In this document: piece after piece, positions 1-64,000 of the stretch
Numbering within the stretch: the first letter of the stretch is position 1
How the letters are laid out: each line of letters begins with the position of its first letter
Assembly: GCF_032813545.1 (NCBI RefSeq)
Contig: NZ_CP136520.1
Span: 180,001-244,000 of the forward strand
Origin: Nodosilinea sp. E11
GTDB lineage: Bacteria; Cyanobacteriota; Cyanobacteriia; Phormidesmidales; Phormidesmidaceae
Length of the DNA stretch: 64,000 nt
Direction: 5' to 3'
Translations under genes and position numbers: made by a program
The notes under the pieces: model-generated
Database searches by the model: none
The model's input: the letters and a program-made list of their open reading frames with translations, nothing else
What the model was told of the DNA's origin: nothing

Positions 1-242
1 CCAATCACGGTCGCGGTGCTGCCCGCTAGTAACCCTAACGTTGAGATGACCCCCGATAGGGTCAGCATGACAAAAAAGCTGAGGGAGGGTACTGATTCTC
101 GCCACAGCAACCGATTGAGGCTGGCTACTGATGTCGGTTTACTGACTAACCACTGCCAATCACCGCTGTTGCTCAGCCACAGCTTGCGCTTCTTGCGGCG
201 CACTCGGGCTAGCATTTTTAGATATCGGTATCGCCGGGTCAT
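1..242 (-). CDS. DUF389-type membrane protein, N-terminal part only
   Basis: Read on the minus strand, the first 242 bases give an open frame that starts with a very basic stretch (MTRRYRYLKMLARVRRKKRK) and then enters a hydrophobic segment, SFFVMLTLSGVISTLG, followed by LLAGSTATVIG at the window edge. A soluble basic N-terminus running into a helix that ends in a Gly-rich turn near S-x-A-V-I-G is what I recall of DUF389 (TIGR00341 family) membrane proteins. Their function is not established. ATG at 242 or the in-frame ATG at 215 could be the start. I see no strong Shine-Dalgarno for either. The gene continues off the left edge, so the family call rests on about 80 residues. Confidence 0.5.
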   Translation of the reverse strand, partial: MTRRYRYLKMLARVRRKKRKLWLSNSGDWQWLVSKPTSVASLNRLLWRESVPSLSFFVMLTLSGVISTLGLLAGSTATVI

Positions 243-441
243 CGCTTTGCAGGTGCTATGGATATAGCTCATTCTCTAGCAGTCGGTGCAAAAGGGGGTG
301 GCGTTATCGCGAACTGAGGTGAAGTGATTCAGCGCTGGAGGGTGGACAGATGGGACGGCTAGCCCACAAGCTCAGCGGTACCCAACTTACAAGGCTAGAG
401 GTCGTGCTAGGGTTGGCGCAGGTTAGCCTGGGTAGATAGAC

Positions 442-2562
442 ATGGCATTGCTCGAAAGTGCGATCGGCGGAATTGCAAAAACGGTGATCGAAACTGCCAT
501 CAAAACAGGCGGAGCCGTGGCTGGCCAGATCAAAGGAGCCTACAGCGAAACCCAAGCCAAGCAAAAAGCCTTTGAAGCCGCGCAAAACTATGTGCAGCGC
601 TACGAAGCCAACCAATGCCAGGTCAAAGTCATGCCGGGGCTAATGAAAGAGCCTCTACCCCTCGAAGACATTTACACCGCTGTCAAACTGCTAGACGATG
701 AGAGCATTCAATTCTTTGCCGCAGTTGATGATTTAGAAGCAACCTACCGCGCCAAGGGTAGACGTAGCTTTGGGTCTAGCGAATCTCCACGGCAAGACGG
801 CATTCAGGTTGCCAATGCCGAGCAATACCTGATGGTGCTGGGCGGCCCTGGTATTGGCAAATCGACATTCCTGCGCAAAATCGGCCTAGAAGCGCTGCGC
901 AAGAATGGGCAGATTCAGCGAGACTGCATTCCGGTGCTGATTGAGCTAAAGGAATTGCGGAATCAAGCTGTTGACCTCAAGCAAAAGATCGCCGCCGAGT
1001 TTGCCACCTGCGGCTTTCCAGAGGCAGAGGCTTTTACCGAAGCTTCGTTGGCCCAGGGCAAACTGCTAGTGCTGCTGGATGGGCTAGACGAAGTGCCCAC
1101 CCAAAACCTCAACCGCGTAGTTGAGCACATCGAGAAATTTGTCGATGCCCACAGCACCAATGCCTTTGTGGCCTCTTGCCGCATTGCCGCCTATCGCGGT
1201 AGCCATGGCACCTTCTTCAAGCGCTTTACTGATGTTACTCTGGCAGAATTAGACGACGAGCAGATTGAGCAATTCATTCGTCGCTGGTTTCGTTCAGCCT
1301 TAGACCTAGATGCTGGCGTTGCCAATAACTATTGGGCACTGCTACAGAAAGACGAACATAAAGCTACTAAAGAGCTTGCCCAAACGCCGCTGCTGCTTGC
1401 TTTTTTATGCTTAGTATATGATTCGAAGCAGGTATTGCCAACCAAACTCAGCACTCTATATGGCGAAGCTTTAGATATTTTGTTGTCGGAATGGTCGGCT
1501 CAAAAGCGCTTAGAGCAAGACCCCATTTACGAGGGTTTTCATCCCGATCTAGAAAAGGTACTTCTTGGCCAGATTGCTTACGAGAGCTTCGAGCAAGATC
1601 AGCTTTTCTTTCTCAAAGACGACGTTACCCGGCGCATTAGCGAGTTTTTGGCTGATACCCTAGATGCACCCAAATACCTGGATGGAGCCGCCGTTCTACG
1701 AGCTATCGAGCGCCAGCAGGGCATTTTAGTAGAGCGCGCTACTAAAATCTATTCGTTCTCGCACCTAACGCTGCAAGAATATCTCACTGCTTTTCACATC
1801 AAAGAAGAAGGTCTAGACACTGAACTGATCGCCCATCACCTAACCGCTGGCCGCTGGCGAGAGGTGTTTTTCCTGGTGGCGGGGCTACAGGGCAATAAAG
1901 CAATCCAGCTTCTTCATGCGATTGAAGAGGCAGCGCGTGCCTATGTTGAACCGCATGTAAGACTGATAAAACTGATTCGCTGGTCTAATACCTGTACGGT
2001 AAATTCATCAGGACAATTTAGTCTTCTTGCCAAACGAGCAGTGGCTATTGCCAGCGCCATTTCTATCGATATTGCTGGTAATATCTCTATTGCTAGGAGC
2101 ATAGCCAGAGTCAGCACTAGCGACATTTCTATCAACATCGTCATCACAATTGCCATAGATATTGCTGCCGCCATCGCCAGCGCCAGAGCTGATTACGTTG
2201 TGGCTAGTGGGGTCAAAGCCATTGTTAGAGCTATTCCCAGCAGCAGCCTATTGACCGAAATATTCAGCAGCCCTAAATCTTTACAGCTTCCAAGCGAGCT
2301 CAAACGTATGTCCAAGATCGCCCCTACCTTCAAAGCTCCAAATCAGGCTTGGCAGCATTGGGCCGATGAACTTGAGGCACTGTGGCTAGATGCTCTAGGT
2401 CTTACCCGAGAAGCATTGACGTTTGATTTAGAAGAAGCTATAGCCTTACAAAATTATCTCTACGCCACAGAGCTTTTACTGCGGTGCAAGGAGGCTGCCA
2501 TTCGCATACCCAAGCAAGCCTGGGCCGAACTTGAAGATCGCTTGCTCACCTACCCCAGCTGA
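442..2562 (+). CDS. NACHT-domain STAND NTPase
   Basis: This 706-residue protein has an N-terminal helical region (residues 1-125), then a NACHT nucleoside-triphosphatase: Walker A GGPGIGKST near residue 134, Walker B LLVLLDGLDEVP near 209, and a following FVASCRIAAYR strand. A winged-helix-like region with SHLTLQEYLTAFH comes near residue 440, as is usual for NACHT proteins. Residues about 510-590 are an odd stretch alternating Ile/Ala with small or polar residues (ISIDIAGNISIA, IAIDIAAAIASA). Cyanobacteria carry many NACHT proteins, and some bacterial NACHT proteins are antiphage sensors (bNACHT). That role is inferred here. There is no recognisable enzymatic effector at either end. The gene stands alone, with REP repeats downstream. 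ATG 442 is the natural start. Confidence 0.85.
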   Translation: MALLESAIGGIAKTVIETAIKTGGAVAGQIKGAYSETQAKQKAFEAAQNYVQRYEANQCQVKVMPGLMKEPLPLEDIYTAVKLLDDESIQFFAAVDDLEATYRAKGRRSFGSSESPRQDGIQVANAEQYLMVLGGPGIGKSTFLRKIGLEALRKNGQIQRDCIPVLIELKELRNQAVDLKQKIAAEFATCGFPEAEAFTEASLAQGKLLVLLDGLDEVPTQNLNRVVEHIEKFVDAHSTNAFVASCRIAAYRGSHGTFFKRFTDVTLAELDDEQIEQFIRRWFRSALDLDAGVANNYWALLQKDEHKATKELAQTPLLLAFLCLVYDSKQVLPTKLSTLYGEALDILLSEWSAQKRLEQDPIYEGFHPDLEKVLLGQIAYESFEQDQLFFLKDDVTRRISEFLADTLDAPKYLDGAAVLRAIERQQGILVERATKIYSFSHLTLQEYLTAFHIKEEGLDTELIAHHLTAGRWREVFFLVAGLQGNKAIQLLHAIEEAARAYVEPHVRLIKLIRWSNTCTVNSSGQFSLLAKRAVAIASAISIDIAGNISIARSIARVSTSDISINIVITIAIDIAAAIASARADYVVASGVKAIVRAIPSSSLLTEIFSSPKSLQLPSELKRMSKIAPTFKAPNQAWQHWADELEALWLDALGLTREALTFDLEEAIALQNYLYATELLLRCKEAAIRIPKQAWAELEDRLLTYPS

Positions 2563-3199
2563 TACAAAGCCACCCGGTAAAATCAAAGCACTATGTCCTC
2601 TGGTGAACTCTATGGCCGAAACCAAAATTGCCAGCATTACGCGCGATCCGTAGGATGGGCAAAGGGCAAAGCCCGTGCCCATTGCCCTGATGGTGGGGTG
2701 ATAGGGTAAAAGCTGCGATCGCGCCCTGCACTCCCAACACAGCAGGTCGCTGATTGCAATAACGACAGGCTACACCCAGTAGAAGTATCAGCTCGGTAGA
2801 TTGGGCAGAGCGCAGCGATCCGTAGGATGGGCAAAGGGCAAAGCCCGTGCCCATCACATTCAAATTCTTGATGATGGGCACGCTTCGCTTTGCCCATCCT
2901 ACTTTTGTTACATTTGCTGGTTCATGGCAACCCTGGCCCAAAGCCAGCAAAAGAAACATCCCCATTCTTTGAAGCGCAGTAATTAAACGTAGGATAGGCA
3001 AAGGGCAAAGCCCGTGCCCATTGCATTCAAATTCTTGATGATGGGCACGCTTCGCTTTGCCCATCCTACTTTTGTTACATTTGCTGGTTCATGGCAACCT
3101 TGGCCCGAAGCCAGCAAAAGAAACATCTCCATTCTTTGAGGCGCAGTAATTAAACGTAGCAAAGGGCAAAGCCTGTGCCCATCACATTCCCCTAGCGAA
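2563..3199. repeat. REP-type repeat cluster, including a 167-bp tandem duplication
   Basis: This gene-free stretch carries repeated copies of a palindromic unit that reads GTAGGATGGGCAAAG then GCAAAGC then GTGCCCAT. Copies lie at about 2650-2683, 2821-2855, 2874-2903 (inverted), 2988-3021, 3037-3069 (inverted) and 3155-3182. From 2821 onwards the unit plus its spacer is tandemly duplicated with an exact period of 167 bases (starts at 2821, 2988 and 3155, the last copy partial). Forward and inverted copies are paired, so each block can fold into a long hairpin. Apparent reading frames here are repeats of the same DNA and are not credible genes. The cluster directly borders the RAYT transposase gene. 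Confidence 0.9.
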
Positions 3200-3730
3200 T
3201 TACTCAAACTCCAACTCGTCACATAGGAGTTTTGACAAAGGACTTGCTCCCCAATCAGCCGGATACAGACCCCACTCGACTGATCGCCTGAAAGAGCTAT
3301 AGGGCCAGTCGGCAGGTGTTGTGCAATACCCATGCTTGACCGGGTTGTAGTGAATGTAGTCCATGTGCTGATTCCAGTCTGCCTCATCTCGGATGCAATG
3401 CTCCCAGAATCGCCGTTGCCAAACACCCTTCTCTCGCTTGAGTTTTTGGGAGGTACTGGTCACTTCAGCTTTTAGCCCTGCCGAAAACTTGCGTTTAATT
3501 ACCATCCACCGACGCGAAAAGTCAGCGTCTCCGTCTGGTAAACGCCATAGGGTATGCAAATGGTCAGGCAACACCACAATTCCGTCAATACTAAACGGGT
3601 ATTGCTCCATGCCATGCCTAAAAGCCACCCGCAGCCGATCAATATGATCAACCAGTAGAGGCTGTCGCCTTTCAGTAACGACTGTGAAAAAGTATGAGCC
3701 CCCAGGTTGGTAAAAGCGTCGGTAATCCAT
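3200..3730 (-). CDS. REP-associated tyrosine transposase (RAYT, Y1/IS200-like)
   Basis: This is a 176-residue protein of the TnpA_REP / Y1 transposase family, which binds and nicks REP hairpins as a single-strand HUH endonuclease. The N-terminal block MDYRRFYQPGGSYFFTVVT, the metal-binding His pair in VLPDHLHTLW, and the late helix with the candidate nucleophile Tyr in MDYIHYNPVKHG are all present. I chose the ATG at 3730 because RAYT proteins usually begin with this M-x-Y-R block. A TTG six codons upstream is the alternative. REP-like hairpins lie on both sides (2650-3182 and 3790-3940), the classical arrangement in which a RAYT serves its own REP family. It appears intact. Confidence 0.88.
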   Translation of the reverse strand: MDYRRFYQPGGSYFFTVVTERRQPLLVDHIDRLRVAFRHGMEQYPFSIDGIVVLPDHLHTLWRLPDGDADFSRRWMVIKRKFSAGLKAEVTSTSQKLKREKGVWQRRFWEHCIRDEADWNQHMDYIHYNPVKHGYCTTPADWPYSSFRRSVEWGLYPADWGASPLSKLLCDELEFE

Positions 3731-3784
3731 AAGGGTAGAAATCCCCAATTACCGATCACAATCACGGTCGAACACTTCTACTAA

Positions 3785-3941
3785 CTCTTGATGATGGGCA
3801 CGCTTCGCTTTGCCCATCCTACATTTGCTAAGGTAAGTTCTGGATAAGAACATACCCGCGTAGGATGGGCAAAGCGAAGCGTGCCCATCGGAACGAATGC
3901 CTAACGATGGGCACGGGCAAAGCCCTTTGCCCATCCTACGT
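3785..3941. repeat. REP-type repeats on the other flank of the RAYT gene
   Basis: Three more copies of the same unit lie here: 3790-3822 (inverted), 3860-3889 (forward) and 3905-3940 (inverted). The last two form one inverted pair separated by about 15 bases. The ends GTAGGATGGGC and GCCCATCCTAC match the copies upstream of 3200. With the upstream cluster this brackets the transposase gene by REP hairpins. Confidence 0.85.
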
Positions 3942-3973
3942 TTGCTTCGCTTTGCTCATCATCGGGGCGATCG

Positions 3974-5038
3974 CTATAACTCCGAGAACTTCATTTTGTA
4001 GGGAATCTCTTCCACCGGCACGTTCTCGCTATCCCAGTCGTCGTAGCGCAGCTGGAGGCGTTTTTCTCCGGCGTAGCCCACCAGCTTGCCGCTGTAGTGC
4101 TTGGCCTCGGTGCCCAGGCTCTGAATGCGGATTTTGCCGTTAAACACCGTGGCGCGAGCTAGGTAGATCACCAGGTCATCCCGCGAGGGGCGATTCACTG
4201 TAGTGCTAGCAGTGAGGTGGCCCAGGCCGCGCTCATCCATCTCCTGGGCTAGAGCCATGGCCGTGTTGCGAATGCCGCGAATCGCTACGATCGCCGCCGC
4301 CACCGCCATGGTGATATCGACCCCCTCATCGGTCAAAATCTGCTGGTTCGACAAAAACTGAAAGTTGCGCTCCCCCAGGTCATTGCGAATGCGGCGGTGA
4401 ATCAAATTCTCAGGCTGGTAGTGGGTCAGCGCTCCGACGATCGCCCCGCAGGCCGCCCGAGGTTCGCGCCAGGGCGACTCGCGGGTTTTGCCGTAGACTT
4501 GCTTGCCGTCTTCTTGAATGCGGCCCACGTGGGTTTTGAGGTCGATCGCCACCAGAGAAATTGACTGGGGGTTGCCCTCATAAACCCGGCGCTTCAGCTT
4601 TTCATCCAGCTCGTGGGCCACAGTGACATGGGCTAAGGTCGCGCCATTGTCGGTGCCGCCCCCGGCGGGAAAAAACGCCTCCAGTTTCAGTTCGCCAATT
4701 TCTGACAGGGTGGCAAAGCGAGAGGCGACCACATCACGGTAGCGCTTGGTAGCTTCGCCCTGGTGAATGCGATCGCCGCAGTTGGTGTAGGCCAGGGTCG
4801 TCACCGCGCTGGGCAGACTCATGTCGGCCCCGCAGGCCTGAATATCGGTGGGGCTAACTCCGGCAAATTGCAGTTCGTCGCGCAACAGTTGCAGTCCTTT
4901 GATCAGGGCGTAGCGATCGCTGACTAACTCATTTAAATAGTTGTGGTAGGCATTGCGCTCCATGCCAAAGCTGGCCGAGAGCTGCCAAAATCGCTCAATT
5001 CGCGCCTCGCTGGGGGCTGCGTCAAAGGGTAAAGCCAT
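3974..5038 (-). CDS. Conserved-looking protein of unknown function, 354 aa
   Basis: I do not recognise this family. The protein is soluble, without a signal peptide or membrane segment. Its N-terminal 100 residues are helical and charged. The middle has AFFPAGGGTDNGATLAHVTV and a basic segment GKTRESPWREPRAACGAIVG. The C-terminal third has VAAAIVAIRGIRN and ends in a beta-rich stretch (KLVGYAGEKRLQLRYDDWDS). ATG 5038 is preceded by a purine-rich AAGGGG. Codon use and HIP1 sites match the neighbours, so it is resident DNA. It is convergent with nothing and stands alone between the REP cluster and the radical SAM gene. Confidence 0.6.
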   Translation of the reverse strand: MALPFDAAPSEARIERFWQLSASFGMERNAYHNYLNELVSDRYALIKGLQLLRDELQFAGVSPTDIQACGADMSLPSAVTTLAYTNCGDRIHQGEATKRYRDVVASRFATLSEIGELKLEAFFPAGGGTDNGATLAHVTVAHELDEKLKRRVYEGNPQSISLVAIDLKTHVGRIQEDGKQVYGKTRESPWREPRAACGAIVGALTHYQPENLIHRRIRNDLGERNFQFLSNQQILTDEGVDITMAVAAAIVAIRGIRNTAMALAQEMDERGLGHLTASTTVNRPSRDDLVIYLARATVFNGKIRIQSLGTEAKHYSGKLVGYAGEKRLQLRYDDWDSENVPVEEIPYKMKFSEL

Positions 5039-5215
5039 AGATGATAAACCCCTTCCGGTTCACGGACTGCATTAAATCATGCCACGACCAGCCCAGAATC
5101 CAGTCAAGCAAGCCAGAGATGAGGCTCAGCTAGGCCAATTCTGCCTGATGAGAGTCAACTATAACCCTCTGCGATCGCCCAGTCGGTCTTACCGATAGAT
5201 TACGCGACGACGAGG

Positions 5216-6346
5216 CTAAGTCCAGTAGAGGATTTTGCCCTGGGGAAACCAGCGCGCGATCGCAGATTCAAAAAAGGTGCGTAGCTCGGTCATGGTGTCT
5301 TTGTCGTAGACATATTTAGTGCCGCCAAACTTGTTGCGCTTGGTGGTACGGGTTGACTCGTCGAGGTCAAGGCTGCTGTTGGGGTACCACTGCTCTAGCA
5401 CCCCCTTAGACCCAGGGGTAAACCGGTGGGAAATCAGCTCAAAGGTGAGGTCGCAGTCAAAGTCGAGGGCACTGGCGGCGGCCTCTAGCAGCTGGCTGTA
5501 CTCGTCTTGCCAGCCCTCAATCGGCATAATCGGGGCGATCACAAAGCCCACCGGGTAGCCGCCGCCGCCCCGCTCTACCGGCAGCGCCAGCTGGCGAATG
5601 GCCTGGAGCCGCTCGGCCACCGAGGCAGTGCCCCCCTCTAGCCGCCGCGATACCGAAGCGGCATTGATGCTAAAGCGGCAGCGGGTGTGGCCCCGGTGGG
5701 GCAGAGTTAGCAGGTCGTCAACCGAGTCAAACTTTGACACCCAGCGCAGGCGGGCACGATCGCGATCGCCAAAGTAGCGAATGCACTCAGCCAAGCTGCC
5801 AGTCAGGTGCTCAATGCCCAGGGGATCGGTGTAGCAACTGACCTCGTAGGTGGTGAGTCGGTCAGCGCTCTCGTAGTGCTTCAGGTTGTCTAAAATCTGC
5901 GGCAGGTTGGCATAGACTCGGATCACGGGCGGCCCCTGCAAACTGCCCGCCAGGTAGCAGTATTGGCAGTGGGCCGGGCAGCCCTGGGCCAGGTGAAACT
6001 GCCAGTCAGCCGAGGGCGGAATCGGCGTCAGCTTAAGCTGGCCCGCCGGGGCGGTGACTACGGCCAGGGTGCGCTTGGCGATCGCATAGGTCTCGCGCTC
6101 GGTATCCCCTCGCAGACCGCTCAGGCGGTTTTGCTTGAGAAAGTCTACCGGTAGATTGTGGGCCTGCACCCGCTCTAAAATGCGCTGCCCCCAGGGTTCA
6201 TCTAGGGCGGCGGGGGTAAACAAAACCTGCTCTGGCAGCCAGCGACGATGGCGGTAGGCAGTAGTCAGGGTGGCGGGCTCGGTGCCCGGCAGGGTAGGTG
6301 CGATCGCAGAATCGTAAGTCAAAACAGGGAGCCAATAGAACAGCAA
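5216..6346 (-). CDS. Radical SAM protein of the spore photoproduct lyase (SPL) family
   Basis: The cluster-binding motif GCPAHCQYCYLAG (C-x3-C-x2-C) sits about 140 residues in, with the flanking WQFHLAQ block typical of SPL-family radical SAM proteins. The family uses S-adenosylmethionine and a 4Fe-4S cluster for radical chemistry. Spore photoproduct lyase repairs UV thymine dimers, but cyanobacteria do not sporulate and the role of their homologues is unsettled. Downstream blocks include the VSCYTDPLGIEH strand and RCRFSINAASVSRRLEGGT. The start is uncertain: no ATG occurs in frame upstream of the motif, only TTG at 6346 and other weak starts. Residues before TAYRHRRWLPE may therefore not be translated. 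Confidence 0.8.
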   Translation of the reverse strand: MLFYWLPVLTYDSAIAPTLPGTEPATLTTAYRHRRWLPEQVLFTPAALDEPWGQRILERVQAHNLPVDFLKQNRLSGLRGDTERETYAIAKRTLAVVTAPAGQLKLTPIPPSADWQFHLAQGCPAHCQYCYLAGSLQGPPVIRVYANLPQILDNLKHYESADRLTTYEVSCYTDPLGIEHLTGSLAECIRYFGDRDRARLRWVSKFDSVDDLLTLPHRGHTRCRFSINAASVSRRLEGGTASVAERLQAIRQLALPVERGGGGYPVGFVIAPIMPIEGWQDEYSQLLEAAASALDFDCDLTFELISHRFTPGSKGVLEQWYPNSSLDLDESTRTTKRNKFGGTKYVYDKDTMTELRTFFESAIARWFPQGKILYWT

Positions 6347-6399
6347 GACACAACAGCAACGCCATAGTCTCTCCTCAGCCTAAATAGCTTCTCAGGGCA

Positions 6400-6458
6400 A
6401 AAACATCACTCAGATTGCAGGTTCCGGTGACGAGGGAACGGGGCGATCGCCCCTTTTT
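6400..6458 (+). ncRNA. Possible small structured transcript ending in a hairpin plus T-tract
   Basis: In the space between the divergent SPL-like gene and the lipoprotein gene there is GTTCC-loop-GGAAC (6421-6439), then the perfect GGGGCGATCGCCCC (6440-6453), followed by five T on the plus strand. That is a plausible intrinsic terminator, yet no plus-strand gene precedes it within 6 kb except the far-away NACHT gene. A short RNA or a leader attenuator is possible. A plain HIP1 palindrome beside a chance T-run is the alternative. Confidence 0.25.
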
Positions 6459-6584
6459 CTCTAGCGAAGGGTTGCAGTTGATGAACGACGCTCTGGCTAA
6501 AGGCCGATGTCGTCGTGTATCCTGGCGAACGACTCTGATTTCTGTTGTTTTAGATACATTAATAGCGTTTATCTAAGGAAACCC

Positions 6585-7061
6585 ATGGTTAACAAGTACT
6601 TACTGTCTACCCTAACCGCTGGTGCGCTAGCGATTACCCTGGCGGCCTGTGAGCCCAGGGCAACTACCCCAGAGGTGGTGCCGCCCACCACAGAAGCCCC
6701 AGGCCAAGCGCCGGGAACCACTGAAGTGGGCGATCGCGCCGACTACAACGAAGTGCCTGTCCCTGAAGACGACAGCACGGTGGGTACAGACCCCACCCAA
6801 ATTGCCCTAGCAGTATTTGGCAGCACCGAGCCAGGGGAAGGTAACTTTACTGAATACGCAGACCTGATCGAAGAAACCGACGCTGGAGCCCTAGTGTTAC
6901 TCACCCAAACCGGCCTGGCCGACGACTCGGTGAACGGCATGCGCTATCGCTTAGAGTTTGTGCCCGAAGGCGACCAATGGCGGCTCGACTGGGCCGGACA
7001 ACAGGCCCGCTGTCAGCCAGGGCGAGGCTCTGAAGACTGGACCACTGACCTGTGCAATTAA
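6585..7061 (+). CDS. Small secreted lipoprotein
   Basis: This 158-residue protein has an N-terminal lipoprotein signal, KYLLSTLTAGALAITLAAC, with a good lipobox (LAAC) at residues 17-20. A Thr/Pro/Glu-rich linker and an acidic folded domain of about 90 residues follow. Two Cys near the C-terminus (RCQPGRG and DLCN) could form a disulfide in the periplasm. I chose ATG 6585 because AAGGA lies 6 bases upstream and the lipobox follows at the right distance. A frame open from 6507 would put 26 residues ahead of the signal. The function is unknown, and a membrane-anchored periplasmic role is inferred from the signal only. Confidence 0.75.
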   Translation: MVNKYLLSTLTAGALAITLAACEPRATTPEVVPPTTEAPGQAPGTTEVGDRADYNEVPVPEDDSTVGTDPTQIALAVFGSTEPGEGNFTEYADLIEETDAGALVLLTQTGLADDSVNGMRYRLEFVPEGDQWRLDWAGQQARCQPGRGSEDWTTDLCN

Positions 7062-7133
7062 GCAAAAGTTCACTCTCGTTAGCGAAGATTATTCTGCGTT
7101 AAGACTATTAAAGACTATTGAAGAGTGGCGGTT

Positions 7134-7165
7134 CCTCAGGCTCCATCGGCCTGAGGATTAAGGAG
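7134..7165 (+). promoter_or_regulatory. Hairpin next to the ribosome-binding region of pfkA
   Basis: CCTCAGG (7134-7140) pairs with CCTGAGG (7150-7156) around a 9-base loop, and an AAGGAG follows at 7160-7165. It lies in the 127-base leader of the phosphofructokinase gene. AAGGAG is 23 bases from the ATG, too far for a classical Shine-Dalgarno, so the leader may be folded or the gene may use a weak site. There is no T-tract, so a terminator is less likely. Confidence 0.3.
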
Positions 7166-7188
7166 ATCAGCCTTTCGGATATCCTTCT

Positions 7189-8394
7189 ATGACAACCACT
7201 CAGCGCATTGGCATTCTCACTAGCGGCGGCGACTGCCCCGGCCTCAACGCCGTCATTCGAGCGGTGGTCAAATGCGCCAATCGGCGTGGGTGGGATGTGA
7301 TTGGCATTCCCTATAGCACCGATGGCTTTATGCAGGTGGCCGACGGCCAGTACGACCCCGACCACCTGCGGCTCACCGACCACGGCTACGACATTCCCGG
7401 CATTTTGCAGGGGCTCGATGTGCTGCAATTTCTCAGCGGCACCATTCTGGGCTCGCTCAGCAAAAGCCGCTTCGACGGGCCTGACCAAATGGCCAAAATT
7501 TTGGCGGGCTACGAAAAACTCAACCTCGATGCGCTAATTGCGATCGGTGGCGACGGCAGCCTCGATATTATCTACGACCTAGCCCAGCGCGGCGGCTGGA
7601 ACCTGATCGGTATTCCCAAGACCATCGATAATGATGTGCCGTTTACCGAAAAATCGATTGGCTTCAATACCGCTGTGCAGACAGTGAACAGCGCCCTCTA
7701 CGACCTCACCTTTACCGCTGCCAGCCACGATCGCGTCATGGTGGTCGAAGTCATGGGCCGCGACGCCGGGCACCTGGCCCTCCACGGCGGTATCGCGGGC
7801 GGGGCCGATGTGATTTTAATTCCTGAGCTGGTGCCCGAACTCAACCCCCTAGTTGTTACTCAGATCTGTCAGCACATTGCCGATCTGCGCCAGCGGGGCC
7901 GCAAGTTTGCCCTCGTGGTTGTGGCTGAAGGTGTCCATGGCGAAGACGGCAAGCCTCAGCACCTGATTGGCGAATCGTTGGCGACGGCGATCGCCGAGCG
8001 CAGCCGCACCCTCTGCCAAACCGGCGATACCGCCTACTGCGATATGGACCGGGTCGAAACTCGCGCCATGGTGCTGGGCCACATTCAGCGCAGCGGCATT
8101 CCTACTGCTAGCGATCGCCTGCTGGCCTCAGCCTTTGGCCGCAAAGCCGTAGACCTAATCGCCGAAGGCCGCTACAACCGCCTGGTGGTGTGGGAGGCAG
8201 GCCGCGTGCGCTCTAAAGACCTAGGTGACGTGATTGCCACCGTGCGTGAGTGCCACCTGCGCGGCATCTGCCCCAGCCCGGTCGAAACCGATAGCACCAT
8301 GGTCAAAGTGGCCCGATCGCTCGGCATCTATGTGGGCGACCCCGACACCCTGCCCGACCCCAAGGCCGTTATGCAGGAAGCGCAAGTCGTTTAA
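7189..8394 (+). CDS. pfkA: 6-phosphofructokinase
   Basis: The 401-residue enzyme phosphorylates fructose 6-phosphate to fructose 1,6-bisphosphate in glycolysis. The phosphate-binding loop ILTSGGDCPGLNAVIR is at the N-terminus, GGDGSL lies near residue 120 and PKTIDNDV near 143, with the catalytic Asp in TIDND. The residue equivalent to E. coli Gly104 is Gly, which favours ATP as donor, while the position equivalent to 124 is Lys, as in PPi-dependent and related long-form enzymes. Known proteins with the Gly/Lys combination are generally ATP-dependent, so I call it ATP-dependent by inference. Length and motifs are complete. A short gap separates it from the BenE-like gene on the same strand. 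Confidence 0.93.
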   Translation: MTTTQRIGILTSGGDCPGLNAVIRAVVKCANRRGWDVIGIPYSTDGFMQVADGQYDPDHLRLTDHGYDIPGILQGLDVLQFLSGTILGSLSKSRFDGPDQMAKILAGYEKLNLDALIAIGGDGSLDIIYDLAQRGGWNLIGIPKTIDNDVPFTEKSIGFNTAVQTVNSALYDLTFTAASHDRVMVVEVMGRDAGHLALHGGIAGGADVILIPELVPELNPLVVTQICQHIADLRQRGRKFALVVVAEGVHGEDGKPQHLIGESLATAIAERSRTLCQTGDTAYCDMDRVETRAMVLGHIQRSGIPTASDRLLASAFGRKAVDLIAEGRYNRLVVWEAGRVRSKDLGDVIATVRECHLRGICPSPVETDSTMVKVARSLGIYVGDPDTLPDPKAVMQEAQVV

Positions 8395-8462
8395 GCCCCT
8401 GCACCACAGGACAGTTGAGGCTGGCTCCCTGTAGTCTAATCTGAGCAGTCTCGACTAAGACC

Positions 8463-9653
8463 ATGGTTGCCAAAGGCTTTTTCAACGACGTTTCTCTCTC
8501 AGCGATCATCGCGGGGTTTGTCACCGTGCTGGTAGGCTTTACCAGTTCAGCGGTGATTGTGTTTCAGGCCGCCCAGGCGTTCAGTGCCACCCCCGCCGAA
8601 ATCGCGTCCTGGATGTGGGCCTTGGGGTTGGGCATGGGCTTGACCTGCATTGGCCTATCGCTGCGCTACCGTGCGCCAGTGGTCACCGCTTGGTCTACAC
8701 CGGGGGCGGCCTTGCTGATTACCTCGGCAACGGGGGTGCCCATGGCCGAGGCGATCGGGGCGTTTTTGCTGTCGGGAATGCTGATTACCCTTGCTGGATT
8801 TAGCGGTTGGTTTGAACGGTTGATGAGTCGCATTCCCCTGGCGCTGGCAGCAGGAATGCTGGCCGGGGTACTGCTGCGCTTTGGGCTGGATGTGTTTACG
8901 GCCATGCAGACCCAATTTGCCATGACCTTTGCCATGTTTTGCACCTACTTAGCCATGCGCCGCGCCCAGCCGCGCTACGCCGTAGTGGCGGCATTGGGGG
9001 TTGGTATTGCGATCGCAGCGCTGCAAAACCTGATCCAGTTCGACAGCGTGAGCCTGCAACTGGCTAGGCCCGTCTTCACGGTTCCCCAGTTTTCGCTCGG
9101 GGCGACGATTGGTGTGGCTCTACCGCTGTTTGTGGTCACGATGGCCTCTCAAAATGTGCCGGGGGTTGCCGTGCTGCGGGCCTCTGGCTATGGCACCGTG
9201 CCGATCTCGCCCGTCATTGGCTGGACCGGAGCCGCAACGGTGGTGCTCGCCCCATTTGGTGCCTTTGCCCTCAATTTGGCCGCCATTACCGCCGCCATTT
9301 GCATGGGGCGTGAGGCCCACGAAGACCCCGGCAAGCGCTATGTAGCGGCGATCGCCGCCGGGTTTTTCTACCTGCTGATCGGCTTTTTTGGCGCTACCGT
9401 CGCCGCCCTATTAGCCGCCTTCCCGCCAGAACTGGTGCTGGCGATCGCCGGTCTGGCCCTGTTTGGTACCATCGGCAACGGCTTGTTTACCGCCCTGCAA
9501 AACGAAGGCGATCGCGAACCCGCCCTAATCACCTTCTTGGTCACCGCTTCGGGCATCACGCTCTTTGGCATCGGCTCTGCGTTTTGGGGGCTAGTTGCCG
9601 GTTTACTAGCCCTGATCGTGTTTCAGTTCAAGCGCCCATCGTTAAACTCATAA
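8463..9653 (+). CDS. benE: BenE-family (benzoate/H+ symporter-like) membrane transporter
   Basis: A 396-residue, very hydrophobic protein with about 11-12 predicted membrane segments. The blocks GFTSSAVIVFQAAQAF, the Pro/Gly-rich STPGAALL after APVVTAW, and TMASQNVPGVAVLRASGYG in the middle match the BenE family. The founding members import benzoate with protons. In cyanobacteria the real substrate is unknown, so the name is a family label. It is 68 bases after pfkA in the same direction and could be co-transcribed. The end converges on the nuclease gene. Confidence 0.85.
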   Translation: MVAKGFFNDVSLSAIIAGFVTVLVGFTSSAVIVFQAAQAFSATPAEIASWMWALGLGMGLTCIGLSLRYRAPVVTAWSTPGAALLITSATGVPMAEAIGAFLLSGMLITLAGFSGWFERLMSRIPLALAAGMLAGVLLRFGLDVFTAMQTQFAMTFAMFCTYLAMRRAQPRYAVVAALGVGIAIAALQNLIQFDSVSLQLARPVFTVPQFSLGATIGVALPLFVVTMASQNVPGVAVLRASGYGTVPISPVIGWTGAATVVLAPFGAFALNLAAITAAICMGREAHEDPGKRYVAAIAAGFFYLLIGFFGATVAALLAAFPPELVLAIAGLALFGTIGNGLFTALQNEGDREPALITFLVTASGITLFGIGSAFWGLVAGLLALIVFQFKRPSLNS

Positions 9654-9704
9654 CCCTTCATGTTTGCTCTGAGGCACAGAACCAAGGATTGCTGAACCAG
9701 CCCC

Positions 9705-10373
9705 TCAGCGCCGCCGTCGATACTCAAATTCTCGCAACCGCCGCTGAAATTGCTGCCAGTGGTCATTCATCTCGGCTAGAGAAACCTCGAAACGCTGGGC
9801 GGGCTGGTCAGCCAGGGCGATCGCCACCAGCCCCTTTTGTACCTCTAAGCCAAAGTCGGCATACACCTGAGTGGCCGCCGCGCGATAGGCCGCTATCTGC
9901 AAAAAATAATCTTCCAACCACTGGGGCTGCTTGGGGCGCAGCGCCGTCTTCCAGTCGCACAGGTACAACTCACCGTCAATCATCACCAGCGCATCGGGAA
10001 AGCCCACAAACCCCGCCCTGTGCCACACCGCCCCTTCCACCAGCAGCACCTCTTCTACCTGGGCCAGTACCGACTGAATCGAGGCCCAATAGCCTGCTAA
10101 ATCAGCCGAAATTTCGACCGGTTTGCCATTGAGGTGGGCGGCAATTTGCTTGTGCAAGCGAGTGCCCGCCGAAGACGCGTTGCCCGAAATGCGCTGGGCT
10201 TCGTCAACGCCCACCCGCTGCCGCCAGCGCTGAAGCGCTTCTCGTGCCTCCTGGGGTTTGGTGGCCGACAGCACGGTTGTGACACCGGGATAACAGCGGC
10301 CCTCAACCTCGTAAAGCATTTTATGATCGCGACGCACCCGTTTGGCCGCATAGCGAGGAAGTCGATGCACCAT
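9705..10373 (-). CDS. PD-(D/E)XK nuclease-fold protein (RecB/MGME1-like)
   Basis: Residues counted from the ATG at 10373. The protein has YPGVTTVLSATKP, a GTRLHKQIAAHL helix, and the catalytic core GFVGFPDALVMIDGELYLC then DWKTA: Asp in FPD, Asp-x-Lys in DWK, followed by Gln in YFLQIAAY. This is the order of motifs in the Cas4/RecB-like exonuclease branch that includes the mitochondrial MGME1 nuclease. It probably cuts single-stranded DNA ends. The cellular role is inferred. An in-frame upstream start at 10451 would add a Cys-rich 26 residues that look unlike the family. It is convergent with the BenE-like gene. Confidence 0.72.
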   Translation of the reverse strand: MVHRLPRYAAKRVRRDHKMLYEVEGRCYPGVTTVLSATKPQEAREALQRWRQRVGVDEAQRISGNASSAGTRLHKQIAAHLNGKPVEISADLAGYWASIQSVLAQVEEVLLVEGAVWHRAGFVGFPDALVMIDGELYLCDWKTALRPKQPQWLEDYFLQIAAYRAAATQVYADFGLEVQKGLVAIALADQPAQRFEVSLAEMNDHWQQFQRRLREFEYRRRR

Positions 10374-10488
10374 AGCCAAAAATCCTATACCGTCACGAAA
10401 GCCAAAACCCATCGCCGAGCACTTGGAGCAACGGCAATGGGTTTTGGGCAAGATTGGGTGGGGTGTAGCAGCGATCGCCAGCGACCCG

Positions 10489-10734
10489 CTAAACGTTGAG
10501 CCCTTTCTTACTGCGCTTTAACTGCTTATAAAGCGTCTTAATTTGGTCGTAGGCTTCATCGGGTGAAAGCTTGCCGCCGGTTTGCAGACCAGAAATGTAG
10601 CCAATGCGGTGGGCGAATTCCTGCAAATTGGCATTAAACGTGAGTTGCTGGGGCGAAAACTCACCGTAATAGCGACTGCGGGGGCAGAGAAAATTGTCAA
10701 TTTCGTTACGATTAGAAGAATTAGATTGGGTCAT
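10489..10734 (-). CDS. Small conserved cyanobacterial protein, 81 aa
   Basis: The protein is soluble and reads DNFLCPRSRYYGEFSPQQL, then FNANLQEFAHRIGYISGLQT, and ends in a basic tail, LYKQLKRSKKGL. I recall close relatives widespread in cyanobacteria as a short uncharacterised family (DUF7219-like), but I cannot verify the number. The sequence suggests an all-helical small domain. It is 115 bases upstream of the nuclease gene on the same strand, so co-transcription is possible. ATG 10734 is the first start. Confidence 0.65.
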   Translation of the reverse strand: MTQSNSSNRNEIDNFLCPRSRYYGEFSPQQLTFNANLQEFAHRIGYISGLQTGGKLSPDEAYDQIKTLYKQLKRSKKGLNV

Positions 10735-10896
10735 TGAGTCACCCCCATTTATTTTATTAACCTAATTATAATCTTCCCTTAACCAATGTCGATCGTATCA
10801 AGGCCCTCAGCGATCGCCCCCCTTCTCACGATAGAAAATGCTTTGGTATTACTATTTGCCTAACTAAGGCTGGTCGATTGAACGACCAGTATTGTC

Positions 10897-12282
10897 TCAG
10901 GCAGAGAGGCTAAGGCTGGGTTGGTGCAACTCCAAGGTTTGCTCTACCGCCCAGGTGTGCAGGTCTTGCAAAGCGCGATCGCGGTATTGGCCGTAGCGCT
11001 CTTTTTTGCCCCGCACTTTTACCGGCAGGGGCGGCAAAATGCCAAAGTTTGGCGGCATCGGCTGAAAGTGCTTCGGTTCGGCGGAGGTAATGAAATCGAT
11101 CAGCGCCCCCAGCATCATCGTTGCAGGCAGGGTTAAGGGATCTTGCCCCAAGGCCAGCCGGGCTGCATTTGTCCCCGCTAGCCAGCCACCCGCCACCGCC
11201 GCCGTATAGCCCTCGGTACCCACCAGCTGCCCCGCCGCCAGCAAAGTTGAGCGAGCCTTAAATTGCATCGTGGCGTGCAGCAGCTCGGGCGAATTTAAAA
11301 ACGTGTTGCGGTGCATCACGCCCATCCGCACAAATTCGGCCTTCTCCAACCCCGGAATCAGGCGGAACACCCGTACCTGTTCGCCCCAGCGCAGGTTGGT
11401 CTGAAAGCCCACCATGTTCCACAGCTGGCCGCCCTTATCTTCCTGGCGCAGCTGCACCACGGCGTAGGGTTTCTTGCTCTTGTTCTCGGGGGCTTTAAAG
11501 TCGCCCAGGCGGGCATCGAACAGACCCACGGGCTTGAGCGGGCCGTAGCGCATGGTGTCTTCGCCGCGCCGCGCCATTTCTTCGATGGGCAGACAGGCTT
11601 CAAAGAATTTTGCCGTCTCGCGCTCAAAGTCCTTAAGCTCGGCCTGCTCCGCGTTGCACAGCTCAGTCCAAAAGTGCAGGTACTGCTCCTTATTCATGGG
11701 GCAGTTGAGGTAGGCGGCTTCCCCGCGATCGTAGCGCGAGGCCATAAAGGCCACCGACTGGTCAATGCTTTCACCCACCACAATTGGGCTGGCGGCGTCG
11801 AAAAAGCTCATGTAGCCCTGGCCCGTGAACCGCTCTAGGTCTACCGATAGGGCTTCGCTGGTGAGGGGGCCAGTGGTCAGCACGGTAATGCCATCGTCGG
11901 GAATGCGGGTTACTTCATCTCGGCGCAGCTCGATTAGCGGGTGCTGCTCTAGGGTTGCGGTGAGATCTTGGCTAAAGATGCCGCGATCGACCGCCAGGGC
12001 ACCCCCCGCCGGTACCTGGTGCTGGTCGGCCTTGCCGATGACCACTGAGCCTAGCTGCCGCAGTTCTTCGTGGAGCAGGCCCGAGGCGCGATCGCTCGAC
12101 ATTGCCCCAAAGGAGTTGCTGCACACCAGTTCGGCGACGTGCTCGCTGTGGTGGGCCGGGGAGGTTTTGTGGGGGCGCATTTCGTGCAGCACCACGGGCA
12201 CCCCGGCCTGGGCAATCTGCCAGGCGGCCTCGGTACCGGCCAGCCCGCCGCCGATCACATGAATGGGGTCTGGGGTTTGCAC
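10897..12282 (-). CDS. trmFO: Methylenetetrahydrofolate-tRNA-(uracil-5-)-methyltransferase
   Basis: TrmFO makes 5-methyluridine at position 54 of the tRNA T-loop, using methylene-tetrahydrofolate and FAD. The N-terminal FAD-binding motif [16 protein letters not shown], the block [14 protein letters not shown], the region [20 protein letters not shown] and the C-terminal [20 protein letters not shown] are diagnostic. The 461-residue length is normal. The start appears to be GTG at 12282, 8 codons before the nucleotide-binding strand. No ATG is better placed. The gene stands alone, convergent with nothing and divergent from the protease gene. Confidence 0.95.
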
Positions 12283-12735
12283 TGCGTAGCCCTCAAAATT
12301 CAGCTTTTCTAGGATAACGATTCTAGCCGATTGAAGGCGTTGCAGTACTTCTATCGTGCAGGCAACGATGGGTCTGGCGGAGGGTATTGAAAGTGATCAG
12401 GATTAACATCTGCACAGAAACACAGGCTCACTGTGGCAAATTTCAATGGCAAACCTGGACAAAAGGTAGGCTGTGGACTCGAACAACCTAGATGTTCTTG
12501 GGGCACGGTGGCACCCAACCCCACAGTGGGCTGCCTAAGCCGATCCACCACGGGATCGTCAAACCTCTGTCACAGGTCTGCCATAGGGCTCGGTTACGCT
12601 CAAGGCTATCTACAGACTATAGGGTCTGACCCGGCGGCAGCAGACCCTCTGCCTTGGCATCCTGGAGATGCCGATACGCGCTGGTTTCAGCTTCCTACCG
12701 TTCTGTGGCTAGTACTCTAAACCTGCTGCTGTGCT
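12283..12735. other. 453-base intergenic region, trmFO to protease
   Basis: This stretch separates two divergent genes and should hold both promoters. I see no convincing -10/-35 pair, no terminator and no credible gene. An open frame at 12433-12720 is rich in Gly/Pro/Ser and has no Shine-Dalgarno or family resemblance. Confidence 0.5.
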
Positions 12736-14052
12736 ATGCCTCAACTTCGCCACCCTTTGGCCCTCATGTCTAAAATTGCCGCCTGGTCACCCGCCCAAAA
12801 AGCCCTGGCCCTCACCTCAACGCTGACCCTGGTTGGGCTACCCGTTCTCACTACAGCCGCCTGGGCTACCTGGCAAGATAGCCCCAAGAGCGTTTTAGAC
12901 GAAGCTTGGCAAATCGTCCATCGCTCCTACGTTGACCCCAATTTTAACCAGATAGACTGGATGCAAGAGCGGCAGTCACTGCTGGGTCAGGAATACACCT
13001 CTCCGGATGCGGCCTACGCAGCGCTGGAGGACGTGCTGGCGAAGCTCAATGACCCTTACACCCGGTTTATGACACCGGAGGAGTTTCAGGCGTTTTCGAG
13101 TCAGACCAGTGGGCAGTTGGTGGGAGTGGGCATGCGCCTTGCCCTTGAACCCGATACCGAAGCGCTGATGGTGGTGCAGCCCATTGAAGGCTCTCCGGCC
13201 ATGGCCGCCAACGTGCAGTCGGGGGATCGTATCTTGCAGATCAATGGTGCCTCGACCCAGGGTATGACCGTAGAGGCCGCCGCCAGCCAAATTCGCGGTG
13301 AAGCGGGCACGACGGTAGAGTTGCTAATGCAGCGCAACGATACGGCCCCCTTTGCCGTTACCCTCACCCGCGCCCGTATTGACCTGCCGGTGGTCACCTC
13401 AGCCCTGCGAGAAACCGAGGGGCAGCGCATTGGCTACCTACGCCTGAGCGAGTTTAATGCTCAGTCTGCCGAACAGATGGAGCGGGCGATCAAAAACCTG
13501 GAGCAGCAGCAGGTCGAGGGCTATGTGCTCGATCTGCGCAACAATCCAGGGGGAATTTTAGGGCAGGCGATCGCGATCGCCCGCATGTGGATCGATGAGG
13601 GTCCGATCGTGCGCACCGTAGATCGGGCTGGCCAGGCCGAAGCGGTCAGCGCCAACCATACCGCTCTGACCGACAAACCGTTGGTGGTGTTGGTCAACGG
13701 CAACTCAGCCAGTGCTAGCGAGGTGCTCACCGGGGCGCTGCAAGACGATCGCCGGGCTACAGTGGTGGGCACGCAGACCTTTGGCAAAGCCCTGGTGCAG
13801 TCGGTCAACCGCCTGCGGGATGGCTCGGGCCTGAATGTCACCATCGCCCACTACTACACTCCTTCCGGGGCCGACATCAACCACAAAGGCATTACGCCCG
13901 ACCTAGTGGCCGAGTCACCCGAAGCCGCCCAGCGAGAGCTGTGGATGCACCCCGATCGCATCGGCACTGAGCAAGATAGTCAGTACGTGGTGGCAATTGA
14001 CCAACTGCGAGGGGCGATTGCGGCTAGATCGTCAACCCAGGCACGCCGCTAG
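12736..14052 (+). CDS. Carboxyl-terminal processing protease (S41A, Ctp family)
   Basis: The protein has a secretion signal or anchor (LALTSTLTLVGLPVLTTAAWA), an N-terminal helical region, a PDZ domain (about residues 130-210, with VGVGMRLALE and GDRILQINGAS), and the S41 core: LDLRNNPGGIL, the nucleophile Ser in NGNSASASEVLTGAL near residue 325, and the general base Lys in FGKALVQ near 350. In cyanobacteria CtpA trims the C-terminus of photosystem II protein D1 in the lumen, and CtpB and CtpC are paralogues. I cannot tell which this is. ATG 12736 or the ATG 12 codons later could start it. A perfect inverted repeat follows the stop. Confidence 0.9.
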   Translation: MPQLRHPLALMSKIAAWSPAQKALALTSTLTLVGLPVLTTAAWATWQDSPKSVLDEAWQIVHRSYVDPNFNQIDWMQERQSLLGQEYTSPDAAYAALEDVLAKLNDPYTRFMTPEEFQAFSSQTSGQLVGVGMRLALEPDTEALMVVQPIEGSPAMAANVQSGDRILQINGASTQGMTVEAAASQIRGEAGTTVELLMQRNDTAPFAVTLTRARIDLPVVTSALRETEGQRIGYLRLSEFNAQSAEQMERAIKNLEQQQVEGYVLDLRNNPGGILGQAIAIARMWIDEGPIVRTVDRAGQAEAVSANHTALTDKPLVVLVNGNSASASEVLTGALQDDRRATVVGTQTFGKALVQSVNRLRDGSGLNVTIAHYYTPSGADINHKGITPDLVAESPEAAQRELWMHPDRIGTEQDSQYVVAIDQLRGAIAARSSTQARR

Positions 14053-14096
14053 CACTTGACCAAGCTGATTGTGACAGACTCTAAACGTTGAGGGGG

Positions 14097-14138
14097 TCAG
14101 GTGTCAGGTTCATAGCAGACCTAGAACCTGACACCTGA
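14097..14138. repeat. Perfect 15-bp inverted repeat after the protease gene
   Basis: TCAGGTGTCAGGTTC at 14097-14111 is exactly complementary to GAACCTGACACCTGA at 14124-14138, with a 12-base loop. There is no T-tract. A related but imperfect element with GGTGTCAGG-like arms lies at 25611-25689, so this looks like a dispersed repeat family that may also act as a transcript-end hairpin. Confidence 0.75.
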
Positions 14139-14184
14139 TACCACATCCGATTTGGTAAACCCCGGTTCATAATCCAGGAACCCC

Positions 14185-14302
14185 GTAGGGGCGTAGCATG
14201 CTACGCCCCTACAAATCGGAGGTATTCGTTCAGGATTCAGGATGAAACCGCAGGGGCGAACGGCCGTTCGCCCAGCGGAATCGGGAGTAGCCAAGTAGGA
14301 TT
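14185..14302. repeat. MITE-like palindromes between protease and TPR gene
   Basis: Two different palindromes stand close together. GTAGGGGCGTAGCA and its complement form a perfect 28-base palindrome at 14185-14212, and GGGCGAACGGCCGTTCGCCC forms another at 14254-14273. Just after the second is GGGAGTAGCCAAGTAGGAT (14283-14301), a segment found again almost unchanged at 15135-15153 beside a third GGGGCGCA palindrome. Such short palindromes are common dispersed elements in cyanobacteria. I see no gene in 14053-14333. Confidence 0.75.
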
Positions 14303-14333
14303 TGGTATCCCCTCAAATTCGCGCTGAATAAAG

Positions 14334-14891
14334 CTAACTAGCCTGGTGATGAGGGGCCAGGTCATGGCAAAGCTGCCGGATGGACTCAGCCGGAGACGAG
14401 AGGCCAGGCTGTGACACCCGCTGGTAGCTGCGGTAAGCGGCCTGAAACTGCCCCAAACGGTGCAGGGCCACGCTGCGAAAAAGCCAGGCCTGACGGTGGC
14501 TGGGCGATCGCCAGAGGGCCTGATTGCAACAGGTGAGTGCCGCCTCGGGTTGGTTGAGCAAGATGAACAGCACCGCCTTTTGCACCCAAAACCGAGGATC
14601 GGCCAACCCAGCCAATTCCTGGGCCTGCTCCAGACTTTGCAAGGCGTCATCGTAGAGGCCCAGGCAAGCCAGGGCATCAGCGCGGCTAGACCAGCTCTCA
14701 GCATCGTGGGGATGAACCGTCAGAGCTTGCCTAAACTGCGCTAGCGCCTCACGATAGCGGCCCATCTCTAGGAGGAGTTTGCCCCGTTCGCGGTGGTGCC
14801 GGGCCTCGGTTTCGTAGTCAAGGGCGGGAATCGGGCGGGGCGGACGGTGGCCAGTGGGCAGAATTTGGCGATCTCGAACGCACGTTTCCAT
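14334..14891 (-). CDS. TPR-repeat protein, 185 aa
   Basis: Residues are counted from ATG 14891, which has AAAAGGA 9 bases upstream. A longer frame starts at 14960 without such a site. About three tetratricopeptide repeats can be read: RGKLLLEMGRYREALAQFRQ, then the SRADALACLGLYDDALQSLE repeat, and a third with QPEAALTCCNQALW. TPRs mediate protein-protein contacts, and the partner is unknown. There is no signal peptide, so it is probably cytoplasmic. Nothing nearby points to its job. Confidence 0.7.
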   Translation of the reverse strand: METCVRDRQILPTGHRPPRPIPALDYETEARHHRERGKLLLEMGRYREALAQFRQALTVHPHDAESWSSRADALACLGLYDDALQSLEQAQELAGLADPRFWVQKAVLFILLNQPEAALTCCNQALWRSPSHRQAWLFRSVALHRLGQFQAAYRSYQRVSQPGLSSPAESIRQLCHDLAPHHQAS

Positions 14892-15052
14892 AGCGTTTGT
14901 CCTTTTTGAGTGAGAGAAGCGATTGATTTGGTGACTAACGTTAATGACCCGATGTGGCAACGGTGTGTCAGGAGCATTTCAGCGATATTGCAGAGCTGAA
15001 AACGGGCTAGGTTGTCATACTGCCGCCATGGCAATGCCACAGCTCGCCCTTA

Positions 15053-15160
15053 AGCTAATACCGAATCCGAATTCCATACCCCGCCTCCCAAACGGCCAAC
15101 CCGCAGGGGCGCACGCCATGCGCCCGGCTGAACCGGGAGTAGCCAAGCAGGATATAGTCA
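15053..15160. repeat. Second copy of the MITE-like repeat
   Basis: CAGGGGCGCACG with ATGCGCCCGGCTG (15105-15130) forms an imperfect palindrome, followed by GGGAGTAGCCAAGCAGGAT at 15135-15153. The latter differs by one base from the segment at 14283-14301. The rest of the 394-base space 14892-15285 between the TPR gene and pyrC shows no gene I can support. Confidence 0.6.
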
Positions 15161-15285
15161 CTATCAATCGCCCGTTGGGAGTGAAAGACGCCACCTATGC
15201 CCACCGCATTGTGTTTCCCCAGACCGTCAGCATCGTTACCCACGAAGCTGGGAAACGCTCTCTTGCTACATTACTGGGGCTAGTG

Positions 15286-16314
15286 TCAGAGCATCTTCCA
15301 AGTCATCGTTTCCCCGGCCCGCAGCGGCACCAGGCCAGCATCGACAAAGGGCAGCTCATCGGGAATCCGCCAGGTCGTTTTGCTCAGGGTAATGCGATCG
15401 CCATTGCGCGGCAGCTGGTAAAAGTCTGGCCCATAAAAGCTGGCAAACGCCTCCAGTTTATCGAGGGCGTCAACACTCTCAAACGCCTCCGCGTACAGTT
15501 CCATCGCGTGCAACGCCGAAAAACACCCCGCGCAGCCACAGGCGCTTTCTTTGCCATTACGGGGATGGGGGGCGCTATCGGTGCCCAGAAAAAACTTGGG
15601 ATTGCCTGAGGTCGCCGCCTGCAAAAGTGCCTGCCGGTGGGTCTCGCGCTTCAAAATGGGCAGGCAGTAGTAGTGGGGCCGCAGGCCTCCTTGAAACAAA
15701 CTATTGCGGTTAAACAACAGATGCTGGGGAGTGATCGTCGCGGCGATGTTGTCGGTCGCCAAGACAAACTCCACCGCATCGGCGGTAGTAATGTGCTCTA
15801 ACACCACCCGCAATTGCGGGAATCGCTGCTTTAGGGGCATCAAGTGTTTCTCAATAAACACTTTCTCGCGATCGAACATATCCACCGCTGAATCGGTGAC
15901 TTCACCGTGGAGCAACAGCGGCATATCAACCTGCTGCATCGCCTCAAAGACGCGATCGCACTTGCTGATCTCGGTGACGCCAGAGTCTGAATTGGTCGTC
16001 GCCCCAGCGGGGTAATACTTCACGGCTTTGACAAACTCAGCCGCCTTGGCCGCCACAATCTCTTCGGGGTCGGTGTTGTCAGTGAGGTAGAGAGTCATCA
16101 ACGGCTCAAACGGCTGGCCCGCTGGCACCGCCGCCAGAATGCGATCGCGGTAAGCCGCCGCCTCAGCCACCGAGCGCACCGGGGGCTTCAAATTGGGCAT
16201 GACAATGGCGCGAGAAAATTGCCGCACCGTGTGGGGCAGTACCGCATTCAGGGCCGCACCGTCGCGCAGATGCAGGTGCCAATCGTCGGGTCGAGTAATC
16301 GTCAGCGTTTCCAT
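15286..16314 (-). CDS. pyrC: Dihydroorotase (type II)
   Basis: This enzyme closes carbamoyl aspartate to dihydroorotate in pyrimidine synthesis. The zinc-ligand motif WHLHLRDG is near residue 12, the carboxylated Lys lies in [17 protein letters not shown], and the His ligands are in [10 protein letters not shown] and [11 protein letters not shown]. The Asp of LGTDSAPH completes the site. At 342 residues it has the length of E. coli PyrC. It is monocistronic, with a single ATG at 16314. Confidence 0.95.
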
Positions 16315-16404
16315 AGGTTCATCATTCCATTGTTTAAGCCTAAATAAATTGAGATTGTCGAACTAATATAGCTGTGGCCAGCCTGGTTAAGACCTCTCCC
16401 TTAA

Positions 16405-16420
16405 GAACGTTTGAACGTTC
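16405..16420. promoter_or_regulatory. 16-bp palindrome in the pyrC/DUF1328 intergenic space
   Basis: GAACGTT, TG and AACGTTC form a near-perfect dyad, followed by another ACGTTC half-site. It lies 91 bases upstream of pyrC and 179 bases upstream of the small membrane protein gene. It could be an operator for either. No known binding consensus comes to mind. Confidence 0.3.
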
Positions 16421-16598
16421 ACACGTTCTCAGGGCTTCTGGATGTTCTAACCCAGATGATCATGGCTATAACGGCGTTAGACGATGCGATCGCCCCTTCG
16501 ATCGGCCTAATTCGCTAGCAAGAGGCTTCTCTCGAAAGGTAGAGGACAGAACTAGGGCGGCGATCTAGTTTTGAGGAGTCGCCTACGGGAGAATTCCG

Positions 16599-16778
16599 AT
16601 GGATTTACTGACCTGGGCCATTATTGCCTTAGTTGTAGCCGTTATTGCCGGAGCGTTGGGGTTTACCGGCATTGCCCGAGGAGCCGCCACTATCGCCCGC
16701 GTTCTGTTTGGTATTTTTCTGGTGATCGCTCTGATTTTGTTTGTGATGGTGGTATTGGGCGTAGGCCTCGCCACCTGA
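16599..16778 (+). CDS. DUF1328/YtjA-family small membrane protein, 59 aa
   Basis: This small gene encodes [18 protein letters not shown], then [17 protein letters not shown], and a second hydrophobic helix with a Gly-Leu-Ala-Thr end. Two membrane helices joined by a short G-x-A-x-G-A-A loop are the signature of the DUF1328 (YtjA) family, whose function is unknown and whose members are often stress-induced. A GGGAGAATTCCG stretch precedes the ATG and gives a reasonable ribosome-binding site. The next gene is convergent. Confidence 0.85.
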
Positions 16779-16823
16779 GCTTAAATCCTGCTGGGCAACG
16801 CTCAAACCTATACCCCCCAAGGC

Positions 16824-18413
16824 CTAGCTCAGCCGCACCACAGCCTCATTATCCAGCAGCGTATTGCCGGTAAGAATATCTTCTACCGTAATGCGCAGCA
16901 GCCGATCGCTGTCTACTTGAAACAGCACCCGCACCCGATCGCTGCCCGGAAACCCCGGCGGGTCGAGCTGAGCGATCGTGCGGGCTCCCTCGCGATCGTT
17001 GAGGGGTTGCACCGAGGGGGAATCGCCGCCGAGCTGCCGCGTCACCAGCCGACCGTTTTCAAAGTACACCTCGGTCTGGGTGCTGGCTGCCCCCAGCTCA
17101 CCGACAATCAGCTCAATACTCGGCTGCTTTTCCACCGAAGCGCCTAGAGTAATTTCTACAGGCGCACTCATCGGGTAGGGCTGCCCCTGGGGCAAAATCG
17201 AGTGCCAGCCGTGGCGGTTGTTGCGCCGATCCCAGTAGCGCATGCCATAGCTATGGTAGAGAAAGTCTTCGACCGCTAAGCCCTGGGCAATTTGCAACGC
17301 CCCCTGGGCGACGGCTTCAAAGGGGCGATCGCACCTTACCTTCTCGGCTCCAAACCGCTCCGTCACCCACCGCTGCACCGCTGGAATCTGCGCCGTGCCC
17401 CCCACCAGCAGCACCGCATCAATGGCGTCGGCCCCCAGGCCCTGGCGTTGCCCCTGCTGCAATACCTGGCTGAGTCCCTTTTCTAACCGCTCAAAAAACT
17501 GGTTTTCGCTCAAAATGGCTTCAAACTGGTCGCGGCTCAGGGCCAAGTCGTAGGTGTCAAAGGTTTCGTCGTCAAAGTAGGCTTCTGCCGCCTCCAGTTG
17601 GTTAGACAGGGCAATTTTTAGCCGCTCTGCCAGGCGCTGCACCACCGCTCCGCCGGGCACTCCTTGAGTGGCGAAATGCTCTACTAACCACTGGTCAATG
17701 TCGGCTCCGCCCAGGTTTTCGCCCGCCTTGGCCAGCACCCGTGCCACCTCTGGCTTTTGAGCGCTGGTTTGCTCGGCTCCCTGGCCCCGCCACTTGAGCA
17801 AAAAGCCCGTCGGCTTTTTCTGGGCCGGGGCCACCAGCCGCACCAACGACCAATCGAGAGTGCCGCCGCCAAAGTCGAGCACCAGCAGGGTTTGCTCCCC
17901 CGTTAATCCGTAGCCCAGGGCCGCCGCCGTCGGCTCATCGATCAGCCGCACTTCTTTAAAATCTAGGGCAGCAGCCACATCCCCCAGCCACAGGCGGTAG
18001 GCCTCAAAGCTATCGACAGGCACCGTCAGCACCAGGCTGTCGTCGTCTCCCGCTACGGCCCGCACCTGGGTGAGCAGCGATCGCAGAAACCACTCCCCCA
18101 ACTGCTCAAAGGAGAGAGTTGTGCCGTCAATATCGGGCAGAAACCCTTGCAGCGGCGTGCCAATGCCGCGCTTAATATTGGCAAAAAAGCGGGGATCAGC
18201 GGCAATATCGAGGCCGCGATCGCGCACCATCTGCCCCACCATCACGCCACCAGCAGCGGGCTGCTCTACATAGATCAGGCTCGGCACTAGGGGCGGCACC
18301 GTCGCCAAGCTCACGCTCAGCCCCGGCAGGGCTAGGGTCTCTGGGCTTTCTGTGACTGGGTTCCAACGAGCGACGACGGTATTGCTGGTGCCAAAATCAA
18401 CCGCTAAGGCCAT
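16824..18413 (-). CDS. Hsp70-family (DnaK-like) protein with a short C-terminus
   Basis: The N-terminal ATPase is clear: ALAVDFGTSNTVVARWNP (phosphate 1), EVRLIDEPTAAALGYGL, LLVLDFGGGTLDWSL (phosphate 2) and VLLVGGTAQIPAVQRWV (adenosine motif). Two short insertions distinguish it from DnaK. After residue 400 there is only a compact beta-rich segment and no long helical lid, so the length (529) is below that of DnaK (about 640). Cyanobacteria have several such divergent Hsp70s. A chaperone role is inferred. It lies 30 bases downstream of the antiporter gene on the same strand, so the two are probably co-transcribed. Confidence 0.88.
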   Translation of the reverse strand: MALAVDFGTSNTVVARWNPVTESPETLALPGLSVSLATVPPLVPSLIYVEQPAAGGVMVGQMVRDRGLDIAADPRFFANIKRGIGTPLQGFLPDIDGTTLSFEQLGEWFLRSLLTQVRAVAGDDDSLVLTVPVDSFEAYRLWLGDVAAALDFKEVRLIDEPTAAALGYGLTGEQTLLVLDFGGGTLDWSLVRLVAPAQKKPTGFLLKWRGQGAEQTSAQKPEVARVLAKAGENLGGADIDQWLVEHFATQGVPGGAVVQRLAERLKIALSNQLEAAEAYFDDETFDTYDLALSRDQFEAILSENQFFERLEKGLSQVLQQGQRQGLGADAIDAVLLVGGTAQIPAVQRWVTERFGAEKVRCDRPFEAVAQGALQIAQGLAVEDFLYHSYGMRYWDRRNNRHGWHSILPQGQPYPMSAPVEITLGASVEKQPSIELIVGELGAASTQTEVYFENGRLVTRQLGGDSPSVQPLNDREGARTIAQLDPPGFPGSDRVRVLFQVDSDRLLRITVEDILTGNTLLDNEAVVRLS

Positions 18414-18443
18414 GGGGGCAGAAAAACGACAGTGCTTCCTATC

Positions 18444-19571
18444 CTATCGGGAGTGGGGATCACCCGGCAGCTGTTTCTCCTGCTCTGGGTCCCGGCGATC
18501 GGCTGGCCAAGATTTAACCACCACCAGCGCCAGCGTCAACACCGTAAGGGGAATCACAAACAGCAGCATGACTTGGCTATAGAGCCCCAGCTGGGCATGG
18601 TCTGCCGCCCTCAAGATCAGGTAGGTGACGTAGGCGACGTAGTAGCCGGTAAACAGCCCCCCCTCCCAGCGGGTAATCACATTGCCGGTCAGAAAAATGG
18701 GCAGACAAGCCAGCGCTACCGCCACCATCACCGGCAAGTCAAAATACAGCACCGAGTTGGGAATGCTGATGCCCGTCCCCGACGACACCGCCGTCACCCC
18801 CAGCACAGTCAAAATGTTGAAAATGTTGCTGCCGACGACGTTGCCCACTGCAATGTCACGCTCTCCCCGAAAGGTGGCCACCGCCGAGGTCGCCAGTTCC
18901 GGTAATGACGTTCCTGCTGCCACAATCGTCAGGCCAATGACCAATTGGCTCACCCCGAGGGCCTGGGCAATGCTCACCGCGCCCGTGACAAACCACTGCG
19001 ACCCCCACACCAACGCCACCAGCCCCAACCCCATGTAGGCCAGGTTAGTGATCCAAGTCCATTTGCCCGGGGGCGTGGGGCCATACTCGCGATCGTATTC
19101 TGACTGCACCTCGGCATTGGTTTCGCGGCGACTTTGGTAGATCAAAAATAGAGTGTAAACCAGGCCCCCAATCAGCAAGATAATGCCGTCGCTCGGTTGC
19201 AGCAGCTGGTCTAGAGAAAACAACAGCAGCAGCGCCGAAATACCCACCATAATTGGCACATCGAGCCGAATCAGCTGCTGGGCCACCGGCAGCGGGGCCA
19301 ACAAGGACGACAGCCCCAAAATCACCAGCACGTTGAAAATGTTGCTGCCGATCACGTTGCCTAGGGCAATGTCACCCTGGCCCGCTAGGCTAGACTGCAC
19401 ACTCACGGCCATCTCTGGGGCGCTAGTTCCGTAGGCGACAATGGTTAGGCCAATAATCAGCGGCGAAATTCCTAGCAGCCCGGCCAGTTTAGACGCGCCC
19501 CGCACCAGCGACTCGGCCCCCACCAGCAATAGCCCCCCACCCGCAATCAGCAATAGGATGGCAACGGTCAT
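18444..19571 (-). CDS. CaCA-family Na+/Ca2+ (or H+/Ca2+) antiporter
   Basis: The 375-residue membrane protein has about ten segments and two inverted alpha-repeats, with the ion-binding signatures TIVAYGTSAPEMAVSV in the first half and IVAAGTSLPELATSAVA in the second. Each is followed by GNVIGSNIFN or GNVVGSNIFN. This is the YrbG/CaCA type. It exchanges cations across the plasma membrane, and the exact ion is not visible from sequence. A charged cytoplasmic loop (QSRRETNAEVQSEYDREYG) separates the halves. Confidence 0.92.
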   Translation of the reverse strand: MTVAILLLIAGGGLLLVGAESLVRGASKLAGLLGISPLIIGLTIVAYGTSAPEMAVSVQSSLAGQGDIALGNVIGSNIFNVLVILGLSSLLAPLPVAQQLIRLDVPIMVGISALLLLFSLDQLLQPSDGIILLIGGLVYTLFLIYQSRRETNAEVQSEYDREYGPTPPGKWTWITNLAYMGLGLVALVWGSQWFVTGAVSIAQALGVSQLVIGLTIVAAGTSLPELATSAVATFRGERDIAVGNVVGSNIFNILTVLGVTAVSSGTGISIPNSVLYFDLPVMVAVALACLPIFLTGNVITRWEGGLFTGYYVAYVTYLILRAADHAQLGLYSQVMLLFVIPLTVLTLALVVVKSWPADRRDPEQEKQLPGDPHSR

Positions 19572-19670
19572 ACTTGCAAGCTCACTCGCTAAACGCTCTA
19601 CTTAAAGGTGAAAAGTGGCCCCCCGCTTAAGGCAGGCGGGTGCTTAACCCCGTTAAGGCCAACCTCTAGT

Positions 19671-20282
19671 ATGTCTGATTCTGATCCATCTCTGTTGAAA
19701 GCCGCTGCCCTGGCCCCCTGGCGTAGCCCCCTGGCCCGCGCCCTGCACCGCAACCGCAGCCGCCCCGACAGTCGCTACTTTCAGCTTGCCACCGTTACCG
19801 CAGCAGGCCGTCCCACCAACCGCACCGTGGTCTTTCGGGGCTGGCTGCCCGATCGCAACACCCTGACCCTGGTCACCGATCAGCGCAGCGCCAAGGTGGC
19901 CGATATTGTGGCTCACCCCTGGGCCGAGGCCTGCTGGTATTTCACCTCCACCCGCGAGCAGTTTCGCCTGGCTGGCCCTATTCAGGTAGTGGGTGCCGCC
20001 GATGCGAATGCCGATCTCATGGGCGATCGGCAAAGGGCGTGGGACTCTCTCTCTGACAACGCCCGCCAGCAGTTTTATTGGCCCCATCCCGCCCAGCCCC
20101 GCGAGCCCGAGGCCGACTTTGCGCCCCGCGACGCTGGTGAGACTCCCCCCGCTGAGTTTTGCCTGGTGCTGCTCACACCCGAGCGCGTTGACCATCTCGA
20201 ACTGCGTGGCGACCCCCAAACCCGCACGATTTATACTCGTCACCCGGTTGAGACTTGGCAGGTAGACGCTGTGAACCCTTGA
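19671..20282 (+). CDS. FMN-binding PPOX-type (pyridoxamine-phosphate oxidase-like) flavoprotein
   Basis: The 203-residue protein starts at ATG 19671. It has the split-barrel features of the family: FQLATVTAAGRPTNRTVVFRG, then LTLVTDQRSAKVADI, and an aromatic-rich strand ACWYFTSTREQFRLAG. The C-terminal block has VDHLELRGDPQTR then IYTR. Cyanobacterial members are annotated as pyridoxamine 5'-phosphate oxidase-family flavoproteins (Npun_F5749-like). Real oxidase activity is unproven. It diverges from the antiporter gene with a 99-base gap. Confidence 0.82.
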   Translation: MSDSDPSLLKAAALAPWRSPLARALHRNRSRPDSRYFQLATVTAAGRPTNRTVVFRGWLPDRNTLTLVTDQRSAKVADIVAHPWAEACWYFTSTREQFRLAGPIQVVGAADANADLMGDRQRAWDSLSDNARQQFYWPHPAQPREPEADFAPRDAGETPPAEFCLVLLTPERVDHLELRGDPQTRTIYTRHPVETWQVDAVNP

Positions 20283-20542
20283 TAGTTAATGTCTCTGCTA
20301 TAGCTAGCTGGCAGCACTACCCTACTACCACCCCTGAAGGGAGGCCTCTCCGCAATTTGGCTTAGCTTCCAGGGGTAATGATAGCTTTTTTATACTTGGG
20401 GAATACTGAAAGCACAGTTCTGTTTAGCAGAGCAGGCGACTGGGCTGCTGGGCTGTATTCCGGTTGTACAGGCTGAATGGCAACAATGCCTTCAGGCGGT
20501 CAGCGGATTTTTATCTCCATTGATTACCTTTAGGAGTTTGAG

Positions 20543-20827
20543 ATGATTAAACCAAAAGCCCTGGGAATGGCAGCGTCGTTGGGTCTAGGCTTGGTGCTTG
20601 GAGTGGGAATGCTGGTTCCTAAAGCATCCGTGGCTCAAACCGTGACCATGGACGATGCGATGATTGAGCGCTGTGACGCAGAAGGTATTTCGCCGGAAGC
20701 CTGTGCCTGCTGGTTTGTGGCTATTGGAGAAGCTGAAGGATTAGATGAGCTAAGCGAATCAGACGTGGATGAATTGGCCCCTTACTACCAGGAGGAGCTA
20801 GCAGCCTGCATAGAAGCCAACGAATAA
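20543..20827 (+). CDS. Small secreted Cys-containing protein, 94 aa
   Basis: A signal peptide of about 31 residues (LGLGLVLGVGMLV then PKASVAQ) precedes an acidic mature part of about 63 residues. The mature part has four Cys (ERCDAEG, EACACWF, LAACIEANE), which suggests disulfides in the periplasm. AGGAG sits 6 bases before the ATG, and the Cys-x-Cys-x-x pattern looks like a short helical hairpin. I do not recognise the family. Confidence 0.65.
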   Translation: MIKPKALGMAASLGLGLVLGVGMLVPKASVAQTVTMDDAMIERCDAEGISPEACACWFVAIGEAEGLDELSESDVDELAPYYQEELAACIEANE

Positions 20828-21051
20828 TCGAGGGGTTTTGCGCTTAAAGGTGCGATCGCCGAGGTCGTAACCTAGAGCAAATCACCTCCGCCAATCAACT
20901 TTTTGGGGGCAATCAAGACCGAGACATTTCAGGTATGGGTAAGGGCACCGTTGGCACTATCCCTCCAGCGACCCGATTGCTAACGGTAGATCAAAACCCA
21001 TTCATCATTGCTTGCCCCTGAGGGGATGACCCGATTTGTTCTTTAACCTTT

Positions 21052-21088
21052 GCCGCGCTCTGTATTTTGATACAGAGCGCGGCTTTTT
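21052..21088 (+). terminator. Strong intrinsic terminator
   Basis: GCCGCGCTCTGTA pairs perfectly with TACAGAGCGCGGC around TTTTGA, and five T follow on the plus strand. It is 225 bases past the end of the small secreted protein gene. The rest of 20828-21210 shows no gene. A short RNA ending here or a long 3' UTR of that gene is possible. Confidence 0.9.
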
Positions 21089-21210
21089 GGATTTTCTTGG
21101 AGGATCCTGCTGGGCTAGCCCCGATTCAGCAGGGCGCACAGCCTAGCTGTCGGCTTTGCAGCTTTCGCCCGGTTAAATCGGGGGTGACCATACAAAATTT
21201 GTAGAATCCT

Positions 21211-22995
21211 TTAGTCTCCTGAAGAGCTATAGAACTGTTGCTGAGCCGGGCCGAGGGCCTGGGGATCTTCTTGTAGCCAAATCTGCCGAGGGGCACCAAT
21301 TTGAATGTGATGTTGATCAAAAGCGATTTTGACCCGCCGCCGAAATTCCATTGACACCAGCCACTGCTTGAGCGGAATAGTTTTAATCCAGATCTGGATC
21401 ACGATGCCGGTGTGAGAGATTTGCTGCACCCCAAAAAACTCATGGGTATCGAGAATCAACGGCTGCCACTGGGGGTCTTGGGCCATCTGGTCGGCAGTTT
21501 CTCGCACCACCGCCAGGGCGCGGTTGATATCGGTGTTGTAGGCGACTTCAAAATCGAGCGTCGCCCGCGACCAGTGACGGGTCAGGTTTCTGACGTGGGT
21601 AATGGAGCTATTGGGTAGAGTAATTAGCTGTCCCTGGGGGTTGCGTAGCTGGGTGATCCGCAGGTTGAGATTTTCTACAAATCCGTCGATATCGCCAATG
21701 ATCACCACGTCACCAATGCGAAACTGGTCTTCGATCAAGATTAAAAACCCGTTGACCAGATCTTTAACTAGGTTTTGGGCCGCAAACGAAATCACCAGGG
21801 CCACTAGGGTGCCCAGGGCCAGCACCGATCCTGGTATGAGGTTGAGCCACTGCAAAACCCAGATCAGGCCCACGATATAAACCACCACCATTTTGACCCC
21901 CTTGATCACCTGGGCAATGGTGTTGATGCGCTGGAGGTTGGTGGAGGTCAGCGGCTGGCCCTTGGCAAATTTTTGAATAAAGCGATCGACGCCAAGATCA
22001 ATTAGCTTGTCGATCAGCCCCACGACAAACCAGGTGAACAAAATCACCACCGGGGCCAAGACAATTGTTCTGGCAAATTGACGGGTTTGGGGAAACAGAT
22101 TTAAGCTGTAGGCTGTGGCCAAAGCCCAGAGCGAAGCTGTGCCCCAGAACAGTAGCCAGCGCACCAGGCGCACGCCGTGTAGCTGTCGTTCTAGCTGGAA
22201 ATGATAGTAGGCCCCCTGACCTAAGGGCGATGTTTGGTCAGGGGCAGACGCGTTGTTTCTGGTTTGATGATGGGCTTCAAATAGGGCAGACTCGGCAGCT
22301 TTGCGTTGGTACAGGCGGTTTTGGTAGCGCCCCAACTGTAGACGAATCAGCCACAGTACTAAGGTCAACCCTAGGGTCGCAGCCAGCACCTGCACCGTTG
22401 TCATGAGCTGTTGTTGCATTACCTCGGGCTGCCGCAGCATCAGGGCCTGGCGCAGCTCTTGGTCTAAAATGCTTTGCCACTGCTCGGCCAGCAGCGTTTC
22501 GCTCGTGGCATGGTATTGAGCATCGGTGTTGGTCACGGTCAGCAATACCCTAGCTTCGGCCAAGCCTGCATCTCTGACAAACAGGACGGGGTAGTTGTCA
22601 ATTGGCTCAATCACGACCTGGAGGGTCTCTGGGTCTAGCTGGGCAGATGTCGCACCACGATCAGGAAACAGACGCTGTAAGTTGGATTCGATCTGTCTGG
22701 CGCGCACCTCCACCGGCATCTGCGTACCTACCTCAGCCCGATTTACCACCATGGGAGAGGCAATGCGGAAGAGGACTTGCCCATCGAGTTGTACGCCAGC
22801 TGATTCGAGAGTACCCCGCCGTTCGACATCGACAGGGAGGATTTCACTACTGCCCTCAGGGGTTGGTAGGGGAAAAAATTGGGCCACTACGCTGGTGGCA
22901 GCCATGGCTGGGCTGAATAGGAGAACGGTTATGAGGGTTAGACCGACCAAAATAACCCGGCGTAGAGCTTGGAGCCAACGGCGAGGACTAAGCAT
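21211..22995 (-). CDS. MscS-family mechanosensitive channel with a periplasmic N-terminal domain
   Basis: The 594-residue protein has a signal-like helix (VILVGLTLITVLLFSP), a periplasmic region of about 150 residues, then several membrane helices. The pore-lining helix VLALGTLVALVISFAAQNLV and the beta-domain GDVVIIGDIDGFVENLNLRI are characteristic of MscS. The C-terminal alpha/beta domain (VVRETADQMAQDPQW and so on) follows. It opens under membrane tension to release solutes. Two hairpins lie just upstream in the leader: CTGAAG/CTTCAG at 23003-23019 and CTTAACT/AGTTAAG at 23026-23041. Confidence 0.9.
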   Translation of the reverse strand: MLSPRRWLQALRRVILVGLTLITVLLFSPAMAATSVVAQFFPLPTPEGSSEILPVDVERRGTLESAGVQLDGQVLFRIASPMVVNRAEVGTQMPVEVRARQIESNLQRLFPDRGATSAQLDPETLQVVIEPIDNYPVLFVRDAGLAEARVLLTVTNTDAQYHATSETLLAEQWQSILDQELRQALMLRQPEVMQQQLMTTVQVLAATLGLTLVLWLIRLQLGRYQNRLYQRKAAESALFEAHHQTRNNASAPDQTSPLGQGAYYHFQLERQLHGVRLVRWLLFWGTASLWALATAYSLNLFPQTRQFARTIVLAPVVILFTWFVVGLIDKLIDLGVDRFIQKFAKGQPLTSTNLQRINTIAQVIKGVKMVVVYIVGLIWVLQWLNLIPGSVLALGTLVALVISFAAQNLVKDLVNGFLILIEDQFRIGDVVIIGDIDGFVENLNLRITQLRNPQGQLITLPNSSITHVRNLTRHWSRATLDFEVAYNTDINRALAVVRETADQMAQDPQWQPLILDTHEFFGVQQISHTGIVIQIWIKTIPLKQWLVSMEFRRRVKIAFDQHHIQIGAPRQIWLQEDPQALGPAQQQFYSSSGD

Positions 22996-23002
22996 AATGA
23001 CG

Positions 23003-23041
23003 CTGAAGGTAAACTTCAGCCATAACTTAACTCTAGTTAAG
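23003..23041 (-). promoter_or_regulatory. Two small dyads upstream of the MscS gene
   Basis: CTGAAG-5-CTTCAG and CTTAACT-CT-AGTTAAG lie within 50 bases of the channel gene start. They might form a leader structure or an operator. The function is unassigned. Confidence 0.25.
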
Positions 23042-23213
23042 GTGTGTCAAGTCATCCTATCGATAGGTTATGGATGGGGGGGTTAGGTTTTGTCTATCTA
23101 GAAGGTGTCTAAAAAACGCTGAGGAAGCTGGCTTTATCTGACGCTTGATATAGGCAGGTCTGGGAGCGACGACACTACTATAAATCTTCCAGCCGTATTT
23201 TTGGACTAAACAA

Positions 23214-23540
23214 ATGTCGTCTCAACTAGATCGCGATCGCCAACAGCTTGAAACACAGAACACCTCTCTTTTCGATCTCGTCTTTCGCGACAACAAAGGA
23301 GATATTGTGATTGCTCAAGCGCCAAATTTACCCGTTTTAGTGGGCTTAATCACTACATTTCTACAATTCTTGCTTCCTTCGGGCAATATTCACCTAGGTT
23401 TAAAATTGGTGGCGTTTGGCGCGTTGTTTACCTGGGCTTGGCAAGAACTATTTGAAGGGGTTAACTATTTTCGCCGTGGCCTGGGCTTGATTTCTCTAGG
23501 GGGGCTGCTGGCCCTCAGTCTTAAATTGGGTGGCATATAG
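23214..23540 (+). CDS. Small membrane protein, 108 aa
   Basis: An N-terminal soluble stretch (SSQLDRDRQQLETQNTSLFD) is followed by three hydrophobic segments (FLQFLLPSG region, LKLVAFGALFTWAWQELF, LISLGGLLALSLKLG). The pattern resembles small cyanobacterial membrane proteins with a YqhA/DUF-type fold that I cannot name. A HIP1-based hairpin follows the stop by 20 bases. The start is ATG 23214, with no strong Shine-Dalgarno. Confidence 0.6.
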   Translation: MSSQLDRDRQQLETQNTSLFDLVFRDNKGDIVIAQAPNLPVLVGLITTFLQFLLPSGNIHLGLKLVAFGALFTWAWQELFEGVNYFRRGLGLISLGGLLALSLKLGGI

Positions 23541-23560
23541 GTTCAGGTTCATAAAAATTC

Positions 23561-23587
23561 CCTGCGATCGCTCTTAACGATCGCAGG
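23561..23587. terminator. Hairpin between convergent genes
   Basis: CCTGCGATCG pairs with CGATCGCAGG over a 7-base loop. There is no T-run on the plus side, but the minus strand continues into GGGAATTTTTATG. It may end transcripts from either of the two converging genes. Otherwise it is a paired HIP1. Confidence 0.35.
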
Positions 23588-23723
23588 GGTCTGACGATAA
23601 AAGCTATAGCAAACAACCGCAGCATAGCTATAGCTACTCAGGTTAGGACAAAGCCGTCATTTTCGCCCCGCCAATAGCTTGCTTAGCCACCAGAATGGCC
23701 ATTTTCCTGCTGGTCAGAGGCGA

Positions 23724-24308
23724 CTATTGGCTTGGCTGTTGCACCTCAGGTGACTGGCTAGCCGGATCTGCGATCGCGCCTGACGGGAAAGGCTGACGGC
23801 TAGGGGGCTGAACCACGGGCCGCTGGGGCACCGGTATCTGCGGCGACCCAATTTGGGGAACTGGAATGCCGGGTACAACCGTTGCTCGACCCGGCACAAC
23901 GGTTCCGGTGGGAGCTGATGTTGCCCCAGTGGGAGCTGTTGTATCTGTAGGTGAGGTCGTCCCAATCGGTGCCGTTGTTTCTGCTGGAGCTGTTGCCCCA
24001 GGGGGTAAACCCGTTGCACCGGGGGTAGAGGTAGGCGCAGCTGGCGTTACGATTGTCCGCGTCGGGGCGACATTGCCTTGGGGCGCGGTAGGAGTACCCG
24101 CACCTCCCGGAGAAACACCTTGGGGCACCGTATTAGAGGCTCCACCGCTGTCGCAGAGATCGTCTAGGTTGATCACCTGCCCTGCAGAGTCAACCATGTA
24201 ACAAAATCCTTGGGCCTGACTAGAGCTGGGCCACACGAGTGCGCCCACCAATAGACCAAGCCCCCCTGCAAGTTTCAACATCATCGGTCTCATCGTCTTC
24301 AGCGGCAT
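23724..24308 (-). CDS. Secreted Pro/Thr-rich protein
   Basis: A signal peptide (LAGGLGLLVGALVWPSSSQA) is followed by a compact motif with two Cys, GFCYMVDSAGQVINLDDLCD. Then comes about 120 residues of low-complexity Thr/Ala/Pro/Gly repeats of the TTAPxGTT type. The C-terminus is Pro/Gln-rich. The Cys motif also occurs at the N-terminus of other small secreted cyanobacterial proteins. The repeats may serve as a surface or cell-wall linker. This is a single gene on the minus strand, with no operon partner. Confidence 0.6.
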   Translation of the reverse strand: MPLKTMRPMMLKLAGGLGLLVGALVWPSSSQAQGFCYMVDSAGQVINLDDLCDSGGASNTVPQGVSPGGAGTPTAPQGNVAPTRTIVTPAAPTSTPGATGLPPGATAPAETTAPIGTTSPTDTTAPTGATSAPTGTVVPGRATVVPGIPVPQIGSPQIPVPQRPVVQPPSRQPFPSGAIADPASQSPEVQQPSQ

Positions 24309-24410
24309 AGGCGTACGGGTTTAGACTACCAACTTGACAAAAGGCACCGTATCGGCCATTCGGTAGAATCTAAAAGTTTAAACAGGCTGGTATGAGTTGA
24401 ACCGTTGAAA

Positions 24411-24442
24411 CAAAAACCCTCTGGCCCCATAGGGACCAGAGG
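24411..24442 (-). terminator. Intrinsic terminator of the por gene
   Basis: CCTCTGG and CCAGAGG form the outer stem around CCCCATAGGGA. On the minus strand a TTTTTG run follows the stem, and it lies 48 bases past the por stop codon. Confidence 0.7.
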
Positions 24443-24489
24443 TCAAAAGATGGTCTTGAGTCAAACTAAACAGCGTGAGTGCCAGGCTA

Positions 24490-25536
<1,047 letters not shown>

Positions 25537-25610
25537 TTAAGGATTGCACGAACAGCGATGCAGTGTCTTAATGTTTTTTGAGGTGTTGTTACATAGGGTT
25601 TAAGGTGTCG

Positions 25611-25689
25611 GGTGCCGGGTGTCAGGTTTAGGGTTTAAGGTTTAGGGCAAAACCTAGTACCTGAAACCTAGGACCTGAAACCCAGCACC
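25611..25689. repeat. Imperfect inverted repeat, GGTGTCAGG family
   Basis: GGTGCCGGGTGTCAGGT at the left pairs imperfectly with ACCTGAAACCCAGCACC at the right, with a GGTTTAGGG/AACCTAG-rich middle. It is related to the perfect repeat at 14097-14138. It lies upstream of por and just after the end of the hexomutase gene. Confidence 0.55.
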
Positions 25690-25704
25690 AAGGCCCCGTC
25701 CCCC

Positions 25705-27168
25705 CTACCCAAACGAGTTTGCCCAATCCTTCGCCCAGTGCAGATGCTTGTGCACTTCCTCTAAGGTCTTAGCTTCGCTGTAGAGGCGCAGGACTGGCTC
25801 GGTGCCGCTAAAGCGGATCAGCAGCCAGCTGTCGTCGGCGAGGGTGAGTTTGTAGCCGTCGATGTCGAGAATGTGGGTGACGGCTTTGCCCGCGACTTCG
25901 GTGGGTGGGGCAGTGGCCAGGGTGTCTAGTAGTTTGGCCTGCACTTCCATGCTGGCCAGGGGCAGGTCAATGCGATCGTACTCAGAGAAGTAGCCAGTTT
26001 TTTCTTGCAGGCTGCGGTAGTAGTCGCTGAGGTCAAGCCCTGACGCCACGACGGCCTCTAATACATAGAGGGCCGACATCAGGGCATCGCGCTCGGGAAT
26101 ATGGTGGCCGTAGCCAATGCCGCCCGACTCTTCGCCGCCCAGCAGTACTTTGGCGTCTTGCATGCGATCGGCAATGTACTTGTAGCCCACGGGGGTTTGG
26201 TATAGCTCTAGCCCGTTCAGCTTGGCCACCGCCGGAATCAGGTTTGAGCCGCTGATGGTTTTGACGATTTCACCGCTGTAGCCCCGCCGCGACTTGAGGT
26301 GGTCAATCAGAATGGGAATGAGAATTTGAGAGCTAAGGAAGGTGCCGTTGCCATCGACAGCGGCAATGCGATCGCTGTCGCCATCAAAGACCAACCCCAC
26401 CTTCACTCCCTGCTGCGTGGGATACTCCTCCACGGTCTCCAGCATTTCGCCCAGATACTTGGGCAGCGGCTCAGGCGGATTGCCGCCAAACAGTGGATCA
26501 GCCTCGCTGTGCAACTCATGAATGCTACCTTCGCCTAGTAGCCTTGGCAGCCCACCGCTGGCAGAACCGTACATGACATCGGCAAACACCGTCAGCTTGC
26601 CGCTGGAGATCGCACTCTGAATCGCCGCCACATCCACCTGGGCCTGGAGCGCTGTGCAGTAGTCGGGCCAGGGGTCAAAGGTTTCAAGCTTGCCCTTTTC
26701 ACCTAGGGGAGTCGGGGGAGTGGGCAGCAGAGCCTCTACCTGCTGGGTCACCTCGGGCGACACCGACCCGCCAAAAGCTCCTTTGATCTTGAGCCCCGAG
26801 TAGGCCGGCGGGTTGTGGCTGGCCGTAATCACGATCGCACCCAACAGATTTTGATGCTTGGCAGCGTAGCTAAAGGCCGGAGTGGGGGCGTAGTCTTGGG
26901 AGAGGAGTACGTCAAAGCCCTGGGCCGTAATGGCCTCGGCAGCCGTGCGGGCAAATTCGGCGGCTAGAAAGCGGCGATCGTAGCCGACCGCGATGGTGCG
27001 GCTGCCGGTTGTAGCCCCAAAACAGTGGTGCAAGACATGGGCCGACACTGCTGCCACCTGAGCCACCCGCTCAAAGGTAAAGTCGGCGGCGATGATGCCG
27101 CGCCAGCCATCGGTGCCAAACTTAATCGGTTTCGGGGTCGCTGGAATGGGGCCAGAGGGTGCTGCCAT
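25705..27168 (-). CDS. Phosphoglucomutase/phosphomannomutase family protein
   Basis: This alpha-D-phosphohexomutase family enzyme moves phosphate between C1 and C6 of hexoses. FGTDGWRGIIAADFT is at the N-terminus, the phosphoserine loop is VITASHNPPAYSGLKI, the metal loop is LVFDGDSDRIAAVDG, the sugar loop is GGEESGGIGYGHH, and the phosphate loop is IRFSGTEPVLRLY. All four are intact. The ATG at 27168 fits better than a TTG at 27180. Whether glucose, mannose or glucosamine phosphate is the preferred substrate cannot be read from sequence. Confidence 0.9.
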   Translation of the reverse strand: MAAPSGPIPATPKPIKFGTDGWRGIIAADFTFERVAQVAAVSAHVLHHCFGATTGSRTIAVGYDRRFLAAEFARTAAEAITAQGFDVLLSQDYAPTPAFSYAAKHQNLLGAIVITASHNPPAYSGLKIKGAFGGSVSPEVTQQVEALLPTPPTPLGEKGKLETFDPWPDYCTALQAQVDVAAIQSAISSGKLTVFADVMYGSASGGLPRLLGEGSIHELHSEADPLFGGNPPEPLPKYLGEMLETVEEYPTQQGVKVGLVFDGDSDRIAAVDGNGTFLSSQILIPILIDHLKSRRGYSGEIVKTISGSNLIPAVAKLNGLELYQTPVGYKYIADRMQDAKVLLGGEESGGIGYGHHIPERDALMSALYVLEAVVASGLDLSDYYRSLQEKTGYFSEYDRIDLPLASMEVQAKLLDTLATAPPTEVAGKAVTHILDIDGYKLTLADDSWLLIRFSGTEPVLRLYSEAKTLEEVHKHLHWAKDWANSFG

Positions 27169-27379
27169 AGCAGAATCCAAATGTCAGGGCAAAAGAGCAG
27201 ATTTTCTCTGAGTTTACCCGCTTACTCAGGCGGTGACACGGCCAGAGCAGCGCCCCTACGGACAATTTATCCAACTGCCTGATTTTGCTGAGCAGTCTTG
27301 AAAGATGAACGAATCATCCTGAGGCGATTCTAAGTTTGTCAATGGTGGGGGCTGCCGTGCTACGCTATTTGAGTAAAAA

Positions 27380-27453
27380 CGGGATGTAGCGCAGCTTGGT
27401 AGCGCACTTCGTTCGGGACGAAGGGGCCGTGGGTTCGAATCCCGCCATCCCGA
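27380..27453 (+). tRNA. tRNA-Pro (anticodon CGG)
   Basis: The acceptor arms CGGGATG and CATCCCG pair, with discriminator A. The D arm is GCGC-AGCTTGGTA-GCGC, the anticodon arm CTTCG-TTCGGGA-CGAAG places CGG at 27414-27416, and the T arm is GTGGG-TTCGAAT-CCCGC. CCA is not encoded. The tyrosine integrase gene begins 143 bases downstream, so this is the likely integration target. Confidence 0.97.
27431..27453. other. Probable left attachment site (3' end of tRNA-Pro)
   Basis: Tyrosine integrases next to a tRNA generally insert within the T-arm and 3' end, which here would be GGGTTCGAATCCCGCCATCC and the following CGA. I did not find a second copy by eye in the rest of the window, so the right junction is not proven. 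Confidence 0.5.
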
Positions 27454-27595
27454 TTCTTCTAAAACCTACTGCGGAAGCGCCTTGTAGCCGACGCATCAAC
27501 CTTTTGATGACCCTAACATATTGTCAATAGGGGGGGTGAGGTTGGCTACTTTTGGACGCTTTTGGACGTCTGAGTGGTAGGAAATTGGTAGGAAG

Positions 27596-28750
27596 ATGAC
27601 TACTATGCAACCCCCCGTAGCGGCACGCCCGACGCTGAGCCGCGACCTAGATAGAAGCCTTGTCAAGGTAGAAAGCGATAAAGGTAGGCTGAGATTACGC
27701 TTTACCTATGGAGGCACACGCCACTACATAGCCGTTGGCTTGCCTGATTCCCGAGTTAATCGCATCGTGGCCCAGCAGAAGGCGACTCAGATCGAACTGG
27801 ATATTGCCTCCGGCAACTTCGATGAGACCCTCAAAAAGTACAAGCCACCCAAAGCTGCCGCTAGAAAGCGCGAAGCAACCACCGTGACTGGGCTATTTGA
27901 GAAATTCACAGCGGTTCAGACCAAAGCCAAAGACTTGCAGGTGGGCAGTCTGTGCCGCTATGGAGCTACGCAGCGACATTTAGACGCATTTTTCTCAACT
28001 AAGCCAGCAGACAATGTGGATGAGGGCAGTGCCGCCGCTTTTGCCGAGTACTTGCGAAAGCGAGTGGTCGAACGAACGGCCAAAGACTACTTAACCCTAG
28101 TTAAGTCCTGTTGGAACTGGGCTGAGCAGACACTCGGACAAAACCCCTGGGCATCCGTTCTAGAGAGAGTGAAACCAGCCCCTAAACAGAAGGTTAAGCC
28201 TTTTACATTGGCTGAGGTCCAAGCTATCTTGGCGGCGTTTAGAACGGATCGTTACTACCAGCACTACGCCGACTTCGTGACGTTCCTATTCGGTACAGGC
28301 TGTCGTTTTGGGGAAGCTGTAGCCCTAAAATGGAAGCATATTGCCGATGACTACTCAACGGTATGGATTGGCGAATCTGTTTCTAGAGGAGTCCGTAAGA
28401 CCACCAAAACGGGGAAAGATCGGACGATAACCCTTACCCCCACGGTGGCAGAAATGCTATCTGCTAGAAAACCTACCAACGTAGATCCTGAAGCATCAGT
28501 TTTTCCATCGCCGAAGGGAAAGCTCCTCAACGACCATACCTTCCGTCGCCGAGCCTGGACCAAAATCTTGACCCGGCTCGAAATTACCTACCGGAAGCCT
28601 TACTCTACCCGCCATACTGCCATCAGCCATACTCTGGCTAATGGCGCAAATCCTCTAGCGGTAGCAGAGCAAACAGGTCACGATCCTCAAATTTTGTTCA
28701 AACATTATGCCTCCGTCATTCAGAAATCTGCTGTGATGGTGGAATTTTAA
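27596..28750 (+). CDS. int: Tyrosine recombinase/integrase
   Basis: The 384-residue protein has an N-terminal arm-binding-like segment (GRLRLRFTYGGTRHYIAVGL), a core-binding SAM-like region (about 95-190) and the catalytic domain. The catalytic Arg lies in GTGCRFGEAVALKW near residue 236, R-x-x-H in YSTRHTAISH near 338, and His then Tyr in TGHDPQILFKHYAS near 361 and 371. It cuts and joins attachment sites to move the element. GGTAGGAAG precedes the ATG. Its position 143 bases after tRNA-Pro fits site-specific insertion there. Confidence 0.93.
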   Translation: MTTMQPPVAARPTLSRDLDRSLVKVESDKGRLRLRFTYGGTRHYIAVGLPDSRVNRIVAQQKATQIELDIASGNFDETLKKYKPPKAAARKREATTVTGLFEKFTAVQTKAKDLQVGSLCRYGATQRHLDAFFSTKPADNVDEGSAAAFAEYLRKRVVERTAKDYLTLVKSCWNWAEQTLGQNPWASVLERVKPAPKQKVKPFTLAEVQAILAAFRTDRYYQHYADFVTFLFGTGCRFGEAVALKWKHIADDYSTVWIGESVSRGVRKTTKTGKDRTITLTPTVAEMLSARKPTNVDPEASVFPSPKGKLLNDHTFRRRAWTKILTRLEITYRKPYSTRHTAISHTLANGANPLAVAEQTGHDPQILFKHYASVIQKSAVMVEF

Positions 28751-28760
28751 AGCGCTAACG

Positions 28761-29396
28761 TTATAGCTTGTGTCCAGCCCAAACTACCCTGCCCATGATG
28801 CTTAGGCCATTAGCTTTGCTAGACAGGTCTAAGGAAAAAGCTTCGTAGGCAGGGTTATCACTTAGCACCCGGAAGTTATTTTCGGGGATGTATTGCAAGC
28901 GCTTAATCAAAATTCGCTCATTTAGCTTAAACAGGAAAAGGCCATGGTCGATAGCCGCTAACTCCCTAACACGAGTATCTACTAGGACTAGGTCTCCGAG
29001 AACCAGGGTAGGCTCCATGCTTTCGTCCTGAACTTGGGTGAGGAGTAAGTGGTCATAAGACTTTGGGAACTCAGACTTTAGCCAGTCCGTCTGGAAAGCT
29101 AGCGGATCCTTATAGATATACTCTTTGGATTCTCCGTCTCCCAAGCTGTTGTGACCGGGCTGACCACCAGCCAGCCATTCTACGCTGACGTTTGCCGTGC
29201 GTGCTATGGCGAGCAGTGCAGGTCGGGTAGGTTCGCTTTGGCCGTTGAGGTATTGTCGCAAAACTGTGTCAGAGAAACCACAGCTTCGTGCAAATCCTCG
29301 AATGCTATTCTCTCCAACGGCCTGTTTTAAGCGTTGGGGGAAATCGTTTGAGTCGGTCAGTACCGCCTGCCCCTCATTAGAAGGCGTGTTATTCAT
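28761..29396 (-). CDS. CI-like repressor: HTH plus S24 self-cleaving peptidase
   Basis: The N-terminal 70 residues form an XRE-type helix-turn-helix (FARSCGFSDTVLRQYLNG). A linker with a candidate Ala-Gly cleavage site (LAGG, residues 76-77) follows, and then an S24 domain with Ser126 in DESMEPTLVLGDLVLVD and Lys165 in ERILIKRLQ. This is the architecture of lambda CI-type repressors that autocleave when RecA is activated by DNA damage. It is transcribed away from the Ner-like gene and presumably represses the element until SOS. It is convergent with the integrase and overlaps nothing. Confidence 0.88.
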   Translation of the reverse strand: MNNTPSNEGQAVLTDSNDFPQRLKQAVGENSIRGFARSCGFSDTVLRQYLNGQSEPTRPALLAIARTANVSVEWLAGGQPGHNSLGDGESKEYIYKDPLAFQTDWLKSEFPKSYDHLLLTQVQDESMEPTLVLGDLVLVDTRVRELAAIDHGLFLFKLNERILIKRLQYIPENNFRVLSDNPAYEAFSLDLSSKANGLSIMGRVVWAGHKL

Positions 29397-29433
29397 CGCA
29401 AGTCCAGAGATTTAGTATTGCAAATTATAGCGC

Positions 29434-29487
29434 TTGACATGCGCGTTATTAATTGTTAGCTTCATCGATATACAAATTGATGGAGCT
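29434..29487. promoter_or_regulatory. Switch region with inverted repeat between repressor and Ner-like gene
   Basis: In the 102-base divergent space a TTGACA (29434-29439) stands at the right place for a plus-strand promoter, and AGCTTCATC (29458-29466) faces GATGGAGCT (29479-29487) in an inverted repeat that differs at one position. A second dyad, GCGC-TTGACAT-GCGC, overlaps the TTGACA. These are plausible operators for the CI-like or Ner-like proteins. Confidence 0.45.
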
Positions 29488-29498
29488 TTGTTGATCTT

Positions 29499-29822
29499 AT
29501 GCACGTAGAGGACATTAAGGCAGCTCTTCGTAAGCAAGGCTGGACGTTGGCCGGTATTGCTAAGGAACTCGGTGTAGGGCCTTCTGCCATCTCCCACGCC
29601 CTGACAAGGCAACGGTCTCGCAGGGTTGAAAAAGTGATCGCGGCCAAGCTCGGCCTGTCTCCTCGGGAGATCTGGCCTCAACGTTATAAAGGAGGGGCAA
29701 CCCATGAATCAGTTTGTCAGCAAGCAGGAAGCGTTACAGTACCTCAATCTCAGCAGCACTACCTTAAAAAAATACAGATTGCAGGGCCTGTTAATCGAGG
29801 GCATTCACTGGGTTCGCATTAA
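29499..29822 (+). CDS. Ner/Nlp-like winged helix-turn-helix regulator
   Basis: The first 65 residues match the Mu Ner/SfsB (Nlp) family: VEDIKAALRKQGWTLAGIAK, then ELGVGPSAISHALTRQRSR, VEKVIAAKLGLSPREIWPQ and RYK. Ner represses early phage transcription. The frame runs on for another 40 residues of a different character (THESVCQQAGSVTVPQ), overlapping the next gene by 119 bases. The tail may simply be read-through of coding DNA from the next gene. The gene is divergent from the CI-like repressor. Confidence 0.75.
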   Translation: MHVEDIKAALRKQGWTLAGIAKELGVGPSAISHALTRQRSRRVEKVIAAKLGLSPREIWPQRYKGGATHESVCQQAGSVTVPQSQQHYLKKIQIAGPVNRGHSLGSH

Positions 29823-29973
29823 TAGCCGCTGTACCCGCTACAACTTGGAGCTCATCAAAGATTGGCTCCAAAACCGCCATGACCCAGTGGCCCACCAACG
29901 GGCCATTGAGATTTATCAGGCCAGTTTGTTGAGTAACCAGCGAAAAGTTCCTCAGCGATCTAATCGTCGATAA
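29704..29973 (+). CDS. Small HTH/excisionase-like protein
   Basis: The 89-residue protein starts VSKQEALQYLNLSSTTLKKY, then has IEGIHWVRINSRCTRYNLEL and IKDWLQNR. The pattern is a winged-helix MerR/excisionase-like DNA-binding domain. Its place in a small early operon after the Ner-like gene is where excision or regulatory factors lie. AGGAGG lies 6-11 bases upstream of the ATG (AAAGGAGGGGCAACCC). A hairpin terminator follows at 30070. Confidence 0.7.
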   Translation: MNQFVSKQEALQYLNLSSTTLKKYRLQGLLIEGIHWVRINSRCTRYNLELIKDWLQNRHDPVAHQRAIEIYQASLLSNQRKVPQRSNRR

Positions 29974-30302
29974 CCTCAGGGACATCAAGCTGCCTTGATA
30001 TCTCGATAGTCCATCAAGTATGTGATGAAGAGCTAGGCTTAGCATCTCATTCTTGAGGCCTATGAAAAAACACCCTAACTACAACGCAGTAAGGGTGTCA
30101 GACTTTCTTTGTTTATTTTCTGAGCCAGGCCAATCAACATCCTGATGTGGTTTTCGCCGAACCGCCCAGGGCATTAATCTGCGGCTAGAAGTGGTGTCTT
30201 CAACTATAGCAAAGACATCGGAAATGTCTACCCTGGGCACAGTTAACGGTTAAAGCAGCCGGTTGATTGTGGTGGCCTGGCTCCTAAATTCAGGAGCTAA
30301 CC
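29974..30302. other. 329-base leader between the excisionase-like and DUF3987 genes
   Basis: Apart from the terminator at 30070-30110 there is no gene here. A hairpin-like GCGGCTAG and an AT-rich run are present. The last 60 bases carry AGGAGC ahead of the next ATG. Confidence 0.5.
30070..30110 (+). terminator. Intrinsic terminator after the early operon
   Basis: ACACCCT (30070-30076) pairs with AGGGTGT (30092-30098) over a 15-base loop. A T-rich segment (CTTTCTTTGTTTATTTTC) follows. Confidence 0.55.
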
Positions 30303-32699
30303 ATGGCACAGTACATTTACTCGGGGCGATCGCGCCCCTGTCCTATTTGTGGACGCACTAAAGACCAGGACTGCCGCTGGAATGGGGAGGTGGTGTTCTG
30401 CCACACCCACGTAGACCAGGATGGCGCGGTAGACGGCTACGTTTACCGAGGTGCGACAGCCGATGGCATGTGGGGGCAATACTTTGCAGCCACCGCCTCA
30501 CCCGAGAAGCCGGTTCGACCCCAGCAGCGTCAGGATTACTTTTATCCGAGCCGAGCTGGGCAGCCCCTGGTAAAGGTGACGCGGGTAGATCGGGGCAACG
30601 GCGCGAAGTTTTTTGTCCAGTACCACTGGAATGGGCAGCAGTGGGTCAAAGGGTTGACCCCTGAGATTAGAGCCCAGGTGCCGATCTACCGCTACCAGAA
30701 TGTCCAGAATGCCGTATCCATCGGTCAACCCATCTGGATGGTGGAGGGGGAAGGCTGCGCTGATGCCCTGTGGGCGATCGGCATTCCCGCGACAACTACT
30801 CTGGGTGGCTCGAAGAAGTACCGCAGCTATGGTGATTACCGTCAGGATTTGCAGGCGGCCCAACTGGTGCTGTGCCCAGATCGCGACCAGGTCGGCATTG
30901 CCCATATGGAGGAAGTTGCCCAGGACTTCCCCTCGGCCCAGTGGTGCTATCCCTACCCGGATAGTCTGCGCTGGCAGAACTTGCCGAAGCATGGCGGACT
31001 GGATGTGGTGGATTGGATTCACGATGGGGCCACAGCAGAGCAAATTCGGGCGGCGGTGCAAGACCGGCGGCAGCTGGAGGTCAGCTCTACTCAAGGCCCC
31101 GAGCGACTGTCTGTGCAAGCCTTGCAAGACCAGATTCGCACCTACCTGGTCACAAGCCCCACTAAACTGGCCCTGGCGGCGCAGGTGGTGCAGTGGCACC
31201 AGGAGACGGGGCTATCGGCTAGGGATATCGGCAACCTGGTCACTCTGGTGCAGGCGGAGCTGGAGCAAACCGAAGAGCGGGACGATCGCCGAGCTGAAAT
31301 TCACCAGCTGCTCAAAATTGGCGACTACCAGCTGTGTCTAGGAGAGTATCTCCACGCTGACCTGGCGGAACCCTTAGAGCAGATCGCTGACTGGATTGGG
31401 GCGACGCCAGCGGCAATGCTGGTGACGCTACTGCCGGTAGCGGCGTCATTGCTGCGGGTCGGTACGGAGCTGGAGATTGACGCCGGGATGGGGTTCTCAG
31501 TGCCGCCAATTGTATTCACGGGATTGGTGGCCCCCTCGGGCAGCAAGAAGAGCCCGATTCAGAGGCAGATTTTGGGGCCGCTCTCGCTGCTTCAGGCGGA
31601 GGCGGATCAGGAGTATGAGTATGCCGCCTCGGAATATGAGGTTGATCTGCGGGATTGGGAGCAAACTAGGGCAGAGGATAGGGGCATTCGCCCGAGGAAG
31701 CCGATGCCACGGGAATACCACACCTCGGATGCGACACGGGAGGCGATCGCCCGAATCCAAGCCCAACAGCCGGAGCGGGGCATTTTGGTGACGCCGGATG
31801 AATTGGCAGGTCTGTTCAAGGGACAGAACCAGTATCGCAATGGCCGGGGCAATGATAAGGAGTCGCTGCTGACGGCCTTTGATGGCTCAGGGCTGAAGGT
31901 AGATCGAGCTAGTGGCCTGCGCATTAGCCTGCCGCGCACCAGTCTGAGCCTAACGGGGACGATTCAGCCCGATATTCTGCGGGAGATGATGGGGGATTGC
32001 TCGGATGCCAGTGGCCAGTGGGCCAGATTTTTGTGGTGTTTGCTGCCGCTGAAACCTGCGCCGTTTCCCCGGCGGACGGTGTGCCATGACGTATCGGAGC
32101 GGCTCTATGGCCTCTACCAGCAGTTGGAGGGGTTAACGGCTCAGTGCTACCGGCTGAGCCCTGAGGCCAAGGCATTATTTGCGGATTGGTATGACCAGCT
32201 GGATCAGCTGCGGGTGACGGAGACGCACCCAGGCTTGCAGGCAGTCTATTCCAAGATGCAGGGCTATACGGGGCGGCTGGCGCTGATTCTTCACTGCCTG
32301 AATGCAGCGGTGGAGGGGCATTTGCCGAATAATGCGGTGGATGCGGGCCAGATGCAGGCAGCGATTAAGCTGGGGCGTTGGTTCATTGGCCAGGTGAAGC
32401 TGCTCTATGCGGACGGCAATACGGTTGATGGGGCGCTGGAGCCGGTCTATACGAAGCTAATTCAGCTATCGCGGGTGCGGGGCTGGCTGCGAGCGAAGGA
32501 TGTACGGAATTATGAGCGCAGTTTACGGAAGGCGGAGGTGGAGGTGATTCGCGCTCATTTTTTGGAGCTGGAGGCGATGGGGTATGGGGAAACTCAGGGG
32601 ATGGGGAATCGGCTGCGGTGGCGGGCAACGGTAGACGCGGTAGACAGATTTGAGGAAACGGTAGACGGGGTGTCTACCGCTGAAAGTGTTGATGACTAA
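30303..32699 (+). CDS. Replication/primase-like protein: Zn-finger, TOPRIM-like, DUF3987
   Basis: Residues 13-36 carry a zinc-binding array (C13, C16, C24, C33, H34 or H36). A TOPRIM-like half follows, with WMVEGEGCADALWAIGI and LVLCPDRDQVG. From about residue 380 the DUF3987 domain shows an ATPase-like loop GLVAPSGSKKSPIQ near residue 412 and TPDELAGLFKGQN further on. DUF3987 proteins are common in phages and plasmids as helicase- or primase-linked replication factors. The start ATG has AGGAG 6 bases upstream. The last codons overlap the first of a cluster of GTCTACCG octamers, as if the gene and origin form one unit. Confidence 0.8.
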   Translation: MAQYIYSGRSRPCPICGRTKDQDCRWNGEVVFCHTHVDQDGAVDGYVYRGATADGMWGQYFAATASPEKPVRPQQRQDYFYPSRAGQPLVKVTRVDRGNGAKFFVQYHWNGQQWVKGLTPEIRAQVPIYRYQNVQNAVSIGQPIWMVEGEGCADALWAIGIPATTTLGGSKKYRSYGDYRQDLQAAQLVLCPDRDQVGIAHMEEVAQDFPSAQWCYPYPDSLRWQNLPKHGGLDVVDWIHDGATAEQIRAAVQDRRQLEVSSTQGPERLSVQALQDQIRTYLVTSPTKLALAAQVVQWHQETGLSARDIGNLVTLVQAELEQTEERDDRRAEIHQLLKIGDYQLCLGEYLHADLAEPLEQIADWIGATPAAMLVTLLPVAASLLRVGTELEIDAGMGFSVPPIVFTGLVAPSGSKKSPIQRQILGPLSLLQAEADQEYEYAASEYEVDLRDWEQTRAEDRGIRPRKPMPREYHTSDATREAIARIQAQQPERGILVTPDELAGLFKGQNQYRNGRGNDKESLLTAFDGSGLKVDRASGLRISLPRTSLSLTGTIQPDILREMMGDCSDASGQWARFLWCLLPLKPAPFPRRTVCHDVSERLYGLYQQLEGLTAQCYRLSPEAKALFADWYDQLDQLRVTETHPGLQAVYSKMQGYTGRLALILHCLNAAVEGHLPNNAVDAGQMQAAIKLGRWFIGQVKLLYADGNTVDGALEPVYTKLIQLSRVRGWLRAKDVRNYERSLRKAEVEVIRAHFLELEAMGYGETQGMGNRLRWRATVDAVDRFEETVDGVSTAESVDD

Positions 32700-32853
32700 G
32701 GGTTGTAGCGAAACGGTAGACAAGTAGACAGGGTTTGCCAATGGGGAATTGCTAGGAAAGTGTCTACCGTCTACCGAAATGGCTGAAGAGATTGTGGATA
32801 AAGGCTTTTGCCCGGTAGACACTCTGTCTACCGGGCGTCTACCATGTCTACCG
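32629..32853. repeat. Cluster of CGGTAGAC/GTCTACCG octamers (iteron-like)
   Basis: At least ten exact copies of the octamer occur in 225 bases: forward CGGTAGAC at 32629, 32638, 32659, 32714 and 32813; reverse GTCTACCG at 32672, 32762, 32769, 32826 and 32846. One-mismatch copies lie at 32837 and elsewhere. Two pairs have identical geometry, CGGTAGAC-5-GTCTACCG, at 32659-32679 and 32813-32833. The first four lie in the 3' end of the DUF3987 gene, the rest after its stop. This looks like a binding-site array, perhaps an origin. Confidence 0.8.
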
Positions 32854-32861
32854 AAAATCGA

Positions 32862-33095
32862 TTACTCCTCGTCGTTGTCTGTGAACAAACTCGTTAGATC
32901 GCGGTAGCCACTGACGACTCGCAAGATGTCTACTCTAGATTCGGTTGCGGTATAGAGAATGAGGCGTTGCTGATTCAGGGTATGAAGCGACGGCTCAAAT
33001 CTTTGAAAACTCCTTCCGGATTGCGCAAATTCATACTGCCATTCAGCAACGCCGCCTAAGCTACGAGCACGTAGGCCAACACGGCGCGTGCAGCC
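32862..33095 (-). pseudogene. Remnant of a ParE/RelE-family toxin (C-terminal part)
   Basis: A minus-strand frame without any ATG or other good start reads GRSFQRFEPSLHTLNQQRL and then ILYTATESRVDILRVVSGYR, ending DLTSLF. This is the last two-thirds of a ParE-type toxin fold (strand with RVVSGYRDL). An in-frame stop lies just upstream at 33096-33098, and the N-terminal helices are lost. No antitoxin gene is next to it. I judge it a dead copy. Confidence 0.6.
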
Positions 33096-33112
33096 TTAAA
33101 GCAATCTTCTTG

Positions 33113-33304
33113 ATGACCACCGAGTGCACAGAGCCTGAGTTCACTAATCTCAAAGAAGAATTAGAAGAGTTAGGTTATAGGCTGAACGTAGTAGACGGCT
33201 GCACAAAAGAGCATCAGGATGCGAGACAACGCGCTTTCAATGATGCAATGACCACTGCTCAAGTAGGAGAGATCACATGCAGATCGAATTTCCCGACCAT
33301 TTAG
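33113..33304 (+). CDS. Small unknown protein, 63 aa
   Basis: The frame starts at ATG 33113 and reads acidic and helical (KEELEELGYRLNVVDG, then TKEHQDARQRAFNDAM). No family is recognised. It overlaps the next small frame by 28 bases, and no clear Shine-Dalgarno precedes it. It may be real element cargo, or a chance frame. Confidence 0.3.
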   Translation: MTTECTEPEFTNLKEELEELGYRLNVVDGCTKEHQDARQRAFNDAMTTAQVGEITCRSNFPTI

Positions 33305-33435
33305 TACCTACCGTAGATAAGTCAGTGAAGGCTTTGAGTGACCAAGCCTTTTTATCAAGTGAGGACCGAACAGTACTTGTCCTACTTCGAGAACTGCAGC
33401 AAGCCATTAGTGTTAGCAAGAGCAAAGAGAAGTAA
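33277..33435 (+). CDS. Small unknown protein, 52 aa
   Basis: The frame MQIEFPDHLVPTVDKSVKAL and the following SDQAFLSSEDRTVLVLLREL is preceded by AGGAG at 33265-33269 and ends in TAATG, overlapping the next ATG. The good Shine-Dalgarno and the coupled stop-start favour a real gene. It is helical, and its function is unknown. Confidence 0.5.
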   Translation: MQIEFPDHLVPTVDKSVKALSDQAFLSSEDRTVLVLLRELQQAISVSKSKEK

Positions 33436-33662
33436 TGGCTAAAATCATGACCCGCTGGGAGACTTTCTCATACGATGTCTTGGGCAACAAGCACGATGGG
33501 TACGAGGTCAACAACATCTACAGAGGTGAAGAAGTTGACCTAGCCCTTGAGTTAAAAGGCTACAACCAGGGCACCCCGCATGGCCCCCTAAATCCCCCAA
33601 TTCTGAGGGGGCAAATCATACTTGCGTTAAGCAATGCCGAGAATGAGGTAGCTCTCCATTGA
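33435..33662 (+). CDS. Small phage-like protein, C-terminus replaced by a repeat
   Basis: The first 40 residues (TRWETFSYDVLGNKHDGYEV, then NNIYRGEEVDLALEL) resemble a short phage/plasmid protein with a YDVxGNxxDGYEVN signature. From about residue 47 the sequence (GTPHGPLNPPILRG) comes from a dispersed repeat with CCCCCTAAATCCCCC. The natural C-terminus appears lost. It is translationally coupled to the preceding small gene. Confidence 0.45.
   Translation: MAKIMTRWETFSYDVLGNKHDGYEVNNIYRGEEVDLALELKGYNQGTPHGPLNPPILRGQIILALSNAENEVALH
33580..33640. repeat. Dispersed repeat at the junction of two truncated genes
   Basis: The segment contains GGCCCCCTAAATCCCCCAA and then TTCTGAGGGGG, a palindromic run of a kind I have seen often in cyanobacterial intergenic DNA. 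Here it ends the plus-strand small gene and supplies the last residues of the minus-strand toxin. Confidence 0.5.
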
Positions 33663-33857
33663 GATGCTGCGTAGCTCTGGGAGGATTTTGTCGCGTGGCC
33701 GCCCTAGATTAGGGAATTGGGTGATTCTGGCGAATTTGGCATCGAGCTTTGAGAGAAAGCGCTCGGCCTGCTGAAGCCCAGTCTGGCTAGCGATGTAGTC
33801 TGCAATGGCCTCAATGTCTTGAATGGCAGGCTGGGTTAGGTAAAACTGAGGGGCCAT
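33627..33857 (-). pseudogene. ParE-family toxin, C-terminally truncated
   Basis: The N-terminal 70 residues are a regular ParE (FYLTQPAIQDIEAIADYIAS, later FPNLGRPRDKILPELRSISM). The frame then hits GIA and stops, in the repeat. The final strands and the Tyr/Arg-containing tail found in other ParE proteins (YRDL) are missing. The usual length is about 95-100 residues against 76 here. It overlaps the antitoxin stop by one base in a TAATG, so it was once a normal pair. Activity is unlikely. Confidence 0.65.
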
Positions 33858-34123
33858 TATTCGGCGGAAGCGTGGCGAGACCGCAGATTTTCTCTAATTT
33901 GGGCCATGGCGGAAGAGCCTTCAACGAGTTCGCCACGTTGGGCTGCATCCCAGCCGACCTGGGCATCTTGCTGGAGTTCGGGGAGTCGCCCTTGATAGAT
34001 ATCGTCTTGCTGGTCGAGCAGGTGGATGCCTGCTGTGATGACGTCTAGGGCAGATTGGTATTTGCCAGCAGCGAGTTGGCGTTGGATGAGTTGCTCTAAT
34101 TCAGGGGGAAGGACGATTTGCAT
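33857..34123 (-). CDS. ParD-family antitoxin
   Basis: The 88-residue protein starts MQIVLPPELEQLIQRQLAAG, a ribbon-helix-helix region, with KYQSALDVITAGIHLLDQQ as the second part and a toxin-binding tail rich in Ala and Arg. It matches ParD antitoxins that bind ParE and repress the operon. The toxin partner downstream is truncated, so this antitoxin may be an orphan that could still neutralise related toxins. Confidence 0.8.
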   Translation of the reverse strand: MQIVLPPELEQLIQRQLAAGKYQSALDVITAGIHLLDQQDDIYQGRLPELQQDAQVGWDAAQRGELVEGSSAMAQIRENLRSRHASAE

Positions 34124-34320
34124 AGTGGAGGTAGAAAAGCAAAAGTTCTGGTTTGATTTTAGCGTTATGGGATAAATGCACTGCTTTCACCCGAATTCAA
34201 TTAGAAAAAACGCAGCAACTTGTAAATAGAAAACGGTGCCACACTTATAATTCGTTCAATTTTCCGAACCGAGTTGAGCAACAATTGAAAACCACTAAAA
34301 ATATCCTGTTCAGTTTTCAG

Positions 34321-36273
34321 CTAACCGACTACCAAATTTTCAGATATTAGTGCTCTGCCATCTGTCCATGGCTCTTCAACAAGCGCCTCCTGAAACTTCT
34401 CATTGCTCAGGTTTGCATGTTCAAGAACAATAATTTGAAATTCAGGAAAAAACTCCTCGCAGAATTCATGCAAAAGGCTAAACATCCTTTCAACAGCAAC
34501 AATATCAGCATTAGAACTCAAGGTTTCTTCAACCGTAATATTCTCCAAGGCTAAATACATATCTCTCGAAGGGAAATAGACTTGCGATGGTTGATCAAGT
34601 ATCAAAAAACGAGGAACTGGTCTTTGTTTCTCTATAAAATGCTTGTGTAAAGCTAAGTGGGCGATCAGATGACATCCCAGCCAATTCTCACCGCTACCCA
34701 TACGCTCCATTGGTATTGGTCTTTCTGGTCTATCTACAATCACAGTTAATTTCTTTAAGTCAAGACGATAAGGTGCCCCACAGTGTTCAAGTTCTAAATA
34801 GTTGGCCCAGTTAGTCATTTGCTGGCCAATTCTATTTAAGATCGATGACATGATTTCATCTTCTTCAACAGGATCGATCTGCGACTCAAAATCTTCAACC
34901 CTTCTGCGAGCTATATCAACATTTGTGCGCAACTCTGAAGTCTCGTCAGCAAAGCTAACAGATTCCAGATAGAGACTTATGCGACCTAAAACACGAGCAA
35001 TTCGAACATTTAAGTCACGCATTCTTTGAGTTGCTTCTTCTTCTTCTAAAATTGCTTGTATAGCAATCTCGACTTCACCTATCTGTTGACGAATTTCTAG
35101 TCGTTCTTCCTTAAGCTGTTGTATATACTCTCTCAATTTAGGCTGTTTTCCTTCTACTATATGAACACTATTTCTTAAATCCTCTAATGAATTTTGTATT
35201 TCTAATGCAGAAGTTACAGGCTGTGAGAGTTCTGAGTTGCATAAGGGGCAAAGACGATTAGTACCATTATTATCATGTCTAAATAAATTGATTGATTCCA
35301 ATCTTATTAGCTGTTGGTTGGCTTCATTTGAATAACCCTCTGCCTCTTTTACAAAAGATTCTGCGGCATCAATTTTCTCTTGCTTCCGCTTTAAATTTGT
35401 ATATAACCCATCCCTTTCCAGTTGGAGGCCTGGAAAACGATCATCGACTATCGCAGGCAAATTAGTAGGTTCCCAGTCAAGAGACTGTCTTAGTAATAAG
35501 AGAATTTGCTCAGTGTTTTCAGTTTCAGCCTCTACTGAGATTAAACCAATTTGTTGAGCCTCTACTAAAAGTCTTCGGCCAACATCAGTTTGTTCGTTGG
35601 CAATAGACAAAGCCTCTTCTAATCTGCGCTGTGCAATTCTAAGCTCTCGACGGGCAACTCGTAACTCTTGCTCTAAGATAAGTTGATTTTCCTGGGTGAT
35701 TCCCAAGAAATACGGTAGAGAATCCTTAATAGCTTGTGGAATAAACTGTTCTTGTTGCCTGTGAAATAAAAGCCGTCTATTAGCTATCTGGTTTTGATCC
35801 TGAAAAAGATAAAAAGTTGAGTGTCTAATGTCCACTCTTAGAGCATCTCTAGACTGTCCTGGATCTGGAGTGTTTTGATTCGCAGAAATTCCAATTAGAT
35901 CTGAAAGAAAGCCTTTAAGAGTTTCGTCATTAGTATTAGGCTCTAAATCAGCTACTTCAGGGATTTCAATTGCTTCACTAATTTCATAATAGGCTTGACT
36001 TTGTGTTGTATTATACCCTGGAGGACTGGGTTTAGCGATAAATAGCTGACTACGAGGGAACTGTAGAAGAACTGCATACCAAGATACTGTATCTCGTATA
36101 ATTCCCTCTGGAATTAGAAAAGTAGATCTCCCAAGGCAATAGTCTACAATATCAATAATAGCTGATTTACCGGTTCTTGATTTCCCAGTAATTATATTTA
36201 CTTTGCCTATTTCAAAGTTTAGGATTCTTTTTTCACCCAATGAATTATAAAGAATAATCGATCTTATCTGCAT
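34321..36273 (-). CDS. ABC-3C system ATPase (DUF3732, SMC-like)
   Basis: The 650-residue protein has a Walker A KVNIITGKSRTGKSAIIDI at residues 25-40, a coiled-coil arm region from about 190 to 480 with a CPLCNSEL zinc-hook-like Cys pair, then the ABC signature GSGENWLGCHLIAHL and Walker B RFLILDQPSQVYFP. Gln in place of the usual Glu after the Walker B Asp is what I recall of the DUF3732 family. These ATPases belong to three-component ABC (ABC-3C) conflict systems. It starts two bases past the stop of the middle component and is AT-rich with few HIP1 sites. A 197-base stretch follows without a gene. Confidence 0.85.
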   Translation of the reverse strand: MQIRSIILYNSLGEKRILNFEIGKVNIITGKSRTGKSAIIDIVDYCLGRSTFLIPEGIIRDTVSWYAVLLQFPRSQLFIAKPSPPGYNTTQSQAYYEISEAIEIPEVADLEPNTNDETLKGFLSDLIGISANQNTPDPGQSRDALRVDIRHSTFYLFQDQNQIANRRLLFHRQQEQFIPQAIKDSLPYFLGITQENQLILEQELRVARRELRIAQRRLEEALSIANEQTDVGRRLLVEAQQIGLISVEAETENTEQILLLLRQSLDWEPTNLPAIVDDRFPGLQLERDGLYTNLKRKQEKIDAAESFVKEAEGYSNEANQQLIRLESINLFRHDNNGTNRLCPLCNSELSQPVTSALEIQNSLEDLRNSVHIVEGKQPKLREYIQQLKEERLEIRQQIGEVEIAIQAILEEEEATQRMRDLNVRIARVLGRISLYLESVSFADETSELRTNVDIARRRVEDFESQIDPVEEDEIMSSILNRIGQQMTNWANYLELEHCGAPYRLDLKKLTVIVDRPERPIPMERMGSGENWLGCHLIAHLALHKHFIEKQRPVPRFLILDQPSQVYFPSRDMYLALENITVEETLSSNADIVAVERMFSLLHEFCEEFFPEFQIIVLEHANLSNEKFQEALVEEPWTDGRALISENLVVG

Positions 36274-36274
36274 T

Positions 36275-36760
36275 TTATGGACGAACTCCCCACATGGTGA
36301 AAAAAGATGCTGGATCTTGGATTTTGGCCATCCATTGGCCTAAAAACTCAGCAGTTCTAATGAGAGATTCTATTTCTGGACTATCTGTGTTGCTGCTCAA
36401 AGAACGTCGTATCCAGGTAACTGTTCCATCCTCTTGAAAAGATATTATCTGGGTCTGACACCCAAATAATATGGCTTCCTTAGTATAAGGAGTTAAATTT
36501 CTCACGCGATTCACGAAATCAATGCGAACCTCGGGATTTTCTCTCAACCATACATGGAGCTTAGTGCGTGTGGTAGTGGGTAAAGTTTGACGTGTTTGAA
36601 TATGCAAAGTAATTGGAAGAACAAGAAATGCTAACGTGTACGGCATACCACGTCCACTTTCTCTCTCAAAGCCCCTAATGCTATATTGAATTAGCAAAGA
36701 GCAAAATGCAGGATTGAATAGATTAGCTATCTCAATAGGTCTTCTTTCCCATGGAAGCAT
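36275..36760 (-). CDS. ABC-3C middle component
   Basis: The protein begins MLPWERRPIEIANLFNPAFC at ATG 36760, 8 bases after the effector stop, with AGGA overlapping that stop. Other conserved blocks are GMPYTLAFLVLPITLHIQTR and LTPYTKEAILFG, and it ends FTMWGVRP. These match the middle component (MC3-like) of ABC three-component systems. Its biochemical role is thought to be the bridge between ATPase and effector. An open frame extends farther upstream, inside the effector gene, but is not needed. Confidence 0.82.
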   Translation of the reverse strand: MLPWERRPIEIANLFNPAFCSLLIQYSIRGFERESGRGMPYTLAFLVLPITLHIQTRQTLPTTTRTKLHVWLRENPEVRIDFVNRVRNLTPYTKEAILFGCQTQIISFQEDGTVTWIRRSLSSNTDSPEIESLIRTAEFLGQWMAKIQDPASFFTMWGVRP

Positions 36761-36770
36761 AATGAGGTTC

Positions 36771-37955
36771 CTATGAAACCGGCAATAATTGGGTAAGCCT
36801 TTCAACAAATTTCGGATGCCAACATATAGTTGGTGACATCTGATCTGCCAGGATGTGGTAGCTTCCACGCATAACATATTCTTCAGAAACTTGTGGGCGT
36901 ATTCGAATATCTGCTTTCTGATCCATCCAATTATATAGTTGACGCCCAAATTGTTGGTGCATTGTCTCGTTTTCGTCTTCAATAATTAATTCATCTTGGA
37001 GCATTAAGCGATATCGATCCCATTCATCAACTAACTTCTTCTCATAGTGTTCGATTTCATCACCAAATAACAGCTCCTCACGAGCCCATCTTGATCTTTG
37101 CTCAAATGCTCGGTAATAGTCTAGTATTGCTTTCTCTATGCGCTTGTTATTGATCGATATAGCTTTCAGTTGTATAACAAAGCGCCTAGTGTCTGCGTCA
37201 GCATCAGGTGGATTAGACGGTTCAGCATTAAAATAATCTATTGGCAATGCTTCAGGCTTAAACTGCTCTGCAATGTCTCGAATTTTGTCACTGACTTCAA
37301 ATCCAGAAACTGGGACAGTAGACGCGCCGTTAAGATGGTTGATTATTTTGCTAAACCACCAGCCCTCTAACCTCTCATACAAGCTATCTAAATGATCTCG
37401 TCTTACAGAAAGTTTTATTCTATTTTTTATGTTCAAAACAACATTAATAATATTAGAAGAGTTGTCAATAATATGAATTGCGTTTACCAATTGCTCTTGT
37501 TGAGCTGGTGTCAGTTCATTGAAGGCGTCAAATGCTTTGGCAAGACTTTGGCTATCAGAGGTTTGCGCAATATTCCTCAACTGCTGTGTAGCAAGTTTGG
37601 GATTCCTGTGAAGTCCAGGCTTTAAAAGAAATGAGACTGAGTTGTCAGGGGCTACGCCTGTAGTAACGAGGGTCAGTAGCGTGTCAGAATTGACTGAGCC
37701 ATCTTTCACAAAACTACTCCATACTCGAATAGTCTTCCAAAGATCACTGCTTCTGTCAGTAAGCGATGCTGGATTAGTATGATGCTTTAGTTGTAAGAGT
37801 TCAATGGGACTTCCTTGTTCCTCAAACGTGACGTCATCAAGGCTTTCAATAGAAACCTGTAATTCCTCTCGATTTTCTAGAATGAGGTCTAATGCATAGC
37901 GGACTTGGTAGAGATAACCAAGTGCTTGAGGCCCTGCTGAAAAACTTGAACTCAT
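36771..37955 (-). CDS. ABC-3C effector with nuclease-like N-terminus
   Basis: Residues 1-60 read GPQALGYLYQVRYALDLIL and later ESLDDVTFEE, then IELLQLKHH. Asp40 or Asp41, Glu52 and Lys57 (Q-L-K) fit a PD-(D/E)XK or DUF4297/Cap4-like nuclease core. The last 70 residues (VMRGSYHILADQM, then ICWHPKFVERL) resemble the C-terminal domain shared by ABC-3C effectors. It is the first gene of the cassette; ATG 37955 follows a 169-base AT-rich gap that should carry the promoter. Confidence 0.8.
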   Translation of the reverse strand: MSSSFSAGPQALGYLYQVRYALDLILENREELQVSIESLDDVTFEEQGSPIELLQLKHHTNPASLTDRSSDLWKTIRVWSSFVKDGSVNSDTLLTLVTTGVAPDNSVSFLLKPGLHRNPKLATQQLRNIAQTSDSQSLAKAFDAFNELTPAQQEQLVNAIHIIDNSSNIINVVLNIKNRIKLSVRRDHLDSLYERLEGWWFSKIINHLNGASTVPVSGFEVSDKIRDIAEQFKPEALPIDYFNAEPSNPPDADADTRRFVIQLKAISINNKRIEKAILDYYRAFEQRSRWAREELLFGDEIEHYEKKLVDEWDRYRLMLQDELIIEDENETMHQQFGRQLYNWMDQKADIRIRPQVSEEYVMRGSYHILADQMSPTICWHPKFVERLTQLLPVS

Positions 37956-38124
37956 AATGTCTCAGCTTAATTAGCTCGGAAATCAAGGGGAGCAGACATA
38001 AAGTCTATAATCTTTCAAGAGGAGATGTCATAGTCTGAAGTTAGAAAACTTTAATCACATACCCAATTGATATCGGCGGCATATCTTGTTACTGATATTA
38101 ATAAAACTTTGAGAGTTTATATCA
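37956..38124. other. AT-rich space before the ABC-3C cassette
   Basis: There is no gene. The stretch TTGATATCGGCGGCATATC is partly palindromic, and an AT-rich run (GATATTAATAAAAC) could hold the cassette promoter. Confidence 0.35.
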
Positions 38125-38568
38125 CTACCCCCTCAATCGCTTCTGCATCGTCTCCAACTTCCTCAAATCCGCCGCCCGCTTTCGCCGCTGGTAGCGCTCT
38201 TTCGCCACCCCATTCACCACCTGCATCGCCTTGGGGTGCTCCGCCAAGTAAAGGTACGCCGCCTCAAACCACACCTCCTTGGTGATCTTCTCATCCATAC
38301 AGAGGTGGCGCAGGGCCTTATCAATCTCTTCTTCTAACCGGGTCGTCGTCCGCACTAGCTGCGGTAACTCCGCCTCATCATCTTGGCTAACAGACATACT
38401 GACGTCAACACCCGTAGACTCGCTAGAGTCACTATATCCCGACCCATTGCCCCCCACCGTCACTTGTTGAGGAGACTTCACAGGTAACTCTGCCCCCAAC
38501 CCATCGGCACGGGGTGGCACACTCGGGCGCTGCCGCTGCATCAACCGTTCCAGCGCATCCTCAGCCAT
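38125..38568 (-). CDS. Small partner of ParA (ParB-like accessory), 147 aa
   Basis: The N-terminal half is low complexity (SGYSDSSESTGVDVSMSVSQ). The C-terminal part is helical and charged (EEEIDKALRHLCMDEKITKE, YQRRKRAADLRKLETMQK). There is no canonical ParB motif. Its start overlaps the parA stop by eight bases, and a small DNA-binding partner in that place is typical of plasmid partition operons. The function is inferred from position. Confidence 0.6.
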   Translation of the reverse strand: MAEDALERLMQRQRPSVPPRADGLGAELPVKSPQQVTVGGNGSGYSDSSESTGVDVSMSVSQDDEAELPQLVRTTTRLEEEIDKALRHLCMDEKITKEVWFEAAYLYLAEHPKAMQVVNGVAKERYQRRKRAADLRKLETMQKRLRG

Positions 38569-39337
38569 TCCCTTGCCCCTGTTCTAACGCCTCAATCAAC
38601 CTGTGCAGCGGAAATTCCAGCTCCCCATAACCAATCTCTGCTAGCCGCCGCCCCTGCCGAATCGCCTGCTTGTAGCGCTCACTCTCCACAATTGACGGCA
38701 GCACCGGGATTGAGCCCGCCACCTGCTGCATGGCGGTTATGGCCTCTCGGCTATCTGTTGCCTGAGACCTACCAAACCATTTATCGCGAAACGGTAGCAC
38801 CCCCAGCACCTGGCCCTTAAACGCCCGGATTCGCCCCATTTCCTCCAGCAGTTCTAGGCTGCGCAATAGTGAATTCACGCCCTTAGTCGATGCTTCTGCG
38901 GGAATCAGCACCCAGTCCGAGGCCCCCATCACCGACAAACAAATCTGGGTGCGCTGGGGCGGCGAGTCGATAATGCAAACGTCAAACACATCCTCCACGG
39001 CCTCCAGGGCATGGTGCAAAGCCAAGGCTCCCATCCCGATGGTGGCCAAGTATTCCTGGGCCTTGTGCAGCCCCTCATCGGCTGGAATCAAAAACAGATT
39101 CGCCGTCGCCAGCGGATAGATCCCATCGGCTGTTTCCACTTGGCCCTTCAGCACCTCTAGCAGGGTGGGCTCACTCGCTTGAACGTCATGGCCCAAATAA
39201 AAGGTCAAATTCGCTTGCGGATCGGCATCCACCATCAGCACCTTCTGGCCCCGGCTCGCCAGGAGCTGCCCCAGTAGCAGCGAGACCGACGTTTTCCCTT
39301 GCCCCCCAGAGAGCGACAAACAACTTACCGTCTTCAT
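38561..39337 (-). CDS. parA: ParA-type partition ATPase
   Basis: The deviant Walker A LSGGQGKTSVSLLLGQLLA is at residue 9, then LMVDADPQANLTFYLG and CIIDSPPQRTQICLS (Walker B). It is a ParA/Soj family ATPase of 258 residues, whose dimers pattern on DNA to place the element at cell division. In conjugative elements such genes maintain the excised form. It is divergent from the mating operon and lies next to a 665-base space with palindromes. Confidence 0.88.
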   Translation of the reverse strand: MKTVSCLSLSGGQGKTSVSLLLGQLLASRGQKVLMVDADPQANLTFYLGHDVQASEPTLLEVLKGQVETADGIYPLATANLFLIPADEGLHKAQEYLATIGMGALALHHALEAVEDVFDVCIIDSPPQRTQICLSVMGASDWVLIPAEASTKGVNSLLRSLELLEEMGRIRAFKGQVLGVLPFRDKWFGRSQATDSREAITAMQQVAGSIPVLPSIVESERYKQAIRQGRRLAEIGYGELEFPLHRLIEALEQGQGNG

Positions 39338-39446
39338 AGCTGTGTTTCACTCCTCGTATAACGCCCAGCTCCTGATCACCTCTACAAGGCTCGCCTTACC
39401 CAAACCCCTGCCGCCTTTAAGACTGTAAATTTAGAGGCATCAAGAC

Positions 39447-39462
39447 GTATTGACGTCAATAC
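39447..39462. promoter_or_regulatory. 16-bp perfect palindrome near parA
   Basis: GTATTGACGTCAATAC is its own complement. It lies 110 bases upstream of parA. Partition operons usually control themselves through such operators. Confidence 0.45.
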
Positions 39463-39948
39463 ACTTGACTTTGTGTCTATAAATCAGTTGTTGTGTCATT
39501 TTGTTAGTTGAAGCCTGACTATTGGGCTGAGAATATCTGCGGCATAAGGGAACCGAAGAAGATAAACTTACATCGCTTTTGGAAGTTTTTTATAGATCAA
39601 TTTCGATTGCAACCATAGAGTTCTTGCGTGCAGCTAATCGTATTTATAATTGACAGTAAATTTTCGATTGATAGTGGCAATGCATGACTTCAGTATAAAA
39701 AGCATCTCCACTTTTAAAAGTCTACATAGATTGCTCAATAGCTTGATTAACATCACGCAAGATTACAGAATCAGACCCGATATTGGCTGTCTTGTATAGG
39801 CTTTAGACATAGCTTTGAGCTGTCTGAGCCTGAATCCACAATTTAGTTTCTCATTTCCCCACCGCTGAAAAATATTGCTATATTGATCAAATCTTTACGC
39901 AATTCGAGTTGAATACTTCACTCATTGGTGAGCACGCGAGTCATGTCA

Positions 39949-39985
39949 TCTGACTGATTTCAGGAGACTTCAATCATCAGTCAGA
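39949..39985. promoter_or_regulatory. Inverted repeat before the mating operon (operator or oriT-like)
   Basis: Ten-base arms TCTGACTGAT and ATCAGTCAGA are exactly complementary around a 17-base spacer that contains CAGGAGAC. The position is directly upstream of the VirB2-like gene. Confidence 0.5.
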
Positions 39986-40002
39986 CTCAATTCATTTGAG
40001 CC

Positions 40003-40554
40003 ATGAAAACTCTCTACGTTTTTCCGTTGATGGAACGACTGGTAGGTCGGATGAGTCCGCTTCCAACCCCGTCGCTATTTGTCGTAGCGTTCCTGGGCCT
40101 TACGCTAGATGTCCTCTTCCACGGCACTGCCTTACTCACGGTGCTTGCCGTGGCAGGGTTGACAGGCCTTGCCTGGAGGCGAGACATAATACCTTCCCGT
40201 TCCCTATCCAGGCGGGCATTTAAGACCCAGGGCTTTAGACGAAAGACCGGGCGGCTCCTGGGTTTAGGGCTGCTCTGGCTAATCACTCTACTGGCCTATC
40301 CCGCCCAGGCCCAGTTCTTTGGCGGAGCTGAAACCTGGATGACCACCAACTTTGGCACCGCTGCGGGCGACGCCATTCCCCTGGTGTTTAACGTGCTGCG
40401 GGGCCTGTTTTTGCTCTACGTCGGCATCTCTCTCGTGCGAGTAATCAACAGTGCTCGCAATGACGAGGATTGGCAAACTATTGCCCGCACGCCGCTGATC
40501 ATCATCATTGCCGTCACCGCTGGCGATGTGCTGACGACGCTAATCACCGGCTAG
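40003..40554 (+). CDS. VirB2/TrbC-like pilin candidate
   Basis: An N-terminal extension of about 90 residues precedes a hydrophobic signal with the cleavage-like site YPAQAQFFGG near 104. The mature part has two membrane helices (IPLVFNVLRGLFLLYVGISL, LIIIIAVTAGDVLTTLIT) separated by a short charged loop with SARNDEDWQT. Two helices and a signal with A-x-A match VirB2/TrbC pilins, as does the place at the head of the operon before VirB3- and VirB4-like genes. ATG at 40003 or internal Met codons could start it. Confidence 0.5.
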   Translation: MKTLYVFPLMERLVGRMSPLPTPSLFVVAFLGLTLDVLFHGTALLTVLAVAGLTGLAWRRDIIPSRSLSRRAFKTQGFRRKTGRLLGLGLLWLITLLAYPAQAQFFGGAETWMTTNFGTAAGDAIPLVFNVLRGLFLLYVGISLVRVINSARNDEDWQTIARTPLIIIIAVTAGDVLTTLITG

Positions 40555-40623
40555 TTGTCGCTGTGCGGCCATTCAGATCGAGGGTGCAGCTCTACACCGT
40601 TCTTTCAGCACTGCTAGCGGCTT

Positions 40624-40977
40624 ATGACATCTCAATTTCGTCCCGTCAACTCCATTCTGGGGGCGCAACCCCGGTTAGGCCCGATTCCGGCAGACCAGAT
40701 CATTCCCTGGTTCTGCATTACGGGGGCCTCCTATCTGTTGGGTCGAGGGTTCAGCCTCAGCTGGACTTCGATAGGTTTCATTGCCGCCTGGGGCATGTCT
40801 ACCTGGTGGATTCTCACCGGGGGGCAGAGCTGGAAGTTCACCGCAAAATTTGTGCCGACTCCCACCTGGAGTCGCGGCTACGCCCGATATCTAAGGTTTA
40901 CCCACGATGAAACAGACCATCGGCAAACACCGACTCAAGCTCGGCAGCCAGTTCGTCAGCACGTTGACGCCCTTTGA
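40624..40977 (+). CDS. VirB3-like membrane protein
   Basis: The 117-residue protein has a soluble N-terminus and two hydrophobic segments (IIPWFCITGASYLLGRGF, WTSIGFIAAWGMSTWW), then a basic tail. VirB3 is a small inner-membrane protein directly before VirB4, which is exactly the position here. The last 23 codons overlap the start of the VirB4 gene in another frame (71 bases). No diagnostic motif is seen, so the call is mainly from order. Confidence 0.5.
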   Translation: MTSQFRPVNSILGAQPRLGPIPADQIIPWFCITGASYLLGRGFSLSWTSIGFIAAWGMSTWWILTGGQSWKFTAKFVPTPTWSRGYARYLRFTHDETDHRQTPTQARQPVRQHVDAL

Positions 40978-43720
40978 AGATGCGCTGCACCTCGCCGCCA
41001 TGGTGCGAATCGAGCTGCGGGGGCGGCAGGTTGGAGCCTACGTCCTCGCGAAGGGCAAGAACCGCGAGCACCTCTGCTTTGTGTTTGGCTTTGACTGCCG
41101 GGGCATCCACAACACCCTGACCGATGAACAGGTGGAGATCGTCTTTGACCAACTGGAATCAGGGCTGAAGGATTTACCCAACGGTGAGCGGCTAACGATT
41201 CATCTGGGGTCGTTTTCGGCGGACTGCGATCGACAGCACGATCTAGCTCGATTATCTAGCGGTGCCCCCAGCGCTGCCCTCAAGTTCTTGCTCACCGCTG
41301 AACGTGCCCGAGTTCAGCAACTCACCCAGCAGGGCTTGCGCAAACCCAAGTTTCTGCGGCTGTACGTCACCTACACCGTCCAGAGCGGTGCCGAAGGAGC
41401 CCAGGACATCATCGAGAAGGTGATCAGCAGAGGCGAAACCCTGTGGAAGTCGTTCACGGGAGAGCTGCGCCAGGCCAAAAACCAGCGCCTGCAAACAGTG
41501 ATCACCAAGGCCTTTACCGACGGTTTTTTGCTCTGGGAGCAGGTGCTCTCAACCAAGATGGGGCTCTCGGTCAAACCCTTGGGTGAATCGGATCTGTGGG
41601 CGCTGCTCTGGAGCCGCTTTAACGCCAGTGACCCCATCGACATCCCCCAGCTGATCATCCTGGATCAGGACGGCCTACACGAGCAGGTCAACTCGGACAT
41701 TCACAGCACCACGCTACTAACTCGGGCCGGGGTACCCACCGCCGGGAAAACCTGGGTCAAGGTTAAAGGCCAGTATGCAGCCCCCCTCACCTTCTTGGAA
41801 AAACCAGGAGGCTGGGCCAGTGAATCAGCCCAGCTTCGCTACCTGTGGGAGATCCTCTCCCGCGAGACGGTCGCTGATACCGAAATCTTCTGCCAGCTGA
41901 CGCGGGCCAACGAAACCCTGGTAAAAACCACCGTGCAGCGGATGCTGAAGCAGTCGAACCTGACGGCTACTTTGGCTGAAGATAGCCACTCAGTGGATGT
42001 GGCCGCTGAGCTGAAGATGAAACGCTCCATTGAGGCTCAAGAAGAACTCTTTGAGGGGGCTCTGCCGATCCATACCGCCGTTGTATTTCTGGTGCATCGC
42101 CCCACTCTGGAGCAGCTGGACGAAGCCTGTCGCTATATCCAAAGCTGCTTTCGCCGCCCGGCCTGGGTAGAGCGCGAGCAAGACTACGCCTGGAAAGTGT
42201 GGCTCCAAACCCTGCCGATTGTGTGGGAAGCGCTGATGGCGACTCCTTTTGGGCGACGGCAGCTCTACCTCACGGGCGAAGCACCGGGCCTGATGCCGCT
42301 GGTGGTAACCCAGCCCTGTGATAGGAGTGGCTTTGAACTAATCGCCGAGGAAGGGGGCCAACCCATCCACCTGGATTTGTTCAACCAGCACCAGAACCTA
42401 GGCCTGTTTGCCACCACCCGAGCCGGGAAATCAGTCTTGGTCTCTGGCATCCTCACCCAGGCGCTGGCCCATCGCTTCCCAGTAGTCGCGCTCGATTTCC
42501 CCAAACCCGATGGCTCCTCGACCTTCACCGATTACACCCAGCTGGTAGGTGGGGCGTACTTCGACATCTCCCGCGAGTCCAACAACCTGTTCGAGCTGCC
42601 AGATCTCCGTCACCTGCCCGGTGACGAGCGCAAAGAACGCCTCGACGACTTTCAGTCGTTTCTGGAGTCGGCGCTGCTGACCATGATTGTGGGCTCGGGG
42701 GCTAATAGCTCGGTGATGACCCAGACTATTCGCTCAATTCTGGTGCTGGCCCTCAACGCCTTCTTTGCCGATGCCTCAATTCAGCGACGCTACCTGGAGG
42801 CGATGGAAGGCCGCTTGGGTTCAACCGCCTGGGCACAGATGCCCACCCTGGCTGACTTTCTCGACTTCTGCACACCCGAACAGCTGGATCTGAACCAGGT
42901 GGGCGGCAATATCGCGAAGGCTCTGGACATGATCGATCTACGGCTCAGGTTCTGGCTCTCCAGTCGGGTGGGCCGAGCGATTTCTGCTCCCTCCAGCTTT
43001 CCCACCGATGCGCAATTGCTGGTTTTTGCTCTGCGGAATCTATCCAACGAAGAAGATGCCGCTGTGCTGGCCCTCTCGGCTTATGCCGCTGCCCTGCGGC
43101 GTGCCCTAGAAGCCCCAGCCTCTATCTTCTTCATCGATGAGGCCCCCATCCTGTTTGAGTTTGACGAAATTGGAGCCCTGATTGGCCGACTTTGCGCCAA
43201 CGGTGCCAAAGCCGGGATTCGGGTGATCATCTCGGCTCAAGATCCTGACACGGTGCATAAATCGCCTGCCAGCGCCAAGATCTTTCAAAACCTAACCACT
43301 CGCCTGATTGGTCGTATTCAGCCCATGGCGGTGGATAGCTTTGAGCGCATTCTCAAATATCCCAAGGCTGTCATCAGCCGCAACGCCAGCGAGAGCTTCT
43401 TTCCCAAGCGGGAGGGGATTTACAGCCAGTGGCTCCTCGACAACAACGGCCTCTATACCTACTGCCGCTACTATCCCGCCTTCGCCCAGCTCGCTGCGGT
43501 GGCCAACAACCCCGATGAGCAGACGACCCGAGACTTGGTGCTGCGCCACGCCCCCGATACCTTCACCGGCCTGGCGGAGTTTGCCCGACTGCTGGTGCTC
43601 TCAATTCAGTCGGGTGAACCCCTTTCAGTGATCACCGAGCGCTGGTTTGCCGAGCGCAATCCCCATCCCGAAGTTCCCCTGTCTTCTTTCAAATCCCTAC
43701 CCACTGGAGGTCATTCATGA
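40907..43720 (+). CDS. VirB4/TraC-type T4SS ATPase
   Basis: The 937-residue protein powers pilus assembly and substrate transfer on the inner membrane. The Walker A GLFATTRAGKSVLVSG is near residue 507, Walker B SIFFIDEAPILFEFDEIG near 740, and a further helicase-like ISAQDPDTV near 780. The N-terminal half (DALHLAAMVRIELRG and so on) is the TraC-like domain. It ends in ATGA, shared with the next start, so translation is coupled. Length and motifs are complete. Confidence 0.9.
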   Translation: MKQTIGKHRLKLGSQFVSTLTPFEDALHLAAMVRIELRGRQVGAYVLAKGKNREHLCFVFGFDCRGIHNTLTDEQVEIVFDQLESGLKDLPNGERLTIHLGSFSADCDRQHDLARLSSGAPSAALKFLLTAERARVQQLTQQGLRKPKFLRLYVTYTVQSGAEGAQDIIEKVISRGETLWKSFTGELRQAKNQRLQTVITKAFTDGFLLWEQVLSTKMGLSVKPLGESDLWALLWSRFNASDPIDIPQLIILDQDGLHEQVNSDIHSTTLLTRAGVPTAGKTWVKVKGQYAAPLTFLEKPGGWASESAQLRYLWEILSRETVADTEIFCQLTRANETLVKTTVQRMLKQSNLTATLAEDSHSVDVAAELKMKRSIEAQEELFEGALPIHTAVVFLVHRPTLEQLDEACRYIQSCFRRPAWVEREQDYAWKVWLQTLPIVWEALMATPFGRRQLYLTGEAPGLMPLVVTQPCDRSGFELIAEEGGQPIHLDLFNQHQNLGLFATTRAGKSVLVSGILTQALAHRFPVVALDFPKPDGSSTFTDYTQLVGGAYFDISRESNNLFELPDLRHLPGDERKERLDDFQSFLESALLTMIVGSGANSSVMTQTIRSILVLALNAFFADASIQRRYLEAMEGRLGSTAWAQMPTLADFLDFCTPEQLDLNQVGGNIAKALDMIDLRLRFWLSSRVGRAISAPSSFPTDAQLLVFALRNLSNEEDAAVLALSAYAAALRRALEAPASIFFIDEAPILFEFDEIGALIGRLCANGAKAGIRVIISAQDPDTVHKSPASAKIFQNLTTRLIGRIQPMAVDSFERILKYPKAVISRNASESFFPKREGIYSQWLLDNNGLYTYCRYYPAFAQLAAVANNPDEQTTRDLVLRHAPDTFTGLAEFARLLVLSIQSGEPLSVITERWFAERNPHPEVPLSSFKSLPTGGHS

Positions 43721-44439
43721 ACCCTCGCTTTCGCGTTGCCCTCATCCCTATCTTGGCCACTACCCTGCTGGTGGCACCTGTAAGACCCACCGCCGCCTCG
43801 CAAGTCGATACCACCTTCACTGACATCTTCGGTATCTTCCGCCAGGCCTTCGAGACCAGCAAAACCTATATCGAGCAAACCATCTCTGGCCTGCTCACCC
43901 CGCTGCCCGGTGATTTAGATGGCGTGATCCAAAACGCCCTAGGAGATCTGGGTCTGGTTGACCCCAATCGGGTACGTTCTGAAATCTCGACGGAACTCGC
44001 GACCATCCTGGAGGGCGATTTGGCCCAGTCCGACAGCATCTATGCGGGCATTGAAACCGCCAATGAAGTAGATCGGCAGCTCACCCGTGCCCAGGTCGAT
44101 GCAGTGCTGGGCCAAACCGGGCAAGCCGCCACCCGCGACAAAATCACCTGGATTGAGGGCACCATCGGCCAGGTGCAGCAGCACGCTGACTCAGCCCAGA
44201 CCGCTGTGTCTACCCAGGCGGCGATCAAGCAGATGGCCCAGCAAAATGCGCGTCAGTCAGAAATTCTAGGGGCGGTGCAGTCAGAACTGCTGCAATCTCG
44301 CCAGGACGCTCAGTTGACTAACCTCAACCTGGCCAACATGTCGCAAAACCTGGATCAAGAGGCCCGTGCCCGTCGCCTGCAAGAGCTGGGTAATGCCCTC
44401 GATACCCTGCAAATTAGCGCCCAGGCCCGTTTGTTTTAG
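43717..44439 (+). CDS. VirB5-like secreted helical protein
   Basis: A signal peptide (ILATTLLVAPVRPTAAS) precedes about 210 residues of helices with many Gln and Ala (TAVSTQAAIKQMAQQNARQS). Minor pilus components of the VirB5 kind are secreted helical proteins found after VirB4. No motif is diagnostic. Start ATG 43717 overlaps the VirB4 stop by four bases. Confidence 0.5.
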   Translation: MNPRFRVALIPILATTLLVAPVRPTAASQVDTTFTDIFGIFRQAFETSKTYIEQTISGLLTPLPGDLDGVIQNALGDLGLVDPNRVRSEISTELATILEGDLAQSDSIYAGIETANEVDRQLTRAQVDAVLGQTGQAATRDKITWIEGTIGQVQQHADSAQTAVSTQAAIKQMAQQNARQSEILGAVQSELLQSRQDAQLTNLNLANMSQNLDQEARARRLQELGNALDTLQISAQARLF

Positions 44440-44478
44440 ACGTCTGTCAGTCATGACGTCAACTTGGATGTGAACCCC

Positions 44479-45579
44479 ATGCTGCTGGATTGGCCCATCT
44501 CACCCATTGCCCAATTGCCCCGCGACACCGCCGACATCATTGAAGGCGGCGCTGTCGCATCCGAAGCCGTGGCTGAAAGCTGGAACCAGCTCTGGGAGAG
44601 CGTGCTTCAGGGTGGCCTTTACTTTGCCCTGGCTCGGGTGGGGGTCTTGTTCGCCGTGGCTACCCTGCTCTTGTTCATGACTCAGTGGACGCGGCAGATG
44701 GTGGAAGGGGAAAGCAGTCGCGCCTATGCCGACTTCATCTGGCCGCTGCTGGTGATTGTGCTGCTCTCTAACAATGGCGATCGCCTAGCGGCCATCACCC
44801 TGGACATCCGCAACTACATCAACCAGGTCAACCAGGACGTCTTGTCCTACACCGCTGCTGATATCCGACTGCAAGAGGCCTATCAGGCGGCTGTTCTAGA
44901 AGGCTCCGTGGAGCAGACCATTATCCAACGGCGCAACCAGTGCTATGAACTGCAAAACCCTGAAGAGCGGGCAAATTGCATTGAGCTAGCGGCGATTGAA
45001 GCCCGCGAGTTTATCGAAGACTACCGGGCTAGAACTGGTAATCCCAATGCTCTGTCCCGTGCATTGGAGGCGGCTCAGGCCGGGGACAATCCCCTCGATT
45101 CGGGTCTGCGGTTTGGGGGGGCGCTGATGGGTTCGGGCTTTCAGACCGTAACCCGAGGTCTGTTGATGGCGCTGCACATCGCCTTTCAGTGGCTAATTGA
45201 GGCCTCGCTGTTGCTGACCGCCACCCTGGGGCCGCTGGCCGTAGGCGGATCGTTGCTGCCGGTGGGGGCCAAACCGCTGTTCGCCTGGCTGACGGGGTTC
45301 TTCTCTTTGGCCATTGCCAAACTCAGCTTCAACATCCTCTCGGGCCTAGTCTCCCTTGCGGTGTTGAATGCCGGGGATTCTCACCCGCTGATTGCCCCTT
45401 TCTTCCTCGGCCTGCTGGCTCCCATTCTCTCGTTGGCCCTGGCGTCGGGCGGTGGCATGACGGTCTTTGGAGCCCTCACCAGTACTGCTGGGGTGATAGC
45501 AGGGACGGGGGCTATGGGTGGCATTGCTCGTGCCCCTGGCTACTCGGCCAGACGTCGAGCTTATCGCGTCCGTCGCTGA
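44479..45579 (+). CDS. VirB6/TrbL-like polytopic membrane protein
   Basis: The protein has at least six hydrophobic segments (VGVLFAVATLLLFMTQW, ADFIWPLLVIVLLS, ASLLLTATLGPLAVGGSLL, GFFSLAIAKLSFNILSGLV). The central cluster of segments with a Pro-Leu-Ala-Val-Gly-Gly loop is typical of VirB6/TrbL channels. The translated start is uncertain: a TTG lies at 44464, a GTG at 44470 and ATG at 44479. The C-terminus is Gly-rich and basic. Confidence 0.65.
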   Translation: MLLDWPISPIAQLPRDTADIIEGGAVASEAVAESWNQLWESVLQGGLYFALARVGVLFAVATLLLFMTQWTRQMVEGESSRAYADFIWPLLVIVLLSNNGDRLAAITLDIRNYINQVNQDVLSYTAADIRLQEAYQAAVLEGSVEQTIIQRRNQCYELQNPEERANCIELAAIEAREFIEDYRARTGNPNALSRALEAAQAGDNPLDSGLRFGGALMGSGFQTVTRGLLMALHIAFQWLIEASLLLTATLGPLAVGGSLLPVGAKPLFAWLTGFFSLAIAKLSFNILSGLVSLAVLNAGDSHPLIAPFFLGLLAPILSLALASGGGMTVFGALTSTAGVIAGTGAMGGIARAPGYSARRRAYRVRR

Positions 45580-45603
45580 CCTCACTCACAAAGGACATAT
45601 CCC

Positions 45604-46338
45604 ATGGTGCAGTTGATTGAGAAACGCAACACAAACTACCTGCCTCTGTTTGTCTTGGGCAGTGTGGGGTTGCAGCTGGTGATGCTGGTGGTCTTGTTTC
45701 TTCAGGCCGGTGCCTTGAGCCGTCTCAGCCGCCAAGATGCCCCCACCCTGGTGCAAATGCAGGACGGGCAGGCCATTCGAGTCGGCACTATGGGCTCTCG
45801 GGAGCGTACCCCAGAAACAATCCGGCGCTTTGTCAATGACACCCTGGTGCTGATGTTCAACTGGAGCGGTAGCCTGCCTGCCACCACGGCAGAAGAGGCC
45901 AGTCAGCCCAGGGCCGACCCCGGTCTACCGATTGAGGTGGAACGGGGCAGACGCAATATTGCCACCGCCAGTTGGCAGGCCAGCTTTGCCTTTTCGGAAG
46001 ACTTCCGCCAGGACTTTCTGAAGCGGGTGGCCGAACTGACGCCACCGGGGGTCTTCACTGGCACGAGTCAGGTGGTGATGGTGATCAACCACGTCGGCAG
46101 CCCCGAGGTGGTTGGAGAGGGCCGCTGGAAGGTGGCGGTGGTGGCCCATCTGTATGTCTTTAACGACGCCAACGCCCTGGGGCAGGCGATCCCTTTTAAC
46201 CGGGAGGTGTTTGTCGAGGCCGTCACCGCGCCAGCCGTGCCTGATGGCGACACCCCCTTGGAGCAGGCCATCTACAGCATTCGCCAAACTGGCCTGCAAA
46301 TCTATGCCATCCGTGAACTTGACCGGGAGGACTTGTGA
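45604..46338 (+). CDS. VirB8/TraE-like inner-membrane protein
   Basis: One N-terminal membrane helix (LGSVGLQLVMLVVLFLQAG) is followed by a soluble periplasmic domain of about 180 residues (SWQASFAFSEDFRQDFLKRV and so on). A single-pass protein of this layout, before a VirB10-like protein, fits VirB8 or TraE. No specific motif is visible. AAAGGAC precedes ATG 45604. Confidence 0.55.
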   Translation: MVQLIEKRNTNYLPLFVLGSVGLQLVMLVVLFLQAGALSRLSRQDAPTLVQMQDGQAIRVGTMGSRERTPETIRRFVNDTLVLMFNWSGSLPATTAEEASQPRADPGLPIEVERGRRNIATASWQASFAFSEDFRQDFLKRVAELTPPGVFTGTSQVVMVINHVGSPEVVGEGRWKVAVVAHLYVFNDANALGQAIPFNREVFVEAVTAPAVPDGDTPLEQAIYSIRQTGLQIYAIRELDREDL

Positions 46339-47804
46339 TGACGACACCCAACAATCTGTGGGACGACCAAGAGATGGCCGACCTGGTTGGACTCCACCTA
46401 CCAGAACCTGCCACTACCGAAGAACAGGATGCCTATCCAGTTGCACCCGCCACCACCCTGGAGCCAGAACCCCTTCTGGATGCTGAGGATATTGACGGGC
46501 AGGCCTTAGGCGATCGCAAGCCCAAACTATCTCTGGCGGCTAACCCCTTTACCAAGCTGGGTGTTGTCGCGGCTGGAACCGGTCTGGTGATCGGGGTTTT
46601 AGCCGTCTTCACCAGCGGGGTGATGAAAAACGACTCTCCACTGGCTGAAGAGGTGCAAGCCGATTTTCCAGAACCCATGGTTGAGGGAGAGGAGCTGAGT
46701 GCTACAGATGACCGGGGCCAGCTGCTCACCGATTTAGCGATGGGGCGTCAGCAGGCTGAACTGGAGGCCTTGGCCAATGAAGAGCCTACGGCTCAACCGG
46801 AAGCGCCAACGGCCAGAGAAACCCCTGAATTTTCTCCGGCTCCTCCACCCCCGTCACGACCGCCCCACACCGTTGCGGCGCGACCAGCCCCGGCACCGCT
46901 GCCGCCTCGACCAGCCCCCGTATCCTCTGCTGTTTCAGCCCGTCCTGTAGTTTCCCAACCGGTGGCCCAACCCGTCGTAGATCCAACGGAACGATGGCTA
47001 GCGCTGTCCCATTTGGGGAGCTACGGACAGGGCAGTCCCTTACCGCAGGAAACCTTTGCACCGCTAGTCACGGAGGCTCCAGCGCCAGTGGCTCAAGTCA
47101 GCACCCTACCCTCACCCCGTGCCATCAACCATGCCGAAGAATCGGCCATTCTCCAGGGCCAGCCGGTGGCATTGCCCCCGACATCGCCCCTGCTGCTGAC
47201 TGGCACCCAAGCCCCCGCTGTACTGGAAACGCCGTTGATCTGGGCAGCAGAGACAGACAGCCCTCAGTTCGTGGTGCAGCTAACAGAACCCTTGCTGACT
47301 GCCGACGGAGAGATCGGCTTACCGGCAGACACGTCGCTGGTGGCACAGGTGGCATCGGTGGTGGACAGCGGCCTGGTGCAGCTAGCAGTGGTCTCGTTCA
47401 TTCAGGCGGGTCAGGAGATCCCGCTGCCCGCTGGAACCGTTCAACTGCGGGGGGTGGAGGGCACCCCTCTGATCGCTCAGAAGTACGACGACCCAGGCAT
47501 GGATATCGCTCGCATGGATGCCACGATGGCGGCTATGGCTGGGTTATCTCGGGCGGCGGGGTTAGTGAACCGGCCCAAAACATCCTCGGTTATCACCTCT
47601 GTTGGAGGCAGCGCGATCACCCAAGACACCGGAGAGCCCAACCTTCTGGCTGGAATTCTTGAAGGCGCGTTTGAGCAGCTATCAGGGCAGATGGAAGCGC
47701 GGAATCAGGCAGCGCTGGATGAAATCTTGAATCGTCCCGTCGTTTGGTATTTGCCAACCGGCACTGAGGTCGAACTGTACGTGAATCAAACGGTGGTGCT
47801 ATGA
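46338..47804 (+). CDS. VirB10/TrbI-like protein
   Basis: A cytoplasmic N-terminus with Leu/Pro-rich segments is followed by one membrane helix (LGVVAAGTGLVIGVLAVF), a Pro-rich periplasmic linker (residues 160-240) and a C-terminal beta-barrel-like domain ending VWYLPTGTEVELYVNQTVVL. VirB10 spans both membranes and couples ATPase energy to the outer complex. The ATG at 46338 overlaps the previous TGA. A GTG three bases upstream is the other choice. Its stop TGA overlaps the next ATG. Confidence 0.75.
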   Translation: MTTPNNLWDDQEMADLVGLHLPEPATTEEQDAYPVAPATTLEPEPLLDAEDIDGQALGDRKPKLSLAANPFTKLGVVAAGTGLVIGVLAVFTSGVMKNDSPLAEEVQADFPEPMVEGEELSATDDRGQLLTDLAMGRQQAELEALANEEPTAQPEAPTARETPEFSPAPPPPSRPPHTVAARPAPAPLPPRPAPVSSAVSARPVVSQPVAQPVVDPTERWLALSHLGSYGQGSPLPQETFAPLVTEAPAPVAQVSTLPSPRAINHAEESAILQGQPVALPPTSPLLLTGTQAPAVLETPLIWAAETDSPQFVVQLTEPLLTADGEIGLPADTSLVAQVASVVDSGLVQLAVVSFIQAGQEIPLPAGTVQLRGVEGTPLIAQKYDDPGMDIARMDATMAAMAGLSRAAGLVNRPKTSSVITSVGGSAITQDTGEPNLLAGILEGAFEQLSGQMEARNQAALDEILNRPVVWYLPTGTEVELYVNQTVVL

Positions 47805-48529
47805 AAATACGTTGGACTCCCTGGATTGTAGCTGGGGCGCTTTCTCTATCGGCTATCTCCTCCCACCCCGCCCAAGCCCAATCAGCCTATTCCGTTTCTG
47901 CCAGCCATGCCCAAGGGTTAACCGGCAGTCAGGCTCCAGTCATTCACCTATGGCCCGGCTATGGCACCAACCTGAGCTTTATCCCGACGAACGAAAGCAT
48001 CGTGCGGGTGTGGATCGATGATCCGTCCCGAGTAGTCCTCGATTTTGATCAACCGCTCTGCCCCACCGCAGCGGACTCAGGTTGTGTCTCGGGTCGGCCT
48101 TCGGTGATTCATCTGAGACGGATTCAAGGGCTGTCCTTCGAGAATCTGCCCAGGGCCAGCGGCACGCTGCTGACGGTGATTACCGAGACGGCTGGAGGAG
48201 ATCGCCGCCTCTACGAATTTCGCATCGCCTTCGGTACGGGCGAGCCCGATTACCACACTGTTGTGGTTAACCCCACTTCCCCCATCCATCCGCTATTAGG
48301 GCCAGGGGATGTGCGCCGAGGGCTTCAGGTGGCTGAATCCAGAGGACTGATCACTCCCAATCAGGACTTGTGGAACCGACTACAAACCTTTCTGCGGCTG
48401 ACCCAAGGTGGCCTCGCCGTGCCTGCCGCCGCCGAGCAAGCTGGAGTCTCCCCAGAGGTGATCACCCGGCTGGCGCAGTGGGGGGCCAACGCCCGCGATG
48501 ATCCGCCTTTGAACTCAACCGCTCTCTAG
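47801..48529 (+). CDS. VirB9/TraK-like secreted protein
   Basis: A signal peptide (WIVAGALSLSAISSHPAQAQ) leads into a beta-rich domain (PVIHLWPGYGTNLSFIPTNE, RVWIDDPSRVVLDFD) with two Cys (LCPTAADSGC), followed by a C-terminal helical part. The order after VirB10-like and the beta-rich fold suggest VirB9 or TraK, which stabilise the outer-membrane ring. The identity is inferred. Confidence 0.55.
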   Translation: MKIRWTPWIVAGALSLSAISSHPAQAQSAYSVSASHAQGLTGSQAPVIHLWPGYGTNLSFIPTNESIVRVWIDDPSRVVLDFDQPLCPTAADSGCVSGRPSVIHLRRIQGLSFENLPRASGTLLTVITETAGGDRRLYEFRIAFGTGEPDYHTVVVNPTSPIHPLLGPGDVRRGLQVAESRGLITPNQDLWNRLQTFLRLTQGGLAVPAAAEQAGVSPEVITRLAQWGANARDDPPLNSTAL

Positions 48530-48551
48530 GTTCTCCACTCAGGTTAAAGCC

Positions 48552-50261
48552 ATGACCTCATATTTTTTCAGGCGCAGGCGGCTATGGCGGCCTGTGATCG
48601 GGATTCTTGTTTTAATTTTGGCGATCGCGCTTCACGGCTGGCGGGTGCAACCCGCCCACTCCAGCCTCCAGCCAGGCTCACCAGTGCCGGTGATTCAGGA
48701 TCAGATTTTAGGCACCAAGCCCGACTGGGTACAGATCACCCTGCGCACCCTGCCTGCGGCGCTGGAGTCTGGCTCGTTTGAGGCTCCAGCGGATCTGATC
48801 CGTCTCTTGGGCTACGACCCGTCGCGGGTCTGGCAGGCTGGGCAAACCGCTGACCAGTACATGCAGCTGGGCGATTTTCAGGAGAGCTTTCAGCTCCAGC
48901 AGTTCTCGCTGTATGAGATTGCCGCCCTGGTGGGTCTGGATTGGCCTGCCCTACGGCTGGCGGATTTTGCCCTGGTGGCATGGCAAACCCTGGGGGATTT
49001 GGTGCAGGCGCTGCCTGATTTAGCCAATCGACCAGTGGAGTCGGTGGCCCCGATCTCTGACCTACTCAAGGGACAAGTCGATCCGCAAACTGCGATCGCC
49101 GAGGTGCTTCAAGATGAGGCACTGGCGTCACTCAGCCTAGGAGACCTCGACCTGGAGCAGTACGGGCTAGGGGATATTCCAGGGTTGATCGAGGCCCCGC
49201 TGGAGAGCTTCCGCGACTGGCAGCAGTCCGTTATCGGCCAGGTGCCCGGTCTCGCGAATGTCCCCTTCGCCAACTTTCCCAACCCCATCGTGGAGCAAGG
49301 CGTGGTGGTGGGCCAGGTGGATGTGGTGTTTGGCCCGGCGGAAGGCAACCGCACTAACACCATCAGCGGCAGTTATGTGGAGGGGTTCAATGTGCCCTGT
49401 GACGCTGACTGCGCCCACCTCGAAATCGGGCAGCCCACCCTGGTGGAAGGTACCCAGTGGGTTTCCGGCAAGTACCAGCAGGTACGCGGCGGACGCGGGG
49501 CCTTGGCTGCCGCCAATGGCGGGGTTGAACCCACCGGTCGCCATCCCTTTGGCAATGCGTTCAAGGTGGCGGTGCTCGACACCGATGAGGCCTCTGGCAC
49601 CGCTGAAACCGGGCTATATTTCCGCATGTGCGTTCGCAACCTGTTTGTGGACTTAGGCTGCACTCCCTACTTCATCGGCCCCATTCCCTGGCTGCCGGTG
49701 CAGGAAGAGGGCATGGTCTTCTTGGGCCAAATCAAGGAAGGCCTTTCCACCACCGATTCAGCCGACGTTGCAGCATCGAAAGGAATCGACCCGCAGACCG
49801 GCGAACCTAAACTCAACCCAGCACCTGTCACCAGGGCTTCAGGCTCTCCAGGTACTGCTACTGGGCGATTCATTCACCCCGCACCGGGCTATGGCGTCAC
49901 CAGTAGTTTTGGCTATCGCACTCACCCAATCCATGGCGATCGCCGTCTCCACAGCGGCACCGACTTTGGCACTCCCACTGGCACCCTCATTCGAGCGGCT
50001 GACGGTGGGCAGGTCATCTTTGCTGGCATCAGCGGCTCCCTCACCAGTGGCTACGGCAGGCTCGTCATCATCAACCACGGCAATGGCGTAGAGACCTACT
50101 ACGCCCATCTGCAAGGCTTTTTCGTGCAAGCGGGCGACATCATCGCCCAAGGCGATCCGGTCGGTCGCGCCAACAGTACGGGTTGGTCAACGGGGCCGCA
50201 TTTGCACTTTGAGGTACGCCAGAACGGTCAGCCCCAGAACCCTATGAACTATCTCAGTTAA
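48552..50261 (+). CDS. M23 peptidase of the T4SS (peptidoglycan hydrolase)
   Basis: The 569-residue protein has an N-terminal helix (VIGILVLILAIALHGWRV), a long middle, and a C-terminal M23 domain: HSGTDFG near residue 467 and THPIHGD before it, NHGNGVETYYAHLQG, and HLHFEV near 550. The His/Asp/His zinc residues are present. Such enzymes open peptidoglycan for the mating channel. It sits in the operon with a short 22-base gap on each side. Confidence 0.85.
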   Translation: MTSYFFRRRRLWRPVIGILVLILAIALHGWRVQPAHSSLQPGSPVPVIQDQILGTKPDWVQITLRTLPAALESGSFEAPADLIRLLGYDPSRVWQAGQTADQYMQLGDFQESFQLQQFSLYEIAALVGLDWPALRLADFALVAWQTLGDLVQALPDLANRPVESVAPISDLLKGQVDPQTAIAEVLQDEALASLSLGDLDLEQYGLGDIPGLIEAPLESFRDWQQSVIGQVPGLANVPFANFPNPIVEQGVVVGQVDVVFGPAEGNRTNTISGSYVEGFNVPCDADCAHLEIGQPTLVEGTQWVSGKYQQVRGGRGALAAANGGVEPTGRHPFGNAFKVAVLDTDEASGTAETGLYFRMCVRNLFVDLGCTPYFIGPIPWLPVQEEGMVFLGQIKEGLSTTDSADVAASKGIDPQTGEPKLNPAPVTRASGSPGTATGRFIHPAPGYGVTSSFGYRTHPIHGDRRLHSGTDFGTPTGTLIRAADGGQVIFAGISGSLTSGYGRLVIINHGNGVETYYAHLQGFFVQAGDIIAQGDPVGRANSTGWSTGPHLHFEVRQNGQPQNPMNYLS

Positions 50262-50272
50262 GGAGTTTAGCG

Positions 50273-50791
50273 ATGAGACTTAACCGCACTGTCTTCGCTG
50301 GTTTAGCAGGCATCTGTCTGCTGCTGGTCGGTCTAATCTCTGTTGTGGGCCTGAATCTGGCTCGGGCGTCAGACCCCGTTCCAGAGGCGGTCTACGACTG
50401 CCTGCCGCCCCAGACCCAGATCACAAAACTCTGGGGCCGAGTTGAAACAGCCTCCGGCAGCTACTTCCTAATCGGGGCCGGTGAAGGCGAGACCTACCAG
50501 GAAGTGCTGATTTACCTGGATGCTCAAGCCGCCTGCCGATCGCTGCTACCGGAGGATGACCCGGTGCTGAGTCACTATATCCCGCTGAACCTGGCCCGCG
50601 AGTTAGCCCTCCAGCGCTACACCCAAGTGATGCAAGAACAGGGTGGGCGCGACGCCTATCAGCAGCAGTTGACCGAGTATCTGATGGCAGCCCCCGACGG
50701 TACCCGCAGTCAGTTTCCTGAAGAATACCTCTGGGCGCTAGAGCAACTGGGTATTGAGCTACCGCCCAACAGCTATGAGGTGCTGCGCTGA
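50273..50791 (+). CDS. Unknown signal- or anchor-bearing protein, 172 aa
   Basis: An N-terminal hydrophobic segment (GLAGICLLLVGLISVVGL) is followed by a soluble domain with two Cys (YDCLPPQTQITKLWGRVET, AACRSLLPEDD). The rest is helical. It lies between the M23 peptidase and the coupling protein, so a mating-channel accessory is likely. AGGAG is 7 bases before the ATG; TGA overlaps the next ATG. Confidence 0.6.
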   Translation: MRLNRTVFAGLAGICLLLVGLISVVGLNLARASDPVPEAVYDCLPPQTQITKLWGRVETASGSYFLIGAGEGETYQEVLIYLDAQAACRSLLPEDDPVLSHYIPLNLARELALQRYTQVMQEQGGRDAYQQQLTEYLMAAPDGTRSQFPEEYLWALEQLGIELPPNSYEVLR

Positions 50792-52521
50792 TGCGTTACA
50801 CCACCGAACAACCATCTCTGTTGGGGCAGGTGGATTCCACCTCTACTCAATCCATCTCCCAGCTGGTGACCTCACTCCAGTCCCGCCAGGGGCTCACCCT
50901 GCTCGGCTGTGCTGTGCTGATTGCCGCCTTCTCGCTAATGAGCCAAGGCAAGAAAGGGAAGCTCGCCACCAGCCGCTTTGGTGGCAGCCCCGAGAAAGCC
51001 GCTGCCCGCAAGCGTGCGGTACGACAGATTCAGGAGCGCAAACGCAACGCGGTTTCTCTCTACATTGGCAAGCCCACCCGCAAGCAAGATGCTCGGTCTC
51101 TCTATTTGCCCGACCTTCAGCGGGGCATCGCTGTTTGTGGAGGGCCAGGTTCTGGGAAAACCTTCAGCATCATCGACCCGCTGATTCGCTCCGCCCTTGA
51201 CCAGGGTCTACCGGTAGCGATGTACGACTTCAAGTATCCGACCCAAAGTGCTCGACATGCCGCCTATGCCGCCAAGCTGGGCTATGACGTGCGCGTGCTG
51301 GCCCCTGGCTTTCCTGAATCCGAGGTGTGCAACCCCATTGACTTCCTCCGCAGCGAATCCGATGCCGAGATGGCGCGGCAAATCGCCACGGTGCTGAACA
51401 AAAACTTTCGGCTGATGACCCAGAGCAGCGAAGACGGATTCTTTGCCGCCGCTGGTGATCAGCTGACAGAAGCCCTGTTGATGCTGGCCAAATCCACCCA
51501 GCACCCCGACATCATGACCGCCCAGGCGGTGCTGGGGCTGACCAATTTGGGCAATCGGGTAGCGGCGGCTCACGGCATGAACAGCTGGATTCGAGTCTCC
51601 TTTAACCAGTTGATTGGGGTGAAAGATGCCGAGAAAACCGCCAGCGGCATTGTGGGCAGCGCCAGCGAGACCTTTACCCGCTTTATGAAAGAAGGGGTAT
51701 TGGGGGCGTTCTGTGGTCAAACCTCTATCCCTCTCGATTTAACCGGCAAACAGCTGCTGATTCTGGGGATGGATCGAGAGCGGCGGGATGTGGTGGGGCC
51801 GCTAGTAGCCACGGTGCTGCACATGCTGGTCACCCGCAATGTGGCCCAGCGTCGGCAAGATCCGTTAGTTGTCGCGATTGACGAGTTGCCCACCCTTTAC
51901 TTACCCACCCTGGTGCAGTGGCTGAACGAAAACCGGGAGGACGGTCTAGCGGTCATCCTTGGCTTTCAAAACCTGGTGCAGCTAGAGAAAACCTACGGTC
52001 GCGAGCTGGCCCGCGCCATCTTGGGGGCCTGTGCTACCAAAGCGGTCTTCAACCCCCAGGAATACGAAGCGGCCCGCATGTTCTCAGACTTTCTGGGGGA
52101 TGAGGAAATTCAGCACAAGCAAAAATCCCGCAATCGCGGCGGCGGTAAGTCCAGCACCACCATCTCCGACCAGGAACGTACCCGCAAGCTATTTGAACCC
52201 AGCCAATTTTTACGCCTGCCACCAGGTAAATGCATCTTGATCAACCCCGGTTTTACCTCCCGAGGAGAAGCCGCGATTCCTATCCAGCAGGCAATCAAAA
52301 TTCCCAAGGCTGATGTTCAAGCCAGCGAGGGGAGTAAAGCCCTGTGGGCCAAGATCCACGCTCGCCTCGTGCGCCGCAGCCCGCAGCGGATGCCCACTGC
52401 CGCTGATTTAGAAAAGCGGCGACAGATGGTGGAAGCGATGCTGCCCGAGCCTCAAGCCCCGGTCAACTCGGCCTACCCTGACCCCGCTGGCCTGATCGAT
52501 AAATACAGCAGTTTGCTTTAG
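50791..52521 (+). CDS. VirD4/TraG-type coupling ATPase
   Basis: A membrane segment (LTLLGCAVLIAAFSLM) lies near residue 40, the Walker A AVCGGPGSGKTFSIID near 117, Walker B LVVAIDELPTLYLP near 358, and LGFQNLVQLEKTYGRELA near 395. It is the coupling protein that delivers relaxase-DNA to the channel. At 576 residues it has a normal size. It is translationally coupled with the preceding gene. Confidence 0.88.
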   Translation: MRYTTEQPSLLGQVDSTSTQSISQLVTSLQSRQGLTLLGCAVLIAAFSLMSQGKKGKLATSRFGGSPEKAAARKRAVRQIQERKRNAVSLYIGKPTRKQDARSLYLPDLQRGIAVCGGPGSGKTFSIIDPLIRSALDQGLPVAMYDFKYPTQSARHAAYAAKLGYDVRVLAPGFPESEVCNPIDFLRSESDAEMARQIATVLNKNFRLMTQSSEDGFFAAAGDQLTEALLMLAKSTQHPDIMTAQAVLGLTNLGNRVAAAHGMNSWIRVSFNQLIGVKDAEKTASGIVGSASETFTRFMKEGVLGAFCGQTSIPLDLTGKQLLILGMDRERRDVVGPLVATVLHMLVTRNVAQRRQDPLVVAIDELPTLYLPTLVQWLNENREDGLAVILGFQNLVQLEKTYGRELARAILGACATKAVFNPQEYEAARMFSDFLGDEEIQHKQKSRNRGGGKSSTTISDQERTRKLFEPSQFLRLPPGKCILINPGFTSRGEAAIPIQQAIKIPKADVQASEGSKALWAKIHARLVRRSPQRMPTAADLEKRRQMVEAMLPEPQAPVNSAYPDPAGLIDKYSSLL

Positions 52522-52531
52522 GAGACCTCCG

Positions 52532-52930
52532 ATGACGACAACGATTCAATCCCCCGATCTCATGCTGGCCCAAACTCTGCGAGCCAAGCTGCCCGTGGAT
52601 ACGGTTACCGCCCTACTGGCTTACCCCAACATCGCCGCTGATCTGGCGTTGGTGCTAGATCAGCCGCCCTTGGGCGCTGACTACGTGCCCCGCGAGATTG
52701 AGTTGCTGTACGACGATGTGACGGTGTTTCACTGGCGGGATGGCCGGATTCATGCCCAGTGCGCCGATGTGGATATCGACTATACGCCAACGCTGGTGGA
52801 GTGGCTGATCGATGGCGACACTGCCTACTTTTCGGTTCAAGGCCTGGAGGTGATTAACCGCATCAAAATCATGCCCCTGATGGAGTTAGAAGGCCTAGAC
52901 CCCTTAAAGGAGGAACCATGCAAGCCGTAG
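52532..52930 (+). CDS. Unknown protein of the mating operon, 132 aa
   Basis: The soluble protein has a beta-rich half (IELLYDDVTVFHWRDGRIHA, AYFSVQGLEVINRIKIM). No family is recognised. AGGAG precedes the ATG, and the final codons overlap the next gene by 13 bases. It lies between the coupling protein and the 521-residue protein, suggesting an accessory of mobilisation. Confidence 0.55.
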   Translation: MTTTIQSPDLMLAQTLRAKLPVDTVTALLAYPNIAADLALVLDQPPLGADYVPREIELLYDDVTVFHWRDGRIHAQCADVDIDYTPTLVEWLIDGDTAYFSVQGLEVINRIKIMPLMELEGLDPLKEEPCKP

Positions 52931-54483
52931 TGAATCCCGGAGAAGCGAAACAAATCGAGCAGGATTATGCTCACACTACCCTGGCCTCTAGCGAAATGGC
53001 AGCGGCCACGGCTCAATCGACTGCCGAGGCAGTACATGCCTTTATCCAGATGCTGCGCGAGCGGCTACAGGCGGCTCGACAGAAGGAGCAAGACCCGGAA
53101 ACTGAAGCACAGGATGCTCAGTCTGAGGATGCTGTAGATCTGCCTCAAGCCGTCGCCGAGCCCATCGAAATCAAAATGGGCCGCGAGATTGTCTACCGCG
53201 AGGGCTATGCCGATAAAGACCCCGTCAACAAGCTCAATGCCAATACGCTAAAGCTGCTCCAGGCCGCAGTAGATGCGCCTCCGCAGCCGGGCGCTGAGGC
53301 AACTTCCGGAGCCAAAGGGACAATCAATATCAAAGCTGGAGATGAGCTGGTTTATCGGATGAGCAAAGGGGCGGTTGAAACCAACCGGCTAGAGCCTGAT
53401 CAACTGGATCAGGCGAGCGTTTCTTCCCCTAGAGGCGTCCGGGAGGCGTCAACAGCAGCAGATCCCAAGTTGGCGGATGAGACTGTGCCCTCTATGCCGT
53501 CGCCTGTGTCCTCAGCAGAGGCCACTATAGAACCTGAGCCTAAGGAAAACCCGGCCCTTGTAACGGCTGTAGAACCAGAGCAACAACCAACCGCTAACCA
53601 GCCTGCACCTACCCGAGTTGCGGCTCAGCCTCTGGCCATGGCCTCCCCTAGGGTGGTCTCCATCCTCAACGTAATGGAGCGCCAGAACCAGCAGGTGGTC
53701 GAAAAAGCCACCCAGAAATGGATGCAGCAGACCACTCAGGTGATGCGGCGATCGTCCCAGCAGTTGACTGAACGGGTGGTGGCTCTGGCGGCGAATATCC
53801 GCAGTCGGCAGGTCGCCTCCACAGCGGTGGATTTGCTCCAAAAGTACGGTACCGCCTACAGCCCTGGTCGAGGCTTCTATGTGGCTGAGAACTACGTGGT
53901 CAGCTCTAAGGGCCGCATGGTCACCGTCTCAGACCGCGAAGGCATTGAACTGATGACGGCTCGCAAAACTCGATGGGGATTGGACATCCTCAAAAACGAT
54001 ATGGTGGCCTCCCAAGAGGCCGACTTCATGAAAGCCCGCCAGCAGATTCAGATCCAGGGAGTGGATGGGTTGTCACCAGAGCCTCCTATGCGGGTGCGAC
54101 AGTTGGGCAACCTTGCACCAGCCGGGGACAGGGGCATCACCCGCGATCTCACCGCCCTGGCCCTGGCGAAAACCGCCCGCAAACTGCTCGATGTCACCGG
54201 CAGTCGCCCCAACGTGCAGGGCAAGCGGGTCTTCCAAGGGGGCAGCCAGTACCGGATTGAGGAGACCCCCAATAGCCTGAAAATTCAGGCGGGAGAGCGA
54301 GGTCAGATTCTCAGCATCGACAACGGCAAAATCAAGTCTGATCTCACTTCTAAGGATGTTGCTTATTTCCGGTTCATTGACCGGGAACTCAGCCAGGATT
54401 TGCAGCGGCATCAACCGGCGACAGTGACACCCCTGAACAGCCGACAACGCAGCCGCGCCGTGGGCATGGCCATGGGTGAGTAG
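52918..54483 (+). CDS. 521-aa protein with repeated G-x-E-(I/L)-VYR motifs and a shared C-terminal module
   Basis: I do not recognise the protein as a whole. Two related segments read IEIKMGREIVYREG (residues 82-95) and INIKAGDELVYRMS (138-152). The middle third is acidic and Pro-rich. The C-terminal 60 residues (GSQYRIEETPNSLKIQA, then GQILSIDNGKIKSDLTSKD) align with the end of the 2226-residue polyprotein. ATG 52918 has AGGAGG 5 bases upstream. Large acidic linkers suggest a scaffold or DNA-binding role. Confidence 0.55.
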   Translation: MQAVVNPGEAKQIEQDYAHTTLASSEMAAATAQSTAEAVHAFIQMLRERLQAARQKEQDPETEAQDAQSEDAVDLPQAVAEPIEIKMGREIVYREGYADKDPVNKLNANTLKLLQAAVDAPPQPGAEATSGAKGTINIKAGDELVYRMSKGAVETNRLEPDQLDQASVSSPRGVREASTAADPKLADETVPSMPSPVSSAEATIEPEPKENPALVTAVEPEQQPTANQPAPTRVAAQPLAMASPRVVSILNVMERQNQQVVEKATQKWMQQTTQVMRRSSQQLTERVVALAANIRSRQVASTAVDLLQKYGTAYSPGRGFYVAENYVVSSKGRMVTVSDREGIELMTARKTRWGLDILKNDMVASQEADFMKARQQIQIQGVDGLSPEPPMRVRQLGNLAPAGDRGITRDLTALALAKTARKLLDVTGSRPNVQGKRVFQGGSQYRIEETPNSLKIQAGERGQILSIDNGKIKSDLTSKDVAYFRFIDRELSQDLQRHQPATVTPLNSRQRSRAVGMAMGE

Positions 54484-54485
54484 GA

Positions 54486-57400
54486 ATGGTAGAAGACGCC
54501 CAACAGCAGATGGTGAACCACTTCACTGCCCATTTCTTGGGCGGTGAAGGGTTTACGACGATCACCACCGCCCGACAACAGGCGGCGCTGGTGTTGGGCA
54601 CGCCGGTCAAACCCGGCACGGCGCTGGCGAAGCAGGTGGATGAAGCGGTGGAGGGGGCGGTGGTGCGAGCAGCCCAGGGGATTCTTCAAGCCTCGCCTAC
54701 CCCCCGCGACGCCTATGAGCGGCTGGTCGAATTGCACAACCGCCAGCCAGCCCTGAATGTTCGTTCCTCCACCAGCGTGTTGCAGCAGGCCTACAGCACG
54801 CCCATTCCCATCGCATTTTTAGCTTCTACCTTGGCGGGCATTACCCCAGAGACCACTGTCTACGAACCCTCCGCCGGGCATGGCGCATTGCTGGTGGGAA
54901 CTGACCCCACTCAAGTAAGCGTCAATGAACTCAATCCAGACCGCGCCGCTGACTTGCGGGTTCAAGGCTACACCGTCACGGAGCATGACGCAGCGGAGTA
55001 TCAGCCGGAACGTCTGCATAACGTGGTGATTGCTAACCCTCCCTTTGGCGCGGTGCGAGATGCACAGGGGCAGCGCAAGCGGTTCAAGTTGCCCGGCAAC
55101 CTGCGGGGGACGACCCAGATTGATCAGGCGATCTCGTTCCAAGCTCTAGGGGCGATGAAGGACGATGGTCGCGCCGTGCTAATTCTGGGCGGCAAGCTGG
55201 GGGTAGACGCAGAGCTGCGGTCTGAGCGCTACAACAGCCTGGAAAGTCGAGGCTTCTTTTATGCCCTATATCAGCAGTACGCCGTTACCCAACACATTTC
55301 CATTTGGGGTGACCTGTACCGCAAACAGGGTGCGGGTTTTCCGATTGATTTGATTGTGATTGAAGGTCGAGGACGGTCTGAACGTCCGTTACCTGCCGCT
55401 GATGTCCCGATTATCTACAAGTCGTTTGCTGAACTTAAGGAGTTGATTCCCCATGAACCTATCCACCACGCCCGTATCTCCCTGGACGTACCCGTTCATG
55501 ACCAGCAAGTACCCCAGCTTTCCCAATCTCTGGACGCTGGAGGGCCTGGGAACGCTATTCATCGTCAAGGTGCCACCAGCGCTAGAGCAACTGAGCGAAG
55601 CCACTTACCTGCAGTTGATGCAAACTCGACTGGACAGAATGATTCAGGCCTCCGTCTCGGAAACCTCCCAAATCGAGACGCAACAAGGGCTGGCCACGAC
55701 CCTCAGCGAATTGGACTGGGCTCAGGAGATTCCGATACTGGAGCCGGACGAGGAGCCGGACTTGGCTCTGGAGTATTGGCGGCAGCAGTGGGCGGAAACC
55801 TTGATTCGGAGCAATTGGCGGTTTCAGGAACGACTGGGCCACTACGGGGGGATCTTTCCGGTAACGCCCGTAACCCCCAGCTATCCAGATTACCTGGACT
55901 GGCTGAGCCTGCACGACGAAACCACGCTAGAGGCGTGGCTGAACGAACTGAGCCTGTAGCCCTGCACCCAGACCTGATTATGAATACTCCTCTTTCAACC
56001 GGCGAGGCTGTGGCCCCGTCGGCAGACACCTATGATGTCCAGCCCCGGCAGGTGGCCTATGTGCCCAAAAGCAAAGGCTTTTCGACTCAAACCCTGATTC
56101 CCTTCAACATGGCCAGTGCGGCCCAGCAGGCACTGGAGTGCTTTGAGCAGCACCACGGCGACATTGATGAGTACCTGGCCACCCGACTGGGTTATGGTTC
56201 TGTTTCTGAACTCCACGGCTACTTCAGCGCTGAGCAGGTCGATGCCTCGGCCCTGGCGATCAGCAATATCGAGCGGGGGGCCGGGTTCATCACGGGCGAC
56301 CAGACCGGCATTGGCAAGGGCCGCATCTGTGCCAGCATCATGCGCTATGCCCAGCAGCAGGCTAAGATCGCCCTATTCATAACTAAGGACAAACCCCTCT
56401 ATGCCGACATGATGCGCGATGTAGGGGATATCGGGATGCGGCGGTTTTCGCCCTTCATTACCGATAGCGGTACTGAGATTCCGCTAGCCAATGGTGCGGC
56501 GCTGAAAACTGCCGGGGCCGCCAAGCAGAAGGCGGAAATGCAGGCGATGATTCAGCGGGGGAACCTGGGCCGCTACAGCGCGGTGTTCACCACCTACAGC
56601 CAGCTTCAGACCGTAGGAAAGAAGGAACCGTTACGGCGCACGTTCCTGAGACGGATGGCTCCAAATGCCATCTTGATTCTGGACGAGGCCCACCAGGCAG
56701 GGGGCAGTAAAGGGGGATGGAAAGAAGCGGGGCCACCGGATCGGGCGGATTTTGTGCGAGAGTTGATCGACCTGTCTTCGGGAGTGTTTTACTCGTCGGC
56801 GACCTATGCCAAACGGGCCGATGTGATGGATCTCTATGCTCGGCGCACTGACCTGCGGCTGGGCGTGAGCAGCATGACGGCGCTGGAGAATATCTTGACG
56901 CGGGGTGGAGTGCCGCTTCAGCAGATTGTCGCCAGCAAGTTTGTCGCCTCCGGGCAGATGCTGCGCCGCGAGCGCTCCTATGAGGGCATTTCGTTTCAAG
57001 CCAAGACGGTGCCGGTGGATCGGGAGGTAGCGGACGACTTCTCGGCGGCGATGCGGGCCATTAAGGATTTTGACCGGGCCAAGCAGAAGGCGGTGAAAGC
57101 GATCAGTAATGAGGCGAAGGCGGAAGCGAAGGCCTTGGGGCAGGATGGGGCGATTGGCGAGGTGGGAGCCAGGAGTACCAACTTCACCTCGTTGATGCAC
57201 AACTGCATTGAGCAGGGTCTGTTGGCCCAAAAGGCGGATGCGACGGTGGAGGAAGCCATTGCGGCCCTCCAGAGGGGCGAAAAGCCTGTGATTACGGTAG
57301 CCAACACCATGGGCAGCTTCATCCAGGCCCATGCGGAGTCCCAAGATTTGAGCCCTGGGGATGCAATGAACTTGTCCTTTGGGGATCTGCTGGAGCGGTA

Positions 57401-60400
57401 TCTGGAGCGATCTAGGGACGTGGTGGTGACAGACTACCAGGGCCACTCCACTCGGCTGCGACTCAGCGATGAGCAATTAGGCGGCGATGCCGTTCTGGCC
57501 TATGAAGAAGCGCTGGACTGTATTCGCGAGAGTGACTTCACCGGCATTCCCATCAGCCCGATTGACTATATTGAGCAGCAACTGGAGCGGGCGGGCTACC
57601 GGGTTACCGAAGTCACCGGGCGGACGGCGGGCATCGAGTATGGGGCCGATGGCACCATGGCCTACAAGGTTCGACTGGGGGAGGAAAAGAAGGCCAAGGG
57701 CAAGATCGATGCCGTGGCCCAGTTTAATGCGGGTGATGCGGATGTCATTCTGCTCAACTGCTCGGGTTCGACCGGGATTTCGCTCCATGCCTCAGAGAAG
57801 TTTGCTGACCAGCGGCCTCGCCACATGATTGTGGCCCAGTCGGAACGAGACATTAACGTGTTCATGCAGATGTTGGGGCGGGTGCATCGCACCGGACAGG
57901 TGGCGCTGCCTGCTTACACGCTGCTGATGGGAGATCTTCCAGCCGAAAAGCGACCGGGGGCAATCCTCTGTCGCAAGATGGCGAGCCTGAATGCCAACAC
58001 CACAGCGGCACGGGAAACGGATATCTCGCTGAACACCGTCGTAGATTTCATGAACCCCTACGGGGAGCAGGTGGTGACGGAACTGCTGGCGGATGACCCA
58101 GACCTCAATGCCAAGCTAGATTTCCCCGCTGCTCAAACCGGGAACGATGCCTCGGATATTGCCCTGATCAAGAAGGTGACAGGGCGGATTCCGCTGTTGC
58201 CCATTGCTGAACAAGAAGCGGTCTACAGCCTGATTGAGTCGGAGTACCGCGACATGGTAGATCAGGCCAGGGCGATGGGGGAGAACATTCTGGAAGCGGA
58301 TCAGCTGGATTTGGAGGCCAGGCCGCTGGCTCGGATGGAGGTGATGGCCGATGACAGCGAGACAGCCAGCGAGTTTACGGGGCCAGTGTATCTGGAGTTG
58401 GTGGAGGCGAAGAGTGAGAGCAAGCCGCTGACCCAGCTCCAGGCGATCGATGTGGTGCGGGAGTCGGTGGGGTTGGCGGAGGTGACGTCGGTGAAGACTC
58501 ACGACTCGGATGCTCTGGCGGCAACAGCCCGTCAACAGACGGCAGCGACAATTACCGAGTTGGAAACGCAGACGAACCAGTATCGGCAGGCGGCAGTGGC
58601 CCAAAAGCAAGATAGCAAGGCGATTGAGAAGCTAAATGACCGCATTGAGCAGCAGCTCACGCATGTCTCTACAGTGCTAGAACAGTTCGTCCCAGGGACA
58701 CCGCTGCGGCTGGTGACACCAGCTAGCAAGACCATTCTCTATGGGGTGGTGGCAGGGGCCGATGCCAAAAAGCGGTCAGGGAGCCCGGCGGCACCGAACC
58801 GCTGGAAGTTGAGGATTTTGGTGGCAGACTCAGCCCGGCAGATTACGGTGCCGCTGTCGAAGTTCAACACAGGGCGGAGCGGAGCGCTTGATGCCACGGT
58901 GCAAACCGAAGATTGGTTTGGCAATAGCGTCTACTCGCTGTTCGACATGCAGCAAGAGGCGGGGCGGGTCAACCGGCAGATCTTCACGGGGAACTTGATC
59001 AAGGCGTTTGAAAAGTATTCCAACGGGAAATTAGTGAACTATACCGACTATCGGGGCGAGGTCTGCCAAGGGCTGATTATGCCCAAGGGCTTTGATATTG
59101 AGTCTGAACTGACCAAGGAGCCGGTGGCGTTCAAAGAACCACAGCAAGTGTTTAGGTTTCTAACGGAGCTGACGAATCGGCAGGGGACGGTGAAAACCCT
59201 CGATGAGTTGTTGCTGCTAAAGCCCCAGCAGGCGGGGGAGGGGTTTATCCTACAAGCGCCGAAGTCGAAAGAGTCGGGCGGGCGGTACTACTTGGATGAA
59301 GACTTGATTGCGGCGGCGGGATCGGATTTTTATTCCGTGGCCGATCGCATGGAAGTGGTCATTCCCCCAGAACGGCTGGAGCGGGTGCTGGGGGTGGTGA
59401 TGCACCAGCGGAACTATACCCTGGCGGCGTTTGAGTTTAAGGAGGTGGCGCGGCAGTTGATGGGGGTGTCGTTGCCGACGTTGGAGAAGGTGGAGGTGGA
59501 AGCGGTTAAACCCCCGATTGTTTCTCAGCCGGTTGCATCTGCAAATCAGCCCAGATCCGAGCCAGCCGTGGAAAGACCTGCGGTCGAAACTCCGGTGTCC
59601 CCACCCGCACCCAATCACCCCCCGATGGGTCAACTGGAGAAACGGATTCTACGGTTTTTGAGGAATGCCGGGATTGAGCAAGATGTGATGGCCTCCCAAG
59701 ACTTTCACCAGCGGATTGAGAATGAGCCCTTCATTCCGCTGGTGGTGGAGCGACAGGGGGATGAGCTGTATTTGACCCATTACCTGACTCAGAACGGCGA
59801 TATGTTCATCGACTCGGAGATGGTGTTTCGGGTGCGGGGCGAGGGGCATATCGAGTTTAAGGAGACAGCGGTACAGAGCCTGCGCGGTGGGGAGTCGCGG
59901 CTACCTGATCGCGCTTTTGCCCAAGTCTTCTCCAAAAACATTGTGCAGCAGGGGTTTGCAGAAGCTGCTCATGTCCAGCTTCAGGCTCAGGCAGCACCCG
60001 AAGTGGAGATGGTGACCCCGCAGGAATCGGAGGATGAGCGATCGCAGATGCCGAGTGATATACGGCAGTATCTGGAGGTGAAAGACCAGTACCCCGATGC
60101 GATCGTGCTGGTGCAGTCGCCGGATCAGCGGTTCTATGAGGCCTTTTTTGAAGGCGCTCGGCCCTTGATCGAGCATCTGGAGATGATTGGCACCAGCATG
60201 GAGTCTGGGGTGAAGGAACTCGGGCGGGTGCCGGTGGCGGGGTTTCCGGTGGGGAGTCTGCACAAATACTTGGATAAGCTGACCCAGCAGGGGGAGGTGG
60301 TGATTGCAGAGTTGGAGGGGGCGATCGCCATCCACCCCCATCATCCCCCCGAACCAACAGCCCTAGAAGAACCAACCCAAGCTCCTGTTGAACCGATTCC

Positions 60401-61166
60401 CCAACCCGAGACCCCAGCACCAGCGTCTAAGGAGCCTGAATTTCAGATACAAAATCTGTTTGATCTCGACCAGTTCAATGGGGCACCACAAAATGGACAT
60501 AAGGAGCGCCAGACTGCCGATCCAGCCTGGACTGCTCTAGTGAAAGACCTTCAACCAACTGCGCCATTGTCAGAGGTGACCGCAGATCCGCCGATACCCC
60601 CGTTGTCTAGCCCCACGGTTCCAGAAGTAGCTGACCAGGGGCAACAGGCCAACGATGCAGCGCCCAAGGCACCAGAACCCTTTCCAGGGCAAGCCTTAGA
60701 GACTTTGCGGGACTGGTACCGCGCGGCCCGTGACTTGGGCCACGACCCGCTGCACCTAGAACAGATCAAGCAGTTAGGCCTTTCAGCCAAACAAGCCAAT
60801 GGCGATGGTTTTGGCCTTGCGCCAAACCTACAGAAAGCGATGGCTCAAGATCTGGCTCAATATCAGGCGTTGCAGCAGCGGGGAGAATACGTGGCCCAAG
60901 CATCCCAAAAAATCTTGTCGGTGATCGGGCAGACCCGAGGCCCCCATACCCAGTTTCGCGGCAAAGTCTATGAACTGAAGCAGACCGCCGACCGGCTGAC
61001 TGTCCGCCGAGTGACGCCTCAACCCCAAACTATTTTAGAAATGGCCCAGGGAAAAATTCAGCGCACAGTGGTGACGGCTGAAGACTGCCAGCGGTTTCAG
61101 CGATTTGTGCAGCGCCTAGAATCAGACCGTGTTCCCACTCCAACCTCAGCAGGACTTGAACGATGA
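54486..61166 (+). CDS. Giant polyprotein: N6-methylase, strawberry-notch-type helicase, MutS-I-like domain
   Basis: The 2226-residue frame has a methylase half with YEPSAGHGALLV near residue 126 and VVIANPPFG near 181; a Gly/Asp/Arg-rich linker at about 325-495; a helicase with GDQTGIGKGRICASI near 604, ILDEAHQAGG near 730 and LGRVHRTGQVALP near 1131; a Pro-rich hinge; a segment QYLEVKDQYPDAIVLVQSPD near 1861 that resembles MutS domain I; and a last module shared with the preceding gene. Phage P1 DarB and plasmid polyvalent proteins combine methylase and helicase to protect entering DNA. That role is inferred here. A second ATG in frame is at 55980. Confidence 0.85.
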   Translation: MVEDAQQQMVNHFTAHFLGGEGFTTITTARQQAALVLGTPVKPGTALAKQVDEAVEGAVVRAAQGILQASPTPRDAYERLVELHNRQPALNVRSSTSVLQQAYSTPIPIAFLASTLAGITPETTVYEPSAGHGALLVGTDPTQVSVNELNPDRAADLRVQGYTVTEHDAAEYQPERLHNVVIANPPFGAVRDAQGQRKRFKLPGNLRGTTQIDQAISFQALGAMKDDGRAVLILGGKLGVDAELRSERYNSLESRGFFYALYQQYAVTQHISIWGDLYRKQGAGFPIDLIVIEGRGRSERPLPAADVPIIYKSFAELKELIPHEPIHHARISLDVPVHDQQVPQLSQSLDAGGPGNAIHRQGATSARATERSHLPAVDANSTGQNDSGLRLGNLPNRDATRAGHDPQRIGLGSGDSDTGAGRGAGLGSGVLAAAVGGNLDSEQLAVSGTTGPLRGDLSGNARNPQLSRLPGLAEPARRNHARGVAERTEPVALHPDLIMNTPLSTGEAVAPSADTYDVQPRQVAYVPKSKGFSTQTLIPFNMASAAQQALECFEQHHGDIDEYLATRLGYGSVSELHGYFSAEQVDASALAISNIERGAGFITGDQTGIGKGRICASIMRYAQQQAKIALFITKDKPLYADMMRDVGDIGMRRFSPFITDSGTEIPLANGAALKTAGAAKQKAEMQAMIQRGNLGRYSAVFTTYSQLQTVGKKEPLRRTFLRRMAPNAILILDEAHQAGGSKGGWKEAGPPDRADFVRELIDLSSGVFYSSATYAKRADVMDLYARRTDLRLGVSSMTALENILTRGGVPLQQIVASKFVASGQMLRRERSYEGISFQAKTVPVDREVADDFSAAMRAIKDFDRAKQKAVKAISNEAKAEAKALGQDGAIGEVGARSTNFTSLMHNCIEQGLLAQKADATVEEAIAALQRGEKPVITVANTMGSFIQAHAESQDLSPGDAMNLSFGDLLERYLERSRDVVVTDYQGHSTRLRLSDEQLGGDAVLAYEEALDCIRESDFTGIPISPIDYIEQQLERAGYRVTEVTGRTAGIEYGADGTMAYKVRLGEEKKAKGKIDAVAQFNAGDADVILLNCSGSTGISLHASEKFADQRPRHMIVAQSERDINVFMQMLGRVHRTGQVALPAYTLLMGDLPAEKRPGAILCRKMASLNANTTAARETDISLNTVVDFMNPYGEQVVTELLADDPDLNAKLDFPAAQTGNDASDIALIKKVTGRIPLLPIAEQEAVYSLIESEYRDMVDQARAMGENILEADQLDLEARPLARMEVMADDSETASEFTGPVYLELVEAKSESKPLTQLQAIDVVRESVGLAEVTSVKTHDSDALAATARQQTAATITELETQTNQYRQAAVAQKQDSKAIEKLNDRIEQQLTHVSTVLEQFVPGTPLRLVTPASKTILYGVVAGADAKKRSGSPAAPNRWKLRILVADSARQITVPLSKFNTGRSGALDATVQTEDWFGNSVYSLFDMQQEAGRVNRQIFTGNLIKAFEKYSNGKLVNYTDYRGEVCQGLIMPKGFDIESELTKEPVAFKEPQQVFRFLTELTNRQGTVKTLDELLLLKPQQAGEGFILQAPKSKESGGRYYLDEDLIAAAGSDFYSVADRMEVVIPPERLERVLGVVMHQRNYTLAAFEFKEVARQLMGVSLPTLEKVEVEAVKPPIVSQPVASANQPRSEPAVERPAVETPVSPPAPNHPPMGQLEKRILRFLRNAGIEQDVMASQDFHQRIENEPFIPLVVERQGDELYLTHYLTQNGDMFIDSEMVFRVRGEGHIEFKETAVQSLRGGESRLPDRAFAQVFSKNIVQQGFAEAAHVQLQAQAAPEVEMVTPQESEDERSQMPSDIRQYLEVKDQYPDAIVLVQSPDQRFYEAFFEGARPLIEHLEMIGTSMESGVKELGRVPVAGFPVGSLHKYLDKLTQQGEVVIAELEGAIAIHPHHPPEPTALEEPTQAPVEPIPQPETPAPASKEPEFQIQNLFDLDQFNGAPQNGHKERQTADPAWTALVKDLQPTAPLSEVTADPPIPPLSSPTVPEVADQGQQANDAAPKAPEPFPGQALETLRDWYRAARDLGHDPLHLEQIKQLGLSAKQANGDGFGLAPNLQKAMAQDLAQYQALQQRGEYVAQASQKILSVIGQTRGPHTQFRGKVYELKQTADRLTVRRVTPQPQTILEMAQGKIQRTVVTAEDCQRFQRFVQRLESDRVPTPTSAGLER
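55453..55959 (+). CDS. Nested gene in the +1 frame of the polyprotein linker, 168 aa
   Basis: This frame lies wholly inside the polyprotein gene. AAGGAG (55437-55442) is 10 bases before its ATG. The product is normal-looking: SWTYPFMT-like start region with KYPSFPNLWTLEGL, later ALEYWRQQWAETLIRSNWRF and PSYPDYLDWLSLHDE. Its codons favour G or C in the third position, while the polyprotein frame here is a low-complexity Gly/Arg/Asp linker with AT-rich third positions. It ends 20 bases before an in-frame ATG of the helicase part. I do not recognise a family. Confidence 0.65.
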   Translation: MNLSTTPVSPWTYPFMTSKYPSFPNLWTLEGLGTLFIVKVPPALEQLSEATYLQLMQTRLDRMIQASVSETSQIETQQGLATTLSELDWAQEIPILEPDEEPDLALEYWRQQWAETLIRSNWRFQERLGHYGGIFPVTPVTPSYPDYLDWLSLHDETTLEAWLNELSL

Positions 61167-61465
61167 TGACCCTAGCCCCCTTGCCCGCCGACTACCGTCC
61201 CCAGTCCATCGTGATTTTGTGCGATGGGCAAAAGGCTGTGCATGTGGATGGCAACGAAATGCAGCTCGATGTGGAGTGGACGGCGGAGCGCGAACCCGAG
61301 CGCCTGGAGATGTTTTGGGATGGGGTATTGGTCTATGCCCTGGTGAACCAGCAGATTACGGTCAACCGTCTGGAGTTGGTCACGGGCGCTGTCCACCCTA
61401 TGGAATGGATCTTTCAAACCCCAGCGGGCCAAGCCGATGAACTCAGCCCTTTGCACCACGTTTGA
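61163..61465 (+). CDS. Small unknown protein, 100 aa
   Basis: The soluble, beta-rich protein (SIVILCDGQKAVHVDGNEMQ, LDVEWTAEREPERLEMFWDG, LELVTGAVHPMEWIFQ) starts in the ATGA that ends the polyprotein and overlaps the primase remnant by 29 bases. No family is recognised. Confidence 0.6.
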   Translation: MMTLAPLPADYRPQSIVILCDGQKAVHVDGNEMQLDVEWTAEREPERLEMFWDGVLVYALVNQQITVNRLELVTGAVHPMEWIFQTPAGQADELSPLHHV

Positions 61466-61895
61466 TTGGCTCCGGGAGCAAGGACTGCCACCGCTGCCCG
61501 TGGCCCCAGCCTAAGACCCGACGCGCTACCCGGCCCGCAACCGGGATGGCAGCCTGAAACGCGACAAAGACGGGGCTCTGGTAGCCGCCTTCACCGGCAA
61601 GAACCCCAGCTATTTAAATGACTGGGGGGATTCTCCATCTGATTCAGCATACTCAGTACCAGGCTCGGATGCCGACTCAGACAGAGATTCAGGCCAGGGT
61701 GCCAACACCGCTGGTAGGGTTGGCACCCTAGGCGGTTGGCACAATCTGGTTTGGACTGATGTGGATGTGAAGCAGTTTGAGTCCCAGCAGGTCTGTGACC
61801 AGCGGATCGCCGATTGGCTTAGCCAATGCCCACTCTTACAGCATGCATTTGCCGAGCGCACCTCTCCCGGCAGCTGGTGGCGTTCCTTATTCTAA
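61437..61895 (+). pseudogene. Prim-Pol (bifunctional primase/polymerase N-terminal) pseudogene
   Basis: The frame reads FDWLREQGLPPLPVAPA, a TAA at 61512-61514, then DPTRYPARNRDGSLKRDKDG and AFTGKNPSYLNDWG. These are hallmarks of the Prim-Pol domain in cyanobacterial plasmid primases. The next expected part is found in another frame (LHLIQHTQYQARMPTQTEIQ), and the original frame resumes at GTLGGWHNLVWTDVDVKQF. After ERTSPGSWWRSLF it stops. So there is one nonsense change, two frameshifts and loss of the C-terminus. The active-site Asp pair in TDVDVK is still there. Confidence 0.7.
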
Positions 61896-61942
61896 TGAGA
61901 ACTGCCATATATCCTCGCTAAGATTTGATTTTATAGAGTTGA

Positions 61943-64000
61943 CTAATCACTGACTCTTTGACGCACTTTTTCTAATTCTTCTTGTATCCAAGCTGTATTA
62001 GGAGCTAGGTTTAAAGCATAAGTAAGGTCTGTGATCGCGTCTTCAAAACGACTAATGAATCGATAGGCTTGACCACGATAACCGTAAGCTAGAGGGTTCT
62101 CAGGATTGAGCACTATTGCTTGAGAATAATCAGAGATTGCTTTCTGGAACTGACCTAATTCAACATAGACAGCTCCGCGCTGAGTATATGCCATCTCAAG
62201 ATCAATGCTTCCCCAGTTTTGGTTGGTTTGAATAGCTTGAGTAAAGCTTTCAGAGGCAGCTTCCCAATTATTCATTTCTCTGTAAGCCTCTCCTCGCCGA
62301 AAATAAGCACCAGAATAGTTGGGTGTGAGGTTGATTGCCTGGTCATACTCTGAAATTGCTTCTTCAAAATGACCTAATCTACCTAGAATATTCCCACGAC
62401 CAACATAAATCTGAGAAATAACACTGACATTTTCAGGGGTAATGGCAACTGCTTGATCAAATGCTGAAAATGCCTCTTCATACTTACCAGATTCAAGATG
62501 TATGAAGCCTCGACGCACATAAGCTTGTGCAGCCATATTTGGATCATCTGCGCTCAAGGCAATTACTTGATCAATCGCGGCAGTTGCTTCTGGGTATTGA
62601 CCTAGCTGACTATAAATCAATGCTTGATAGTTATAGGCACTGGTAATGTTTACAGCACCCCAATCTTGGTTGACCTGAATGGAGCGATCAAATGCTTCAA
62701 GTGCTTCTGATAGCCGACCCAGTGTTCGCAGAGCCTCGCCTCGATTGTGATGAGCAAGGGAGTAATTAGGTTTAAGATTGATTGCCTGGTCATACTCTGA
62801 AATTGCTTCTTCAAACCGACTCAGTCTACTTAGAGTGTTCCCACGACCAAGATAGGCAGTAAGAGCAACATCAATATTTTCAGGGGCAATGGCAATTGCT
62901 TGATCAAATGCTGAAAATGCCTCTTCCGGCTGACCAGATGCAAGATATATAAAGCCTCGAAGCAGATAAGCTTGTGCAGCCGTATTTGGATCATCTGCGC
63001 TGAAGACAATTACTTGATCAATCGCGGCAGTTGCTTCTGGGTATTGACCCAGCTGATTATAAATCAATGCTTGATAGTTATAGGCACTGGCAATGTTTAC
63101 AGCACCCCAATCTTGGTTAACCTGAATAGCGCGATCAAATGCTTCAAGGGCTTCTGGTAGTCGACCTAGTGTTCGCAGAGCCTCTCCTCGATTGTGATAG
63201 GCAAGAGAGTAATTGGGGTTGAGGTTGACTGCCCGGTCATACTCTGAAATTGTTTCTTCAAACCGACCTAATCTGCCTAGAACATTTCCACGACCAACAT
63301 AGGCAGTAGGAGCAACGTCGATGTTTTCAGGGGCAATGGCAATTGCTTGATTAAATGCTGAAAATGCCTCTTCCGGCTGACCAGATGCAAGATATATAAA
63401 GCCTCGAAGCAGATAAGCTTGTGCAGTCGTATTTGGATCATCTGCGCTGAAGACAATTACTTGATCAATCGCGACAGTGGCTTCTGGGTATTGACCCAGC
63501 TGATTATAAATCAATGCTTGATAATTATAGGCACTGGCAATGTTTACAGCACCCCAATCTTGGTTAACCTGAATAGCGCGATCAAATGCTTCAAGGGCTT
63601 CTGGTAGTTGACCTAGTGTTCGCAGAGCCTCACCTCGATTGTGATAAGCAAGGGAGTAATTGGGGTTGAGGTTGATTGCCCGGTCATACTCTGAAATTGC
63701 TTCTTCAAACCGACCCAATCTACTTAAAGTGTTCCCACGACCAAGATAGGCAGTAGGAGCAACATCAATATTTTCAGGGGCAATGGCAATTGCTTGATCA
63801 AATGTTGAAAACGCCTCTTCAGGCTGACCAGATGCAAGATGTATAAAGCCCCGCAGTATATAAGCTTGGGCAGTCTCATTTGGAGCATCTGAACTTAGGG
63901 CAATCGCCTGATCAACCTCGGCAATTGCTTCTGGGTATTGACCCAGCTGCATATAAATCGCTGCTCGATAGTTATAAGCGCTGGCAATGTTTACAGCACC
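61943..64000 (-). CDS. TPR protein built of near-identical 447-bp repeats, N-terminus off the window
   Basis: Read on the minus strand, the frame has at least 18 TPR motifs of the AEVDQAIALSSDAPN and EEAISEYDRAINLNPNYSLA types. The DNA repeats with an exact period of 447 bases: the block around GGATCATCTG (or GGAGCATCTG in the last copy) is at 62541, 62988, 63435 and 63882. Each period encodes 149 residues, about four TPRs. The gene reaches the right edge in frame, so the true start is outside. TPR domains bind proteins; the partner is unknown. It faces the operon and may be chromosomal. Confidence 0.85.
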   Translation of the reverse strand, partial: GAVNIASAYNYRAAIYMQLGQYPEAIAEVDQAIALSSDAPNETAQAYILRGFIHLASGQPEEAFSTFDQAIAIAPENIDVAPTAYLGRGNTLSRLGRFEEAISEYDRAINLNPNYSLAYHNRGEALRTLGQLPEALEAFDRAIQVNQDWGAVNIASAYNYQALIYNQLGQYPEATVAIDQVIVFSADDPNTTAQAYLLRGFIYLASGQPEEAFSAFNQAIAIAPENIDVAPTAYVGRGNVLGRLGRFEETISEYDRAVNLNPNYSLAYHNRGEALRTLGRLPEALEAFDRAIQVNQDWGAVNIASAYNYQALIYNQLGQYPEATAAIDQVIVFSADDPNTAAQAYLLRGFIYLASGQPEEAFSAFDQAIAIAPENIDVALTAYLGRGNTLSRLSRFEEAISEYDQAINLKPNYSLAHHNRGEALRTLGRLSEALEAFDRSIQVNQDWGAVNITSAYNYQALIYSQLGQYPEATAAIDQVIALSADDPNMAAQAYVRRGFIHLESGKYEEAFSAFDQAVAITPENVSVISQIYVGRGNILGRLGHFEEAISEYDQAINLTPNYSGAYFRRGEAYREMNNWEAASESFTQAIQTNQNWGSIDLEMAYTQRGAVYVELGQFQKAISDYSQAIVLNPENPLAYGYRGQAYRFISRFEDAITDLTYALNLAPNTAWIQEELEKVRQRVSD

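Follow-up and report, generated by a model that had tools for sequence, protein, structure and literature searches.

The locus examined here raises the question of whether the DNA between an adenine methylase and a helicase encodes one protein or two. The locus lies in a stretch of 64,000 nucleotides from Nodosilinea sp. E11, which was analysed as a whole (the window; positions 180,001 to 244,000 of contig NZ_CP136520.1). Positions 27380-55000 of the window are an integrative conjugative element. A tRNA-Pro (cgg) gene (27380-27453) adjoins the gene for a tyrosine integrase (27596-28750), and the element also encodes TrbI (46335-47804), an M23 peptidase (48552-50261), and a VirD4/TraG-type coupling protein (50791-52521). 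The TrbI and VirD4-type genes are located just upstream of the gene in question. The window also contains ABC-three component (ABC-3C) genes (DUF3732, MC3, and CTD7; 34321-37955, minus strand) in a low-GC patch (about 0.40), and this ABC-3C system is likely a defence cargo of the element.

The gene in question is an uninterrupted open frame of 2226 codons (54486-61166; this and all features described below are on the plus strand), referred to as frame 0. Its product is composed of an adenine methylase, a low-complexity linker, a strawberry notch (SWI2/SNF2-like) helicase, a DUF6908 domain, and a MutS_I domain, in this order. The helicase core (residues 516-1300; 56031-58385) is identified by Pfam (AAA_34, E-value 1.9e-19; Helicase_C_4, 7.1e-24) and by relatives, and DUF6908 (59640-59960; 8.5e-18) and MutS_I (60060-60302; 1.3e-10) by Pfam. 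The N-terminal part (residues 1-320; 54486-55445) matches Pfam N6_Mtase only below threshold (0.1), and its identity as a methylase rests on an invariant NPPF motif and on homology. According to tblastn and HMM boundaries in relatives, methylase conservation stops at the point where the nested gene described below starts. The linker (55446-56030) is rich in Gly, Arg, Ser, and Asp and is predicted by AlphaFold2 to be disordered. Its amino acids are poorly conserved in relatives, yet stop codons are absent.

A second, complete ORF of 168 codons (55453-55959), hereafter N, is contained in the long ORF on the same strand, in the +1 frame. An AAGGAG resembling a Shine-Dalgarno sequence (55437-55442) lies ten bases before the ATG of N, a TGA in the frame of N (55444-55446) lies just upstream of the same ATG, and the stop codon of N falls just before the helicase. 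The initial annotation had reported the 168-codon frame from 55453 with AAGGAG ten bases upstream, its G/C-rich third positions, and the low-complexity reading of the surrounding 2226-codon frame over the same bases, and each of these claims held. At third positions, the GC content reaches 0.74 in the nested frame and 0.72 in the helicase, compared with 0.43 in frame 0. In codon usage, N scores +0.19 and held-out helicase codons +0.25, against -0.47 for the linker read in frame 0. Synonymous resampling with the N protein fixed leaves frame 0 open in 0.15% of trials (5.5 stops expected), and resampling with the frame-0 protein fixed leaves the nested frame open in 3.8%. Judged on this single sequence, the N ORF is only moderately surprising; its conservation is decisive. 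The N protein is acidic here (pI 4.2) and across the family (median pI 4.55; below 5.5 in 94%), and is often rich in tryptophan (eight residues here).

Relatives of N occur at the same place in other genomes. With N alone as the query against 386 genomes of the cyanobacterial phylum, relatives were found in other genera, down to 1e-6, and plasmid-record matches fall inside genes annotated just 'helicase', at the same place and in the same frame. In the cyanobacterial genomes searched, N is found only alongside the methylase-helicase dyad. A scan with the methylase-helicase alignment returned 80 genome loci and 80 viral contigs. The methylase and the helicase share one frame in 165 loci (88 non-viral, this window counted, and 77 viral), and in 159 of these (84/88 non-viral and 75/77 viral) an ORF of 85 codons or more begins where the methylase ends. 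In 135 of the 165, N starts exactly 4 or 7 nt downstream of the point where methylase homology ends. An HMM built from 10 cyanobacterial sequences recovers N in most non-viral loci, and an HMM built from an alignment without viral sequences (A3) recovers N in many viral contigs (best E 3.7e-12). Some distant members, such as that of Bacteroides phage BS-TP4 (HMM E 0.33), are assigned by position only.

Most annotations examined leave N out. PGAP calls the N ORF in Gloeobacter morelensis, splitting the big gene there. In Pseudomonas aeruginosa plasmid pIHMA87, a gene that PGAP lists as hypothetical (IHMA87_RS32625; locus L228, 1977-2480) is an N candidate (HMM E 0.0038); it is nested in an open frame 0 that runs into the helicase, and the annotated helicase start is placed after it. 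The Nodosilinea genome itself has a second, distant methylase-helicase copy (L047, G000:C1:385813-389349) with its own nested +1 ORF of 178 codons. In a Leptolyngbya SIOISBB MAG (L072, 5860-11838), the N frame continues into that of the helicase, so that N and the helicase are fused, and the methylase is in another frame. This arrangement could be either a genuine change or an assembly error.

Both frames are kept open over the linker. Frame 0 has no stop codon in 88/88 non-viral and 77/77 viral same-frame loci, and frame +2 has a mean of 12.4 stops over the linker in the non-viral set. Negative controls are provided by Acinetobacter, Rhizobium, Xanthomonas, Vogesella, T. xiamenensis, and a P. 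aeruginosa plasmid, in which the linkers have no full-length N-like +1 ORF; the Acinetobacter linkers carry 11-12 stops in the +1 frame.

The two frames are nevertheless constrained in different ways. Among 19 close relatives, the difference rates per site at nested codon positions 1, 2, and 3 are 0.099, 0.085, and 0.218, respectively. Nested positions 1, 2, and 3 correspond to frame-0 positions 2, 3, and 1. The differences are therefore concentrated at nested position 3, which is frame-0 position 1, indicating that N, and not frame 0, shows the coding pattern. Amino-acid identity is higher in the nested frame than in frame 0 in 8/8 groups tested; the contrast is weaker in group C (Nodosilinea PCC 7104-like). 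Changes that are silent in N and would create a stop in frame 0 occur at 0.16 of expectation. As the counts pool all sequence pairs under a simple mutation model and are not independent, they show the direction of the effect and not its exact strength. Computationally, N is thus shown to be under purifying selection as a protein, and the linker amino acids to be nearly free, with frame 0 only held stop-free.

The start of N is conserved as well. Clustering of N starts at 60% identity gives 86 clusters, 82 of which start with ATG. With one start per cluster, a Shine-Dalgarno core of 5 or more matching nt lies upstream of 65% of N starts vs 6.6% of 5219 control ATGs. In 55/86 clusters, at most 7 nested-frame codons are open upstream of the start, and in many viral loci there are none. 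The conserved ATG and the Shine-Dalgarno-like motif suggest that N has its own translation start, which is inferred without initiation data.

AlphaFold2 predicts N (47 natural N sequences) as a globular, mainly helical protein with a mean pLDDT of 88.6 and a pTM of 0.85. The frame-0 reading of the same DNA at the same loci gives a pLDDT of 51.0, a pTM of 0.11, and no secondary structure. Scans of 53 N sequences with Pfam, NCBIfam, and PHROGs assign no family and give only scattered matches to one or two members, and a sequence profile search of the PDB gives no credible match. Foldseek with the N model finds nothing in PDB and BFVD at E <= 0.001, and a second look with VIA-align gives a best Z of 2.6. 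Since family and fold matches are absent, the biochemical role of N is not assigned.

Free-standing copies of N exist in one lineage. In Leptolyngbya boryana NIES-2135 (NIES2135_62090; plasmid loci L038 and L133) and in FACHB-502 (L117), N is a separate gene just upstream of the helicase, and the order is permuted to helicase-methylase in one large ORF. Searched against plasmids, free N hits nothing beyond its own record and a second L. boryana plasmid, which carries an identical N. The frame equivalent to frame 0 has 18 stops over the free-standing N of L. boryana and 9 over that of FACHB-502, indicating that the frame over N is open only where the fused protein crosses it. In the helicase tree, the nested state covers a large clade, and both free-standing cases are sisters within the cyanobacterial nested clade. 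Therefore, the free state is probably derived in that lineage. In 62/86 clusters, though not in all, codon usage agrees better with N than with the linker, and linker length correlates with N length (Spearman 0.62). The simplest reading, which is inferred, makes N the older of the two frames; joining the methylase and the helicase would have created the linker from the out-of-frame sequence of N. The term 'overprinted', which the initial annotation applied to N, may need reversing, as codon usage suggests that the linker is overprinted on N.

Taken together, the region is very likely dual-coding (probability about 0.88), with N a real, conserved gene nested out of frame in the methylase-helicase linker. 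There is no transcript, ribosome-profiling, or mass-spectrometry evidence, and translation of N is inferred. The proposal of a nested gene in the initial annotation thus held, on the strength of homologues, selection, position, start signal, a folded model, and free-standing copies. It had also stated that a lack of homologues, with substitutions in relatives preserving only the polyprotein frame, would refute the proposal. The opposite is observed: the search with the 168-residue product found homologous loci, albeit of no known family, codon-position GC and frame conservation favour the N frame over frame 0, and substitutions preserve the nested frame, with frame 0 nearly free except for stops.

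We propose that frame 0 would be translated into one long methylase-linker-helicase protein of the mobile-element kind, which probably protects or modifies the DNA of the element during transfer. On the same mRNA, ribosomes would start internally at the ATG of N, at the end of the methylase, and produce a separate N protein. N may be a small acidic protein that partners or regulates the methylase-helicase. This role is inferred, without functional data, because the cyanobacterial genomes searched show N nowhere without that gene, and because N lies beside the helicase when free-standing.

The main rival concerns this role. N may act apart from the methylase-helicase, for example as an acidic DNA mimic that inhibits restriction or another defence, with the big gene a mere carrier. 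Such a role remains possible. N is consistently acidic, and shares strong acidity with the DNA-mimic antirestriction proteins Ocr and ArdA; the methylase-helicase dyad is itself an antirestriction-type module (PMC5512222). However, the occurrence of N solely alongside the dyad in the searched cyanobacterial genomes, and the position of free N beside the helicase, suit a partner better. Foldseek does not match N to known antirestriction folds, although such a fold is not excluded thereby.

The alternative raised in the initial annotation is that the methylase and the helicase are separate genes, with the helicase starting at the frame-0 ATG downstream of the nested stop (55980-55982) and the openness of frame 0 a coincidence. 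In this reading, which is very unlikely and not supported here, N would be an ordinary gene between them. In its favour, a frame-0 ATG is often present after the nested stop in cyanobacterial relatives, the methylase and the helicase of Persicobacter are separate genes overlapping by 4 nt, and PGAP splits the Gloeobacter gene in such a manner. However, frame 0 over the linker is free of stops in 165/165 same-frame loci, whereas N alone would leave about 3-12 by synonymous resampling and free-standing N has 9-18. Moreover, the methylase would be left without a stop codon of its own. Overall, the frame-0 ATG is not enriched after the nested stop: it is present in 23/86 clusters, with control rates of 0.41 in the helicase and 0.085 in the linker.

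Programmed +1 frameshifting from the methylase frame, which would yield a methylase-N fusion and no separate N protein, is likewise very unlikely. N does follow the methylase directly in the +1 frame, and a few relatives have at least 90 open +1 codons upstream. However, the nested frame has a stop within a few codons before the ATG, here (the TGA described above) and in most clusters. With no more than 7 open codons upstream in most clusters, +1 frameshifting is not a general route to N. The conserved ATG and Shine-Dalgarno motif and the existence of free-standing copies as genes of their own also argue against it. The open path between frames upstream of N that a +1 frameshift product needs is blocked here by this TGA.

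That the N ORF is a by-product of the composition of the low-complexity linker is all but excluded: resampling leaves the nested frame open by chance at the low rate given above for this locus, and in more than half of trials in a few relatives, but the linkers of relatives without N have no full-length +1 ORF, and N is conserved as a protein, has a predicted fold, and is known in free-standing copies.

Several known systems resemble this arrangement in part. In the lambda spanin genes Rz/Rz1 (PMC6139136), too, a larger gene of a mobile element contains an entire small one, on the same strand and in the +1 frame. Spanins exist in embedded, overlapped, and separated architectures, and the partners act together. 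The proteins and functions differ, and N is longer, globular in prediction, and located in an interdomain linker. No single spanin family has both embedded and separated architectures (PMC6139136), whereas members of the N family occur both nested and free. Similarly, in Bacillus subtilis, the small comS gene is read in its own frame within srfAB, a very large bacterial gene for a multidomain protein (PMC12915044); N differs in its length of about 170 codons, its predicted fold, and its recurrence in cyanobacterial elements, other bacteria, and phage contigs. The recently reported long overlapping genes of enterobacteria (e.g., PMC9927249) are also long ORFs that overlap annotated genes and are barred by standard annotation. 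The ones in PMC9927249 are antisense and have expression data, whereas N is on the same strand and has broad conservation, selection, and a predicted fold, but no expression data yet.

The frame-0 protein belongs with the DNA methylase-SWI2/SNF2 helicase dyads and the P1 DarB-like polyvalent proteins (Iyer et al. 2017, PMC5512222), in which mobile-element dyads are described as DNA-protecting modules. Here, an adenine methylase is fused N-terminally to a strawberry notch-type helicase with MutS_I, on a conjugative element. The 2017 survey reports polyvalent proteins with MutS_I from Bacteroidetes and Firmicutes, and a scarcity of polyvalent proteins in cyanobacteria; here, DUF6908 and MutS_I (window 59640-60302) lie toward the C terminus of a polyvalent-type protein from a cyanobacterium. 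The word 'overlap' is absent from the main text of that survey, and a nested gene is not described in its relevant passages. No description of a nested N gene was found in the open-access literature searched; subscription journals and preprints were outside the scope of the search.

Long same-strand nested genes are thought to be rare in bacteria, and annotation rules exclude them. Pipelines miss N or trim the big gene to fit it, as in Gloeobacter morelensis and probably in P. aeruginosa pIHMA87. As N is traceable over 86 clusters, with a negative outgroup and free-standing descendants, it is unusually well suited, as a natural experiment, to showing how one piece of DNA serves two proteins and which frame is older. 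The finding also suggests a missing component of the methylase-helicase modules carried by mobile elements. A bolder reading, which taken as a whole we favour only narrowly, is that N is a general component, mostly missing from annotations, of the methylase-strawberry notch helicases that mobile elements carry across a large clade, which spans plasmids and integrative elements of cyanobacteria as well as other bacteria and phage contigs, and that its fold has no detected relative. The conserved gene would then be the nested one, the 'host' frame over it would have been created by out-of-frame reading when the two flanking genes fused, and N would have been freed again later in one lineage.
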